DNA from: Lachnospiraceae bacterium
GTDB taxonomy: Bacteria > Bacillota > Clostridia > Lachnospirales > Lachnospiraceae
NCBI GenBank assembly: GCA_015056925.1
Contig: SVFJ01000017.1
Span: forward strand, 1-47,132
Direction of reading: 5' to 3'
DNA: 47,132 nucleotides
Shown: positions 1-47,132 of the stretch, piece by piece
Numbering within the stretch: the first letter of the stretch is position 1
Layout: each line of letters begins with the position of its first letter
The notes under the pieces: model-generated
What the model was told of the DNA's origin: nothing
The model's input: only the letters and a program-made list of their open reading frames with translations
Database searches by the model: none
Made by a program: the position numbers and the translations under genes

Positions 1-216
1 AATATGTGTCGGTTGCGTATGTCTTAGACTCCCTAAATAAAAACGCTTAGAAAAACTTTACTCGTAGCGTCTACTTTTGCGTTAAACCATAGACCGTTTC
101 GTGGAGAAGGGCAGAGTACCGTCCGTTAGCTCGACAAACCCGAATTTGCAGATGTTATGATAGGGCAAGGAAGTAGTTCTACAATTAACATAAACCGCAT
201 AAAATGTAAATCAATG
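1..216. other. Left-edge non-coding stretch
   Basis: No complete gene is visible here. One short frame (positions 3-50 on +, ending in TAG and reading ...VAYVLDSLNKNA) could be the last 15 codons of a gene beginning outside the window, but it is too short to judge. Positions about 51-80 resemble part of a segment near 19,290 (see the repeat entries). The rest, up to about 210, shows no frame with a plausible start and no clear RNA fold. Confidence 0.4.
51..80 (+). repeat. Possible short repeat, copy 1
   Basis: The block ACTCGTAGCGTCT followed by a base and CTTTT (about 60-78) is repeated near 19,296-19,314, where the preceding bases (TAGAAAA) also match. Two copies in one window suggest a dispersed intergenic repeat of this genome. 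The similarity falls off quickly on the left, so boundaries are uncertain. Confidence 0.35.
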
Positions 217-253
217 AAAAAGATAAGGTATTTATTGTACTTTATCTTTTTTT
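217..253 (+). terminator. Hairpin with T-run before the M13 peptidase gene
   Basis: AAAAAGATAA (217-226) pairs with TTATCTTTTT (242-251) and runs into T residues. It would end transcription arriving from the left. The right arm lies inside the spacer of the promoter proposed for the next gene. Confidence 0.55.
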
Positions 254-263
254 AAGGTAAAAT
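235..263 (+). promoter_or_regulatory. Sigma-A-type promoter of the 0.3-6.5 kb block
   Basis: TTGTAC (235-240), 17-bp spacer, TAAAAT (258-263). It lies 23 bases before the M13 start codon, with an AAAGAGG ribosome site (271-277) between. It overlaps the upstream terminator, a compact arrangement common in Bacillota. Confidence 0.5.
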
Positions 264-285
264 ATTATGTAAAGAGGTTTTGTAA

Positions 286-2355
286 ATGAAGAAAAGATGT
301 GTAATAAGGAGGCTCTTAGCCTCAGGGGTGGCAGTAGTTCTGGCATTTTCGTTGACGGGGTGTTCAGTACCGGAGAAGCGTTTTGCAGATGCGTTGTACA
401 ATGAACAGATTGTAGTCGATGACGGTACAATTTATATTACCGAGGATGTAGAGAATGTCAGATATCAGGATGATTTTTATGAATATATCAATGAGGAGAT
501 TCTGGAAGAGGTAGAGTTAGGACCTACGGATGCCCAGTGGTCATGGTTTGGTGAATTGGACGCAGTTGTGTCTTATGATATGAAACAGATGATTCGCAGG
601 CTGGTGAACAGCAAGCAGGAGTATCCCAAGGGAAGCTCTGAGCAGAAGATTCGTGATATGTATGAGTGTATCAGCAATATAGAGAATCGTAATCAGACAG
701 GGCTTGGACCATTGCAGCCTTACCTTGATATGATTCGGGAGGCTGAGAATATAGATGAGTATGTAGAGGCACTGGCTTGTCTTAGCGGACAGTTTGGATT
801 TAGCAGTATTGTAGGCGGCTACTATGTGTCTCAGGATAAAGAGGACTCCGACCGCAATGCAGTATATCTGATGTACGCGGATACTTTGATTGGCAAGGAG
901 TATCTGGAGAGTCCGCAGCTGCAGCCGTATGTCAGTATGTATTATCAGTATATGGTAGATATGCTGATGGAGTTTGGTATGTCCAAGGAAGAAGCGGTTA
1001 CGGTGCAGGGACAGATAGATGTGCTGTTAAGGGATATTTGTGCGTCAACACTTTCGGCAGAGGAGTATTACAGTCCGGAGCTGACGTATAATGTATTTAC
1101 CAAAGAGGAGCTTCAAGACCTTTATACCAATATTGATATAGATGAGATGTTAAAGTTGTTGCGCATTGATATGGTAGATACTTATGTTGTGATTGATGTG
1201 GAGCAGGCAAAGAAGATTAACTCTCTTTTAGTAGAGGAGAATCTTCAGGTGTTAAAGGACTTTTCTACCTTTGTTATGCTCAATGATGTAGCGGAGTATT
1301 CGACAGAGGGCTATGCGAAGCTCTATGACAATATGACGAACATGATGTATGGTATTTCGGAGAGTGTCAGTGATGAGGATTCTTGGATGTATCTGACACA
1401 GGATTTACTTCCTTGGGATTTTGGTAAAATCTACGTAGAACAGTATTATGAGGAAGAGAGCAGACAGCAGATAGAGACGATGATTGCAGAAATCATCGAG
1501 GTATATAAGGATATGATTCTTGAACAGAGCTGGATGAGCGATGAGACGAAGAAAAAGGCGATTCGTAAGCTTGAGACCATGTGTGTAAAGATTGGATATC
1601 CTGATGAATGGCCGGATAGCATGGAGATGATGCAGGTAACACCGATTAGCGAGGGCGGAAGTTTGTTGTCTAATTTGTTAGTGAATATGCAGGTGTCGAT
1701 AGAGGATACGCTGGCAAGTATCTTGGGAGAAGCAGACCGTGAGGAGTGGGGAATGACACCACAGACGCTGAATGCATATTATAATCCAAGTAACAATGAG
1801 ATTGTATTTCCGGCGGCAATATTGCAAAGCCCGTTCTTTGATGTGGATGCAGATTATGCGCAGAATCTTGGCGGCATCGGTTTTGTCATTGCGCATGAGA
1901 TTAGCCATGCTTTCGATTCGAATGGTGCACAGTATGATGAATATGGTAATTATGCTTCCTGGTGGTCCGAGGAGGAGTATCAAAGATATTTGGAACTGGC
2001 GCAGGAGATTGTAGAGTATTATGAGTGCTATGAGGTGATAGGGGAGCCTGTAGACGGTGTGTTAACACTTTCGGAGAATATAGCAGATTTAGGAGCTATG
2101 GCATGCATTACCAAGATTTTGGAAGGTGATACGGCGGCACTGAGTGATGCCTTTATCCAATTTGCTTATATTTGGGCAAGTGAGGAAACGGTGGAGTATC
2201 AGATGTATTTGTTGGGGAGTGATACTCACGCACCAAATAAAGTCAGAGTCAATGCGGCGTTAAGTGCGTGCGATGCCTTTTATGAGGTATACGATATTGC
2301 GGAGACGGACGGTATGTATGTGGCACCCGAGGATAGGGTTGGCATTTGGAAATAA
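286..2355 (+). CDS. M13 (neprilysin/PepO-like) zinc metallopeptidase lipoprotein
   Basis: A 689-aa secreted peptidase of family M13, expected to cleave oligopeptides outside the cell. The N-terminus has basic residues, a hydrophobic stretch and a lipobox ending LTGC (about residues 23-26), so it is probably lipid-anchored. The zinc site is intact: HEISH at 537-541 (two His ligands and the catalytic Glu) and ENIAD from 597, whose Glu is the third ligand. The substrate-binding NAYYNPSNNEIVFPA stretch and the family-typical C-terminal PEDRVGIW are present. The motif ENIADLGG reads ENIADLGA, a minor change. Length fits the family. It is the first gene of a rightward block with short gaps. Function follows from conserved motifs; the natural substrate is unknown. 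Confidence 0.93.
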   Translation: MKKRCVIRRLLASGVAVVLAFSLTGCSVPEKRFADALYNEQIVVDDGTIYITEDVENVRYQDDFYEYINEEILEEVELGPTDAQWSWFGELDAVVSYDMKQMIRRLVNSKQEYPKGSSEQKIRDMYECISNIENRNQTGLGPLQPYLDMIREAENIDEYVEALACLSGQFGFSSIVGGYYVSQDKEDSDRNAVYLMYADTLIGKEYLESPQLQPYVSMYYQYMVDMLMEFGMSKEEAVTVQGQIDVLLRDICASTLSAEEYYSPELTYNVFTKEELQDLYTNIDIDEMLKLLRIDMVDTYVVIDVEQAKKINSLLVEENLQVLKDFSTFVMLNDVAEYSTEGYAKLYDNMTNMMYGISESVSDEDSWMYLTQDLLPWDFGKIYVEQYYEEESRQQIETMIAEIIEVYKDMILEQSWMSDETKKKAIRKLETMCVKIGYPDEWPDSMEMMQVTPISEGGSLLSNLLVNMQVSIEDTLASILGEADREEWGMTPQTLNAYYNPSNNEIVFPAAILQSPFFDVDADYAQNLGGIGFVIAHEISHAFDSNGAQYDEYGNYASWWSEEEYQRYLELAQEIVEYYECYEVIGEPVDGVLTLSENIADLGAMACITKILEGDTAALSDAFIQFAYIWASEETVEYQMYLLGSDTHAPNKVRVNAALSACDAFYEVYDIAETDGMYVAPEDRVGIWK

Positions 2356-2388
2356 TTGTGTAAAAGACGTGCATAAGGGGGAGACATC

Positions 2389-3297
2389 ATGAGAAGAAAA
2401 GACAGGAAGTCGAGGATAGCAGGGCTTTGTCTGACAGCGTTAGCGGCAGGCTTGCTGACAGGAGCAGGAGTACAAACGTCGGTAAATGCGACTGAATTGA
2501 TAGGGACGCAATATACGGTTGAGGAAACCTCTGCTATATTATATAGCTGTAAAGGGACAGTGGCGTATGCGTCACCTGAGTTTACGGCACCAATGGTTAC
2601 AACAATTAATGCCAATCTGCCCGTGCAGGTAGTTGGTATCACATCTAATGGTTGGTTTCAGATTAATCTCGGAACTATATGCTATGTCCCGGGATATTCA
2701 CTGACACAGGAGCCGACAGGTGATGCAAAGGTTATTTATACGGAGCAGGAGATTCAGAGCTTTATAAAGGGAACCTATGCATTTTATGATAGTGAGAAGC
2801 TGGCGTCATTTTCTGTGGATGATGTGGAAGAAATGGATGCTACCATGTATCTTAGATATGTGGACTCCTTTTTGGCAGGCTATGGGTTGGCAGCAGACTG
2901 TATTATACAGGAGACAGGGGATACTTTGCAGGCAATGTATGAGGAGGCTTCGGCAGAGGATTCTGAATATTCCTATATGTCCATGCGTAATTTCCTTGCA
3001 TTATATCGGAATGAATATTTAGAGCAAAGCTACTGGGGACCATGTATGAGTGCGGATGAGCTTAAAATTACCTTGAACAGAGCACTCAGATATGGAGAAA
3101 AGGAGTTTATTACCGTATATAAGAATGCTGCGGTAGGCTCGGATAAGACAAAGATGAATAAGGTGATGTCTGAGCTGAAGGAGATTATGCTGGCAGAACA
3201 GGGAGTTATGTTTTCATATCAGATGAGTTATGGCTCTTATAAGACGCAAGAGGGCAATACAGCTTCCGGATGGATATTGGAATTTACAAAAGGCTAG
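2389..3297 (+). CDS. Secreted SH3-like domain protein, function unknown
   Basis: A 302-aa exported protein. A signal peptide with a long hydrophobic core (about 10-32) ends near an A-T-E site. Residues about 45-110 form an SH3-like segment (VQVVGITSNGWFQINL...CYVPGYSLT), nearly the same as the N-terminal segment of the carboxypeptidase two genes downstream, so both may bind the same wall ligand. The rest (about 115-302) is mixed helical and rich in Tyr, Met and Glu, and I do not recognise it. The ribosome site GGGGGAG lies 7 bases before ATG. The gap to the M13 gene is 33 bases, suggesting one transcript. Confidence 0.85.
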   Translation: MRRKDRKSRIAGLCLTALAAGLLTGAGVQTSVNATELIGTQYTVEETSAILYSCKGTVAYASPEFTAPMVTTINANLPVQVVGITSNGWFQINLGTICYVPGYSLTQEPTGDAKVIYTEQEIQSFIKGTYAFYDSEKLASFSVDDVEEMDATMYLRYVDSFLAGYGLAADCIIQETGDTLQAMYEEASAEDSEYSYMSMRNFLALYRNEYLEQSYWGPCMSADELKITLNRALRYGEKEFITVYKNAAVGSDKTKMNKVMSELKEIMLAEQGVMFSYQMSYGSYKTQEGNTASGWILEFTKG

Positions 3298-3307
3298 AGG
3301 TATATAG

Positions 3308-4135
3308 ATGGAGAATCATATCGCTTATATTGACGGTAATGGAGAGTTCTATTGCAGAGCTGTTCATGCGGTTGTAAATGATAAGAAGGACCAAACAATT
3401 TGTGGAATCGGGTGTCCCTGTTTTCGCGGGAAGACAAAGGAGGGATATCCGATTTGCCGATATAACAGCAGATGTAAGATTGATGATTATTTAGAGCCGG
3501 ACATGCTGTTTGACTTAATACAAAGAGAAATTGCAACAGGAAGAGAACCTCTTTTTCCAATGACAGATGGGGAGAATCCGGAGGTACTCAGAGCATATTC
3601 TTATGCGGCAAAAGCACATGCAGGACAGATGAGAAAAGGAACTCCGCTTCCTTATATGACACATATTATCACAACCATGAAGTATGCCAAGCTGCTGACG
3701 GACGATGTGGAGATATTGATTGCGGCAGCGCTGCATGATACAGTAGAGGACACGTGGGTTACCTTGGATATGGTCTGTAAGGAGTTTGGTGATAAGGTGG
3801 CATGGTATTTGGCTGAGGAGACGGAGAATAAACGTGCCAGCCTTCCGGCAAGTGACACATGGGAAATCAGAAAGCAGGAGAATATTAAGCATATTCATCA
3901 TGCAACCAAAGAGGTAAAGACGATTTTCCTTGCGGATAAGACTGCAAATGCAGAATCTTTGGTAAGAGAACTTCACCAGATTGGCGAAATCCTATGGACA
4001 AAGTTCAATCAGACGGATAAAAGAAGACATGCATGGTATTACAGAGAGTGCGCTAATGCAATGTGGGAGTTTGCGGATACAGAGGTATATCGTTTGCTTA
4101 GAGAGTATATCCATGTGCTGTTTCAGGGAATTTAA
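3308..4135 (+). CDS. HD-domain hydrolase related to (p)ppGpp hydrolases, with Cys-rich N-terminus
   Basis: A 275-aa cytoplasmic protein. Residues about 95-240 form an HD domain of the RelA/SpoT hydrolase (MESH1-like) type: H104 in AKAHAGQMRKG, H119 in YMTHI, H143-D144 and E147-D148 in LHDTVEDT. No synthetase domain is present. Residues 1-60 carry six cysteines (16, 32, 36, 38, 50, 56; the core reads CGIGCPC...CRYN), possibly a metal site, which is not part of the usual small hydrolase. The ppGpp-hydrolase activity is inferred from fold; other nucleotides are possible. It starts 10 bases after the SH3-like protein with AGAGG as ribosome site. A separate alarmone synthetase lies at 15.2-15.9 kb. 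Confidence 0.82.
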   Translation: MENHIAYIDGNGEFYCRAVHAVVNDKKDQTICGIGCPCFRGKTKEGYPICRYNSRCKIDDYLEPDMLFDLIQREIATGREPLFPMTDGENPEVLRAYSYAAKAHAGQMRKGTPLPYMTHIITTMKYAKLLTDDVEILIAAALHDTVEDTWVTLDMVCKEFGDKVAWYLAEETENKRASLPASDTWEIRKQENIKHIHHATKEVKTIFLADKTANAESLVRELHQIGEILWTKFNQTDKRRHAWYYRECANAMWEFADTEVYRLLREYIHVLFQGI

Positions 4136-4149
4136 AGAACGAAAGGAAG

Positions 4150-4181
4150 TCTTGCGTACGGGTCGAAAGCCTGACGCAAGA
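4150..4181 (+). other. Hairpin between HD hydrolase and carboxypeptidase genes
   Basis: TCTTGCGT (4150-4157) pairs with ACGCAAGA (4174-4181) around a 16-base loop. No T-run follows, so it is not a convincing terminator; an RNA processing or stability element is possible. Confidence 0.35.
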
Positions 4182-4200
4182 AATGAGGGATAGAGTAGTT

Positions 4201-5346
4201 ATGAATCAGAAGGTTTTATGTAAGAAAAGAGGCTATAGCAGGTTGGGTGTAATGCTTGTTATGGCTTTTGTTGTGTTAATGACATGTGGTATGAGAGTAC
4301 AGGCTGCCGAGTATGCGGTGGCGCCATTTGCGGCATATATGTATACAGGAGAAGGAGCAGAGCTTTTTGCAGAGCCGGACCCGCTGACTTTGGCAGCAGT
4401 ATTTCCGGGAGATTTACCAATACAAATTACAGGAATTACATCTAACGGATATTATCAGATTCTGGTAAATGGTTTGATATACTATATGCATGGAAGTGCT
4501 TTGTCTACTAAGACAGGAACTACGGCTTACAAATTGACTTCTATTGATGCTAAGGCGGCTTTGGTAGCAGATTTGGCAACGGGAGAGATTATTTATCAGC
4601 AGAATATGTTGGACAGACTGGTACCGGCAAGTACAACTAAGGTTATGACAACATTGCTGGTATTGGAGGCAATTTCACAGGGAAATATTGCATTAGATAC
4701 ACCGGTTGTGGTATCATCAACTGCGCTGGCAGGTGTTCCAAGTGATGCCAGTCATGTGAATCCGCGTCTGAAAGCAGGAGAGGTTCTCAATGTGCTTTCT
4801 CTTTTGGAAGCAGTGATGATTAAGTCAGATTGTCATGCATGTAATGTACTTGCAGAGCTTGTAGCAGGCAGTGTAGATAATTTTGTGGCATTGATGAATA
4901 TGAAGGCAGCGGCTCTTGGCTGTGTAGACACGAATTTTGTAAATACATCAGGATATCCGGCAAATAATCATTATACGAATGCTTACAGTTTGTCTTTGAT
5001 TATGCGTGAGGCATTGAAATATCAGACTTTCCAGACAATTATCGGGTTAAAGACAGTAGAGATACCTGCTACGAATTTGAGTAAGGTAAGAAAGCTGGAG
5101 AATACCAATGCATTGATTTTGTCGGGAGATTATTATAATCCTTATGTAATTGGTGGTAAGACGGGTTATTGTAAGGCTTCTAAGAATTGTCTTGTGACAG
5201 CAGCCATAAAGGATGGTGAGGGATTAATTACAGTAATACTGGGTGCCCAAACCAATACGATGACGGATGGAACAGTAGTTAAGCAACAGTTTAGTGAGAC
5301 AAATAAATTGATTGAGATAGGATTTGCGACGCTTGCGGCGTCATAG
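4201..5346 (+). CDS. D-alanyl-D-alanine carboxypeptidase (low-molecular-weight PBP, S11)
   Basis: A 381-aa secreted enzyme that trims the terminal D-Ala from peptidoglycan stem peptides. A signal peptide ends near VQAAE (about residue 36). Residues about 40-105 are an SH3-like segment shared with the protein at 2389. The catalytic domain has S144-x-x-K147 (ASTTK) and K320-T-G (GGKTGYC). The middle motif, normally SxN, reads S209-D-C211, so the usual Asn is Cys. Family S11 is clear, but this substitution deserves a check. ATG 4201 is preferred over an in-frame ATG at 4183 because GAGGGA lies 9 bases before it and the signal peptide then begins normally. An inactive binding protein is the alternative to an active enzyme. 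Confidence 0.9.
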   Translation: MNQKVLCKKRGYSRLGVMLVMAFVVLMTCGMRVQAAEYAVAPFAAYMYTGEGAELFAEPDPLTLAAVFPGDLPIQITGITSNGYYQILVNGLIYYMHGSALSTKTGTTAYKLTSIDAKAALVADLATGEIIYQQNMLDRLVPASTTKVMTTLLVLEAISQGNIALDTPVVVSSTALAGVPSDASHVNPRLKAGEVLNVLSLLEAVMIKSDCHACNVLAELVAGSVDNFVALMNMKAAALGCVDTNFVNTSGYPANNHYTNAYSLSLIMREALKYQTFQTIIGLKTVEIPATNLSKVRKLENTNALILSGDYYNPYVIGGKTGYCKASKNCLVTAAIKDGEGLITVILGAQTNTMTDGTVVKQQFSETNKLIEIGFATLAAS

Positions 5347-5365
5347 GTTTTAGAAAGGCATGGTT

Positions 5366-6523
5366 GTGAAAATGGATAAGAAACAGGAAAAATGTCCTTA
5401 TGTGGAAAGATGCGGAGCTTGTAATTTGGGTAAGACATCTTATGAAGAAACTTTGGTTGAGAAGAAGAAATGGGTAGAGGAATGTATCGGAAAGCATTGT
5501 AAGGAAATTCATGATGTGGCAGGTATGTACTATCCATATCATTATCGCAATAAGGTACATGCTGTTTTTGGCAGATACAAGGATAAGGCAATTTCCGGTA
5601 CTTATGCAGAAGGTACACATACTATTATTCCGATAGAAGACTGTTTGATAGAAGATGCACAGGCACGAGCGATTATAAAGACAGTAACCGAATTAATTAA
5701 TTCTTTTAAATTATGGGTATATAATGAGGATACAGGACGAGGACTGATGCGTCATATTTTGATTCGTAAGGGAATGTCAACAAAGCAGATTATGGTGGTG
5801 CTGGTAACGGCAAATCCTGAGTTCCCGCATAAGAATAATTTTGTGGATGCGTTAAGAAAGCGTCATCCTGAGATTACGACTATTGTACAGAATATTAATT
5901 CCCAGCAGACTACGATGGTGCTTGGGGACAAAAATAAGCCGTTGTATGGAGCGGGATATATTGAGGATGTATTATGCGGATTGAAATTCCGTATTTCACC
6001 CAATTCTTTCTACCAGATTAATTCCGCACAGACGCAGGTGTTGTATAAGAAGGCAATACAGGCAGCAGGTTTAACCGGTAAGGAGACTGTCATTGATGCT
6101 TACTGCGGTATTGGTACGATTGGAATGGCGATGGCTTCTAAGGCAGGTAAAGTGCTTGGTATTGAGCTGAATCGTGATGCGGTAAAGGATGCAAGAGCGA
6201 ATGCCAAGAGAAATCAGATTCAGAATATTCATTTTGTGGCGGCAGATGCTACAGATTATATGATAGAGATGGCAGAGGAAGGCAAGACAGTGGATGTAGT
6301 AGTAATGGACCCGCCTCGTAGTGGTAGTACGGAGGAGTTTATTATGGCTACAGCGGATATTAATCCTTCCAGAGTGGTATATATCTCTTGTAACCCGGAG
6401 ACACTTGGACGTGACCTCGCTTGGTTTAAGAGAGAAGGCTATAAGGCGAAGGAGGCTTGGCCGGTAGATTTATTTTGTCACACGAACCATTGTGAGTGCG
6501 TAGTGCTGTTGGAGAAAAAATAG
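5366..6523 (+). CDS. 23S rRNA (uracil-C5) methyltransferase, RlmD/RumA family, lacking TRAM
   Basis: About 385 aa; a SAM-dependent RNA methylase forming 5-methyluridine. The N-terminus has the iron-sulfur cysteines (CPYVERCGACN). The Rossmann motif is DAYCGIGTIGMAMA, followed by MDPPRSGS, the catalytic-Cys loop YISCNPETL, and the terminal VDLFCHTNHCECVVLL. There is no TRAM domain before the Fe-S motif, unlike the paralogue at 41731. Start is uncertain: AGAAAGG (5352-5358) is 7 bases before GTG 5366, 1 before ATG 5360 and 13 before ATG 5372. It ends just before a strong bidirectional terminator. Target uridine is unknown. Confidence 0.9.
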   Translation: MKMDKKQEKCPYVERCGACNLGKTSYEETLVEKKKWVEECIGKHCKEIHDVAGMYYPYHYRNKVHAVFGRYKDKAISGTYAEGTHTIIPIEDCLIEDAQARAIIKTVTELINSFKLWVYNEDTGRGLMRHILIRKGMSTKQIMVVLVTANPEFPHKNNFVDALRKRHPEITTIVQNINSQQTTMVLGDKNKPLYGAGYIEDVLCGLKFRISPNSFYQINSAQTQVLYKKAIQAAGLTGKETVIDAYCGIGTIGMAMASKAGKVLGIELNRDAVKDARANAKRNQIQNIHFVAADATDYMIEMAEEGKTVDVVVMDPPRSGSTEEFIMATADINPSRVVYISCNPETLGRDLAWFKREGYKAKEAWPVDLFCHTNHCECVVLLEKK

Positions 6524-6532
6524 TGGACAACA

Positions 6533-6573
6533 AAAGTCGTAGCTACATTAAGTTCATATGTAGCTACGACTTT
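6533..6573. terminator. Bidirectional terminator between convergent genes
   Basis: A perfect 16-bp stem, AAAGTCGTAGCTACAT (6533-6548) with its complement (6558-6573) and a 9-base loop. A/T-rich flanks give short T-runs in both directions. It separates the rightward rRNA methylase from the leftward XRE gene, which ends at 6575. Confidence 0.85.
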
Positions 6574-6574
6574 A

Positions 6575-6781
6575 CTATTCTTCTTCAAATGAAAATAATT
6601 CTTCTACTGTGGTATCAAACACCTTGGCGATATCCATGGCAAGCTTTAAAGAGGGATTATACTGTCCCTTCTCGATGCGGATGATGGTTTCACGACGTAC
6701 ATCCACAAGCTCTGCAAGAGTATCCTGTTTCATATCAAATTTCGCACGATATTCTTTAATCTTGGTTTTCATGGTAGGCAT
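6575..6781 (-). CDS. Small XRE-family (YgzD-like) transcriptional regulator
   Basis: A 68-aa cytoplasmic DNA-binding protein that is almost only a helix-turn-helix: [22 protein letters not shown], then [27 protein letters not shown] and a short acidic tail. Such stand-alone regulators usually sit beside a small membrane protein, as here: the partner gene begins the transcript and ends 12 bases upstream. ATG 6781 follows a weak AGGACGGTG; an in-frame ATG at 6772 is possible. It probably binds the three palindromes in the shared promoter (see 7303-7380), an inference from position and symmetry. Confidence 0.85.
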
Positions 6782-6793
6782 GGAGTCACCGTC

Positions 6794-7264
6794 CTATTCT
6801 AAGTTACATTTCTCTAAAATGATAAAGATGATGTTCTCGACCAGCTGTGAAAAGAAAAAAATAACAAATAGAATACGTAAATTATCGAAGAAGTTATTGG
6901 TAAATGCAAAATTAAAATCCTTGATAAACCATATTGCTAATGCAATGCATACGATACAGATGTATTTGGAAAGGTATCCTGCTTTGTATTTGTGGAGCTT
7001 GGATAACTCGTCATGTTTATCAGCATTACAAGTATGAACAATCATAAGAATAAGTGTTACAATTAATAGAGTGATGTTCAAAAAGGATATCAACCTGAAG
7101 GTTGGATATAAGGTTAAAAATTCTTCAGGGGTAAAATCGATTTGTTCTTTGATTAATAAGTAGAGATAAGTCATAATCAATATAGTTTCAGAGGCTATGT
7201 TCCATGCGGCACTCTTTACAAGAGATGTCTTCTTTGGCCTGTTCAATGTCTGGGTGTTATTCAT
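6794..7264 (-). CDS. Four-helix membrane protein paired with XRE regulator
   Basis: A 156-aa integral membrane protein with four hydrophobic segments (about residues 25-40, 55-78, 100-118 and 128-150). A short cytoplasmic motif DKHDELSKLHKYKAGY lies between helices 2 and 3 and resembles the D-E-x-x-x-H-K-A motif of DUF2178/DUF6442-type proteins encoded beside YgzD-like regulators. AAGGAG lies 10 bases before ATG. It is first in a two-gene operon driven by the promoter at 7330-7358. Biochemical function is unknown; a role in sensing or antagonising the regulator is inference. Confidence 0.75.
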   Translation of the reverse strand: MNNTQTLNRPKKTSLVKSAAWNIASETILIMTYLYLLIKEQIDFTPEEFLTLYPTFRLISFLNITLLIVTLILMIVHTCNADKHDELSKLHKYKAGYLSKYICIVCIALAIWFIKDFNFAFTNNFFDNLRILFVIFFFSQLVENIIFIILEKCNLE

Positions 7265-7302
7265 AATATGTATTCTCCTTCATGTAAATTTATAATTCTA
7301 TA

Positions 7303-7380
7303 GTGATATATTTGTCACTTGATGTGATAAATATATCACTATTAATAATACATGTCAATAAAAAGTGATAAATATATCAC
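7303..7380 (-). promoter_or_regulatory. Promoter with three phased palindromic operators (XRE operon)
   Basis: On the minus strand TTGACA (7353-7358), a 17-base spacer and TATATT (7330-7335) form a near-consensus promoter. Three copies of a 16-bp palindrome, GTGATAAATATATCAC or one close variant, lie at 7303-7318, 7324-7339 and 7365-7380. The middle copy contains the -10 box, the left one covers the expected start site and the right one lies just upstream of the -35. Starts are 21 and 41 bases apart, about two and four helical turns, so all three face the same side. This predicts tight cooperative autorepression. Confidence 0.8.
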
Positions 7381-7591
7381 ATATATCAAAGACTTATTGA
7401 TAGAGTGTATACTGAATTTTTTTATTGCTGAACTGGAAGATAATAGAATAATAAAACTTTGTTAAAATATGCACACATATTGAAAAATAACTGTAAAAGA
7501 GCTAAAATATATATAGATTTCTGAAAACGCCTGTGACGAGTTATTATATGTTTTTAGAAAATTACAATATATTTAGTCAGGAGTGGTAGAT
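7381..7591. other. Intergenic stretch upstream of the chemoreceptor gene
   Basis: About 210 bases of very A/T-rich DNA between the operator cluster and the chemoreceptor gene. I found no ORF with a ribosome site and no convincing sigma-28 or sigma-A promoter, although several TATA-like stretches exist. AGGAG at 7579-7583 is the ribosome site for the next gene. Confidence 0.5.
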
Positions 7592-9298
7592 ATGAAGACA
7601 AAGTTAAACGAGATGCGAATCAAAGCAAGATTGACGTATACGTTCAGGTTGATTTTGATTATGACAAGTGCGGTGGCAATTGCCGGAATGATTTTCATAT
7701 TCTTTATGAACAGTCAGTACAGTCATACCTTGACGTATTATGCGTTCCCGCAAGGTGATATCGGTCTTGCGATGAATGAGTTTGCAGAGGTACGAAGTGC
7801 CACGAGAGCCGTTATCGGTTATGAGGAGCAGTATGCGATAGATGCGGCGATGGCGCAGCACGATGAAGCTGTGGCAGAGCTTGAAAAATATATGGCGCAG
7901 ATTGAACATACAATGGTTACACCGGAAGGAAAGGCGTCTTATGCAGCAATTCAAGATGCATTAGCAGCATATTTTGAGGTGGAAGCAAAGGTTTTGGAGA
8001 TTGGTGCAACTACAGACCAAGAGCTTTGTGCACAGGCGCAGGACATGGCGCTTCATGATTTGACAGCGGTCTATAATGCTGCGGATGAAGCTTTTGTGGC
8101 ATTGATGGATGTTAATGTACAGAAGGGCGATGCCAGTCATGCAATGCTGGAAATCATGGAAGTTATATTATTTATTGTGATGATAGTGATATTGGTACTT
8201 GCAGTTTCTATTTCTATCAAGCTTGCAGTTACAATTTCTAAGGGTATTGAAAAACCATTAGATGAGATGGAAAAGCGTCTGAAGGCTTTTGCAGAGGGTG
8301 ATTTATCATCTCCATTTCCAACTGTTGAATCTAAGGATGAGATAGCTGATATGGTAGAAGAAGCACATATTATGGCAGATAGATTGAATCAGATTATAGA
8401 GGATGTAAGCTATCAGACGGATGAAATGGCAGAGGGTAACTTTGCAGTTCTGACGAAGATGGAAGCACAGTATACAGGCGATTTTACGAAACTGCTCAAT
8501 GCAATTCGTAAGATGAAGAGAGAGATGAGCAAGACATTGACGGATGTTGATGATGCAGCACAGCAGGTATCAGAAGGCTCTGTACATCTTGCAGAGGCGG
8601 CGCAGTCTCTTGCGGAAGGCTGTACCGACCAGGCGGCTTCTGTTCAGGAGATTCAGGCAACGGTTGATAGCTTGGTAGATGTTGTAAAGGATACTACAAG
8701 GCAGGTAGAGGAATCTTATACACAGGCGCAGCAGTATGCGAATGAAGCAGAGAAGAGTCGTGAGCAGATGGAAGCCATGATGCAGGCTATGGATAGAATT
8801 AACGATACTTCTACTCAGATTCAGAATATTATCGGTGAGATTGAGGATATTGCGGAGCAGACCAATCTGTTATCTTTGAATGCGGCAATTGAGGCGGCTA
8901 GAGCAGGGGAAGCCGGTAAGGGCTTTGCGGTAGTTGCAGACCAGATTCGTAATCTTGCTGAACAGAGTGCAAAGTCAGCAGTAGATACCCGTGCCTTGAT
9001 TGAAGGCTCCTTGAAGGAAGTAGATGAAGGTAATAAGGTAGCTGAGAAAGCGGCTGAATCCATGAAGCTGGTAGTAGAGGGAATGAAGCAGATTGCAGAG
9101 ACTTCCAGACATATCAGTGAATTGTCTACAGAGCAGTCGGAGGCAATCGAGCAGGTAGATGTAGGAATCAGTAAGATTTCTGAGGTAGTAGAAGCAAACT
9201 CTGCGACTGCAGAGGAAACCTCTGCAACAAGTGAAGAGCTTGCAGCACAGGCAAATACCATGAGTGATTTGGTAAGTAGATTTAAGGTATTAAAATAA
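7592..9298 (+). CDS. Methyl-accepting chemotaxis protein
   Basis: A 568-aa transmembrane chemoreceptor. It has a first membrane helix (about 15-40), an extracellular four-helix-like ligand domain (about 42-185, Ala/Glu rich), a second helix (about 188-210), a HAMP domain (about 212-265) and a long coiled-coil signalling domain. The conserved hairpin tip [20 protein letters not shown] and the following [21 protein letters not shown] bind CheA/CheW in this family. The C-terminus lacks a CheR-binding pentapeptide. ATG 7592 is chosen because AGGAG ends 8 bases before it; the GTG at 7583 lies within that ribosome site. No chemotaxis or flagellar genes are adjacent, so the ligand cannot be inferred. 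Confidence 0.95.
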
Positions 9299-9314
9299 TG
9301 GTTGGTATGCGTAG

Positions 9315-9340
9315 AAGGCGGTTCATGGAGCCGCCTTTTG
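9315..9340 (+). terminator. Rho-independent terminator after the chemoreceptor gene
   Basis: AAGGCGG (9315-9321) pairs with CCGCCTT (9331-9337), followed by TT. Outer bases TGCGTAG and CTATGCA extend the stem through a small bulge. Confidence 0.8.
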
Positions 9341-9460
9341 CTATGCAGTCATGTATAGATAGTAGGCACAAATATGGTAATATGATAAAGATATCTATTC
9401 GTAATTGGTAAAATGTGCTACAATACCTTCAATGGGTTACATAATTATGGGAGGTATCAT

Positions 9461-11704
9461 ATGAGAAAATTTAAGAAAAAATTTTTATGTCTTGTGTTGG
9501 CTGGTTGCATGACCATGCAGTTATCAGCATGTGGTGGTTCAACAACACAGGATACGAGTGCAACACCAGACACAACAGTTGAATCTTCTGTACAGGAGGA
9601 GGCAGCAACATCTGCTGAGACGGTTGTCACAGAGGAAACACAGGTTGTAGAAGAGACAGGTTATGTTTTTACGCCGACCGCATCTAATCTGGTGCCGATG
9701 GACTATGATGTGAAGGTAGCAGCAAACCGCAATGAAGATGGTGGTAAGAAGTATGTAGCAAGTGAGATTACACCAACGATTTGTTATGACAATCTTTCGT
9801 TAGGTTATCTGACAGAGGATGCAAAGACCTATACTCTTGAGCTTGTTGAAGGAGCAGCAGACAGCGTGGAGGTATCTGCGGTTGATGAGAATTACGGAAC
9901 GGTTGCAGTTGAGGAGTTGGCTACATGGGATGCAGAGAGTAATACCTTAACAGCAAATCAGAGTGCGGCAAAGAATGGTAAGGTATTTCTTGATTTGAAG
10001 AAGGGCAACGATGTGGTTTATACAGTAGCAGTCAATGTGGCAGCAGCATATCCTTCGGACCCTGATTATGATATTGATAAAGAGACTATGGACAATGGAG
10101 AGTACGAGTTCCTTTGGAATGAATATGACGGCAACTGTAATGTTCATGACCCTGCATTAACAGAAGCAGAGATTGACGGACAGCGTTATTACTACATGGT
10201 ACAGACAGGCTGGGAAGGCGGTAATCAGATTCGTCGTTCAACAGACCTGTTCCATTGGGAGCATCTTGGATATACAACACCATCCGCAGATAAGATGGAA
10301 GAGTATGGCTGGACAGCAGTAAATGACTGGATGTTAAAGGATGCAGCAAAGTGTCAGTATTGGGCCGCAGATATCGTTCCGGCTTCTTATGGCGGATATT
10401 GGTTATATACTTGCATTGTGAATTCAGTTGGTGATGCCGAGAAGCATGACAGAGTGTGTACAGTACTTGCATGGTCTCCAACCTTGGAGGCTGGTTCCTT
10501 CCAGTATGTTGGATGCATCTTACAGTCTATTAGTGATTATGCGCAGGATGCTTTGTATTACAATGTCGTAGCACTTGACCCACAGGTTGTGTATGATGCA
10601 GACGGTAATATGTACTTAACCTATGGCTCCTTTGGTGCAGGTACTTATATGATAGAGCTTGACCCTGAAACAGGACTTCGTAAGGATGGCATCAATGAGT
10701 GGCTCTCTGAAGATACAATTAATACCTATATGGAAGAGGCTAGAGCAACACAGATAGGGGATGTGCATTCTTACTATGGAAGACATATGACATATTGTGC
10801 AGAAGGAAGCTTAATTACACATCAGTATGATGTTCCGATGGTAGCAGAGGATGGGACAGTGACAGAGGTTAAGGATGATTATTATTATCTGATGACCTGC
10901 CTTGGGGTTTTATCAAGAAACTATGTCTTGTTCACTGCAAAAAGCGATGATATAACTTCATTTAGTAACCTGAGCGGAGACCCTATGGCATCAGGCTGGA
11001 TTGGCAAGGAGCTTGTAACAGGCTTATTCCCGCCTTTGTCCGGATATAGAAGTGATTTGGACAGAGAGGGTTATATTACAACAGCAGAGCGTATTGAGGG
11101 AAGTACAGAGTATATAGCAATGTCCTCCTTCAAGTGGGCTGACTATGACTTTGATATTCATGCACCGGGACATGGTGATTTATATACCACAAGTGATGGT
11201 GTCAATATTGCACAGCTTATGGTAAGAACTCTTGCATATCAGGCAGATAAAACAGCAGCTTGCGACAATGGACATCCATTGGCAGCGTCCAGCACAAAGT
11301 TTATGCAGCAGGCACATCAGTATTATATGAACTCAGTTGGTGATATTGTCATCAATGCAAACCGCTATGCAGGTGAGGTTGACAGACCGATGACACAGGA
11401 AGAGTTCCTGTCATTTGCCAAGGATAATGAGTTCCAGTTGGTACTTGCAGGTGACCCGTATGTAACAACAGAGGCAATTTATGTTAACCTCAATACAGAT
11501 GGAACCATCAGTGGCAGTGCGACAGGTACATGGATGATGTATGGTGATAATTATATTAAGTTAGTAGTAGACGGATACGATACCTACTACGGCGTAGTAG
11601 GCGTATCGTGGCTTGATAATAAGGGCTGTGTGGGAACTACAGTAACAGCTATGGGACAGACCACAGGCTGTCCGTTATACATGAACAGTGAGACAAATCA
11701 ATAG
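9461..11704 (+). CDS. GH43-like glycoside hydrolase lipoprotein (arabinanase-like)
   Basis: A 747-aa surface lipoprotein: basic start, hydrophobic core and lipobox LSAC (about residues 21-24), then a Thr/Glu-rich linker. Residues about 60-200 form a beta-rich domain. From about 220 the five-blade propeller of family GH43 is recognisable: NVHDPALTE with the likely general base D230, YWAADIV, and LDPQVVYDADGNMYLTYGSFGAGTYMIELDPETG with the modulating Asp. A Glu in AEGSLITHQYD is the candidate general acid. The C-terminal part (about 650-747) looks like the small beta domain of endo-arabinanases. It likely acts on arabinan or related plant polysaccharide. ATG 9461 follows GGGAGG; the upstream ATG at 9413 lacks a ribosome site and a signal peptide. 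Confidence 0.85.
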   Translation: MRKFKKKFLCLVLAGCMTMQLSACGGSTTQDTSATPDTTVESSVQEEAATSAETVVTEETQVVEETGYVFTPTASNLVPMDYDVKVAANRNEDGGKKYVASEITPTICYDNLSLGYLTEDAKTYTLELVEGAADSVEVSAVDENYGTVAVEELATWDAESNTLTANQSAAKNGKVFLDLKKGNDVVYTVAVNVAAAYPSDPDYDIDKETMDNGEYEFLWNEYDGNCNVHDPALTEAEIDGQRYYYMVQTGWEGGNQIRRSTDLFHWEHLGYTTPSADKMEEYGWTAVNDWMLKDAAKCQYWAADIVPASYGGYWLYTCIVNSVGDAEKHDRVCTVLAWSPTLEAGSFQYVGCILQSISDYAQDALYYNVVALDPQVVYDADGNMYLTYGSFGAGTYMIELDPETGLRKDGINEWLSEDTINTYMEEARATQIGDVHSYYGRHMTYCAEGSLITHQYDVPMVAEDGTVTEVKDDYYYLMTCLGVLSRNYVLFTAKSDDITSFSNLSGDPMASGWIGKELVTGLFPPLSGYRSDLDREGYITTAERIEGSTEYIAMSSFKWADYDFDIHAPGHGDLYTTSDGVNIAQLMVRTLAYQADKTAACDNGHPLAASSTKFMQQAHQYYMNSVGDIVINANRYAGEVDRPMTQEEFLSFAKDNEFQLVLAGDPYVTTEAIYVNLNTDGTISGSATGTWMMYGDNYIKLVVDGYDTYYGVVGVSWLDNKGCVGTTVTAMGQTTGCPLYMNSETNQ

Positions 11705-11717
11705 CGTATCAGAGTGG

Positions 11718-11746
11718 ATTGGCAAGTCTTGGAAAGGCTTGCCAAT
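11718..11746 (+). terminator. Hairpin after the GH43-like gene
   Basis: ATTGGCAAG (11718-11726) pairs perfectly with CTTGCCAAT (11738-11746). No T-run follows, so it may only partly reduce read-through into the methyltransferase gene that starts 23 bases later. Confidence 0.5.
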
Positions 11747-11768
11747 TGCTATGAAATAGGAGAGAACT

Positions 11769-12542
11769 ATGAACAACAAATCATTTGACTTTGAGCGTAT
11801 CGCTTTGGGCTATGCAAAGGACAGGCCTTGGCTTCATCCACAGGTGATTGAGAGATTAAGAAAGGATTTACAGATAGAAGATAACTTTCATAATGGATTA
11901 GATGTAGGCTGTGGTGCGGGGCTTTCTACAAAGGCATTAATGCTGATATGTGATAAGGTTACAGGAACAGATATTTCAGAGGAAATGATAAAGGTATGTA
12001 AGGTACTTTATCCTGAGTCGGAGTATACATTTACGCAGAGCCCTGCAGAAGCTGCCATAGCTGAGGAGAATACCTTTGATATCGTTACAGCAGCAGGTGT
12101 CATTAACTGGGTAGATGAAGATAAGTTTCTACATAATCTTAGACGAATAATGTATGATAAAGGCTTACTGTGTATCTATGATTTTGGGATATCTGACCGC
12201 ATGGAGAATAACGAGGCTTATACCAAGTGGTATCAGGAAGATTATTTACAAACATTTCCGAAGCCGCCTCGCAAGGAGTATACATGGACAAATGATAATC
12301 TGATAGAAGGATTTGGGATAGTACAGCAGGTACAGTATCAGCTGACGCATGAGTTTGATAAGGATTCTTTCATCCGATTTATGATGATTCAGTCCAATGT
12401 GAATGCACAGATAGATGCAGGACAAAAGAGTGTTGAGAAAGTGAAAAGGTGGTTTGAGGAGACATTACAGGATATTTGGGTGGAAGAGAGACATACTTTA
12501 ATCTTTAATGGTTATAGTTGGTATATTGAATTGAATAAGTAA
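11769..12542 (+). CDS. Class I SAM-dependent methyltransferase
   Basis: A 257-aa cytoplasmic methyltransferase of the UbiE/Methyltransf_11 type. The SAM-binding motif I is LDVGCGAGLSTKAL (about residues 41-54), with acidic motif II at GTDISEEMI and motif III around FDIVTAAGVINWVDE. The family methylates small molecules or proteins, and nothing here shows the acceptor. Ribosome site AGGAGAG is 4-5 bases before ATG. It probably shares a transcript with the transporter 47 bases downstream. Confidence 0.85.
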   Translation: MNNKSFDFERIALGYAKDRPWLHPQVIERLRKDLQIEDNFHNGLDVGCGAGLSTKALMLICDKVTGTDISEEMIKVCKVLYPESEYTFTQSPAEAAIAEENTFDIVTAAGVINWVDEDKFLHNLRRIMYDKGLLCIYDFGISDRMENNEAYTKWYQEDYLQTFPKPPRKEYTWTNDNLIEGFGIVQQVQYQLTHEFDKDSFIRFMMIQSNVNAQIDAGQKSVEKVKRWFEETLQDIWVEERHTLIFNGYSWYIELNK

Positions 12543-12589
12543 AGTGTGATAAAATGACCCCATACTGCGTGATTTTGGAGGAATACTAC

Positions 12590-13858
12590 ATGAAATTGAA
12601 TTACAAGAGAACGATATTAATTGGACTTGCATTCCTGTCTATCAGCTCATTTTGGCAGATGTATGACAATGTAATACCGCTGATTTTAAAGAATAGCTTT
12701 GGATTGGGAGAGACCATTACAGGTGTGATTATGGCAGCGGATAATGTGCTTGCATTATTTTTATTACCGATATTTGGTATGTTATCTGATAAAGTGGATA
12801 CACCTATAGGTAAGAGAATGCCGTTTATTTTAGGCGGTACTGCATTGGCACTTTGCTTTTTGATGATATTGCCCTATGCGGACAATACCCGTAATCTTAC
12901 ACTTTTTGTAGTGGGATTATTCTTATTATTGGTATCTATGGGACTTTATCGTTCGCCGGCAATTGCCCTGATGCCTGACCTGACGCCGAAGCCTCTTCGT
13001 AGTACGGCGAATGCGATTATCAATCTGCTTGGTACGCTGGGTGCGGTGTATTCCCTTGTTATGATTAAGGTTTTGGTAGGAAAGGGTGACACACCGAATT
13101 ATCAGCCTTTGTTTATGGCAGTAGGCTTGCTTATGGCGGCAAGTGTGGTAGTTCTCTTTATTACAATAAAGGAAAAGAAGCTTAGAAAAGAGCTTGGAAT
13201 AGAAAAGCAGGTAGAAGAAGAGAAGGAAGTAAAAGCAGAAAAGCTTCCGCCTGAAATGAAGAAGAGTCTGATTTGCATTTTGCTATCGGTATCCTTCTGG
13301 TTTATGGCTTATAATGCGGTAACAACAGCATTTTCGCGTTATGCAACCACTGTTTGGAATGTACAGGGTGGCGGCTATGCGGATTGTCTGATGGTGGCAA
13401 CTGTGGCAGCGGTTATCAGTTATTTGCCGATTGGTGCAATTTCTAATCGTATCGGACGTAAGAGAACCATACAGATGGGTATTATACTGCTTGGAACATG
13501 CTTTTTGATAGCAGGCTTTTATTCAGATTATCATGTGAGCATGAATTTCTTCTTTGCGTTGATTGGTTTTGCGTGGGCATCTATTGGTGTAAATTCATTG
13601 CCGATGGTAGTAGAGATTTGCTCAGCGGGTAATGTTGGTAAATACACAGGCTATTATTATACATTCTCTATGGCGGCGCAGGTATTTACACCGATTTTAT
13701 CAGGTTTTCTGTTAGAGCATGTATCTTATAGGACATTGTTTCCTTATTCGGTAGTGTTCTGTGTGCTGGCGTTTGTGACATTTTCCATGGTAAAGCATGG
13801 TGATTCTAAGCCGGAGCAGAAGAAGCGTATTTTAGAGAATTTTGATGTGGAAGATTAA
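12590..13858 (+). CDS. MFS transporter, SLC45/GPH-like
   Basis: A 422-aa integral membrane protein with about twelve hydrophobic helices in two halves, joined by a charged cytoplasmic loop (KEKKLRKELGIEKQVEEEKEVK, near 200-225). The MFS signature GMLSDKVDTPIGKRMPFILGG follows helix 2, and a related GAISNRIGRKRTIQMG follows helix 8. The PIGKRMPFI wording matches SLC45/sucrose-proton and GPH-type carriers, so a sugar or glycoside substrate is likely. Its position after a GH43-like enzyme fits oligosaccharide uptake, by inference. ATG 12590 has GGAGGA 8 bases before it; the in-frame ATG at 12554 lacks a ribosome site. Confidence 0.87.
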   Translation: MKLNYKRTILIGLAFLSISSFWQMYDNVIPLILKNSFGLGETITGVIMAADNVLALFLLPIFGMLSDKVDTPIGKRMPFILGGTALALCFLMILPYADNTRNLTLFVVGLFLLLVSMGLYRSPAIALMPDLTPKPLRSTANAIINLLGTLGAVYSLVMIKVLVGKGDTPNYQPLFMAVGLLMAASVVVLFITIKEKKLRKELGIEKQVEEEKEVKAEKLPPEMKKSLICILLSVSFWFMAYNAVTTAFSRYATTVWNVQGGGYADCLMVATVAAVISYLPIGAISNRIGRKRTIQMGIILLGTCFLIAGFYSDYHVSMNFFFALIGFAWASIGVNSLPMVVEICSAGNVGKYTGYYYTFSMAAQVFTPILSGFLLEHVSYRTLFPYSVVFCVLAFVTFSMVKHGDSKPEQKKRILENFDVED

Positions 13859-13906
13859 AAGGTTTACATACACTAATGTGTAAATAAACAGAAGGTGAGG
13901 AGTATC

Positions 13907-14713
13907 ATGACTGCGGTCAAGATTATAATCGTTTTATTGGTAATATATATCTTTATGATATGTCCAAGAATATTTAAGAAGGCAGACAGAAGTCCTCTAA
14001 AGGGACGACACTATGCACACAGAGGCCTCTTTGATAATGCATCTGAAAGCCCTGAGAATTCCTTGTCGGCATTTGCGAAAGCGGTTGAAGCAGGCTATGG
14101 AATTGAGTTTGATGTACAGTTGAGCAAAGATGACATTCCTGTCATTTTTCATGATGCTACATTGAAAAGAATGTGCGGCGTAGAGGGAAATGTGTGGGAT
14201 TATACCTTGGCAGAGCTTCAGAGTATGAAACTGGCTAATTCACAGGAAACGATACCTACCTTGGCGCAGGCATTGGAAGTGATTAATGGCAAAGTGCCAT
14301 TGATTATTGAATACAAGATGGACAGACCTGATGTGAAGGTATGTGAGCTTGGTAATGAGTTGCTAAAGGATTATCAGGGTGTGTATTGTATGGAGTCTTT
14401 TCATCCCTTTGCGGTGCGTTGGTATCGTTTTAGGCGTCCTGATATTGTGAGAGGTCAGCTTTGCATGGATTATTGGAAGGATGAGATATATAAGAAGAAA
14501 CCGGGCTTCTGGTTATTAGGACTTATGTTAACTAACTTTCTTGCAAGACCGGATTTTATTGCTTTTAAACATAGTGATGCCGGCAATTTGTCAAGGAAGT
14601 TGTGTCGGTTGCTGGGAGGATTATCGGTTGCATGGACGATAAAGAGTAAGGAAGATTACGAGAAAGCAAAGAATCAATTTGATTTGTTTATCTTTGATAG
14701 CTGTAGATTGTAG
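13907..14713 (+). CDS. Glycerophosphodiester phosphodiesterase
   Basis: A 268-aa GDPD-family enzyme that hydrolyses glycerophosphodiesters to glycerol-3-phosphate and an alcohol. One N-terminal membrane helix (about 5-20) anchors it. The catalytic core starts at YAHRG, with ESPENSLSAF and YGIEFDVQLSKDDIPVIFHDATLKRMCG, which contains the metal-binding Glu/Asp pair and the second catalytic His. The later IEYK supplies the next metal ligand. GGTGAGG precedes ATG 13907; the GTG at 13895 lies inside that ribosome site. It follows the MFS gene by 48 bases. Confidence 0.9.
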   Translation: MTAVKIIIVLLVIYIFMICPRIFKKADRSPLKGRHYAHRGLFDNASESPENSLSAFAKAVEAGYGIEFDVQLSKDDIPVIFHDATLKRMCGVEGNVWDYTLAELQSMKLANSQETIPTLAQALEVINGKVPLIIEYKMDRPDVKVCELGNELLKDYQGVYCMESFHPFAVRWYRFRRPDIVRGQLCMDYWKDEIYKKKPGFWLLGLMLTNFLARPDFIAFKHSDAGNLSRKLCRLLGGLSVAWTIKSKEDYEKAKNQFDLFIFDSCRL

Positions 14714-14749
14714 GTAGTACTTGTGGATAAAAGGAAGGATTGATTATTA

Positions 14750-15160
14750 ATGCAGATAAAAAGAATTCTTTCAAGAATTTTAGTTGCCTTTTTGATTTTT
14801 ATTGCCTTTTTTGTTATAGGTTTTGCCTTTGAATGGACCTCTTTAACAAAGGAACATCAAAAATGTATTAATAAAGAGTTTTCGAATTATGAAGATAAGG
14901 GTGGGCCGGATTTAAATGAAATGTATCTGGAAATCCATGACAATTACTCAACCGCGTATAAAATGGAATTTTCATTTTATGGAGGACTATTAATTGCAAC
15001 GATAGGAACGGCTGTTTCTTCATATATTTATTTGTTATATAAACTATTTTCATCAAAGGATAAAAAGAAAATTAATATAGGATTTATTATAATTGCAGTA
15101 ACGTTGGTTTGTTTATGTTATTATTTTTATTTCGTGACAAATTTTGAATTAGTATTTTAA
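14750..15160 (+). CDS. Small three-helix membrane protein, unknown function
   Basis: A 136-aa protein with hydrophobic segments at about 8-30, 75-97 and 107-128, and a polar extracellular or cytoplasmic loop (about 31-72) rich in Glu, Lys and Asn. I recognise no family. It has AAGGAAGGA about 10 bases before ATG, sits 36 bases after the GDPD gene and ends before a strong terminator, so it probably closes this transcript. Its A/T content is higher than its neighbours'. Confidence 0.7.
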   Translation: MQIKRILSRILVAFLIFIAFFVIGFAFEWTSLTKEHQKCINKEFSNYEDKGGPDLNEMYLEIHDNYSTAYKMEFSFYGGLLIATIGTAVSSYIYLLYKLFSSKDKKKINIGFIIIAVTLVCLCYYFYFVTNFELVF

Positions 15161-15167
15161 AATATAG

Positions 15168-15200
15168 AAATCCACTCTCGAAATGAGGGTGGATTTTTTT
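15168..15200 (+). terminator. Strong rho-independent terminator
   Basis: AAATCCACTCTC (15168-15179) pairs with GAGGGTGGATTT (15185-15196) with one G-U pair, loop GAAAT, then a T-run to 15200. It closes the rightward transcript before the leftward alarmone synthetase gene. Confidence 0.9.
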
Positions 15201-15210
15201 AGATAATATT

Positions 15211-15861
15211 TTATACCATGGGTTCTTTGGGATTCTCCCTGCGGGTCTCGGTTAGGAGCTGTTTCATGCGGCGTTCCATCTCAGAAAGCTCACTTGCATA
15301 GTGACGAAAGGCATAGAGTGTTTCCTCAGATGTCTCGTCTTTGTAACAGATACGGTGCTCCATACTTGCCCACAAGTCCATGGAAAGTGTTCTAAACTGA
15401 ATCTCTACCGGATAATACTGCATTCCATCTACGCGATAAACAGGTACACCCATGACCATATGATAGCTTTTATAGCCGCTTGGCTTTGGGTAATTGATAT
15501 AGTCGTTTTCTTTGAGGACGAGTAAATCGGTTTGTTCCTTGATTAAGGATAAAATCGTGTAGATATCTTCAATAAAATAGCAAATGACGCGGATACCTGC
15601 AATATCGGTCAGGTTATCCTTGGCTGAATAGGCAGAAACCTCCAGTTCACGTCTTATGAGTTTATGCTCAATACTCTTCTTGCTTTTGATTCTTGCCTGC
15701 ACATTATGTATGGGATAATCGCGGTATTTCTTACGATAGTCTTCATTTAATCCATTGATACGCACCTCTAAGCGCGTCATGGCTTCTTTATATGGGTCTA
15801 TGAGCTGTTCATAGTCTTCACGTGGGATTTTCGATGTCTTAAGTTCCTCTGACAATGCCAA
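15211..15861 (-). CDS. Small alarmone synthetase (RelP/YwaC-like GTP pyrophosphokinase)
   Basis: A 216-aa cytosolic enzyme transferring pyrophosphate from ATP to GTP or GDP, giving (p)ppGpp. It consists of the RelA_SpoT synthetase domain only: RIKSKKSIEHKLIRR (ATP-side basic motif), DIAGIRVICYFIEDIY, YPKPSGYKSYHMVMGVPV (acceptor loop with the conserved Tyr), and VEIQFRTLSMDLWASMEHRICYK (catalytic Glu). The wording is closer to YwaC/RelP than to YjbM/RelQ. AGGAGG lies 7 bases before ATG, and a TATAAT on the minus strand (15897-15902) is a likely -10 box. It is monocistronic. Confidence 0.92.
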   Translation of the reverse strand: MALSEELKTSKIPREDYEQLIDPYKEAMTRLEVRINGLNEDYRKKYRDYPIHNVQARIKSKKSIEHKLIRRELEVSAYSAKDNLTDIAGIRVICYFIEDIYTILSLIKEQTDLLVLKENDYINYPKPSGYKSYHMVMGVPVYRVDGMQYYPVEIQFRTLSMDLWASMEHRICYKDETSEETLYAFRHYASELSEMERRMKQLLTETRRENPKEPMV

Positions 15862-16007
15862 AACCTCCTATCTAGTATTACATTTACTATAATTTAATTA
15901 TACAATAGAATCAATCATAAATGTGTAAAGTCACAAAGAATACAAAATTTTTCCATAGGATATTGTTAAAAAAAGCGAGAAAATGTCAGGATTAACATAA
16001 ATAGACT

Positions 16008-16035
16008 TTGATTAACCATACAGATATGTTACAAT
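16008..16035 (+). promoter_or_regulatory. Promoter of the RpiB/LacAB gene
   Basis: TTGATT (16008-16013), 16-base spacer, TACAAT (16030-16035), about 35 bases before the start codon. AAAAAAGGATGG supplies the ribosome site. Confidence 0.6.
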
Positions 16036-16070
16036 CAAACTATCTAATTAAAAAAAGGATGGTATGAGAA

Positions 16071-16709
16071 ATGAAAATCGCGTTAATTAATGAGAACAGT
16101 CAGGCAGCAAAGAATGCCTTGATTTGTGAGACCTTGAAGAAGGTTGTAGAGCCAATGGGACATGAGGTAGTGAACTATGGTATGTATTCTGCAGAGGATG
16201 CTAACCAGCTCACATATGTACAGATTGGTATCTTAACAGCAGTATTATTAAATTCAGGAGCTGCTGATTTCGTAATTACAGGTTGTGGTACAGGTGAGGG
16301 TGCTATGCTTGCTTGTAACTCATTCCCGGCAGTACTTTGCGGACATGTTGAGTCTCCATTGGATGCATATCTTTTCTCACAGGTAAATGATGGTAACTGT
16401 ATCGCACTTCCATTCGCTGAGAACTTCGGATGGGGCGGAGAGTTAAATCTTGAGTATATCTTCGAGAAGTTATTCTGCACACCGGGTGGCGGCGGATATC
16501 CAAAGGAGAGAGTAGTACCTGAGCAGAGAAATAAGAAGATTTTAGATGAAGTGAAGAAGGTAACACACCGTGACCTTTGCGATATTCTTCCGGAGCTTGA
16601 CAGAGAGCTTTGCAAGGGCGCATTAAGCGGTGAGAAGTTCCAGGAGTACTTCTTTGCTGATTGCAAGTGCGACAAGATTGCAGCAGTTGTTAAGGAAATT
16701 TTAGCGTAA
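16071..16709 (+). CDS. RpiB/LacA/LacB-family sugar-phosphate isomerase
   Basis: A 212-aa cytosolic aldose-ketose phosphate isomerase. The RpiB fold is visible: MKIALINENSQAAKN (normally the D-H-A-G region), GHEVVNYG, and the active-site loop ITGCGTGEGAMLACN, with the Cys that acts as base in RpiB. It has a longer C-terminal helical tail (about 150-212) than classical 150-aa RpiB, typical of a distinct clade with the same annotation. Whether it works on ribose-5-phosphate, galactose-6-phosphate or another sugar cannot be told. It has its own promoter and terminator. Confidence 0.88.
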   Translation: MKIALINENSQAAKNALICETLKKVVEPMGHEVVNYGMYSAEDANQLTYVQIGILTAVLLNSGAADFVITGCGTGEGAMLACNSFPAVLCGHVESPLDAYLFSQVNDGNCIALPFAENFGWGGELNLEYIFEKLFCTPGGGGYPKERVVPEQRNKKILDEVKKVTHRDLCDILPELDRELCKGALSGEKFQEYFFADCKCDKIAAVVKEILA

Positions 16710-16732
16710 GAAATCTTAGAATAAGATTAAGG

Positions 16733-16763
16733 AAAGGTAATTCTGTAACAGGAATTACCTTTT
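16733..16763 (+). terminator. Hairpin after the isomerase gene
   Basis: AAAGGTAATTC (16733-16743) pairs perfectly with GAATTACCTTT (16752-16762). Only a short T-run follows, so some read-through into the next small gene is likely. Confidence 0.75.
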
Positions 16764-16783
16764 GTTACATGGAGGAGATTATA

Positions 16784-16963
16784 ATGTTATTCGATAAAAT
16801 AAATTACACAGTAGCACGTCTTGACGGTGACTATGCATATTTACAGAAGGATGATGAGCCAGACTTAGAGTTAAAGTGTGTGGCAAGAGCCTTGCTACCT
16901 GCAGAGATTGTAGAGGGCAGTAAGCTCGTGTACGAGATGATGGAGTATTCGTTATTACAATGA
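16784..16963 (+). CDS. DUF3006-like small protein
   Basis: A 59-aa protein, one small beta barrel by pattern: YTVARLDGDYAYLQ, then LELKCVARALLPAEIVEGSKLVYEM. The order (D-R/L-x-G-x-x-A, then LP plus EG-x-x-L) matches DUF3006 proteins, whose role is unknown. GGAGGAG lies 6-7 bases before ATG 16784; the in-frame ATG at 16769 overlaps this ribosome site. It follows the isomerase terminator directly. Confidence 0.7.
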   Translation: MLFDKINYTVARLDGDYAYLQKDDEPDLELKCVARALLPAEIVEGSKLVYEMMEYSLLQ

Positions 16964-16985
16964 GCCAAGCGGCTACGAAGTAGCT

Positions 16986-17103
16986 AATGAAAGAGAAATA
17001 CAGAAGGTAGAATTTATTTTACATTCTGTATTTTCTTTCATTGAGGCTGCATAGCAGCCATTTGGCGAATGTCTGCGAGATTTAGCACGTAAGTGCTAAA
17101 TCT
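16986..17103 (+). repeat. Three successive hairpins, possible dispersed RNA element
   Basis: First, AATGAAAGAGAAATACAGAA (16986-17005) pairs with 17024-17042 with one bulge. Second, GGCTG (17045-17049) pairs with CAGCC (17055-17059). Third, AGATTTAGCAC (17078-17088) pairs perfectly with GTGCTAAATCT (17093-17103) around a GTAA (GNRA) tetraloop. None ends in a clear T-run. The first could terminate weakly. The composite may be an intergenic repeat, which needs a genome search. Confidence 0.45.
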
Positions 17104-17116
17104 TCCTTAAAAATGC

Positions 17117-17147
17117 TTGACCATTACCCAACGTAACCCTGTATGAT
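17117..17147 (+). promoter_or_regulatory. MerR-type promoter with 19-bp spacer
   Basis: TTGACC (17117-17122) and TATGAT (17142-17147) are 19 bases apart, the over-long spacing that MerR-family activators correct by DNA distortion. The spacer holds the dyad TTAC-N5-GTAA. The gene immediately downstream encodes a MerR-type regulator, so autoregulation is the natural reading. Confidence 0.65.
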
Positions 17148-17195
17148 AATGATAAGGCGCCAAGATATTATTGATAAGTGAGGTATAGAGGTATC

Positions 17196-18383
17196 ATGGA
17201 ACAAAAGTTATATACAGCAGGAGAATTGGCAAAATTAGCAGGTGTGTCTTTGCGCACAATACGATTTTATGATGTGAAGGGTTTAATGAAGCCGGTAAGC
17301 TATTCGGAGTCAGGGTATCGCTATTATAATCAAGATTCAGTGAGCAGATTGCAACGTATTCTGATGCTAAAGTACTTAGGCTTTTCCTTGCAGAAGATAG
17401 AAGAGATGTTGCAGGATGATACGGACGCAAAGACACAACTAGTACAGCAAAAGGAGTTATTACAAGCCCGTAGAAAACAGCTGGATGAGATGATTACTAC
17501 GATAGAATTCATGGAGAATAGTAATCTGGAGGATAACTGGGGATATTTGCTACGTCTCATGAGTCTTTTGACGGAAGAAGAGAAGATTAGAGAGCAGTAT
17601 GTTACTTCCGATAATCTGGAAAAGAGAATTCGTTTGCATGAGAGATATAGTACCGCTACAAAAGAGTGGACGGATTGGGTTTATGAAAGGCTGAATCTGT
17701 GCTCAGGGCAGAGTGTACTGGAAATTGGTTGTGGAAATGGACAGCTATGGTACGAAAATATACATAATTTGCCGGAAGGATTGCATTTGACATTATCAGA
17801 CCGTTCAGAAGGCATGTTAAATCAAGCGAAAGAGAGAATCTCTGTATATGTTGATGATTTGAAGGAACGAAATATTCAAATTGATTATGTGATAATGGAT
17901 GCAGATGAGCTGGAGTTGTCAGAGGAAACCTATGACTGTATTATTGCGAATCATATGTTGTATCATGTGAAGAATAAGGAAGGATGTCTGGCGGCAGTTG
18001 CTCAAGCATTGAAGCCTACAGGAATCTTCTGTTGCGCTACCAACGGAAATAAGCATATGGGAGAATTACACGAACTGGTAGCTGAATTTGATGATAGAAT
18101 TGAAATGCCAAATATGGAGATAGCGATTAGCTTTCGTTTGGAAAATGGTGAAGAACTGTTGAATAAATTCTTTAAAAATGTTAGATGTGACAGACAGGAT
18201 AATGCTCTCATAGTAGATGAAGTGGATGCGATTTATGATTATGTCTATTCTTATCCGGGCAATTCGCCCTATATTTTAGAGCAACGTGGCGAAGAATTTA
18301 GAAGGCTGTTAAAAGAGCGTATTGAAAAAGAGGGTAGTATCTATATCCAAAAGGATGCAGGAATGTTTATTTGTGGCTGGTAA
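17196..18383 (+). CDS. MerR-family regulator fused to a SAM methyltransferase
   Basis: A 395-aa two-domain protein. Residues 1-70 are a MerR winged helix (YTAGELAKLAGVSLRTIRFYDVKGLMKP...GYRYYNQDSV), followed by a coiled-coil dimerisation helix (about 75-115). Residues about 160-310 form a class I methyltransferase with motif SVLEIGCGNGQLWYE and CIIANHMLYHV. In this architecture the enzymatic domain replaces the effector-binding domain, so it may sense or modify a small molecule; the substrate is unknown. Start ATG 17196 has AGAGG 4 bases before it; the GTG at 17178 is not needed for the MerR domain. It ends before a hairpin at 18398. Confidence 0.88.
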   Translation: MEQKLYTAGELAKLAGVSLRTIRFYDVKGLMKPVSYSESGYRYYNQDSVSRLQRILMLKYLGFSLQKIEEMLQDDTDAKTQLVQQKELLQARRKQLDEMITTIEFMENSNLEDNWGYLLRLMSLLTEEEKIREQYVTSDNLEKRIRLHERYSTATKEWTDWVYERLNLCSGQSVLEIGCGNGQLWYENIHNLPEGLHLTLSDRSEGMLNQAKERISVYVDDLKERNIQIDYVIMDADELELSEETYDCIIANHMLYHVKNKEGCLAAVAQALKPTGIFCCATNGNKHMGELHELVAEFDDRIEMPNMEIAISFRLENGEELLNKFFKNVRCDRQDNALIVDEVDAIYDYVYSYPGNSPYILEQRGEEFRRLLKERIEKEGSIYIQKDAGMFICGW

Positions 18384-18397
18384 AGAATAACAGAAAA

Positions 18398-18423
18398 AGA
18401 CCGCTTGCATACGCAAGCGGTCT
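18398..18423 (-). terminator. Hairpin, best as a minus-strand terminator
   Basis: AGACCGCTTGC (18398-18408) pairs perfectly with GCAAGCGGTCT (18413-18423), loop ATAC. Read leftward it is followed by TTTTTC, a good terminator for toxin mRNA read-through. Read rightward it has no T-run, so it protects rather than ends the MerR-methyltransferase transcript. It also contains the -35 box of the antisense promoter. Confidence 0.65.
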
Positions 18424-18433
18424 GATGTATAAT
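18405..18433 (+). promoter_or_regulatory. Promoter of the predicted antitoxin RNA
   Basis: TTGCAT (18405-18410), exactly 17 bases, then an extended -10 TG-TATAAT (18426-18433). It points right, toward the 3' end of the leftward toxin gene, and no protein gene follows on that strand. Confidence 0.6.
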
Positions 18434-18439
18434 TTACTC

Positions 18440-18545
18440 AAGAAAGCATTTCGGGATTAAAATTTCCGAGGTGCCCTCAGTTATAGTGATTATCTAAGAA
18501 ATAGCATCCTAAACTTTGGACGGTAGAGGATGCTATTTCTTTTTG
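18440..18545 (+). ncRNA. Predicted antisense RNA antitoxin (RatA/SR4-like)
   Basis: About 105 nt, from the promoter at 18405-18433 to the hairpin 18496-18541 followed by TTTT. The RNA would be complementary to the toxin mRNA 3' untranslated region, its stop codon (18533-18535) and its last few codons. This convergent 3'-overlap is the layout of the known txpA/ratA and bsrG/SR4 type I systems. Existence and ends are predicted from promoter and terminator only. Confidence 0.55.
18496..18545 (+). terminator. Terminator of the antisense RNA, overlapping toxin stop codon
   Basis: A perfect 15-bp stem AAGAAATAGCATCCT (18496-18510) with 18527-18541, 16-base loop, then TTTT. The toxin stop codon is inside the right arm. 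On the minus strand the T-run is weak, so the toxin mRNA may extend to 18398. Confidence 0.75.
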
Positions 18546-18619
18546 TTATTATGATTATCTATGTAAGACAGAGCCGCAAATATTACTAACAACAAAGTCA
18601 AGATTTCCATTGTGTTCAT
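18533..18619 (-). CDS. 28-aa holin-like type I toxin (TxpA/BsrG-like)
   Basis: The peptide starts MNTMEILTLLLVIFAALSYI and ends DNHNNKKK: one membrane helix (about 5-20) and a charged tail, the form of Bacillota holin-like type I toxins, which insert in the membrane. The ribosome site is unusually strong (AAAGGAGGGTGAT, 3-4 bases before ATG). CCCTCT at 18645-18650 on the mRNA can pair with AGGAGGG and hide it, as in related systems. A minus-strand TATAAT (18691-18696) is the likely -10 box. It is short enough to be missed by ordinary gene calling. Confidence 0.8.
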   Translation of the reverse strand: MNTMEILTLLLVIFAALSYIDNHNNKKK

Positions 18620-18690
18620 GGGCATCACCCTCCTTTATTAATTTAGAGGGCATCTAACAAGTGGAAATTCGCATCCAACTTTCTCTTTCA

Positions 18691-18696
18691 ATTATA
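18691..18696 (-). promoter_or_regulatory. -10 box of the toxin promoter
   Basis: TATAAT on the minus strand, about 72 bases upstream of the toxin ATG, leaving a long structured 5' leader. No good -35 hexamer is seen at 16-18 bases; TTCTAT lies at 19. Confidence 0.45.
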
Positions 18697-18752
18697 CTAC
18701 ACTATATTAATACAAATAGAACAAATGTTCAACAGGATTTTTCTATTCCATA

Positions 18753-18781
18753 TTTACAAAACCTATATTTAGTGCTAAAGT
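18753..18781 (+). promoter_or_regulatory. Candidate promoter of the T-box leader
   Basis: TTTACA (18753-18758), 17-base spacer, TAAAGT (18776-18781). The predicted start lies just before stem I of the T-box. The -10 match is weak. Confidence 0.4.
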
Positions 18782-18796
18782 ATTACTATATCAATA

Positions 18797-19075
18797 TTTG
18801 AAAAGCGATGATGAAGAGAGTAAGTATATGGTATTCCTACAGAGAACATCCTACTGATATGTGTCAGGGCTGCGAGGGATGAGAAGAGAGTATGCTGAAC
18901 ATGGCTTCTGAGTAGCGCACCGAGTCGGTTACGATAAGGCTGCGACAGGGTTCGCCCGTTATAGCGACAGGGTATCATGCGTACCTGCGGAGGTTTTGTT
19001 CGTGAGAGCAAGACGAATTAAGGTGGTAACACGGGATTTCATCTCGTCCTTATTTTATAAGGGCGAGATTTTTTA
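18797..19075 (+). ncRNA. T-box riboswitch, methionine specifier
   Basis: A tRNA-sensing leader. Stem I shows the AGTA motif (18819-18822), AGAGAA (about 18841) and GCTGCGAG (about 18869) of the distal T-loop module. The specifier loop reads GAAC-ATG-G before CTTCTGAGTA, which aligns with the known glyQS pattern GAAA-GGC-A before TTCTTGAG; the specifier is therefore ATG (18901-18903), methionine. The T-box bulge AGGTGGTAACACGG (19021-19034) has TGGT, complementary to ACCA of tRNA-Met. A terminator follows at 19041-19075. The expected target is metG at 19857, with one small gene and a repeat-like stretch in between. Confidence 0.92.
19041..19075 (+). terminator. T-box regulated terminator
   Basis: ATCTCGTCCTTAT (19041-19053) pairs with ATAAGGGCGAGAT (19057-19069) with one G-U pair, then six T. 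Its left arm overlaps the alternative antiterminator containing the T-box sequence, as the mechanism requires. Confidence 0.9.
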
Positions 19076-19383
19076 TTGCATTAATTATAGAAAGCCCCTT
19101 TTTGATAAAGTTGACTGTGTAATTAATTGTGAAGAAAGCATTGCGAAGAGTATTAGTTTTTCTTAGCACTTTTTGAGTAAATAGTAATCTGCCGACCGGA
19201 TGGAGGCAGAAGCCGTAAATTGAGCCAAGGATGGCGAATATACGGCGGTTACGAGAGTTAGATGCACTTAAGGGAAAGTGCATAGAAAATGTTACACTCG
19301 TAGCGTCTGCTTTTAGAACAAATAATTACACATATATGAAACATAAAAGGGGCTTTCAGAGAATAGAAGAAGGAGGGCTTTCA
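19076..19383. other. Spacer between T-box terminator and next gene
   Basis: About 308 bases. An open frame on + begins at 19231 (reading MANIRRLRELDALKGK) and is continuous with the next gene, but it lacks a ribosome site and spans the repeat-like hairpin, so I treat it as non-coding. GTTACGAG (19249-19256) can pair with CTCGTAGC (19297-19304), enclosing ATGCACTT/AAGTGCAT. No separate promoter stands out. Confidence 0.45.
19262..19314 (+). repeat. Possible short repeat, copy 2, with hairpin
   Basis: It contains the hairpin ATGCACTT-AAGGGA-AAGTGCAT and then ACTCGTAGCGTCTGCTTTT, whose core recurs at about 60-78 near the window start. A dispersed intergenic element of this lineage is the likely explanation; I recall similar stretches being mis-annotated as short proteins in related genomes, which I cannot verify here. 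Confidence 0.4.
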
Positions 19384-19776
19384 ATGGGATTAGAATTGCA
19401 AAAGTATGAATATCTCGAAAATGAATATCTGATTTATGATTGTAATAAGTACCATTATGCATTTGGTACAAGGGAAGCCCGTGTCATGTGCAGTCAGAGT
19501 GTGGGACTGATTACAAAGAAAGTGCTTGTAGGTCCTATTATGAAGGATGATGAGATGACGTTACAGCTTTATAATCCTGACGGAACACAGGCCCAGCCGC
19601 AAACAGAAGATATCAAGGTCTTTGCGCGGTATCTGGCAGATGCAGGATATCAGACGACACCTCGTTCTAACAGTGGCATGAGTAGTGATGATGGCGTACA
19701 TAAGGTATGTAGAATGTCATTTTGTGATGGCTTTATCAAGAAATATAACATTAAGGAATTGAAGGATTGCTGTTAA
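19384..19776 (+). CDS. DapF N-domain-like protein lacking the catalytic cysteine
   Basis: A 130-aa cytoplasmic protein. The order of segments (NEYLIYDCN, ARVMCSQSVGLITKKVLVGP, DDEMTLQLYNPDGTQAQ, DIKVFARYLADAGY) follows the N-terminal half of diaminopimelate epimerase, where the third element is normally F-N-x-D-G-S-E-A-E-M-C-G-N-G. Here the C-G-N-G active-site stretch is absent and the C-terminal half is missing, so it should not be an epimerase. A stand-alone binding or structural role is possible; its function is unknown. Start 19384 follows AGGAGGG by 6 bases. It lies between the Met T-box and metG, 80 bases before metG with no terminator, so the riboswitch may control both. Confidence 0.65.
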   Translation: MGLELQKYEYLENEYLIYDCNKYHYAFGTREARVMCSQSVGLITKKVLVGPIMKDDEMTLQLYNPDGTQAQPQTEDIKVFARYLADAGYQTTPRSNSGMSSDDGVHKVCRMSFCDGFIKKYNIKELKDCC

Positions 19777-19856
19777 AAGGATTCTTTATAAAATAAAAGT
19801 CCGCATAGAAAAGATTCTATCGGGTAATCATTAATAGAAAGGTTGAGGAGACTATT

Positions 19857-21851
19857 ATGCAGAACAAAGGTAAATTTTACATGACAACAGCGATTGCCTA
19901 TACATCAGGCAAGCCGCACATCGGTAACACTTACGAGATTATTCTTGCAGATGCGATTGCAAGATATAAGAAGGCAGAGGGGTATGATGTTTATTTCCAG
20001 ACAGGTACTGACGAGCATGGTCAGAAGATTCAGGAGAAGGCAGAAGCAGCAGGTATCACTCCTAAGGAATTTGTAGATTCTGTAGCAGGAGAGGTTAAGA
20101 GAATCTGGGATTTGATGAATACCTCTTATGATAATTTTGTTCGTACAACGGACGAAGACCATGAGCAGTGTGTTAAGAAGATTTTCAAGAAGTTATATGA
20201 TAAGGGTGATATCTATAAGAGCTCATATGAGGGCTTATATTGTACACCTTGTGAGTCCTTCTGGACAGAGTCTCAGTTAGTAGATGGTAAGTGTCCTGAC
20301 TGTGGCCGTGAGGTTAAGCCGGCAAAGGAAGAGGCATATTTCTTTAAAATGAGCAAGTATGCGGACAAATTAATTGAGCATATTAATACACATCCTGATT
20401 TTATTCAGCCTGTATCACGTAAGAATGAGATGATGAATAATTTCCTTTTACCGGGACTTCAGGATTTATGTGTATCAAGAACTTCATTTACATGGGGTAT
20501 TCCTGTAGATTTTGACCCTAAGCATGTAGTATATGTATGGCTTGATGCATTAACAAACTATATTACAAAGATTGGTTATGACCCGGATGGTTCTAATGAG
20601 ATGTTTGCTAAGAACTGGCCTGCTGATTTACACTTAATCGGTAAGGATATCGTTCGTTTTCATACCATTTACTGGCCTATTTTCTTAATGGCATTAGACC
20701 TTCCGTTGCCTAAGCAGGTATTTGGTCATCCTTGGCTCTTACAGGGTGGAGATAAGATGAGTAAGTCTAAGGGAAATGTTATCTATGCAGATGATATGGC
20801 TGATTTATTTGGTGTAGATGCAACTCGTTACTTCGTTCTCCATGAGATGCCATTTGAAAATGATGGTGTGATTACATGGGAGCTTGTAGTAGAGCGTTTC
20901 AACTCTGACCTTGCTAATATCTTAGGAAACCTTGTAAACAGAACAGTTTCTATGAGCAACAAGTACTTTGGCGGTGTAGTAAAGAGTACAGGTGTAACAG
21001 ACAGCTTTGACGAGGATTTGAAGGCTGTTGTTACAGGAACAAGAGCTAAGGTTGAGGAGAAGATGGCTAAGCTTCGTGTAGCTGATGCAATTACAGCAGT
21101 ATTTGATTTATTCAGACGCTGCAATAAATATATTGATGAGACAATGCCTTGGGTATTGGCAAAGGACGAGGCAAGTCAGGACAGATTGGCAGAGGTTCTC
21201 TATAATCTAGTAGAGTCTATCTCTATCGGTGCAAGCCTTCTTCACAGCTTCTTACCGGAGACGGCTGAAAGAATCGTAAAGCAGTTAAATACCTCGCTTC
21301 GTGACTTTGATGACTTAGATAAGTTTGGCTTATATGAGAGTGGCAATAAGGTAACAGAGACACCTGAAATCTTATTTGCACGTCTTGATGTAAAGGAGAT
21401 TATGCCAAAGGTCGAGGCATTGCAGGCAGCACAGAAAGCTGAGTACGAGGCAGAGCAGAGAAGACTTAATGGTGAGCCGGAGGAAGCCAAGGAAGAGGAA
21501 GCAGTGATTGATATTGAAGCCAAGGAAGAGATTGAATATGATGACTTTGCTAAGATGCAGTTCCAGGTAGGAGAGATTATTGCCTGTGAGGCAGTACCAA
21601 AGTCTAAGAAGCTTCTTTGCAGTCAGGTTAAGATTGGAAGTCAGGTAAAGCAGATTGTGTCCGGTATTAAGGCACACTATACACCTGAAGAGATGGTTGG
21701 TAAGAAGGTTATGGTATTGGTAAACCTTAAGCCGGCTAAGCTTGCAGGCGTTGTTTCTGAAGGAATGCTTCTTTGTGCAGAGGATGCAGAGGGTAATCTT
21801 GCATTGATGACACCTGAGAAGAAGATGCCTTCAGGTGCTGAGATTTGTTAA
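19857..21851 (+). CDS. metG: Methionyl-tRNA synthetase
   Basis: A 664-aa enzyme charging tRNA-Met. It has class I signatures HIGN at residues 21-24 and KMSKS at 300-304, and the zinc knuckle CTPCESFW...GKCPDCGREV (about 127-150). An anticodon-binding helical domain follows to about 520, then a Lys/Glu-rich linker. A C-terminal EMAP-II-like tRNA-binding domain (about 555-664, DFAKMQFQVGEIIACE...) gives dimerisation and tRNA affinity. Length matches the long bacterial form. Ribosome site GAGGAG precedes ATG. The methionine T-box 780 bases upstream is the expected regulator. Confidence 0.97.
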   Translation: MQNKGKFYMTTAIAYTSGKPHIGNTYEIILADAIARYKKAEGYDVYFQTGTDEHGQKIQEKAEAAGITPKEFVDSVAGEVKRIWDLMNTSYDNFVRTTDEDHEQCVKKIFKKLYDKGDIYKSSYEGLYCTPCESFWTESQLVDGKCPDCGREVKPAKEEAYFFKMSKYADKLIEHINTHPDFIQPVSRKNEMMNNFLLPGLQDLCVSRTSFTWGIPVDFDPKHVVYVWLDALTNYITKIGYDPDGSNEMFAKNWPADLHLIGKDIVRFHTIYWPIFLMALDLPLPKQVFGHPWLLQGGDKMSKSKGNVIYADDMADLFGVDATRYFVLHEMPFENDGVITWELVVERFNSDLANILGNLVNRTVSMSNKYFGGVVKSTGVTDSFDEDLKAVVTGTRAKVEEKMAKLRVADAITAVFDLFRRCNKYIDETMPWVLAKDEASQDRLAEVLYNLVESISIGASLLHSFLPETAERIVKQLNTSLRDFDDLDKFGLYESGNKVTETPEILFARLDVKEIMPKVEALQAAQKAEYEAEQRRLNGEPEEAKEEEAVIDIEAKEEIEYDDFAKMQFQVGEIIACEAVPKSKKLLCSQVKIGSQVKQIVSGIKAHYTPEEMVGKKVMVLVNLKPAKLAGVVSEGMLLCAEDAEGNLALMTPEKKMPSGAEIC

Positions 21852-21877
21852 GAATAATATGATTTAGGACATAAACG

Positions 21878-23017
21878 ATGCAAAGAGTAAGAGATTACCT
21901 AGGGTGGAAAGACCTTTCAAGATACGCAATTTTAGTGCTTGTGTTTAGTATGCTGATTACAGGCTGTGGACGACAAATGAATACGAATGCAGTGGAATAT
22001 GGCGCGTCACAGGAGGATATGCAGAGTAGTGATTCCTCTGCGGAAGGTCTTTTCTATCACTTTGCAGATGTGAAGGATTTCGTACAGGAGTATGAAGAAG
22101 ATACTGTCAATGTGGGAATCGATGTGTCGAAGTGGCAGGGAGAGATTGATTGGCAGGCAGTTGCAGACGCAGGCGTAGACTTTGCGTTCATCCGGGTAGG
22201 ATATCGTGCGGCAAATACGGGAATCATATTTGAGGACCCTTATGCGAAGTACAATCTGCAGCAGGCAGAAGCTGCGGGGATTAAGGTAGGTGCGTATTTC
22301 TTTTCTACTGCTGTTAATGTGGAAGAGGCTTTAGAGGAGGCAGCGTGGACCTGCGCCTATATTGCACAGTATAAGATTACTTATCCAGTTGCTTATAATT
22401 GCGAGGGCTTTAAAACAGCAGGAAGCCGTAATTACGGACTGTCTAATGATGTTCGGTCAGCCAATGCGATAGCATTCTTAGAGCTAGTGGAATCCCAAGG
22501 ATATGAGGGAATGTTTTACGCGTCTAAGAGTGAACTTCAGAGTAGCAATTACTGGAATACGAAGAAGATAGATGCTCAGTATGACATATGGGTGTCTCAA
22601 TATCCGGGCACGCTCCTACAGGAAAATCCAAGAACTTCTTATAATGGTGAATATGCCTGCTGGCAGTTCACATACAAGGGAGTTGTTCCGGGAATTACAC
22701 GAAGCGTTGACCTGAATATTGCATATTTTACGAAGGATATAATAGCACAGCCTAAGGATTTGACACCCTATGAGTTAGTGGAAGCACCTAAGAGTACGGT
22801 GTCTTATGCAGCTATGGATGATATAGTTGTAGCAAAGCGGGATACCGGTTTGAAGACAGAACCTACAGCAAATATTGAAGTGGAAGCGAGTGTCATACTG
22901 CGCAAGGATGAGTTGGTGAAGCGGATTGCGGTAGGCAGTAACGGATGGTCGATGGTGGAATATAATCAAGAGATGTTCTATGTATTGACGGCGGATGTGG
23001 AAGCTGTCAGTCAGTAG
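21878..23017 (+). CDS. GH25 (lysozyme-like) muramidase lipoprotein with SH3-like C-terminus
   Basis: A 379-aa surface lipoprotein (lipobox LITGC about residues 26-30). Residues about 78-275 form a GH25 barrel: GIDVSKWQGEIDW with the first acidic residue D82, then FAFIRVGYR and AGIKVGAYFFSTAVN. The catalytic pair, usually D-x-E, reads N174-C175-E176, so the first acid is Asn while Glu is kept. Residues about 305-379 look like an SH3b wall-binding segment (TGLKTEPTANIEVEASVILRKDELVKRIA...GWSMVEY). It would cleave MurNAc-GlcNAc bonds if active. It starts 26 bases after metG with a weak ribosome site. Confidence 0.88.
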   Translation: MQRVRDYLGWKDLSRYAILVLVFSMLITGCGRQMNTNAVEYGASQEDMQSSDSSAEGLFYHFADVKDFVQEYEEDTVNVGIDVSKWQGEIDWQAVADAGVDFAFIRVGYRAANTGIIFEDPYAKYNLQQAEAAGIKVGAYFFSTAVNVEEALEEAAWTCAYIAQYKITYPVAYNCEGFKTAGSRNYGLSNDVRSANAIAFLELVESQGYEGMFYASKSELQSSNYWNTKKIDAQYDIWVSQYPGTLLQENPRTSYNGEYACWQFTYKGVVPGITRSVDLNIAYFTKDIIAQPKDLTPYELVEAPKSTVSYAAMDDIVVAKRDTGLKTEPTANIEVEASVILRKDELVKRIAVGSNGWSMVEYNQEMFYVLTADVEAVSQ

Positions 23018-23036
23018 AGTAGAGGTATCGGAAGAT

Positions 23037-23549
23037 ATGAATATCATAGCCTATGAAATGAAATATGCCGGGGGAGAAGCGCCATCGGAATTGGCGATGA
23101 TTCCCTTTGATGAGCAGTATGCTCGAGAATATATGCAGATATATAATGAATGTTTTTTTGAAATGCGCAGGGCATTGGAGGTAAAGCCGTATCATTATTA
23201 TCAGAGTGAAGAGCAGCTTGCAGAGAGAAAGGATGATATTTATCTGTATATGCAGGATGGTGAAATCATCGGTTCTTTTGTTCTGTGTGATAAGGAGATT
23301 GATGATTTAATCGTGAATCCTAAGTATCAGGGACAGGGATATGGAAAGAAGCTTCTCCACACAGCACTTGCCATGATGCAGGAGAAGAAGGTTACTCCAA
23401 TTATATTGCATGTTGCGGCATGGAATGAAAGAGCACTTCATTTATATGAAACAAATGGATTTGAGTCGACTCTTGCAATTAAGGTAAGGCATGATAAGCC
23501 TACCAGATTACAGGAGTTGAAGCAGTGGTTTACAAGGGTGTTTGGCTAA
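23037..23549 (+). CDS. GNAT-family N-acetyltransferase
   Basis: A 170-aa cytosolic acetyltransferase. The acetyl-CoA pocket is at DLIVNPKYQGQGYGKKLL (Q/R-x-x-G-x-G/A motif), followed by VTPIILHVAAWNERALHLYETNGF, the family's typical last strand and helix. The acceptor is unknown. ATG 23037 is preferred to ATG 22995, which would overlap the end of the lysozyme gene; GGAAG just before it is a weak ribosome site with AGAGG further up. It is likely co-transcribed with its neighbours. Confidence 0.88.
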   Translation: MNIIAYEMKYAGGEAPSELAMIPFDEQYAREYMQIYNECFFEMRRALEVKPYHYYQSEEQLAERKDDIYLYMQDGEIIGSFVLCDKEIDDLIVNPKYQGQGYGKKLLHTALAMMQEKKVTPIILHVAAWNERALHLYETNGFESTLAIKVRHDKPTRLQELKQWFTRVFG

Positions 23550-23573
23550 TGCCCGTATCGGAAATGAGGAACT

Positions 23574-24221
23574 ATGGGAAAGATAGAAGCAATTTTATTT
23601 GATTTGGATGGAACTTTATGGGATTCGGCAGATGGTGTATTAAAGACTTGGAATATGGTCATTGAAAAGCATCCTGAGTGCAAGAGAGGTCAACTGACCC
23701 AAGAGGAGCTTGGTAGTTACTTTGGACTGCCGATGAAGGAAATTGCAGCAAGGATGTTTACAGTCTGTACAGCTGATGAGCAACAGCAGTTAATGGAAGA
23801 ATGCTGTGAGCTTGAGAATAATTATCTGAGCGAGCATGGTGGAATTCTCTTTCCAAAGCTTGAAGAAACACTAGCAGAGCTTAAGAAGGATTACAAGCTG
23901 TTTGTTGTTAGTAATTGTCAGAGTGGCTATATTGAAGCATTTATTAAGGCTCATAAGCTGGAAGCATATTTTGATGATACCCAGTGTTGGGGCGATAACA
24001 TGGTGCCAAAGGGCGAGAACAATAAGTTCATTATGGAGCGTAACAAGATTCAGAATGCAGTCTATGTTGGTGATACAGCAGGAGATGAGGAGTCTGCAAG
24101 AGTTGCGGGTATTCCTTTCGTATTCGCGGCATATGGATTTGGAGAGGCGGTGGAGCCTGATTATAGGATAGATGCATTTGAGGAGCTCGCGATACTTATG
24201 AAGAATATCAGTGTATTGTAG
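23574..24221 (+). CDS. HAD-superfamily hydrolase (phosphoglycolate phosphatase-like)
   Basis: A 215-aa cytosolic phosphatase. Motif I is FDLDGTLWDS (nucleophile Asp near residue 10), motif II VVSN (about 112), motif III the Lys in MVPKGENN, and motif IV YVGDTAGDEESA. A helical C1 cap (about 17-85) gives substrate specificity. Resembles Gph/PGP-like enzymes, but the true substrate is unknown. The gene is last in the metG-side transcript and ends before a strong terminator that also marks the left edge of the A/T-rich island. Confidence 0.9.
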   Translation: MGKIEAILFDLDGTLWDSADGVLKTWNMVIEKHPECKRGQLTQEELGSYFGLPMKEIAARMFTVCTADEQQQLMEECCELENNYLSEHGGILFPKLEETLAELKKDYKLFVVSNCQSGYIEAFIKAHKLEAYFDDTQCWGDNMVPKGENNKFIMERNKIQNAVYVGDTAGDEESARVAGIPFVFAAYGFGEAVEPDYRIDAFEELAILMKNISVL

Positions 24222-24247
24222 TTATAATTTGATTAATTATAGATGAG

Positions 24248-24290
24248 ACGAGAGGTCAATTGACAATAATGTCAACTGACCTCTCGTTTT
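24248..24290 (+). terminator. Strong terminator at the left edge of the island
   Basis: CGAGAGGTCA (24249-24258) pairs with TGACCTCTCG (24277-24286); after one mismatch a further TTGACA/TGTCAA pairs around loop ATAA. TTTT follows. From here rightward the base composition becomes clearly more A/T-rich. Confidence 0.9.
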
Positions 24291-24317
24291 GCAATGAATA
24301 TAAGAATGTAAGAAATT

Positions 24318-24779
24318 TTACGCTACTATATTGGGATTTATTCCGACATAAATGTCTATGATAGAGTTTACCGAGATTGCTGAATCGTGCCGAATAATAA
24401 TGTTATAGTATTTTGTTATCGCTTCATAAGAATTTTCAATTAAATGTTCTCGAAGTTTCTTTTGTGTTTCGCTTAGCATATTAATGGAACCCTCATGTCG
24501 GACTTTTATTGCATGAATTAGTTTGAAACACGAAAGAAATGAAAAGTGTTCATTATCCTCAAATTTGGAATCAATAGGAATTAGTATATCTAAAATAATA
24601 TCTCTTGAATCATTAATATATTCAATAGAAGTAATGATTTTATTTTTGGGGGTAAATCCAATAGTTTCAATATACTTCTCTATGTACGTAATAATTTCCC
24701 AGATATTTTCTATTTGTGTAGTGCATCGATAACAAAGAATATTTGGCACGATTAATGATTGGTTTTTTAAAAATTGAAT
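24318..24779 (-). CDS. GyrI-like (effector-binding fold) small protein, possible AUU start
   Basis: About 153 aa. It begins with QFLKNQSLIVPNILCYRCTT, has a central IITSIEYINDSRDIILDILIPID strand pair, KVRHEGSINML, and ends VNSIIDIYVGINPNIV. This duplicated alpha-beta pattern resembles GyrI-like/DUF5085 effector-binding proteins without a DNA-binding domain. The only canonical upstream start, ATG 24818, has no ribosome site. AAAGGAGG (minus strand, 24787-24794) points to ATC 24782 or ATT 24779 instead, hence the chosen start. It is divergent from the peptide operon; a ligand-binding role is inference. Confidence 0.6.
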   Translation of the reverse strand: MQFLKNQSLIVPNILCYRCTTQIENIWEIITYIEKYIETIGFTPKNKIITSIEYINDSRDIILDILIPIDSKFEDNEHFSFLSCFKLIHAIKVRHEGSINMLSETQKKLREHLIENSYEAITKYYNIIIRHDSAISVNSIIDIYVGINPNIVA

Positions 24780-24811
24780 GATAGCGCCTCCTTTCCCTCT
24801 GCATATATAAA

Positions 24812-24823
24812 TATACATGTATA
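24812..24823. promoter_or_regulatory. TATACATGTATA palindrome in divergent region
   Basis: A perfect 12-bp palindrome between the divergent GyrI-like and peptide-operon genes. It could be an operator or simply A/T-rich promoter DNA; nothing else distinguishes it. Confidence 0.3.
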
Positions 24824-24848
24824 CTATGCGAGAAGTTGATTATAAGGA

Positions 24849-25079
24849 GTGAAGAGGCATGATTTTGGAGTGAATAATAAAGACGAGAAGAAAAAAGTTC
24901 ATTTACTCTATTTTGCGGTTTGTTTACTCGAATTTTATAGTTTTTGTGATAGAAAAATTATAGACTTCAATACAGAGATGAACAACAAGTCATCTTTGCA
25001 ACAAATAATTCTAGATTCATACAAGCTTTATGATGAATATGATTCGGTTGCAAACGAATCAAATAAAATAAGGAGGTAA
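24849..25079 (+). CDS. Uncertain small protein ahead of the peptide precursor
   Basis: Open frame of 76 codons from GTG 24849, or 69 from GTG 24870. The GTG at 24849 lies inside AAGGAG. The second GTG overlaps the stop of a four-codon frame (ATG ATT TTG GAG TGA). The product would be hydrophobic-amphipathic (HLLYFAVCLLEFYSF) with a polar C-terminal half; I recognise no family. Its last codons contain the AGGAGG used by the precursor gene, so translation could be coupled. Against it, a putative LytTR direct repeat lies within the frame, and the operon mRNA may start inside it near 24970. It may be an accessory peptide, an alternative precursor or not a gene. Confidence 0.4.
   Translation: MKRHDFGVNNKDEKKKVHLLYFAVCLLEFYSFCDRKIIDFNTEMNNKSSLQQIILDSYKLYDEYDSVANESNKIRR
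24902..24963 (+). promoter_or_regulatory. Putative LytTR-type direct repeat and promoter of the RiPP operon
   Basis: TTTACTC at 24902-24908 and 24923-24929, 21 bases apart, with TTATAG at 24935-24940. A TATAGA at 24959-24964 is a candidate -10, 30 bases after the second repeat. The same layout occurs at 34368-34406. LytTR regulators bind direct repeats about 21-22 bp apart. Caveat: the repeats also encode Leu-Leu pairs seven residues apart in the frame above. Confidence 0.5.
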
Positions 25080-25084
25080 AAATA

Positions 25085-25234
25085 ATGTTAGAACTCATTA
25101 ATAAGGATGTAGCTGAAGAAGCAATGAATTGTACATTAATTGATTTTGATGATTGTGCATTTTGTGATGGTGAACGTAATGATAATGATGGATGTAAATA
25201 TTGCGATGGTCAGTTTTATGATTTAATTGATTAA
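25085..25234 (+). CDS. Ranthipeptide-like RiPP precursor, 49 aa
   Basis: The leader-like part MLELINKDVAEEAMN is followed by a core with five cysteines: 16, 24, 27, 37 and 40. Three Cys-x3-Asp pairs are present (C16-D20, C24-D28, C37-D41), the spacing of Cys-to-Asp thioether links in freyrasin-type ranthipeptides. Two CxxCDG units (24-29 and 37-42) form an internal duplication. It is strongly acidic. AGGAGG (25071-25076) lies 8 bases before ATG. It is followed by a hairpin attenuator and a radical SAM maturase. It is below usual gene-calling lengths. The identity as precursor is inferred from motif, position and size. Confidence 0.82.
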   Translation: MLELINKDVAEEAMNCTLIDFDDCAFCDGERNDNDGCKYCDGQFYDLID

Positions 25235-25246
25235 TTTACAAATGTA

Positions 25247-25276
25247 AAGTGCTCGCTTAAGAAAGTGAGCACTTTT
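25247..25276 (+). terminator. Attenuating hairpin between precursor and maturase genes
   Basis: AAGTGCTCGCTT (25247-25258) pairs with AAGTGAGCACTT (25263-25274) with one G-U pair, loop AAGA, followed by TT. Partial read-through would make precursor in excess over the biosynthetic enzymes, the usual arrangement in RiPP operons. Confidence 0.85.
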
Positions 25277-25292
25277 CTAGAAATGAGGGAAT

Positions 25293-26573
25293 ATGAGAAA
25301 TCTTATTGAAAATAATGATTATAAAGTTTTTATAGAGAATGACAAAAAGTATATCTATATGTCAGATACAGGAAAAATATATGGAACAGATGAGGAGATA
25401 GAGAAAGTATTAGAAGATGAAAGCTTGTTTCTAGATGTTACAGAAAAAAGAAAAAAGATTTCACAGAAGAAAATTGAGGAGATGACGGTAGGTTCCATTT
25501 CTTTATTAGTAATACAAGGGTGTAATTTGCGCTGTACATATTGTTATGGAGAAGATGGACAATATCAAGATTCTGGAATTATGGATAAAGATACAGCTCT
25601 AAAGTCGATTGAGTTTTTTGTAAACCAATCCCCTTTGGAGGACATTAACATTTGTTTCTTTGGTGGAGAACCATTAATGAATTTTTCGGTTATAAGAGAA
25701 GTTGTAAACTATTGTCATGAAATCGAAAAAAATGGTAGAAAGAAAATTCGTTTTTCAATGACTACGAATGGAACATTGATTAATGAAGAAATTGAAGAGT
25801 TTATTTTAGAAAATAAAATTGCAGTTCAAATTAGTTTGGATGGAGACAAAAAGACTCAGGATAAAAATCGATTTGATGCAAGTCGGTGTGGTACATACGA
25901 CAGGGTAATTGAGAATACAAAAAGTTTGAGGGAGAAAGGTGCTCTAGGAGTACGAGCAACGTTAACGCCATTCAATATGAACGTTAAAGAGATATATAGA
26001 CATCTAGATTCTCTTAATTTTAATAAAATCATTATTTCTCCAGCTTTCAATCTTATGGCAGATGAAGATTATGATGTGTTAGCAGAGAAGTATATTGAAT
26101 GGTATAGAGATTTAGAATCAGAATTAAAAAAGGGAAATTACCAATTTGTAAGAAAGGCAAAATTATTTAAGCAAGAAATACAGCGAATTGATAGAGCTTT
26201 GGTCAGAACAATGTCGTGTGGTGTTGGTAAGAATTTAGTAGCTGTTGATATACATGGAAATGTTTTTCCGTGTCAACGTTTTGTTTCTATGAAAGACTAC
26301 TGTATAGGAAGTATAAATGAAGGGCTTCATGGACAAAGGAGCTTTTTGAAAAGTGTAAATGCTATGGAGAATGATAAGTGTAAGGAGTGTTGGATTAGAA
26401 ATCTTTGTGTGGCAGGATGTCCGTTCTGTAATGCAGCAGATAATGGAGATATTCATAAGAAGAATGAAATCTGTTGTGAGTACGAAAAGAAAGTTTACGA
26501 GGAATTGATTAGAATATACTTAAGGTTAAGTGAAGATGAGAAAAAATTGCTGTTGGATGTAAGAACGATGTAA
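25293..26573 (+). CDS. Radical SAM/SPASM peptide maturase
   Basis: A 426-aa enzyme expected to install thioether (or related) crosslinks in the precursor. Residues 1-65 resemble a leader-binding N-terminal module. The radical SAM cluster motif is C77-x3-C81-x2-C84 (CNLRCTYCY), with FFGGEPL (122-128) and SMTTNGT. The C-terminal SPASM region has many cysteines (309, 327, 363, 366, 372, 376, 379, 394, 395), enough for two auxiliary Fe-S clusters: SCGVGKN, GNVFPCQRF, CKECWIRNLCVAGCPFC. It belongs to the broad PapB/QhpD/SCIFF-maturase grouping. GAGGGA precedes ATG. Crosslink chemistry is inferred from the precursor motif. Confidence 0.92.
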   Translation: MRNLIENNDYKVFIENDKKYIYMSDTGKIYGTDEEIEKVLEDESLFLDVTEKRKKISQKKIEEMTVGSISLLVIQGCNLRCTYCYGEDGQYQDSGIMDKDTALKSIEFFVNQSPLEDINICFFGGEPLMNFSVIREVVNYCHEIEKNGRKKIRFSMTTNGTLINEEIEEFILENKIAVQISLDGDKKTQDKNRFDASRCGTYDRVIENTKSLREKGALGVRATLTPFNMNVKEIYRHLDSLNFNKIIISPAFNLMADEDYDVLAEKYIEWYRDLESELKKGNYQFVRKAKLFKQEIQRIDRALVRTMSCGVGKNLVAVDIHGNVFPCQRFVSMKDYCIGSINEGLHGQRSFLKSVNAMENDKCKECWIRNLCVAGCPFCNAADNGDIHKKNEICCEYEKKVYEELIRIYLRLSEDEKKLLLDVRTM

Positions 26574-26619
26574 TGAAAAGATATTTTGTTGATTACATTT
26601 CAAGATAGGAGTTTTGCGC

Positions 26620-28287
26620 ATGAAAGTAACAATGAATAGTGAATTCACATATTTAAAAATAATACGAAAATTTTGGAAGCATAATTTAATATGTTTTATT
26701 TTATTAATAATGTACTCATTTTTAAATATATTATATCCGTATTTTGTGCAGCAACTCATAGATTTAGGTATAGGAAATATGAGTGTACATAACGTATTTT
26801 ATTTTGCGACAATGATGATTGTTACCATTATGCTTAGTATAATGACGGGCTATATTATGAAAATGAATTATATACGACTGGGACAGAAGATATCTTTATA
26901 TATTCGAGAAAAAATATTAAGAGGTTTTGATAACTATTCCCTTGGTTTTTTTCAGAAAAATAAGACGGGAGATATAGTTTCTGTACTGGATAATGATGTA
27001 CGTAATGTACAAACTTTATATGCGTATATCATAAGTGATTTTGCGTCAAATATTTTTATTTTTGTTGGTATTTCATATACTATGTTAAAAATAGATTTGT
27101 TTGTTACTTTGCTTATTATTATCCTAATTTGTATATTCTCGGTATTTCACAAAAATATGGGAGCTGGCTTGAAAAAATCGAGTAGCGAATTGAGCTGCGC
27201 AAGAGGCGATTTACAATCCTTTGAGCATGAATTTTTCAACAATTATTATGAGATAAAAAATTTAAATGGAATAAGGTATTTTGATAAAAAATTATTAAAA
27301 TATCAAAAAAAACTTATCGAAATGGAATTAAGAAATGCAAAAATAAAGGCCTTTTCGACACAATATGGATTTATGTTTCAAAATTTATGTTTGGTTATTG
27401 CGTTTATTTATGGTGGAGTAAATGTGATGGAGGGGAAGTTAACGGTGGGAACATTGTTTTCAATGATTATGTATATTCAAAAATTATTTTCACCGGTTCG
27501 CTCATTATTTGATTTATATATGGAGATAAAGAAGAATCAGGCATCTGTCCAAAGGATAGATACTTTGATAAATCAAAATCAATATTATTGTGATTTTGGG
27601 AATGAAGAGTTTCCTGTGAAACACCACGATATAGCAATTGATAATTTGTCTTTTGCTTATGAAGAAAAAAATATTTTTTATAATTTCCGATTTCGTATTG
27701 AAAAAGGAGATAAAATTGCTTTGTTAGGTTCAAATGGAAAAGGAAAAACAACCCTAACGAAATTTTTACTTCGTTCTGTAGCTGGTTATCAAGGTGAGAT
27801 TAGAATTGATACCGTGAATTCTGTAAATATTAGTGACAGGTGTTATAGAAAGCATGTAGTCGGTTTGTCACAAAAAGTAGTAATATTTTCAGGAACAATA
27901 TATGAAAACGTTACTTTGTATGATTACAGCGTAAAGAAGGAGGATGTAAAGAAGGCATTAGAAAAAGTAGGTTTTTACAATGAGATTGAGAGACTTCCTT
28001 TGGGAATTGATACCTTACTAGGTGGAAATGGTATTAATTTATCTGGAGGTCAAGAACAAAAGATTCATCTCGCAAGATTATATGTGTTAAATCCGGATGT
28101 CATTATTTTAGATGAACCAACATCTGCTATAGATGATAAATCAGAATCGATAATATATGATAATCTTTTTTTGCATTTTAGTGATAAAACCATCTTGGTA
28201 ATTTCACATAAGAAGGAAGTTTTGAAATATTGTAATAAAATAATTGATTTGGATCAATTGGATTATGGCTGCAAGCAAGTTGTTTAA
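26620..28287 (+). CDS. ABC exporter (fused membrane and ATPase domains), no peptidase domain
   Basis: A 555-aa half-transporter working as a homodimer. Six membrane helices (about 1-310), then the ATPase: Walker A GSNGKGKTT (about 368-376), Q-loop near LSQKVVIFSG, signature LSGGQ (about 477), Walker B VIILDEPTSA. It starts directly with the membrane domain, so the C39 peptidase found in many bacteriocin exporters is absent and leader removal must be done by something else. Probable cargo is the modified peptide. AGGAG lies 8 bases before ATG 26620. It follows the maturase gene by 46 bases and is very A/T-rich. Confidence 0.92.
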   Translation: MKVTMNSEFTYLKIIRKFWKHNLICFILLIMYSFLNILYPYFVQQLIDLGIGNMSVHNVFYFATMMIVTIMLSIMTGYIMKMNYIRLGQKISLYIREKILRGFDNYSLGFFQKNKTGDIVSVLDNDVRNVQTLYAYIISDFASNIFIFVGISYTMLKIDLFVTLLIIILICIFSVFHKNMGAGLKKSSSELSCARGDLQSFEHEFFNNYYEIKNLNGIRYFDKKLLKYQKKLIEMELRNAKIKAFSTQYGFMFQNLCLVIAFIYGGVNVMEGKLTVGTLFSMIMYIQKLFSPVRSLFDLYMEIKKNQASVQRIDTLINQNQYYCDFGNEEFPVKHHDIAIDNLSFAYEEKNIFYNFRFRIEKGDKIALLGSNGKGKTTLTKFLLRSVAGYQGEIRIDTVNSVNISDRCYRKHVVGLSQKVVIFSGTIYENVTLYDYSVKKEDVKKALEKVGFYNEIERLPLGIDTLLGGNGINLSGGQEQKIHLARLYVLNPDVIILDEPTSAIDDKSESIIYDNLFLHFSDKTILVISHKKEVLKYCNKIIDLDQLDYGCKQVV

Positions 28288-28328
28288 TCTTGTAAAAGGT
28301 GGAAAGAAGATTTATTAGAGGAATAGTG

Positions 28329-29285
28329 ATGAATTTCGGTAATGATGGAATACAAGTTTATCTAGCTGGGGAAGTACATGGAGTGATTCAAAACGCAGAA
28401 ATTAAATTTCAAATATTTGAATATCTATTATCCAATTATGGTGTCAAAAAACTTCTTGTTGAAATGGGATATTATGATAGCCTGGCTATAAGTGCATATC
28501 TAGAAAACGGAAAAGAAGATATATTAAAAAGTGTTTTAGGGAAATATTCGACCAATTATTTGAATACAGAAGAGGAATACAACTTTTGGAGAAGAATGTA
28601 CAAATTAAATAACAAATTGCAAGAGGAACAAAAAATAAAGGTTGTTGGAGTAGATTGCAATGGACAAATTGATGTGTTGTATAGATATATATTATACTTG
28701 CTTGAATCTCAGAAAGAATCATTAATTCTTTCTGAGAAAGTTATGGAATATAAGAATACTTTAAAGAGTGGAAGAATAAGAGAAGCAGAGGTTCTTTCAA
28801 GCGAATTAGATTGTTTGTTACATAATTTTATATATTCTGCATCCCAGGACGAGATTGTCTTAAAAAAATTATTTAAACAAATGTTAGCATATGGTAAGAG
28901 AATAATGTATCCAGAAAAGAAAAGGGAACTGAGAGAGGAATTTATTTATAATAGCATAAAGGAGGAGTTGGAAAAAGGCGAAATTATGTTTGGACAATTT
29001 GGATATAGTCATGTCATAAGTATTTATGCAAATATCTTATCTGCTGCAGATAGAGTTGTGCAAGACATAGATTCGGCATGTAGAAAATTAGTCTATGTAT
29101 ATAAGAATTGCAAGTATTTTATTGTTCGTGATGGGGACAAACAATATATTGATTTAAATTCAAAAATAAGTCTATTTAATCGTGACGAATCTTGCATTGA
29201 GAAAAAAAATGATAAATGGGGAATTGTAGAAGAAGCAGGTATATATTACATACTAATTGATAATATTAATCACATCTTTATATAA
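28329..29285 (+). CDS. Erythromycin-esterase/TIKI-superfamily hydrolase in the RiPP operon
   Basis: A 318-aa cytoplasmic protein with no signal peptide. Segments follow the EreA/ChaN/TraB/TIKI superfamily: YLAGEVHG with G14-x-x-H17, the Glu in KKLLVEMGYYDS (E45), EEEYNFWRRMYKLNN then IKVVGVDCN (the R...N, G-x-D pattern of erythromycin esterases), and a second G225-x-x-H228 in FGQFGYSHV. Paired GxxH motifs are the catalytic hallmark of the superfamily, whose members include esterases and TIKI peptidases. In this operon it could remove the leader, hydrolyse an ester or amide, or protect the cell. ATG 28329 has AGAGGA 6 bases before it; GTG 28299 is an alternative. Confidence 0.75.
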   Translation: MNFGNDGIQVYLAGEVHGVIQNAEIKFQIFEYLLSNYGVKKLLVEMGYYDSLAISAYLENGKEDILKSVLGKYSTNYLNTEEEYNFWRRMYKLNNKLQEEQKIKVVGVDCNGQIDVLYRYILYLLESQKESLILSEKVMEYKNTLKSGRIREAEVLSSELDCLLHNFIYSASQDEIVLKKLFKQMLAYGKRIMYPEKKRELREEFIYNSIKEELEKGEIMFGQFGYSHVISIYANILSAADRVVQDIDSACRKLVYVYKNCKYFIVRDGDKQYIDLNSKISLFNRDESCIEKKNDKWGIVEEAGIYYILIDNINHIFI

Positions 29286-29316
29286 ATAAGATTGAGGAAA
29301 GAAAAGGTGACAATGA

Positions 29317-30084
29317 ATGGAAAAGATACTGCAGGTAAAAGAACTTGAAAAAAGTTATGGAAATAGCAAGGATAATAAAACTCTTGCGGTTAATAATGTC
29401 AGTTTTGAACTTCAAAGAGGTGAGTTTGTAGGGATTATGGGAGCTTCAGGTTCTGGAAAAACTACCCTTTTAAATTGCATTTCAACTATTGATGATGTTA
29501 GTGGTGGACATATTTATCTTAATGGAAAAGATACGACAGCAATTAAGGAAAAGCAGTTATCGGAATTTCGGAGAAAAAATCTTGGGTTTATATTTCAAGA
29601 TTACAATCTGTTAGATACCTTGTCTTTGTATGAAAACATTGCATTGGCACTTTCGATTAATAATGTGGAAGCTTCGATTGTAAGTGAGAGAGTTGAACAA
29701 ATCGCTAAGAGATTAGGAATAGACCAGATATTAGATCGATATCCATATCAAGTATCTGGAGGACAGAAGCAAAGATGCGCGTGTGCAAGGGCAATTGTTC
29801 ATGAACCACAACTTATATTAGCAGATGAGCCAACAGGAGCATTAGATAGTTATTCTGCAAGAATATTGTTAGAAACAATAAGGCTTATTAATGAGGAGTT
29901 TAAGACTACAATCTTAATGGTTACACATGATGCTGTAGCAGCTAGTTACGCAGATCGTATCATTTTCTTAAAAGACGGTAGTATATATAACGAACTATCT
30001 AAAGAAAGTAGTACAAGAAATGCTTTCTTTAATAGGATTATGGATGTAATGATTGAGATAGGAGGCGGTTTGTCTAATGAATAA
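29317..30084 (+). CDS. BceA-type ABC transporter ATPase
   Basis: A 255-aa cytoplasmic ATPase: Walker A GASGSGKTT (about 43-51), Q-loop FIFQDYNLLDTLSLYENIAL, signature VSGGQKQRCACARA, Walker B LILADEPTGALD and MVTHD. This is the LolD/MacB/BceA group that partners with FtsX-like permeases. The gene overlaps the permease start by 8 bases. Together they form a peptide-detoxification or immunity transporter, most likely protecting against the peptide made by this operon. Confidence 0.94.
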   Translation: MEKILQVKELEKSYGNSKDNKTLAVNNVSFELQRGEFVGIMGASGSGKTTLLNCISTIDDVSGGHIYLNGKDTTAIKEKQLSEFRRKNLGFIFQDYNLLDTLSLYENIALALSINNVEASIVSERVEQIAKRLGIDQILDRYPYQVSGGQKQRCACARAIVHEPQLILADEPTGALDSYSARILLETIRLINEEFKTTILMVTHDAVAASYADRIIFLKDGSIYNELSKESSTRNAFFNRIMDVMIEIGGGLSNE

Positions 30085-32302
30085 AAATATGGTATTACGT
30101 AGTGTTAGAAAATCAATAAAGGATTATTTGATTTACATGCTTACGCTAATTCTATGTGTTTCACTTTTTTATGCCTTTCTATCTATATCAAGTAAATATT
30201 ACAAACCTATGGTGGGGGAACAATATGATATCACTATTTTAAGTGATGGAATGAAGATGATTATATGTGTCATAACATGTTTGATTGTTTTTTTAGTTAA
30301 GTATGTTAATGAATATATGTTACGTAGAAAAAAAAGAGAATATGCGATTTTGGCTGTGATAGGAATGGAACGAAGAGTAATCGCACAGAGTTTTTTTTCG
30401 GAAACCTTGATAATGGGAGTGTTTTCTATTATTGTGGGAATATTTGCAGGTTCATTTATTTCACAGATGATATCTGCCATGCTTTTAAAAGTTTATCGTG
30501 GAAAATACCAATTTGAATTGATGTTTTATCCGGACACAATATGGTTGACTGTTTTGTTTTTTGTAATATGCTTTTGTATTGTAGGATTAATGAATTACAG
30601 AACCTTGTGCAAAATTCGAATTATAGAGATGCTAAAAGGAGAAAAAGAGAATGAAAATAGTGAACAGTTAGGTAAAGGCATACGTATAATTACATATTTG
30701 TTTTATGCATTCACTATTATCATTGTGAAAAATGCAATTACTGATTTATATTATTATGATGTACGGTATTCTTTGCTAGTAAAAGCAGTTTTTATAGGTA
30801 ATCTATTGTTTCCATGTTTAACGATTATTATAGGATTGATAAGGAAAATAAGACAGGGTAAAAATGATCACCTTTTACTTATGATTTTTGTAATAAATAT
30901 TCTATGTACAATTATATTTATAGCATGGATGCCTATCATACAAAATAAATATAATTTTGGATTTGGGAGCGATGCAACCATACCTCATATATTATTTTTG
31001 GTGGTAAATGTAGTTTATGTGATTTTCTTAATCTTCCATATGCTTGCACACCAATTGGTCAGAATAAGAGGGGGAAGAAAAAAAATAACGTTACATAAAG
31101 ATAATTTATTTCTTTTAGGGCAGATAAGTTCTAAGCTAGGAACTAATACAAGGGCAATGAGTTTGATTAGCATAACAATGCTTCTTGCTGTTATTATGTT
31201 TATAATGTTGCCTTTGCTTGATGGATGGATGTTTGGTTATCTAGATACAAAAACAACATATGCAATTCAAATGTATTCAAGATACAATAAAACATATAGT
31301 CTAGAGGAAGTGAAAGATATCAATTATACATATATAGAAGAGTTATTGGAATCTTATAATCTTGATATTGAATGGAGTGTTTTGGTAGAATCATATCTAC
31401 TTGAAGAAGAGCAGTTTTTTGAACGACAGCGACAGGATTTTCCAGTGTTAGCAATTTCCTTATCAGACTATAATGCATTAAGATATAGAAATGATTTATC
31501 TGGTGTAGTTCTTGAAAATGACGAATTTTTAATGCAATGGCAATCTTTAGTAACAGAAAAAGAAATAGAAGAGCATATGGTGAATAATCAATTTATTCGA
31601 GCAGATGAGAAGACGTTGCATTTAGCTTCTACGGATATTGAGAACAGTGACATTGGAGAAAGTATCTATAATAATTATACGGATGTAGTGTATGTATTAC
31701 CTGATGAGGTCTGTGAAGATTTGATTGCAGTAAATTATAATTATTATATTGATACGAAGATACCGGTTGCATATCAGTTCGCCCTGAGGCTAGAAGATGA
31801 GTTTCACAAGCAATATGGTAATCAAGAAGATGGTGTACAGAACTATATCAGAATTGCTACTTTGCAGGAGAATTCTGTATATAGAGATAGTTTTATTTTG
31901 CGAGCGAGCTTGACGTACTCTGCAATAGTTTTGTTGGTTATATGTTTTACCATATTAGCTCTGCAACAATTGTATGATGCTTCAAATTATAAAGCAAGAT
32001 TTGATATTTTATATAGGTTAGGTGTGGACCGAAAACAAATAAGTACGCTGATTTTTAAACAAATATTTTTTTGGTTTGGGGTGCCTGTACTCATTGCTAC
32101 TTTGTTTTCATTAGTATTTGGGGGATACTTTTTTTCTCTTTTTTCAATGCAGATTGATGCATATGTAGGGGGAGAACAGCTATTAATTCAAATATCAAAA
32201 ATAATGATTATATTGGTTATGTTATTGTTGGTATATTTTGAAATAACCAAGTATTTGTTCAAAAGGACAATATCGCCATTAGGTAATTGTAGGATCAAGT
32301 AA
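30077..32302 (+). CDS. BceB-type FtsX-family permease (peptide immunity)
   Basis: A 741-aa membrane protein with the BceB plan: about ten helices, four near the N-terminus, FtsX-type segments near 60-180 (VNEYMLRRKKREYAILAVIGMERR) and 620-735 (ARFDILYRLGVDRKQIS), and a large extracellular domain of roughly 220 residues (about 390-615) between helices 7 and 8. That domain recognises peptide or lipid-peptide complexes in BceAB systems. The usual BceRS two-component partners are absent; an AgrC/LytTR pair lies convergently instead. Its 3' end overlaps that kinase gene by 24 bases. AGGAGG precedes ATG. Confidence 0.92.
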   Translation: MNKNMVLRSVRKSIKDYLIYMLTLILCVSLFYAFLSISSKYYKPMVGEQYDITILSDGMKMIICVITCLIVFLVKYVNEYMLRRKKREYAILAVIGMERRVIAQSFFSETLIMGVFSIIVGIFAGSFISQMISAMLLKVYRGKYQFELMFYPDTIWLTVLFFVICFCIVGLMNYRTLCKIRIIEMLKGEKENENSEQLGKGIRIITYLFYAFTIIIVKNAITDLYYYDVRYSLLVKAVFIGNLLFPCLTIIIGLIRKIRQGKNDHLLLMIFVINILCTIIFIAWMPIIQNKYNFGFGSDATIPHILFLVVNVVYVIFLIFHMLAHQLVRIRGGRKKITLHKDNLFLLGQISSKLGTNTRAMSLISITMLLAVIMFIMLPLLDGWMFGYLDTKTTYAIQMYSRYNKTYSLEEVKDINYTYIEELLESYNLDIEWSVLVESYLLEEEQFFERQRQDFPVLAISLSDYNALRYRNDLSGVVLENDEFLMQWQSLVTEKEIEEHMVNNQFIRADEKTLHLASTDIENSDIGESIYNNYTDVVYVLPDEVCEDLIAVNYNYYIDTKIPVAYQFALRLEDEFHKQYGNQEDGVQNYIRIATLQENSVYRDSFILRASLTYSAIVLLVICFTILALQQLYDASNYKARFDILYRLGVDRKQISTLIFKQIFFWFGVPVLIATLFSLVFGGYFFSLFSMQIDAYVGGEQLLIQISKIMIILVMLLLVYFEITKYLFKRTISPLGNCRIK

Positions 32303-33598
32303 AAGCGATATATCTAATATAAATTGATTGTCGGAGATGCTGATATTTGTGTTACCGTTGTATTTCTGTACAGTTTTCATGATATTAGCCAATCCAAAAC
32401 CATGTAAACTTTTATTTTTCTTTGATGTAACAATATGCCCTTTTTCTTTATAGATAGATTCAAATATTGGATTTGATATATTTAAGAAAAAGTAACCTTG
32501 ACGAAAATCAGAAACAATATGAATGTATTGGTTTTCGTTTGTGTTTGATTTACAGCAGGCTTCGATAGCGTTATCTATAGCGTTTGCCAAAATGGTACAC
32601 AAGTCAATATTGCGAATTCCATTTGTGGGAACATATCCTTTGAAGTGAATATATATGTTCTTGGATTCGCTGTATTGGCTTTTATCATCTAATAAAGCGT
32701 CTATAATAACACTGCCTGTATCATATTTAGGTTTGGAACCAGATGAAAGGTCAACGATATCGTTTATGTATTCTAATGCTTGAGATATATCATTTGCTTC
32801 CAATATACTTTCTAGACATAGTATATGATTTTGAAAATCATGGCGAAAGCTACGAAATTCATCATAGATTGTGTTTATTTTTTCGTAATAATTGACTTGG
32901 TTCTCAATTTGTTTTGATAACAAATCAGACAACTCAGTTTTTTCTTGCTCTGAAATAGCAATTCTGATAATGCTAGTAATGACAGCGAATAGGATAAAGA
33001 GCAGTAAAATTGCACAAATTCGTATAATATTAGTTGTTTTAGCATTGTTATAGGAATAAGTAACCATATCTATTAGAAGAGATATCAACATAATAGTAAT
33101 ATTAATTAGTATGAATACATATGATTTTATCTTGCTGATATACTTGGCAAATGCACTTTCCAAATGATGTGATTTAATAGTATATATGCATACAAACAAA
33201 ATGATGCCCAGTAATATTTTGGAAAGCAAATAAAAACCATTTGATATATTGTCTATAGATAAAAAAAGTGCGGTGATAGCACTAAATAGTGGTTCTATAA
33301 ATAAGGATAAACTTGATAGCAATGTTAGTTTAAGACTGATATGACGAAAGATGAGAAAGAAAATCCATATTTTCGAACTGAAGTAGATAATCCCAATTAT
33401 ATTGTAGACCGGTGAACCATCTAAACATCGATAGGCATCAGAAGTGGTATAGGAAGTAAGGATTGCTTGACTTAGTAATAGTAAATAAGCAATCCAATTA
33501 CGTTTGGGGAATTGAAAATTAAATGCAATTTGCAAAAAATGCATTGTACAGGATAAATAGAAAAAAACTGTTATTGCATAAATGAAATAAAAAAGCAT
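32279..33598 (-). CDS. AgrC-like sensor histidine kinase (GHKL type)
   Basis: A 439-aa membrane kinase: six hydrophobic helices (about 1-212), a dimerisation helix with FRHDFQNH (phosphorylated His at about 253), then the GHKL ATP-binding domain (CTILANAIDNAIEAC, HGFGLANIMKTV). This HPK10 architecture is used by AgrC, ComD and similar peptide-pheromone receptors. It is co-transcribed with, and 10 bases downstream of, the LytTR regulator. No AgrB or AgrD homologue is evident in the window, so if it senses a peptide the signal is of another kind (candidates: the 9-aa peptide at 34475, or the operon product). Confidence 0.9.
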   Translation of the reverse strand: MLFYFIYAITVFFYLSCTMHFLQIAFNFQFPKRNWIAYLLLLSQAILTSYTTSDAYRCLDGSPVYNIIGIIYFSSKIWIFFLIFRHISLKLTLLSSLSLFIEPLFSAITALFLSIDNISNGFYLLSKILLGIILFVCIYTIKSHHLESAFAKYISKIKSYVFILINITIMLISLLIDMVTYSYNNAKTTNIIRICAILLLFILFAVITSIIRIAISEQEKTELSDLLSKQIENQVNYYEKINTIYDEFRSFRHDFQNHILCLESILEANDISQALEYINDIVDLSSGSKPKYDTGSVIIDALLDDKSQYSESKNIYIHFKGYVPTNGIRNIDLCTILANAIDNAIEACCKSNTNENQYIHIVSDFRQGYFFLNISNPIFESIYKEKGHIVTSKKNKSLHGFGLANIMKTVQKYNGNTNISISDNQFILDISLLLDPTIT

Positions 33599-33608
33599 TG
33601 CAAATACC

Positions 33609-34313
33609 TCATGAAAAATTGTGACTTTTTATATGTGCTAAAAAGGCATTTTTAAAGCCTGTCAGCTTTGTTTTGCTGATAAGAGCTTTTTCATTATTTG
33701 TGAATGTAATATCGTTATTAGTATGAGAAACGATATGATTGAAATTTACTAAATAAGAACGATGACAACGGTAAAAAGTATCCAGAGTAAGGGTTGCTGC
33801 TAATTCTGCCAAAGTTTTTTTATAGAGAAGGTTGTCATCAACGGTGCGAATGTAGCAATACTTATCACTGGCCTCAATATAAATAATATCCTTTTGATTA
33901 ATCTTTTTTGTATTATCATCAATCTTGAGCATAATGTAGTTGCTAGTATCTTGACTTTTTAGATAACTATCCATAGCATCGGTTAATTTTGCCATATTAA
34001 TAGGTTTCATTAAGAAACGAAACGTATTTACTTCAAATACATCAAACACAATATTAGGATAGCTTGTTAAAAAGATAATCGTGGTCTGATTATTCTTTTG
34101 TCTTAATTTTCTTGCAGTATCCAGACCATTAAGAGTATTCATCTGATAATCCATGAAAATCACATCATATTCTTTATTAGAAGCAAGCAGGTCTTTACCG
34201 TTCGTATATTCATAGTAAATAATATCAAGCGCTCTGAGTTTGGCATATTGGTCCATATATTTTTTGAATTCAATGTGAAATCGCATTTCATCATCGCATA
34301 TCGCTATTTTCAT
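33609..34313 (-). CDS. LytTR-family response regulator (AgrA-like)
   Basis: A 234-aa regulator. The receiver domain (1-120) has the acidic pocket CDD and phospho-acceptor D55 in VIFMDYQMN. The LytTR DNA-binding domain (about 135-234) includes KKINQKDIIYIEASDKYCYIRT, FYRCHRSYLVNFNHI and the terminal LTGFKNAFLAH. Such regulators bind direct repeats about 21 bp apart, matching the repeats at 34368-34395 and 24902-24929. The start ATG has no ribosome site next to it; AAGGAG (minus strand, 34348-34353) is separated from it by a hairpin. Confidence 0.93.
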   Translation of the reverse strand: MKIAICDDEMRFHIEFKKYMDQYAKLRALDIIYYEYTNGKDLLASNKEYDVIFMDYQMNTLNGLDTARKLRQKNNQTTIIFLTSYPNIVFDVFEVNTFRFLMKPINMAKLTDAMDSYLKSQDTSNYIMLKIDDNTKKINQKDIIYIEASDKYCYIRTVDDNLLYKKTLAELAATLTLDTFYRCHRSYLVNFNHIVSHTNNDITFTNNEKALISKTKLTGFKNAFLAHIKSHNFS

Positions 34314-34323
34314 ATGTGTTCAG

Positions 34324-34353
34324 CACTATTTAGGTATAGTGTTTTATCTCCTT
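34324..34353 (-). promoter_or_regulatory. Ribosome site separated from the LytTR start by a hairpin
   Basis: Reading leftward: AAGGAG (34353-34348), then a perfect hairpin ATAGTG-loop-CACTAT in + coordinates 34324-34341 (6-bp stem, 6-base loop), then ATG at 34313. Without the hairpin the spacing is about 16 bases. No other start codon lies within reach of this AAGGAG. Confidence 0.45.
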
Positions 34354-34367
34354 ACTAATTTTTACTG

Positions 34368-34432
34368 TTTACTCTCAATATAATCCCATTTACTCCACAA
34401 TTATAGATTCAAGACACCCAAAGTATTAATAT
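34368..34432 (+). promoter_or_regulatory. Putative LytTR direct repeat upstream of the 9-aa peptide ORF
   Basis: TTTACTC at 34368-34374 and 34389-34395 (21-base period), TTATAG at 34401-34406, and a TATTAAT at 34424-34430 as candidate -10. The layout matches 24902-24963. A TATAAT (34379-34384) also lies between the repeats, so the regulator could instead repress a promoter there or act on the divergent regulator gene. Confidence 0.5.
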
Positions 34433-34474
34433 ATCCATATAAGGTTTACGGAAGAGAAAAGGAGGGTACATGAT

Positions 34475-34504
34475 ATGGATTTATGGGGTTGGTTATTTGG
34501 ATAA
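34475..34504 (+). CDS. 9-codon ORF, candidate leaderless signal peptide
   Basis: It reads MDLWGWLFG, a hydrophobic peptide with two Trp. AAAGGAGGG (34458-34466) ends 8 bases before this ATG. An overlapping ATG at 34470 opens a 23-codon frame but sits too close to the ribosome site. The peptide lies divergent to a LytTR regulator gene and downstream of its putative binding repeats. Very short exported pheromones without leaders are known in streptococci (e.g. the SpeB-inducing peptide). Nothing proves translation. A 24-codon frame at 34528-34602 (begins MNIFNLAH, ends CLCVRE) is a weaker alternative with no clear ribosome site. Confidence 0.4.
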   Translation: MDLWGWLFG

Positions 34505-34636
34505 TCATAAATGGAAAAATATAAATCATGAATATTTTTAATCTAGCACATCAATTGGGAAAAATCAATCGTTTTAAAGGATGTTTATGTGTTAGAGAAT
34601 AAAGATTTGCAAAAAGAAAATACGAGCACAAAAAAG
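34505..34636. other. Stretch after the 9-aa ORF
   Basis: About 130 bases of A/T-rich sequence. It holds the weak 24-codon frame at 34528-34602 and an 18-codon GTG frame at 34589 preceded by AAAGGATG. Neither is convincing. No promoter is evident. Confidence 0.35.
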
Positions 34637-34678
34637 ATAAACTAATCCGTGAGAATATTCTCTCACGGATTAGTTTAT
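34637..34678. terminator. Strong bidirectional terminator at the right edge of the island
   Basis: A perfect 18-bp stem, 34637-34654 with 34661-34678, loop ATATTC. Read leftward it runs into CTTTTTT and ends the histidine kinase transcript, whose stop codon lies in the stem. Base composition changes here from A/T-rich (left) to typical chromosomal (right). Confidence 0.92.
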
Positions 34679-36084
34679 GGCGCTTTTTCTAATGTAAAGA
34701 TAAATTCAGTTCCTTCACCCTCTGTGCTGACAACATCAATATTCTCATTGTGAGAGTGAATGATTTCCTTGGCAATGGAAAGACCAAGACCTGTTCCTTT
34801 CTTATCCTTTCCTCTGGATAAATCGGTCTTATAGAAGCGGTTCCATATCAGCTTAAGGCTTTCTTTAGGGATACCGATTCCGTGGTCTTTTACAGAGACT
34901 AAGAGCTTATTGGAACGTTCAATGGTCTCAATCTTGATAGAGGAGTTCTTGTGACTGAATTTAATCGCATTGTCTACAAGGTTATAAAGAACTTGCTGAA
35001 TCTTAACCATATCAGCATTTACGTTCATAAATTCTCCGGTCAATACCAATTCAATCGTAATCAGCTTATTGCGACAGGTTCCTTCAAAGGAAGCTGCAGT
35101 ATTCTTAATAACCTGATTAATATCGAATACTGTTTTGTCCAGTATCATACCTTTGGTGTTCAGATTATTAAGCGTTAATAGTGAGTTTGTAAGCTTTGTC
35201 AGACGGTCCGTCTCATTTAATACGACACCCATGTATTTCTCATGAAGCTCCGGTGGAATCGTTCCGTCCAGCATAGCCTCTAAGTAGCCTCGCATGGAGG
35301 TAAGAGGAGAACGGAAATCATGAGAAATATTGGCAACCAGACGCTTCTGATTGTCTTCACTCTTAGCAACCTCACTTGCCATGTATGCAAGGGAGGCAGC
35401 AAGATAGCCTATCTCATCTTCACTGTCTACCTGAAATTCGTAGTGAAAATTACCTACGGCATACTGCTCGGTTGCATGTGTAATCTTACGAAGCGGAATA
35501 TATACAATGCTTGTAAAGAATAACAAAATAATCAGTGACAGTAGGAATAAAATTACTAATGTTAAATACGAAATATTAAGTAATGAGTCACATGACTTTT
35601 GCAAATCTGCCATAGAGCCGTGAATGATTACATAGCCTTGTACCTTGTACTGTGAAGTAATCGGTGCAAAAGCAGATATGGTATCCTCCTCAAACATTCC
35701 AAAGAAATCACCTACGGTATAGTAGGAACTGCCTGTAATGGTAGGTGTAAAGTTCGGTATGGTGGTAGGGTTCTCGATATCCAATGGTGAACGGGAATCA
35801 ACAACCACAAGTCCGGAGGGGTTTACAATCCATACAGGAGCATTCAGGAAGGTATCAATTGCCTCTACCTGACGCCATACAGATTCCAAGGTAACCTCAC
35901 TGTTATAAAGGTCCGCAGCGTAGGTGTTGGAGATTAAGACAGCCTCTTTATAGAGGGCATTGGCACGTTCACGTTTAAGATGCTCTAAGGTCATGCTGGA
36001 AGTAAAGGATGCTACCACGATAAAGCCGAATAATCCGAAAATAATATAGGCAAGTACAAACTTTAAATATAGTGTACGTTTCAT
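34675..36084 (-). CDS. Sensor histidine kinase (HAMP, PhoR/BaeS-like)
   Basis: A 469-aa two-helix membrane kinase. N-terminal helix (about 8-32), extracellular domain (about 33-170), second helix (about 172-197), HAMP (about 198-250), HisKA with NISHDFRSPLTSMRGYLEAML (phospho-His about 254), and an HATPase domain with VDNAIKFS, DHGIGIP, FYKTD and KGTGLGLSIAKEII. It is paired with the OmpR-type regulator 16 bases upstream. The signal is unknown; the extracellular domain resembles those of cell-envelope sensors. Confidence 0.93.
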   Translation of the reverse strand: MKRTLYLKFVLAYIIFGLFGFIVVASFTSSMTLEHLKRERANALYKEAVLISNTYAADLYNSEVTLESVWRQVEAIDTFLNAPVWIVNPSGLVVVDSRSPLDIENPTTIPNFTPTITGSSYYTVGDFFGMFEEDTISAFAPITSQYKVQGYVIIHGSMADLQKSCDSLLNISYLTLVILFLLSLIILLFFTSIVYIPLRKITHATEQYAVGNFHYEFQVDSEDEIGYLAASLAYMASEVAKSEDNQKRLVANISHDFRSPLTSMRGYLEAMLDGTIPPELHEKYMGVVLNETDRLTKLTNSLLTLNNLNTKGMILDKTVFDINQVIKNTAASFEGTCRNKLITIELVLTGEFMNVNADMVKIQQVLYNLVDNAIKFSHKNSSIKIETIERSNKLLVSVKDHGIGIPKESLKLIWNRFYKTDLSRGKDKKGTGLGLSIAKEIIHSHNENIDVVSTEGEGTEFIFTLEKAP

Positions 36085-36100
36085 CGCATCTGTGTCCTTT

Positions 36101-36802
36101 CTATGCTTTTACCTCGAACTTGTAACCGATGCCCCAAATCGTTGCAATTCTCCAAGTGTCATGGTCTTTTATCTTTTCACGTAATCTCTTGATATGCACG
36201 TCAACAGTTCTGGTATCGCCGATATATTCGTAGCCCCATAGCTGGTCAAGAAGCTGCTCTCTGGTAAATACATGGTTAGGAGAGGAAGCAAGGAAATATA
36301 AAAGCTCCAGCTCCTTTGGCGGCATATCCACATTCTTACCATTATATAAAACGGAGTAGTTTGTTAAGTTAATTGTCAGATTCGGATAGCTTACCTGCTT
36401 GGCAGCCGGTGCCTGTGCGGCAGGTGCAGCCACCTTATAACGACGTAAAACAGCTTTCACTCTTGCAACCAGTTCCTTGGTGTCGAAAGGCTTTTCTATA
36501 TAATCGTCAGCACCAAGCTCTAAGCCAAGTACCTTATCAAAGACCTCGCCTTTTGCAGACAAGATAATAACCGGTATCTGCGTCTTCTGACGTACTTCAC
36601 GGCATACCTGATAGCCATCAATACCCGGAAGCATCAGGTCTAATAAAATCAAATCCGGCATAAAGGCATCAACAGCCTGTAATGCTGACTCACCGTCATA
36701 TACAATCTTGGTTTCAAAGCATTCCTTTGTAAGATACAGGGAAATAAGCTCTGCAATATTTTCGTCATCATCAACAATCAGTATTTTCTGTTTATTAACC
36801 AT
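36101..36802 (-). CDS. OmpR-family response regulator
   Basis: A 233-aa regulator: receiver domain with DDD and phospho-acceptor Asp in PDLILLDLMLPG (about residue 55), Lys in ADDYIEKPFD, a short Ala/Pro linker (about 125-140), and a C-terminal winged helix (PPKELELLYFLASSPNHVFTREQLLDQLWG...RTVDVHIKRLREKI...WGIGYKFEV). It is 14 bases downstream of mutS2 and just ahead of its kinase, so all three probably share a transcript. Targets are unknown. Confidence 0.94.
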   Translation of the reverse strand: MVNKQKILIVDDDENIAELISLYLTKECFETKIVYDGESALQAVDAFMPDLILLDLMLPGIDGYQVCREVRQKTQIPVIILSAKGEVFDKVLGLELGADDYIEKPFDTKELVARVKAVLRRYKVAAPAAQAPAAKQVSYPNLTINLTNYSVLYNGKNVDMPPKELELLYFLASSPNHVFTREQLLDQLWGYEYIGDTRTVDVHIKRLREKIKDHDTWRIATIWGIGYKFEVKA

Positions 36803-36816
36803 CTAAGTGAGCCTCC

Positions 36817-39195
36817 TTATTTAAATTCTGCTATGGTTACGCCGGCATCTCCTTCGCCAAACTCTCCAAGATGGAAGGATTTGACATAGGATACCTGCTT
36901 AAGATGTCTTTGGACTGCACTTCTTAATGCACCGGTTCCCTTTCCATGTACGATGCGGACACTTGGAATATGGGACAGGTAAGCATCGTCAAGGTATTTG
37001 TCTAACATAGACAAAGCTTCATCCACTGTCTTTCCTAGGAGATTAATCTCTGTAGAAATGCTGGCTGTCTTCGACATACCGATGCGTGAGCTATGGCTGG
37101 ATTGTTTCTTAAATCCGGTGGCAGCAGGCATAGCATCCTCGTTTACCAGAACCAAATCCTTAATGTTTACCTTGGAACGAATAATACCGCACTGAACAAA
37201 TAAATCGCCCTTGGCATCAGGTTTGGAGGAAACAGTTCCTTTTAAGCCCATAGAAACAACCTTTACCATATCTCCCGGTTTAATCTGTGTTGGCTTTAAT
37301 ATTTTATGTGTCGGCTTCGCTTCTGCGGAAGCGAGCTTACTGTTCTTCTCATTGATTTTATCTCTGACTTTAGTTCTTGCCTTCTCCATATCTTTAATGG
37401 AACTTCCGGAACTTACCTTCTGGAAGTTACGGATGGTTTCATCGGCAACATCCTTGGCATCCTGTAAAATCTTTCTTGCTTCTTCATTGGCATCTCGAAG
37501 GATTCTGTCCTTCTGGGAATCCAGACGTTCCTGCTTTTGAGCCAGCTTATCCTTTAAGGCTGCAATTTCAGCTTTATAGCTTGCAATCTCTGCACGCTCA
37601 GCCTCAATTGTGCGACGGTTTGCTTCCAAGTCGGCAAGCAAATCCTCAAAGCTTTCGTCTTCTTCTGTCAAATGTTCCTTAGCCGATTCGATAATCTCAT
37701 CAGAAAGACCAAGTTTGGATGAAATAGCAAAGGCATTACTCTTACCGGGAATACCAATCAAAAGGCGATAGGTTGGGCGAAGAGTCTCTACGTCAAATTC
37801 ACAGCAGGCATTCTCTACATATGAGGTAGTAAGGGCAAAGACCTTAAGCTCGCTGTAATGCGTGGTTGCCATGGTACGGATGCCTCTGTCATGCAGATGC
37901 TTTAGGATGGCGATAGCCAAAGCAGCACCCTCTGTCGGGTCAGTACCTGCGCCAAGCTCATCAAAGAGACAAAGAGAATTCTCGTCTGCATGAGCAAGGA
38001 TGGATACAATATTTGTCATATGAGAAGAGAAGGTAGAGAGACTTTGCTCAATACTCTGCTCGTCACCAATATCCGCATATACCTCAGTAAAGAGGGAAAG
38101 CTCGGAGCGGTCAAGCGCAGGAATGTGAAGACCTGCCTGACCCATCAGTGTAAAAAGTCCGACAGTCTTTAAAGAAACAGTCTTACCACCTGTATTTGGA
38201 CCGGTCACAATTAATAAATCAAAATCGCGACCAAGGGTAATATCAATCGGAACGACCTTTTTCTTATCTAACAGAGGATGGCGTCCTTTGCGTATATGAA
38301 TGACATGCTCATTATTAAAGAGTGGTCTGGATGCATTCATATCAATGGCAAGTCCTGCCTTGGCAAAGATAAAGTCAAGCTCTGTCAAAGTCTTATAGTT
38401 GGTCATAAGCTCCTCTGTGTGCTCCGCTGCCTGAGCACTCAAGGTTGCCATGATTACTTCTATTTCTTCCTGCTCCTGTAAGGATAATTCCTTGAGCTGG
38501 TTATTGAGATTCACAATTGCCGCAGGCTCGATAAAAAGAGTAGAGCCTGTAGAGGACTGGTCATGAATCATACCGGGTACATTGGACTTGTGCTCTGCCT
38601 TAACAGGAATACAGTAACGATTATTTCTCATGGTGATGACAGCATCCTGTAAATAGCTACGATAGCTGTTTACCATGCTGGTCAGCTGGGAATGTATCTT
38701 GTCATTTGTAATTTGCATACTTCTGCGGATATGCTTTAATGTAGGGCTTGCATCATCTGCAATCTCTTCTTCCGAAATGATACATCTTGTAATCTCATTC
38801 TGAAGAGGTGTAAGAGGTGCAAGTACTTCAAAAAGAGGCTGAAGACTATCTACGATTTCATCGTCGTTCTCCTTACGGGCAAATGCCTTTGCCTGTCCGG
38901 CACATGAGAGTGAAGCTGCAATTTTTAACAACTCAGAAACGGACAAAGTGCTACCGATTTCTAAGGATTTGATACTAAAGCTAATGTCTTTGTTACCGCT
39001 AAAGTGGATACGTCCGCCCTTTATCAGGCGTGTAAATGCATCAGCAGTCTGTAGCTGTGCGGTTTCTATGGTCTCTAAATCAGAGTAAGGCGTTAGTTTC
39101 TTACAAAGCTCCTTTCCCGGAGCAGAGCTTGCCTTCTCTGTCAGCATATCTATTATTTTATGAAATTCCAGTATTCGTAATGCTTTTTCGTTCAT
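36817..39195 (-). CDS. mutS2: MutS2 family ATPase/endonuclease
   Basis: A 792-aa protein. It has the MutS core without mismatch-binding domain I: lever/clamp region (about 1-300), ATPase with Walker A GPNTGGKT (about 333-340), Walker B SLCLFDELGAGTDPTEGAAL and the following ATTHYSELK. A long coiled coil follows (about 515-640), then a KOW-like segment (IKPGDMVKVVSMGLKGTV) and a C-terminal Smr nuclease domain (about 715-792, VRIVHGKGTGALRSAVQRHL). In Bacillota MutS2 limits recombination and acts on collided ribosomes. A TATACT with TG extension on the minus strand (39233-39238) is a likely -10 box. Confidence 0.96.
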   Translation of the reverse strand: MNEKALRILEFHKIIDMLTEKASSAPGKELCKKLTPYSDLETIETAQLQTADAFTRLIKGGRIHFSGNKDISFSIKSLEIGSTLSVSELLKIAASLSCAGQAKAFARKENDDEIVDSLQPLFEVLAPLTPLQNEITRCIISEEEIADDASPTLKHIRRSMQITNDKIHSQLTSMVNSYRSYLQDAVITMRNNRYCIPVKAEHKSNVPGMIHDQSSTGSTLFIEPAAIVNLNNQLKELSLQEQEEIEVIMATLSAQAAEHTEELMTNYKTLTELDFIFAKAGLAIDMNASRPLFNNEHVIHIRKGRHPLLDKKKVVPIDITLGRDFDLLIVTGPNTGGKTVSLKTVGLFTLMGQAGLHIPALDRSELSLFTEVYADIGDEQSIEQSLSTFSSHMTNIVSILAHADENSLCLFDELGAGTDPTEGAALAIAILKHLHDRGIRTMATTHYSELKVFALTTSYVENACCEFDVETLRPTYRLLIGIPGKSNAFAISSKLGLSDEIIESAKEHLTEEDESFEDLLADLEANRRTIEAERAEIASYKAEIAALKDKLAQKQERLDSQKDRILRDANEEARKILQDAKDVADETIRNFQKVSSGSSIKDMEKARTKVRDKINEKNSKLASAEAKPTHKILKPTQIKPGDMVKVVSMGLKGTVSSKPDAKGDLFVQCGIIRSKVNIKDLVLVNEDAMPAATGFKKQSSHSSRIGMSKTASISTEINLLGKTVDEALSMLDKYLDDAYLSHIPSVRIVHGKGTGALRSAVQRHLKQVSYVKSFHLGEFGEGDAGVTIAEFK

Positions 39196-39269
39196 AGGAT
39201 ACCTCTCTTAAATAGTTGCAATACACCATTCCAGTATAGCATAACGAATAAGAAAACACTATAACTTCC

Positions 39270-39298
39270 TTTACTTTAAAATTCCTATCGGATATACT
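39270..39298 (+). promoter_or_regulatory. Promoter of the 39.3-44.7 kb block
   Basis: TTTACT (39270-39275), 17-base spacer, TATACT (39293-39298). GGAGGGA follows, 5 bases before ATG 39326. Confidence 0.6.
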
Positions 39299-39325
39299 AG
39301 AAAAAGTAGTAAACGGAGGGATTGT

Positions 39326-40741
39326 ATGTTAGAGAATCAGGATGAGAGAGACGTTGGTCAGACACAAGAGTTTGACTTTTTACAGGAAAAGATAAAGGAA
39401 CGACCGATTAATAAGAAAAAGCTGTTGCAGAGAACGGTAATTACGGCTTCATTGGCTCTTCTTTTTGGATTGGTTGCATGTATTACCTTTTTGTTTTTGG
39501 AGCCTGTGCTGAATAACTGGATTTATCCGGAGGAAGAGGCTGAGATTGTGACTTTTCCGCAGGAAGAGAATGAGATGCTTCCGGAGGATATGCTGACAGA
39601 GGATGATGTGGTAACACAGCCTTTGCCGGGAGCACAGCAGTCACCGGGTAGGGTACAGGATAACAGATATGAGAATGAACAGCCTGCGCAGGAGGGAAGT
39701 CCTGACTATGTGAATATGGAGCAGGAAGCAGTTCAGGGGGAGCAGGTAAAGAAGGAAGAGGATTCACTGACGGAAAAATATCAGACCCTATATGAGGAGA
39801 TGTATGCGATTTATAAGGATGTTTCTGATAGCATGGTTACGATTACGGCTGTAAAGTCGGATGTGAATTGGTTCAATAATACCTATCAGCAGGAGGATAC
39901 AGAGGCAGGCGTCATTATTGCGAATAATAATCGTGAGCTTTTAATTCTTGCAAGAAGAACGAATTTGAAGGATGCAGAGACGATTATGGTCACTTTCTGT
40001 AATGGGGAGAGCCTGCAGGGAAGCATTAAGAAATATGATGTGAATACCAATCTTGCGGTGGTGGCAGTAGAGCTTAAGGAGATATCTAAGAGTACGATGG
40101 ACAGAGTGCAGGTGGCAAACCTTGGAAGCTCAAGCATCATTACACAGATTACAACGCCGGTGATTGCGATTGGTAACATTTATGGTTATAATGATTCGGT
40201 TGGTTACGGTATTATTACTTCGGTGGGGAATATCATTACATTGGCGGATAACCAGTATAAGCTTTTGACTACTGATATTTACGGAAGCCAGAATCCGAGC
40301 GGAATTCTTGTGAATTTCAAGGGACAGGTGGTTGGAATTATTACGAATTCCTATAATCATTCGGATACGAAGAATCTGTTATCAGCAGTGGGTATTACAG
40401 AGCTTAAAGGTATGATTGAAAAGCTGTCTAACGGTTATGATGTACCGTATCTTGGAATCTACGCACAGGATGTCAGCACGAAGGCGAGATTGGAGATGGG
40501 GGTTCCGATAGGCGCATATATTTATGATATTGATTTGGACTCTCCTGCTATGGTGAAGGGTATTCAGAAGGGTGATATTATTACAATGGTTGGAGAACAT
40601 GAGATTCGAAGTGCAGCAGGCTATATGAATGCATTGAGAAGTTTTGGCGCAGGTGATGAGGTAAAGATTGTTGTCATGCGTGCCAGCCAGGATGAATATG
40701 AGCAGATGACATTTGAAATTGAGATAGAAAGCAGAAATTAG
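39326..40741 (+). CDS. Membrane-anchored HtrA-like pseudoprotease with PDZ domain
   Basis: A 471-aa protein: short cytoplasmic tail, one helix (about 36-60), an acidic Gln/Glu/Pro-rich linker (about 65-150), a trypsin-like beta-barrel (about 165-345) and a PDZ domain (about 373-465, PAMVKGIQKGDIITMVGEHEI). The barrel follows HtrA but has lost the triad: the TNxHV His position reads LLILARRTN, TDLA is T-N-L-A at 241-244, and GNSGGP reads QNPSGI (323-328), placing Pro at the nucleophile position. It is therefore probably a binding or scaffold protein outside the membrane. First gene of a five-gene rightward block. Confidence 0.85.
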   Translation: MLENQDERDVGQTQEFDFLQEKIKERPINKKKLLQRTVITASLALLFGLVACITFLFLEPVLNNWIYPEEEAEIVTFPQEENEMLPEDMLTEDDVVTQPLPGAQQSPGRVQDNRYENEQPAQEGSPDYVNMEQEAVQGEQVKKEEDSLTEKYQTLYEEMYAIYKDVSDSMVTITAVKSDVNWFNNTYQQEDTEAGVIIANNNRELLILARRTNLKDAETIMVTFCNGESLQGSIKKYDVNTNLAVVAVELKEISKSTMDRVQVANLGSSSIITQITTPVIAIGNIYGYNDSVGYGIITSVGNIITLADNQYKLLTTDIYGSQNPSGILVNFKGQVVGIITNSYNHSDTKNLLSAVGITELKGMIEKLSNGYDVPYLGIYAQDVSTKARLEMGVPIGAYIYDIDLDSPAMVKGIQKGDIITMVGEHEIRSAAGYMNALRSFGAGDEVKIVVMRASQDEYEQMTFEIEIESRN

Positions 40742-40759
40742 AAAGGCAAGGTTTTTTTG

Positions 40760-41704
40760 ATGAAGTATATTAAGGATTACAGAGACGGAGACAGGGTATT
40801 TGATATTTATTTTTGCAAGCATAAGAGTTCAGCGGTGACAAAGAATGGTAAGGCTTACGACAATGTGATTTTGCAGGATAAGACAGGTACGATAGATGCC
40901 AAGATATGGGACCCGAATAATGCAGGAATCGCTGAGTTTGATGCGATGGACTATATCGAGGTATATGGTGAGGTTACCAGTTTTAACGGAGCATTACAGG
41001 TAAATGTGAAGCGTGTGCGTCTCTGTCAGGAGGGAGAGTATGACCAGGCAGAGTATTTACCAATCAGTAAGAAGAATATTGATGAGATGTTCTCACAGCT
41101 TGTGGGAATTATCAACAGCCTAGAGAATACATATTTGAAGCAGCTTCTCACGAATATGTTTGTAAAGGATGAGACTTTTGCAAAGGCATTTAAGAAGTCT
41201 TCTGCGGCAAAGAGTGTACATCATGGATTTATTGGTGGATTGTTAGAGCATACTCTTAGCGTAACAAAGCTGTGTGATTATTATTGCTCTACTTATCCGA
41301 TTTTGAAGAGAGATTTACTGCTGACAGCGGCTATTTGCCATGATATTGGTAAGGTGTATGAATTAAGCCCGTTCCCGGAGAATGATTACACAGATGACGG
41401 TCAGTTCCTTGGACATATTGTAATGGGTGCTGAGATGGTTGGAGACAGAGCAAGAGAGATTGAGGGATTCCCTAAGATGCTTTTGATGGAGTTAAAGCAT
41501 TGTATCCTTGCACATCACGGAGAGCTGGAGTTTGGTTCACCAAAGAAGCCTGCGATTGTGGAAGCAGTTGCTTTGAACTATGCAGATGATACAGATGCAA
41601 AGATGCAGACCTTTACAGAGCTTCTTGATGCTACTGAGGAGAAGGGCTGGCTTGGCTTTAACAGATTATTTGAATCAAATTTAAGAAGAACAAGTTTGGA
41701 TTAA
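40760..41704 (+). CDS. 3'-5' exoribonuclease YhaM-like (OB fold plus HD domain)
   Basis: A 314-aa cytosolic protein. Residues about 8-95 form an OB nucleic-acid-binding fold (GKAYDNVILQDKTGTIDAKIWD). Residues about 150-300 form an HD domain: HHGFIGGLLEHTLSV, AAICHDIGKVYELS (the HD pair), ILAHHGELEFGSP and NYADDTDAKMQ. This order is that of YhaM/CBF1, which degrades RNA and single-stranded DNA from the 3' end using Mn. Ribosome site AAAGGCAAGG lies upstream of ATG 40760. It is 18 bases after the HtrA-like gene. Confidence 0.9.
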   Translation: MKYIKDYRDGDRVFDIYFCKHKSSAVTKNGKAYDNVILQDKTGTIDAKIWDPNNAGIAEFDAMDYIEVYGEVTSFNGALQVNVKRVRLCQEGEYDQAEYLPISKKNIDEMFSQLVGIINSLENTYLKQLLTNMFVKDETFAKAFKKSSAAKSVHHGFIGGLLEHTLSVTKLCDYYCSTYPILKRDLLLTAAICHDIGKVYELSPFPENDYTDDGQFLGHIVMGAEMVGDRAREIEGFPKMLLMELKHCILAHHGELEFGSPKKPAIVEAVALNYADDTDAKMQTFTELLDATEEKGWLGFNRLFESNLRRTSLD

Positions 41705-41730
41705 AACATTTTTTCATGTTGGAGGATTTC

Positions 41731-43242
41731 ATGGAATATACCAAGAATGCGGTTGTGACAGTGACAATTGAAGATGTGGGTACGGATGGCGAAGGTATCG
41801 GTAAGATTGACGGTTATACGCTTTTTATTAAGGATGCCATGATTGGCGATGTGGTAGAAGCGAAGATTATGAAAGCGAAGAAGAACTATGCTTATGCCAG
41901 ATTGGAGAAGATATTACAGCCTTCAGAGAAGAGAGTAGAGCCTCTTTGTGTTTACCACAGACAATGCGGAGGCTGTCAGATACAGGCGATGTCCTATGAG
42001 GCACAGCTTGCCTTTAAGCAGAATAAGGTAAAGAATCATCTGGTTCGCATCGGAGGCTTTGCAGAAGAGTTTATTGATGGTCTTATGGAGCCGATTGTGG
42101 GGATGGAACACCCATGGAATTATCGTAATAAGGCACAGTTTCCGGTTGGTATGGATAGGGAAGGGAATTTGATTACAGGCTTTTATGCAGGAAGAACCCA
42201 CTCTATTATTGCGAATACGGATTGTGCGCTTGGTGTAAAGGAGAATCAGCAGATACTGGAAGTGATTCTTGAATATATGAAGCAGAATCAGGTGTCGGCA
42301 TATAATGAGACAACAGGTAAGGGCTTGGTGCGTCATATTCTCATTCGTAAAGGCTTTACCTCCGGCGAGATTATGGTATGTGTAATCATCAATGGAAAGC
42401 GCCTTAATAATGAGGATGCATTGGTAGAGGCACTTTCTAAGGTTGGAGGAATGAAGAGCATTTCCTTGAACTTTAATACACAGAATACCAATGTTATTAT
42501 GGGAAGAGAAGGCAGACTTCTCTGGGGAGAGAGCACGATTCGTGATGTGATTCATCCAAGAACCTTAGAGGAGATTAATAGCGGAAAGGATGCCATTGAT
42601 AAGGACAGAGAGGGTATTACCTTTGCTATTTCACCATTGTCCTTCTATCAGGTGAATCCCGTGCAGACCGAGAAGTTATATAGCCTTGCTTTAGAGTATG
42701 CACAGCTTACAGGTAAGGAAACAGTGTGGGATTTATACTGTGGTATTGGAACGATTAGCCTTTTCATGGCACAGAGAGCAAAGCAGGTTTACGGCGTGGA
42801 GATTGTAGAGCAGGCGATTCTGGATGCAAGAGAGAATGCGAAGCGAAATGGTATCATCAATGCGGAGTTCTTTGTTGGTAAGGCAGAAGAGGTGTTACCT
42901 GAGTTCTATGAGAAGACTATGGCAGCAGGACAGAGCGACCATGCAATGCTTCACCCTGACGTTATCTGCGTAGACCCACCTCGTAAGGGCTGTGACGAAG
43001 CATGTCTTGATACGATGGTGAAGATGGCACCAAAGCGCATTGTGTATGTGAGCTGTGACAGTGCAACCTTGGCCAGAGATTTAAAATATCTATGCGAGCA
43101 TGGCTATGAGCTTAAGAAAGTGCGTCCTGTGGACCAGTTTGCACATAGTGTGCATTGTGAGTGTGTAAGCTACCTTGAGAAGAAGAGACCGATTGCATAC
43201 CGTGAGGAAGAAGTTGCGGATTGCGGTTGTATTTATGGATAG
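41731..43242 (+). CDS. rlmD: 23S rRNA (uracil-C5) methyltransferase RlmD with TRAM domain
   Basis: A 503-aa SAM-dependent methylase. It has a TRAM RNA-binding domain (about 1-60, VTIEDVGTDGEGIGKIDGYTLFI), Fe-S cysteines CVYHRQCGGCQ, Rossmann motif DLYCGIGTISLFMA, VDPPRKGCD, catalytic-Cys loop VSCDSATLARDL and VDQFAHSVHCECV. Compared with the paralogue at 5366 it has the TRAM domain and an extra insertion near residues 275-300. ATG 41731 has GGAGG 6 bases before it; the upstream ATG 41716 lies before this ribosome site. Target is probably U1939 or U747, not assignable here. Confidence 0.93.
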   Translation: MEYTKNAVVTVTIEDVGTDGEGIGKIDGYTLFIKDAMIGDVVEAKIMKAKKNYAYARLEKILQPSEKRVEPLCVYHRQCGGCQIQAMSYEAQLAFKQNKVKNHLVRIGGFAEEFIDGLMEPIVGMEHPWNYRNKAQFPVGMDREGNLITGFYAGRTHSIIANTDCALGVKENQQILEVILEYMKQNQVSAYNETTGKGLVRHILIRKGFTSGEIMVCVIINGKRLNNEDALVEALSKVGGMKSISLNFNTQNTNVIMGREGRLLWGESTIRDVIHPRTLEEINSGKDAIDKDREGITFAISPLSFYQVNPVQTEKLYSLALEYAQLTGKETVWDLYCGIGTISLFMAQRAKQVYGVEIVEQAILDARENAKRNGIINAEFFVGKAEEVLPEFYEKTMAAGQSDHAMLHPDVICVDPPRKGCDEACLDTMVKMAPKRIVYVSCDSATLARDLKYLCEHGYELKKVRPVDQFAHSVHCECVSYLEKKRPIAYREEEVADCGCIYG

Positions 43243-43289
43243 ATTCGCTAATTAGACAACAAAAGAGAAGACATCAGTGGGAGAGCAAA

Positions 43290-44456
43290 ATGATTTACAA
43301 ATGTCCGAACTGTGCAGATGCACTATATTATGAACCGGAAGAGAATTGTCTTGTATGTCGTAGCTGTGACAGCAGATTTCAGCCGGAGGAGCTTGATGAG
43401 GGGAAGTACCCTAAGATGCGAATGGATTTCCATATTTATTCCTGTACCGCTTGTGGTGCAGAGATTATGGTTACGCCTACGGAAACAGCGACTTATTGTG
43501 TGTATTGCGGTCAGCCTGTTATTGTATTTGATAGAGTTTCTTCGGAGCTGAAGCCGGATTATATCGTGCCTTTTAAGGTGACGAAGAAGCAGGCAGAGTA
43601 TAATATAAGGCAGAAGATTCAGAAGAATACCATCGTGCCAAAGGAATTTAAGGATTTTAAGGTGGATACCCTAAGAGGGATTTACATACCGTATTGGCTT
43701 TATGATATTGATTATTATGATACACAGTACTATGGTGTAGATAAGAAAATCTTAAAGGGTGGAACCTATAAGCCGATGGGATATTTTAGAGAGGCAAGAA
43801 TGCTTTTAAAGAATTTTCCTTATATGGCCTCACGCTCTTTAAGCGCTGAGGAATTGCAGGCTCTTGGAAAGTTTAATTTTTTGGAAATGGTTCCTTTTGA
43901 TTCGGGATATTTATCAGGTTTTTATGCAGATAGATATGATGTTGATTATATGCAAGACTCAAAAATAGTTGCTCAGCAGGCAAAAGAAGTTTTTGATGGA
44001 AAAATGTGGAGTGATTTGATTAAAAGGTATGCAGGGGCTACACTTTTGTACAGTAATCCGACGCCGATGGTGTATCAGGTGAGTTACGCTATGTTGCCCG
44101 TGTGGTGTATGACTTGTCGATATAAGGGACATCCATATACTTTATTTGTAAATGGACAAACGGGTGTGGTAGCAGGTAATTTACCGATTGAAAAATCTAA
44201 GGCATGGTTTGTGTTTATGAAGTATGCATTTTTGTTTTTGCCGGCAATAGTGCTTTTTACATTGGCGTTTATGCTAGATAAGGCGGAGAATATTTTGGAT
44301 AGGATTTTACATATAGGGATGTCCGGTCTAATGGTGATGGTGGTTAATGTTGCTTTGTCTATAGGATTGAGTAGCTGGAGTCTTATTAAGAATAGATTAA
44401 GCTTTACACGTTCGGTACGGGTGCAAACGTATGTAAGAAAGAGACAAGAGGTATAA
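43290..44456 (+). CDS. Zinc-ribbon membrane protein, unknown function
   Basis: A 388-aa protein. The N-terminus holds two zinc ribbons: C5-x2-C8 with C23-x2-C26, and a second pair, SCTACGAE with TYCVYCGQP (about 51-78). A large soluble domain follows (about 90-310, with YIVPFKVTKKQAE and IYIPYWLYDIDYYDTQYYG), then two membrane helices (about 312-335 and 345-365) and a basic tail. It resembles TFIIB-zinc-ribbon-annotated membrane proteins, whose role is unknown. GGGAG is about 6 bases before ATG 43290. It is followed after one base by the next gene. Confidence 0.8.
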   Translation: MIYKCPNCADALYYEPEENCLVCRSCDSRFQPEELDEGKYPKMRMDFHIYSCTACGAEIMVTPTETATYCVYCGQPVIVFDRVSSELKPDYIVPFKVTKKQAEYNIRQKIQKNTIVPKEFKDFKVDTLRGIYIPYWLYDIDYYDTQYYGVDKKILKGGTYKPMGYFREARMLLKNFPYMASRSLSAEELQALGKFNFLEMVPFDSGYLSGFYADRYDVDYMQDSKIVAQQAKEVFDGKMWSDLIKRYAGATLLYSNPTPMVYQVSYAMLPVWCMTCRYKGHPYTLFVNGQTGVVAGNLPIEKSKAWFVFMKYAFLFLPAIVLFTLAFMLDKAENILDRILHIGMSGLMVMVVNVALSIGLSSWSLIKNRLSFTRSVRVQTYVRKRQEV

Positions 44457-44457
44457 T

Positions 44458-44661
44458 ATGATAACAGAAATTATTTTGTGTATCGCATTTAGTTTGGCCA
44501 TGCTTTCCATTGCTTTTGCGTTTGCAATGCATAATCTGGCAAAGAAACATAGGCTTGGAGATGTCTCATATGTGGAATATTCCCGATATAAGACTGAAGT
44601 AATAGAGGAATATGAGTGTAGTAAAAAGTCAATGGAGCAGTTGTTGAAGAATATTGGATAA
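44458..44661 (+). CDS. Small single-helix membrane protein
   Basis: A 67-aa protein: one N-terminal membrane helix (about 3-24) and a polar, basic-then-acidic cytoplasmic part (residues 28-67). I know no family. ATG follows the previous stop by one base, with AGAGGTATA as ribosome site, so it is translationally coupled to the zinc-ribbon protein and may be its partner. Confidence 0.65.
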   Translation: MITEIILCIAFSLAMLSIAFAFAMHNLAKKHRLGDVSYVEYSRYKTEVIEEYECSKKSMEQLLKNIG

Positions 44662-44740
44662 GCAAGGTATGCATTGGAAAAAGGAGTGTTATAAAAATCC
44701 TTTTGATTTGAATAAGAAATTGAATAATTGGAGTAATTAG

Positions 44741-44785
44741 GTAAACCTCGGTAGAGATGAAAATCTTACCGAGGTTTACTTTTAT
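44741..44785 (+). terminator. Strong terminator ending the 39.3-44.7 kb block
   Basis: A perfect 13-bp stem GTAAACCTCGGTA (44741-44753) with 44767-44779, then TTTTATT. It lies between convergent genes and, with A residues on its left, may also act leftward. Confidence 0.88.
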
Positions 44786-44804
44786 TATGTAACAATCAAT
44801 TCTA

Positions 44805-45983
44805 TTATTCCAATTCCAGATGAGTTTTTGTCCAAGTGTTGTGTGGCAAACCACCTTTATTTACAATACTGTTCATCAAAATAATAAACACAATTGGGAA
44901 ATAAATGATACAAGCCAAAGTCAACACGGTTCGGTCAAAGTTAGTAGCACTGGCTGTGACGTAGGCACTAGAAGTGCTTACAATTAAAATAATTGATATA
45001 AGTACCATCATAGGCTCTGCTAAGTACAAAATAATATTGCGATAGATTAGGCTCTTGGTAGTCACCTTTTCCTGACATTCATTATCATTAACGATTCTGA
45101 CTTTTACAAGTGCATTTCCAATGGTTTGCTTTTTCCAATGCTTTGGAAGTACGACGAAATAAAGTGCGAAAAGCAGCCATTTTAATAATTCTACCTGTAA
45201 TAAATCTGAGTAAATAAATTTTGTAAAATAATTTGCTGTCACATAGTTTACACCGAGATTAATCAAATTACATACAATCCAATCAACAGAGAATGCAGAA
45301 AATGCTCGTATGATTTCTAACTTTTGACCTCTCTTAGCAGCAATTTCATCCATTTCCTCAACTGACGGTAAGAAACGCATAAGGATTGGTGCACACCAGA
45401 ATCCAATCATGCACCCTAAGGTATTGTTCATCAGATCATCAATATCTGGACAACGGAAGGCATAAGGATAAATTCCCCATACACCGGAAAGCTGTGTCAT
45501 TTCAAAGAACATACTTACTAAAAAGCCAATTCCTAATGCTTTTTTCCATGAAACCCTGAAATAATATTTAAGATAAAATCCAAGTGGCACCTGCATAATG
45601 ATGTTTGCAATAATCTGAAACAGCATGGAAGATGTCAATAGCTTTTTCCAATGGTTAGCAAGAAACCAGGTACTTGTATCTGAAGCAACAAATCCCGCAT
45701 TACGCATTGCAGATTGAATATTATTAAATAAATGATGATTAAACTGTGCCGGTTTTCTAGTCAACACTTCATCAATAGTTGGTAGGGGAAGTAACGTTAA
45801 GAAAAATGCGCACATCATGTAAAAAACGAATGAAAAAATAACGGTTGTCCTCATAATGGATAAACCATTATATTTTCGATAATTCCATACAAGAAAAGGA
45901 ACTGTCATGAGACAAACGATGGTCGGAAATACACAAATAGCAGTGATAATTGGAAATGAATAGTTTGATAAATGAGATAACAT
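44805..45983 (-). CDS. VanZ-RDD fusion membrane protein
   Basis: A 392-aa polytopic protein. The first half (about 1-215) is VanZ-like: several helices with FVFYMMCAFFLTLLPLP, IIMQVPLGFYLKYYFR, SMFFEMTQLSGVWGIYPYAFRCPDIDDLMNNTLGCMIGFW. The second half (about 245-385) is an RDD-like three-helix module (AFSVDWIVCNLIN, WKKQTIGNALVKVRIV). VanZ proteins are linked to teicoplanin or cell-wall antibiotic tolerance; RDD domains to transport. The combination's function is unknown. TAGGAGG lies close to ATG, and it has its own promoter (46023-46051). Confidence 0.85.
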   Translation of the reverse strand: MLSHLSNYSFPIITAICVFPTIVCLMTVPFLVWNYRKYNGLSIMRTTVIFSFVFYMMCAFFLTLLPLPTIDEVLTRKPAQFNHHLFNNIQSAMRNAGFVASDTSTWFLANHWKKLLTSSMLFQIIANIIMQVPLGFYLKYYFRVSWKKALGIGFLVSMFFEMTQLSGVWGIYPYAFRCPDIDDLMNNTLGCMIGFWCAPILMRFLPSVEEMDEIAAKRGQKLEIIRAFSAFSVDWIVCNLINLGVNYVTANYFTKFIYSDLLQVELLKWLLFALYFVVLPKHWKKQTIGNALVKVRIVNDNECQEKVTTKSLIYRNIILYLAEPMMVLISIILIVSTSSAYVTASATNFDRTVLTLACIIYFPIVFIILMNSIVNKGGLPHNTWTKTHLELE

Positions 45984-46022
45984 ATGATGCCTCCTAAACT
46001 AGTAATAACTCTCAACCTTTAG

Positions 46023-46051
46023 AGTATATCTAGTATTCATAATGAATGCAA
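46023..46051 (-). promoter_or_regulatory. Promoter of the VanZ-RDD gene
   Basis: On the minus strand TTGCAT (46046-46051), 17-base spacer, TATACT (46023-46028), giving a leader of about 35 bases. Confidence 0.6.
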
Positions 46052-46091
46052 TATAAAATGCGTTTCCCATATGAAACTCCTATTAAGTAGA

Positions 46092-46158
46092 TTGACAATG
46101 CGTACATACAATGCTAACATATACGTATAGACGGTTTACGTAAAACAAATATACGTAT
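46092..46158 (+). promoter_or_regulatory. Promoter and twin operators of the XRE gene
   Basis: TTGACA (46092-46097), 17-base spacer, TAACAT (46115-46120). Palindrome TATACGTATA (46120-46129) abuts the -10 box and ATACGTAT recurs at 46151-46158, centres 30 bases apart (about three helical turns). Binding there would block the start site, predicting autorepression by the XRE protein encoded just downstream. Confidence 0.65.
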
Positions 46159-46184
46159 GAACGTAATGTTTGGTGGAGGAAAAT

Positions 46185-46559
46185 ATGATTATTAGTGAAA
46201 GAATATTCAAGATATTAGAAGACAAGCATATGTCACAAAGTACATTTGCGAAGAAGGTAGGATTATCGGCAAGTACGATTAGTGACTGGAAGACAAAAAA
46301 GACAAATCCTACAGCTGAAAAGATTATGTCAATATGTGGGGTATTGGAGATTACACCTGAACAGTTGCTCACAGGTAAAGGTATTGATGAGGATTATGAA
46401 GAGAGTAAGATTGAGAAAGTAAAAGCGAAATTTTCGATAACAAGTTCAGATATTCAGATATTAGAAGATTATCATAGTTTGAAAGAGGCACAAAGGAAGA
46501 GGTTATTGAAATATATGGAAGCTCTTAAGCAGATAGAAGAGTTGGAGGAGTTGGAGTAA
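46185..46559 (+). CDS. XRE-family (phage-repressor-like) regulator
   Basis: A 124-aa DNA-binding protein. The helix-turn-helix is near the N-terminus (RIFKILEDKHMSQSTFAKKVGLSASTISDWKTKKTNPTAEKIMSIC). It is followed by an acidic linker and an amphipathic helix (about 85-124, VKAKFSITSSDIQILEDYHSLKEAQRKRLLKYMEAL) suited to oligomerisation. GGAGGA lies 6 bases before ATG 46185. The neighbouring ORF6N-type gene and this repressor form a pair often seen in prophage remnants. Confidence 0.85.
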   Translation: MIISERIFKILEDKHMSQSTFAKKVGLSASTISDWKTKKTNPTAEKIMSICGVLEITPEQLLTGKGIDEDYEESKIEKVKAKFSITSSDIQILEDYHSLKEAQRKRLLKYMEALKQIEELEELE

Positions 46560-46592
46560 ATCATGAAGTCGCAAATTGCGACTTCATGATTT
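46558..46592. repeat. Near-perfect 35-base palindrome between XRE and ORF6N genes
   Basis: Arms of 17 bp (46558-46574 and 46576-46592) flank one central A. The core AAGTCGCAAATTGCGACTT is almost the same as AAGTCACAAATTGTGACTT inside the next gene (about 46829-46847). The palindrome also reads as an 8-codon frame MKSQIATS (46563-46589), resembling the LKSQIVT motif of the ORF6N protein. It may be an operator, a terminator for the XRE gene or a leftover of an ORF6N copy. Confidence 0.6.
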
Positions 46593-46613
46593 AAGAAAAG
46601 TGAAGGAGATACG

Positions 46614-47132
46614 ATGGAAGAAAATACGGGAGTAATGACAGTAGATAATATAAGTAATCGAGTGTATGTCATAAGAGGACAACAGGTGATGTTAGATTAT
46701 GATTTGGCTGAGATTTATGGATATGAAGTGAAGGCATTAAATCAGCAGGTAAAAAGAAATATTGATAGATTTCCAGAGGATTTTTTGTTTCAACTTAAAA
46801 AAGAAGAAATACCTGAAGATTTTTTAAAGTCACAAATTGTGACTTTAAACGAAAGCGGAAATAAAAGAGGGCTTCATATCAAAAAAATGCCATACGCATT
46901 TACTGAACAAGGCATATATATGCTTGCTACAGTTCTTCGTGGAGAACTTGCAGAGCAACAAAGTATATTTATCATGCGCACATTTCGAGAAATGCGTCAT
47001 TACATAAGGGAGAATCAACAGTTTGTTACACAATCAGAAATGCGATTGGTAACAGCTAGAGTATCGGAAATGTCAGTACAAATGTCAGATATGGTAGATA
47101 GGCAGAAGAAAACAGAACAGAATGTGAAAAAT
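46614..47132 (+). CDS. ORF6N-domain protein (partial at window end)
   Basis: 173 codons are visible and the frame stays open at the window edge. The ORF6N DNA-binding domain fills residues about 10-110: NRVYVIRGQQVMLDYDLAEIYGYEVKALNQQVKRNIDRFPEDFLFQL, LKSQIVTL, and MPYAFTEQGIYMLATVL. A coiled region follows (about 115-173). ORF6N proteins belong to the KilA-N/Bro/antirepressor group of phages and mobile elements. GAAGGAGA lies about 4 bases before ATG. Next to an XRE repressor it suggests a small phage-derived module. Confidence 0.88.
   Translation, partial: MEENTGVMTVDNISNRVYVIRGQQVMLDYDLAEIYGYEVKALNQQVKRNIDRFPEDFLFQLKKEEIPEDFLKSQIVTLNESGNKRGLHIKKMPYAFTEQGIYMLATVLRGELAEQQSIFIMRTFREMRHYIRENQQFVTQSEMRLVTARVSEMSVQMSDMVDRQKKTEQNVKN

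Follow-up and report, generated by a model that had tools for sequence, protein, structure and literature searches.

Among the natural products of PapB-type enzymes, freyrasin was the only one characterised in the literature passages considered. PapB is reported to accept CXnD motifs with n from 0 to 6 and to make nested rings, and in nested peptides it reportedly favours CX3D over CX0D and CX6D (PMC9413430). In earlier work, according to a review, CX3D was used strictly (PMC8172795). In two papers, DUF5085 proteins were shown to provide immunity to type VII toxins, and CtaZ was crystallised with closthioamide.

The window, a stretch of 47,132 nucleotides from a Lachnospiraceae bacterium (contig SVFJ01000017.1), holds what is probably a mobile cluster for a PapB-type ranthipeptide akin to freyrasin; the estimate, a probability of about 0.8, is for the whole explanation, including rings, export, immunity and control. 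The cluster as extended here covers 24318 to 34313, and its features are the following.

24222 to 34674, no strand: A/T-rich segment, read as an insertion from the empty-site gap and GC content, flanked by genes for a HAD phosphatase and a convergently oriented sensor kinase
24318 to 24818, minus strand: 166-aa protein with a GyrI-like/DUF5085 fold, encoded divergently to the operon; may give immunity in the cytoplasm or sense the product
24849 to 25079, plus strand: small ORF of 76 aa, from the ORF list; start uncertain
25085 to 25234, plus strand: precursor peptide of 49 aa with leader Asn6, CX3D at C16, C24 and C37, and nested CX2CD...D units
25247 to 25274, plus strand: hairpin in the gap between precursor and maturase genes; putative attenuator or mRNA 3' stabiliser
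25293 to 26573, plus strand: radical SAM/SPASM maturase of the PapB family whose leader-binding (RRE-like) region at the N terminus is shortened, from NF047865, tree and AlphaFold
26620 to 28287, plus strand: ABC exporter without a C39 peptidase domain (ABC_membrane, ABC_tran)
28299 to 29285, plus strand: erythromycin-esterase (Ere)-like protein with a pair of GxxH motifs; may act as leader peptidase or as tailoring enzyme
29317 to 30084, plus strand: BceA-type ATPase (ABC_tran), with matches beside other maturases
30077 to 32302, plus strand: BceB-type FtsX permease, with FtsX stretches and TM-like segments
32279 to 33598, minus strand: GHKL (AgrC-like) sensor kinase, convergent with the BceB gene, from profile matches
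33609 to 34313, minus strand: LytTR response regulator, from profile matches

The original prediction had described an apparently complete operon on one strand at 24849 to 32302. All of its ORFs were present in the order listed, but the extent was too small, since the three minus-strand genes also belong to the cluster; another candidate for immunity (or sensing) had been overlooked, as had the attached two-component system. The A/T-rich island and the hairpin that it had reported were both real. The GC content per kb was 0.285 to 0.328 across 24 to 35 kb versus 0.335 to 0.455 elsewhere in the window, and an empty site with a gap of less than 100 bp was found in 5 of the 12 other genomes of the genus that carry both flanks on one contig. 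The segment is therefore read as inserted, foreign-looking DNA and the cluster as mobile. When the genus was searched at the DNA level, all matches beyond the genome itself were short and partial; a single-sequence scan of genome contigs gave no relatives, and Rfam gave no match in 24 to 35 kb. The hairpin had a z score of -3.7, and none of 200 shuffles folded equally well; it was absent from the list of a terminator scan. The codon score of the 76-aa ORF was weak (+0.10), and its start may be GTG 24849, which a Shine-Dalgarno-like AAGGAG overlaps, or GTG 24870. No relative of this ORF above chance level was found in 12 stretches from 10 other clusters.

The maturase scored 374.3 bits against NF047865, the NCBI equivalog model for PapB ranthipeptide maturases (cut-off, 340), and grouped with PapB-type maturases in a tree for which the tool flagged long branches. 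The radical SAM domain PF04055 was detected (E 5e-18), while the Pfam SPASM model scored below its cut-off (17.6 versus 21.5). The cysteines of the CX3CX2C motif (C77, C81, C84) and of the SPASM region (C309, C327, C363, C366, C372, C376, C395) were invariant in two alignments of 8. Assignment to SCIFF was ruled out, as the score against the SCIFF maturase model TIGR03974 was far under the cut-off (231.8 versus 425 bits) and the enzyme fell on the opposite side of the tree. The leader-binding region looks truncated, with about 20 to 30 residues missing relative to related enzymes and a pLDDT below 50 at residues 42 to 61 of the AlphaFold model; three strands and one helix were modelled at the N terminus, and a second helix (43 to 51) appeared at low confidence only.

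Genome mining for precursor and maturase pairs recovered small CX2CD peptides with CX3D at 9 of 11 other PapB-like loci, two of the nine being close kin. The two exceptions were G431, with no peptide, and G403, whose peptide combines a single CX3D with a single CX3E motif and lacks CX2CD. G403 was rejected as a PapB-type pair: its maturases branch on the PapB side, but the better one scored 322 bits, below the cut-off, and the other is a long branch. The NF047865 cut-off was passed in all seven other genomes scored and also in P. ottowii. The L178 and P. bifermentans maturases were called PapB-like by tblastn identity (34% and 49.6%, respectively), the latter also by the tree. When 196 loci (1.95 Mb, partly overlapping) were scanned for ORFs carrying one or more CX2CD and two or more CX3D motifs, 10 peptides emerged, of which 9 adjoin PapB-like maturases. 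Asp at position +4 from Cys occurred 28 times versus 7.6 expected, and no shuffle of 5000 reached this number, an enrichment that is partly built in since six of the nine peptides were chosen by CX3D/E or CX2C[D/E] filters. All 10 peptides have an Asn near the leader start (residue 5, 6 or 9). Together with the model score and tree position of the window maturase, these pairs support the ranthipeptide-like assignment of the original prediction and allow the class to be narrowed to the PapB type.

The precursor frame had the best codon score (+0.33), and the other frames were negative. Taken alone, its CX3D content was unremarkable (3 seen versus 1.17 expected, a number that 367 of 5000 shuffles equalled or exceeded), so the strength of the CX3D case comes from the relatives. 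The peptide did not match the freyrasin precursor model NF037957 (cut-off, 30) at E 0.1; the comparison peptides from L178, P. ottowii and G402 scored 44.8, 22.3 and 17.8 bits, respectively. It was also not matched by TIGR03973, which we take to be the SCIFF precursor model. In the part of one rumen survey considered, the rule for ranthipeptides was TIGR03973 alone (PMC13289728). The expectation that such a short gene could be missed in annotation held for the P. bifermentans homologue, which has no listed gene in an incomplete gene table, but not for the Anaerococcus one, which is annotated as "hypothetical".

The nested units of the window precursor are C24/C27 and C37/C40. In all CX2CD units of the nine precursors, Asp or Glu follows the inner Cys at +4 to +6 (17 of 17 motifs versus 10.2 expected; 3 of 20000 shuffles), and with one member per kin group the pattern was retained (12 of 12; 36 of 20000 shuffles). 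A peptide found later has D/E at +4 after both of its inner Cys residues. The window precursor and four others, mostly with CX2CDGX3D, have Asp at +6, which was present in six of the nine motifs without a +4 residue (P = 1e-4, or 0.001 when the best offset among eight is taken); this +6 pattern was recognised post hoc and has a basis of about three lineages. Because the inner Cys residues have a downstream Asp or Glu, nested rings are predicted, with five thioethers and no free Cys. The +6 Asp pattern at the inner Cys looks new.

The window exporter was 36.6% identical over 541 aa to the exporter adjoining the P. bifermentans maturase. The Ere-like protein matched PF05139 below the cut-off (E 0.0034; 17.6 versus 26.4 bits) and PDB 2rad at E 6e-5. 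A homologue with 30.9% identity adjoins the G629 maturase and keeps both GxxH motifs (G24..H27, G235..H238); in the 12 stretches searched, which cover 10 other clusters, no further gene of this kind was found. Weak matches to the protein were found in three other genomes of the genus, and three more in a plasmid search; no radical SAM gene is listed in the neighbourhood of the P. sordellii plasmid match.

We take the names BceA and BceB to denote the products of 29317 to 30084 and 30077 to 32302. BceAB systems consist of a BceA ATPase and an FtsX permease with a large extracellular loop, encoded beside a two-component system. An architecture of this kind is present in the window, where the permease has two FtsX stretches, about 12 TM-like segments and a gap of about 250 residues, but no BceA- or BceB-specific model matched and the neighbouring kinase is GHKL/AgrC-like. 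BceA was 58.7% and 47.8% identical to ATPases adjoining the G431 and A. prevotii maturases, and in G431 and A. prevotii/G546 genes next to the maturase matched both BceA and BceB. In P. bifermentans the permease carries an FtsX-like annotation, yet window BceB found no match there.

The 166-aa protein matched DUF5085 below the Pfam cut-off (E 0.0044; 17.9 versus 30), and at E up to 1 its family matched DUF5085 in four of seven members and GyrI-like in two of seven. Its AlphaFold model (pLDDT 85.4) has two strand-helix-strand-strand repeats, as in a duplicated SHS2 fold, and Foldseek returned CTR107, EcmrR, STM3175, CtaZ, GyrI and BmrR. Such a fold occurs in immunity proteins and also in regulators, and on this model the protein is a second candidate for immunity or sensing. 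Within the genus it was found in its own genome only (1 of 38). A repeat search of two intergenic stretches showed no clear LytTR site.

Ranthipeptides are defined by a thioether from Cys to a carbon other than the alpha carbon. In the proposed mechanism, the maturase would bind the precursor leader and link each Cys, through its sulphur, to the beta carbon of an Asp further downstream. The rings at CX3D (C16-D20, C24-D28, C37-D41) would be in-line or outer ones, and nested inner rings would form at CX5D (C27 to D33, C40 to D46). The modified peptide would leave via the ABC transporter; because this exporter has no C39 domain, the leader would probably be removed by the Ere-like protein. The hairpin after the precursor gene may hold precursor mRNA above enzyme mRNA. 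The product would most likely be an antibacterial peptide, which BceAB may clear at the membrane and the 166-aa protein may bind inside the cell, with expression under GHKL/LytTR control.

It is possible, at less than even odds, that only the three CX3D thioethers form and that Cys27 and Cys40 make a disulphide or remain free. The preference of PapB for CX3D in nested peptides (PMC9413430) and the strict CX3D use of earlier work (PMC8172795) fit this outcome, but the inner Cys was followed by D/E in every motif, including that of G294, whose peptide has only two Cys and an Asp at +6, and the L178 peptide, which passes NF037957, has a nested CX2CDX2D. Zinc knuckles have a spacing akin to the CX2C-X9-CX2C of the precursor, which could then bind metal without cross-links. 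This zinc-ribbon-like reading was judged very unlikely, since the units carry a following Asp in CX3D register and are single in G294, P. bifermentans and G629, and therefore make no four-Cys site by themselves.

An AgrC-like kinase and a LytTR regulator fit peptide signalling, and several Foldseek matches of the 166-aa protein are effector domains of regulators (EcmrR, BmrR, Rob). The product may thus be a signal with the GHKL/LytTR pair as receptor, and the 166-aa protein and BceAB may sense or import it. We consider this unlikely, as BceA/BceB-like or other ABC transport genes adjoin most other maturases, and the neighbourhoods of the 166-aa protein's relatives hold C39 exporters in G131 and G224 (C39 confirmed) and ABC exporters in G139 and G092. 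That the cluster is degenerate, its maturase inactivated by the shortened, poorly modelled leader-binding region, appears less probable still: the listed frames are open, the maturase retains its catalytic and SPASM cysteines, the codon score marks the precursor frame as coding, and the leader Asn is kept.

If the mobile PapB-type reading is correct, this locus, like its relatives, provides small natural substrates for which the ring prediction is clear and testable, and a maturase seemingly without part of its leader-binding domain although the precursor retains the leader Asn. A class of little-known role is also linked to genes of the immunity type, among them one with a fold familiar from immunity to antibiotics and toxins. 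More tentatively, and with the odds against it, CX2CDX4D (mostly CX2CDGX3D) may be a distinct ranthipeptide building block with +4 outer and +6 inner thioether rings, in a cluster whose swappable control-and-immunity cassette (LytTR regulator, GHKL kinase and GyrI-like/DUF5085-fold protein) is shared with a radical SAM peptide of different chemistry. On that reading, some relatives of DUF5085 proteins would act in the service of RiPP bacteriocins.

Compared with known systems, the window maturase resembles those of SCIFF (thermocellin-type) ranthipeptides as a radical SAM/SPASM thioether enzyme but differs in model score and side of the tree. The 166-aa protein is like the DUF5085 immunity proteins TipE and ExiA/ExiB and like CtaZ by its weak DUF5085 match and GyrI-like fold; ExiA and ExiB act as a pair, whereas the window has a single gene, known from sequence and model and below the curated cut-off. 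The huazacin-type sactipeptide cluster on Ruminococcus albus 7 plasmid pRUMAL03 shares the LytTR regulator (60%; 59.8% over 234 aa), the GHKL kinase (43%; 42.6% over 373 aa) and the 166-aa protein (26%), but its precursor is different and its maturase is just 24% identical. The closest maturases, on the Paraclostridium bifermentans plasmid CP124692 and in G629 (44.6% and 43.6% identity; clade 99/85), belong to clusters for which no description was found in the literature. Their precursors have the same layout, CX3D and then CX2CDGX3D, with one nested unit instead of two, and no relative of the 166-aa protein was present in the stretches searched. P. bifermentans shares the related exporter, an ATPase resembling BceA (40%), a permease annotated as FtsX and a two-component pair, and G629 the Ere-like gene. 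From freyrasin (PapA/PapB, Paenibacillus polymyxa), the window differs in its predicted CX5D (+6) inner ring instead of CX3D, the freyrasin-type nested form CX2CDX2D being taken from L178 instead of the full PapA sequence, and in its shortened RRE-like region and a precursor outside NF037957. With freyrasin it shares a PapB-family maturase, Cys/Asp CX3D motifs, the leader Asn and, as predicted, in-line and nested rings.

Judged from sequence, the A/T-rich segment holds a real and apparently complete PapB-type ranthipeptide cluster. The segment spans 10.4 kb between an HAD phosphatase gene (end at 24221) and a convergent sensor-kinase gene (34675-36084). Its GC content per kb is 0.285 to 0.328 versus 0.335 to 0.455 elsewhere in the window, which is one contig of 47,132 bases from a 3.5-Mb draft genome. 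All operon genes of the original prediction were present, but its extent, 24849 to 32302, was too short, as the segment holds three more genes. The features discussed here are as follows:

24318-24818, minus strand, additional gene for a 166-aa protein
25085-25234, precursor peptide, coding for MLELINKDVAEEAMNCTLIDFDDCAFCDGERNDNDGCKYCDGQFYDLID
25293-26573, radical SAM/SPASM maturase
28299-29285, erythromycin-esterase-like (Ere-like) protein
29317-30084, BceA, ABC ATPase
30077-32302, BceB, FtsX permease
32279-33598, minus strand, additional gene for a GHKL sensor kinase
33609-34313, minus strand, additional gene for a LytTR regulator

Of 37 other genomes in the genus, 12 have the HAD and sensor-kinase flanks on a single contig. 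Their spacing is below 100 bp in 5 of the 12 and at least 5.1 kb in the remaining 7; the junctions, together with three of the wider gaps, were read at the sequence level. The segment is most plausibly an insertion at a variable site, since three relatives (loci L161 to L163 of genomes G409, G406, and G407) carry 5 to 8 kb of other genes there. At 34461-34505 (plus strand), a strong AGGAGG ribosome site precedes a tiny ORF, divergent from the LytTR regulator, of 9 codons (ATG 34476, MDLWGWLFG) or 23 codons (ATG 34470), which may encode a leader or signal peptide or may be fortuitous.

The maturase scored 374.3 bits to NF047865, the model for PapB family ranthipeptide maturases (cutoff, 340), and 231.8 bits to the maturase model of SCIFF, another ranthipeptide class (cutoff, 425). 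PapB-type maturases are rare: the NF047865 cutoff was exceeded in 3 of 38 genus genomes, 3 of 391 genomes in the class sample, and 1 of 398 in the phylum sample, and each count includes the genome of the window. The tree of 52 proteins, which drew a long-branch warning from the tree tool, placed 12 PapB-like rows and 40 other radical SAM/SPASM rows on opposite sides of a branch (95/78) and grouped the window maturase with those of P. bifermentans and G629 (99/85). The window's genome encodes two more radical SAM/SPASM relatives of the maturase (G000:C28:44733-45929 and G000:C99:2996-4054); in the tree, the former falls among the control rows, next to maturases of Lachnospiraceae. The AlphaFold model of the maturase was good overall (pLDDT 81.9, pTM 0.82), with pLDDT below 50 at residues 42 to 61; in its N-terminal leader-binding region, three strands and one helix were modeled, with a second helix at low confidence only. 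Relatives have about 20 to 30 more residues in this region (25293-25490), yet the leader Asn is retained in the window precursor.

The precursor gene follows a strong ribosome site, and its codon score is best in its own frame. Taken alone, its CX3D content (Cys with Asp at +4) was unremarkable, 367 of 5,000 shuffles being equally good. Genome mining for precursor and maturase pairs, proposed with the original prediction, extended the pattern beyond the window, with peptides carrying CX2CD units (an outer and an inner Cys, the outer in CX3D register) beside nine PapB-like maturases. The first eight further precursors were from a P. bifermentans plasmid, G629, an A. prevotii plasmid, G402, its kin G131, G278, G294, and Paenibacillus ottowii; that of G546 is identical to the A. 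prevotii one, and a ninth beside a PapB-like maturase was found later at locus L178. Across the window precursor and the first eight others, Asp at Cys +4 occurred 28 times versus 7.6 expected and CX2C 17 times versus 5.4 expected, both above all 5,000 shuffles. These enrichments are due in part to selection; five precursors were chosen by a CX3D/E filter and that of P. ottowii by a CX2C[D/E] filter, and those of P. bifermentans and G294 were picked on adjacency alone.

When 196 loci were scanned for small ORFs carrying one or more CX2CD and two or more CX3D motifs, 10 peptides qualified, 9 of them beside PapB-like maturases. Among 80 loci from a maturase-alignment search, mostly with other SPASM maturases, 4 had a nearby small ORF that a loose Cys/Asp filter let through, and only the P. 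ottowii ORF was precursor-like. A CX2CD peptide was absent at two PapB-like loci, in G431 and G403. The G431 maturase is fused behind part of an exporter. At that locus (L059, 7120-9186), the maturase and the N-terminal part of an ABC exporter share one open frame, the result of a deletion or an assembly join, and no precursor was seen. The G403 maturase is below the NF047865 cutoff, and the peptide there has one CX3D and one CX3E. This locus (L062, 8188-12044) contains three consecutive radical SAM genes, an ABC ATPase, a permease, and a small Cys-containing ORF and is possibly a different peptide system.

The hairpin 3' of the window precursor gene had a z score of -3.7 and was not called by the terminator scanner. 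Hairpins were present in 6 of 10 gaps between precursor and next gene, the window's included, whatever the next gene (minimum-energy folds by eye, without shuffles); two of the ten gaps are identical, and neither has a hairpin. The exporter lacks a C39 domain. Searches of 10 other clusters yielded one clear homologue of the Ere-like protein, encoded immediately next to the G629 maturase. Ere-like and Tiki-type proteins are reported at graspetide loci, with a role described as unclear (PMC8939145). BceA shares 58.7% and 47.8% identity with ATPases adjoining the G431 and A. prevotii maturases, respectively, and BceB also matches genes beside these maturases (about 23 to 31%); the P. bifermentans and G403 loci gave a match to BceA alone (40%).

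The cluster includes an unexpected candidate for immunity or sensing, a 166-aa protein. Within the genus it was found in the window's genome only (1 of 38), with distant matches in 6 of 298 other genomes of the family sample. In G131 and G224, the relative has as a neighbor an ABC exporter whose C39 peptidase domain was confirmed, and those in G139 and G092 are near ABC exporters; no exporter was seen near those in G007 and G182, the G182 match being interrupted by stops. At E values up to 1, DUF5085 was matched by 4 of 7 family members and GyrI-like by 2 of 7, the window protein's own match being below the cutoff. Its AlphaFold model (pLDDT 85.4) has two strand-helix-strand-strand repeats, and Foldseek matched it to CTR107, EcmrR, STM3175 (an albicidin resistance protein), CtaZ with closthioamide, GyrI, BmrR, and Rob (TM about 0.5 to 0.7). 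CtaZ is a self-immunity protein. By these matches, the modeled fold fits an immunity protein and a sensor equally. The DUF5085 proteins TipE and ExiA/ExiB are reported to confer immunity to type VII toxins, the latter working as a pair with a GyrI-like fold (PMC10434224, PMC12744356); by titles and abstract beginnings, the five papers found to name DUF5085 concern staphylococci or streptococci. On R. albus pRUMAL03, three neighboring genes match the 166-aa protein (26% identity), the kinase (43%), and the regulator (60%), and this trio adjoins a radical SAM gene and two precursors annotated as huazacin family.

The inner Cys has Asp or Glu at +4, +5, or +6 in all 17 CX2CD motifs of the first nine precursors (10.2 expected; 3 of 20,000 shuffles) and in 12 of 12 with one member per kin group (36 of 20,000 shuffles). 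Asp at inner Cys +6 occurs twice in the window precursor, in those of P. bifermentans, G629, and G294, and in the second A. prevotii unit. Of inner Cys lacking a +4 partner, 6 of 9 have Asp at +6 (P = 1e-4 by shuffling, or 0.001 when the best of eight offsets is allowed for); the inner-Cys tests were post hoc, and three of the sources (the window, P. bifermentans, and G629) are closely related. The L178 precursor, found afterwards, has Asp at +4 for both inner Cys and passes the freyrasin precursor model NF037957 with 44.8 bits (cutoff, 30), indicating that nested CX3D/CX3D is part of the freyrasin family. On this IMG/VR contig (3759-5358), the freyrasin-type precursor adjoins a PapB-like maturase split over two overlapping frames.

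PMC9413430 likewise assigns nested CX3D/CX3D to the freyrasin family and reports that PapB, the freyrasin maturase, tolerates n of 0 to 6 in CXnD but favors CX3D over CX0D and CX6D; the rule that a review draws from earlier work is stricter (PMC8172795). The predicted links in the window precursor are C16-D20, C24-D28, C27-D33, C37-D41, and C40-D46. Literature searches, mostly at the level of listings, found no description of this cluster, and the predicted ring pattern is plausibly new. Whereas the freyrasin family has nested CX3D/CX3D, the window cluster would have nested CX3D/CX5D as a variant.
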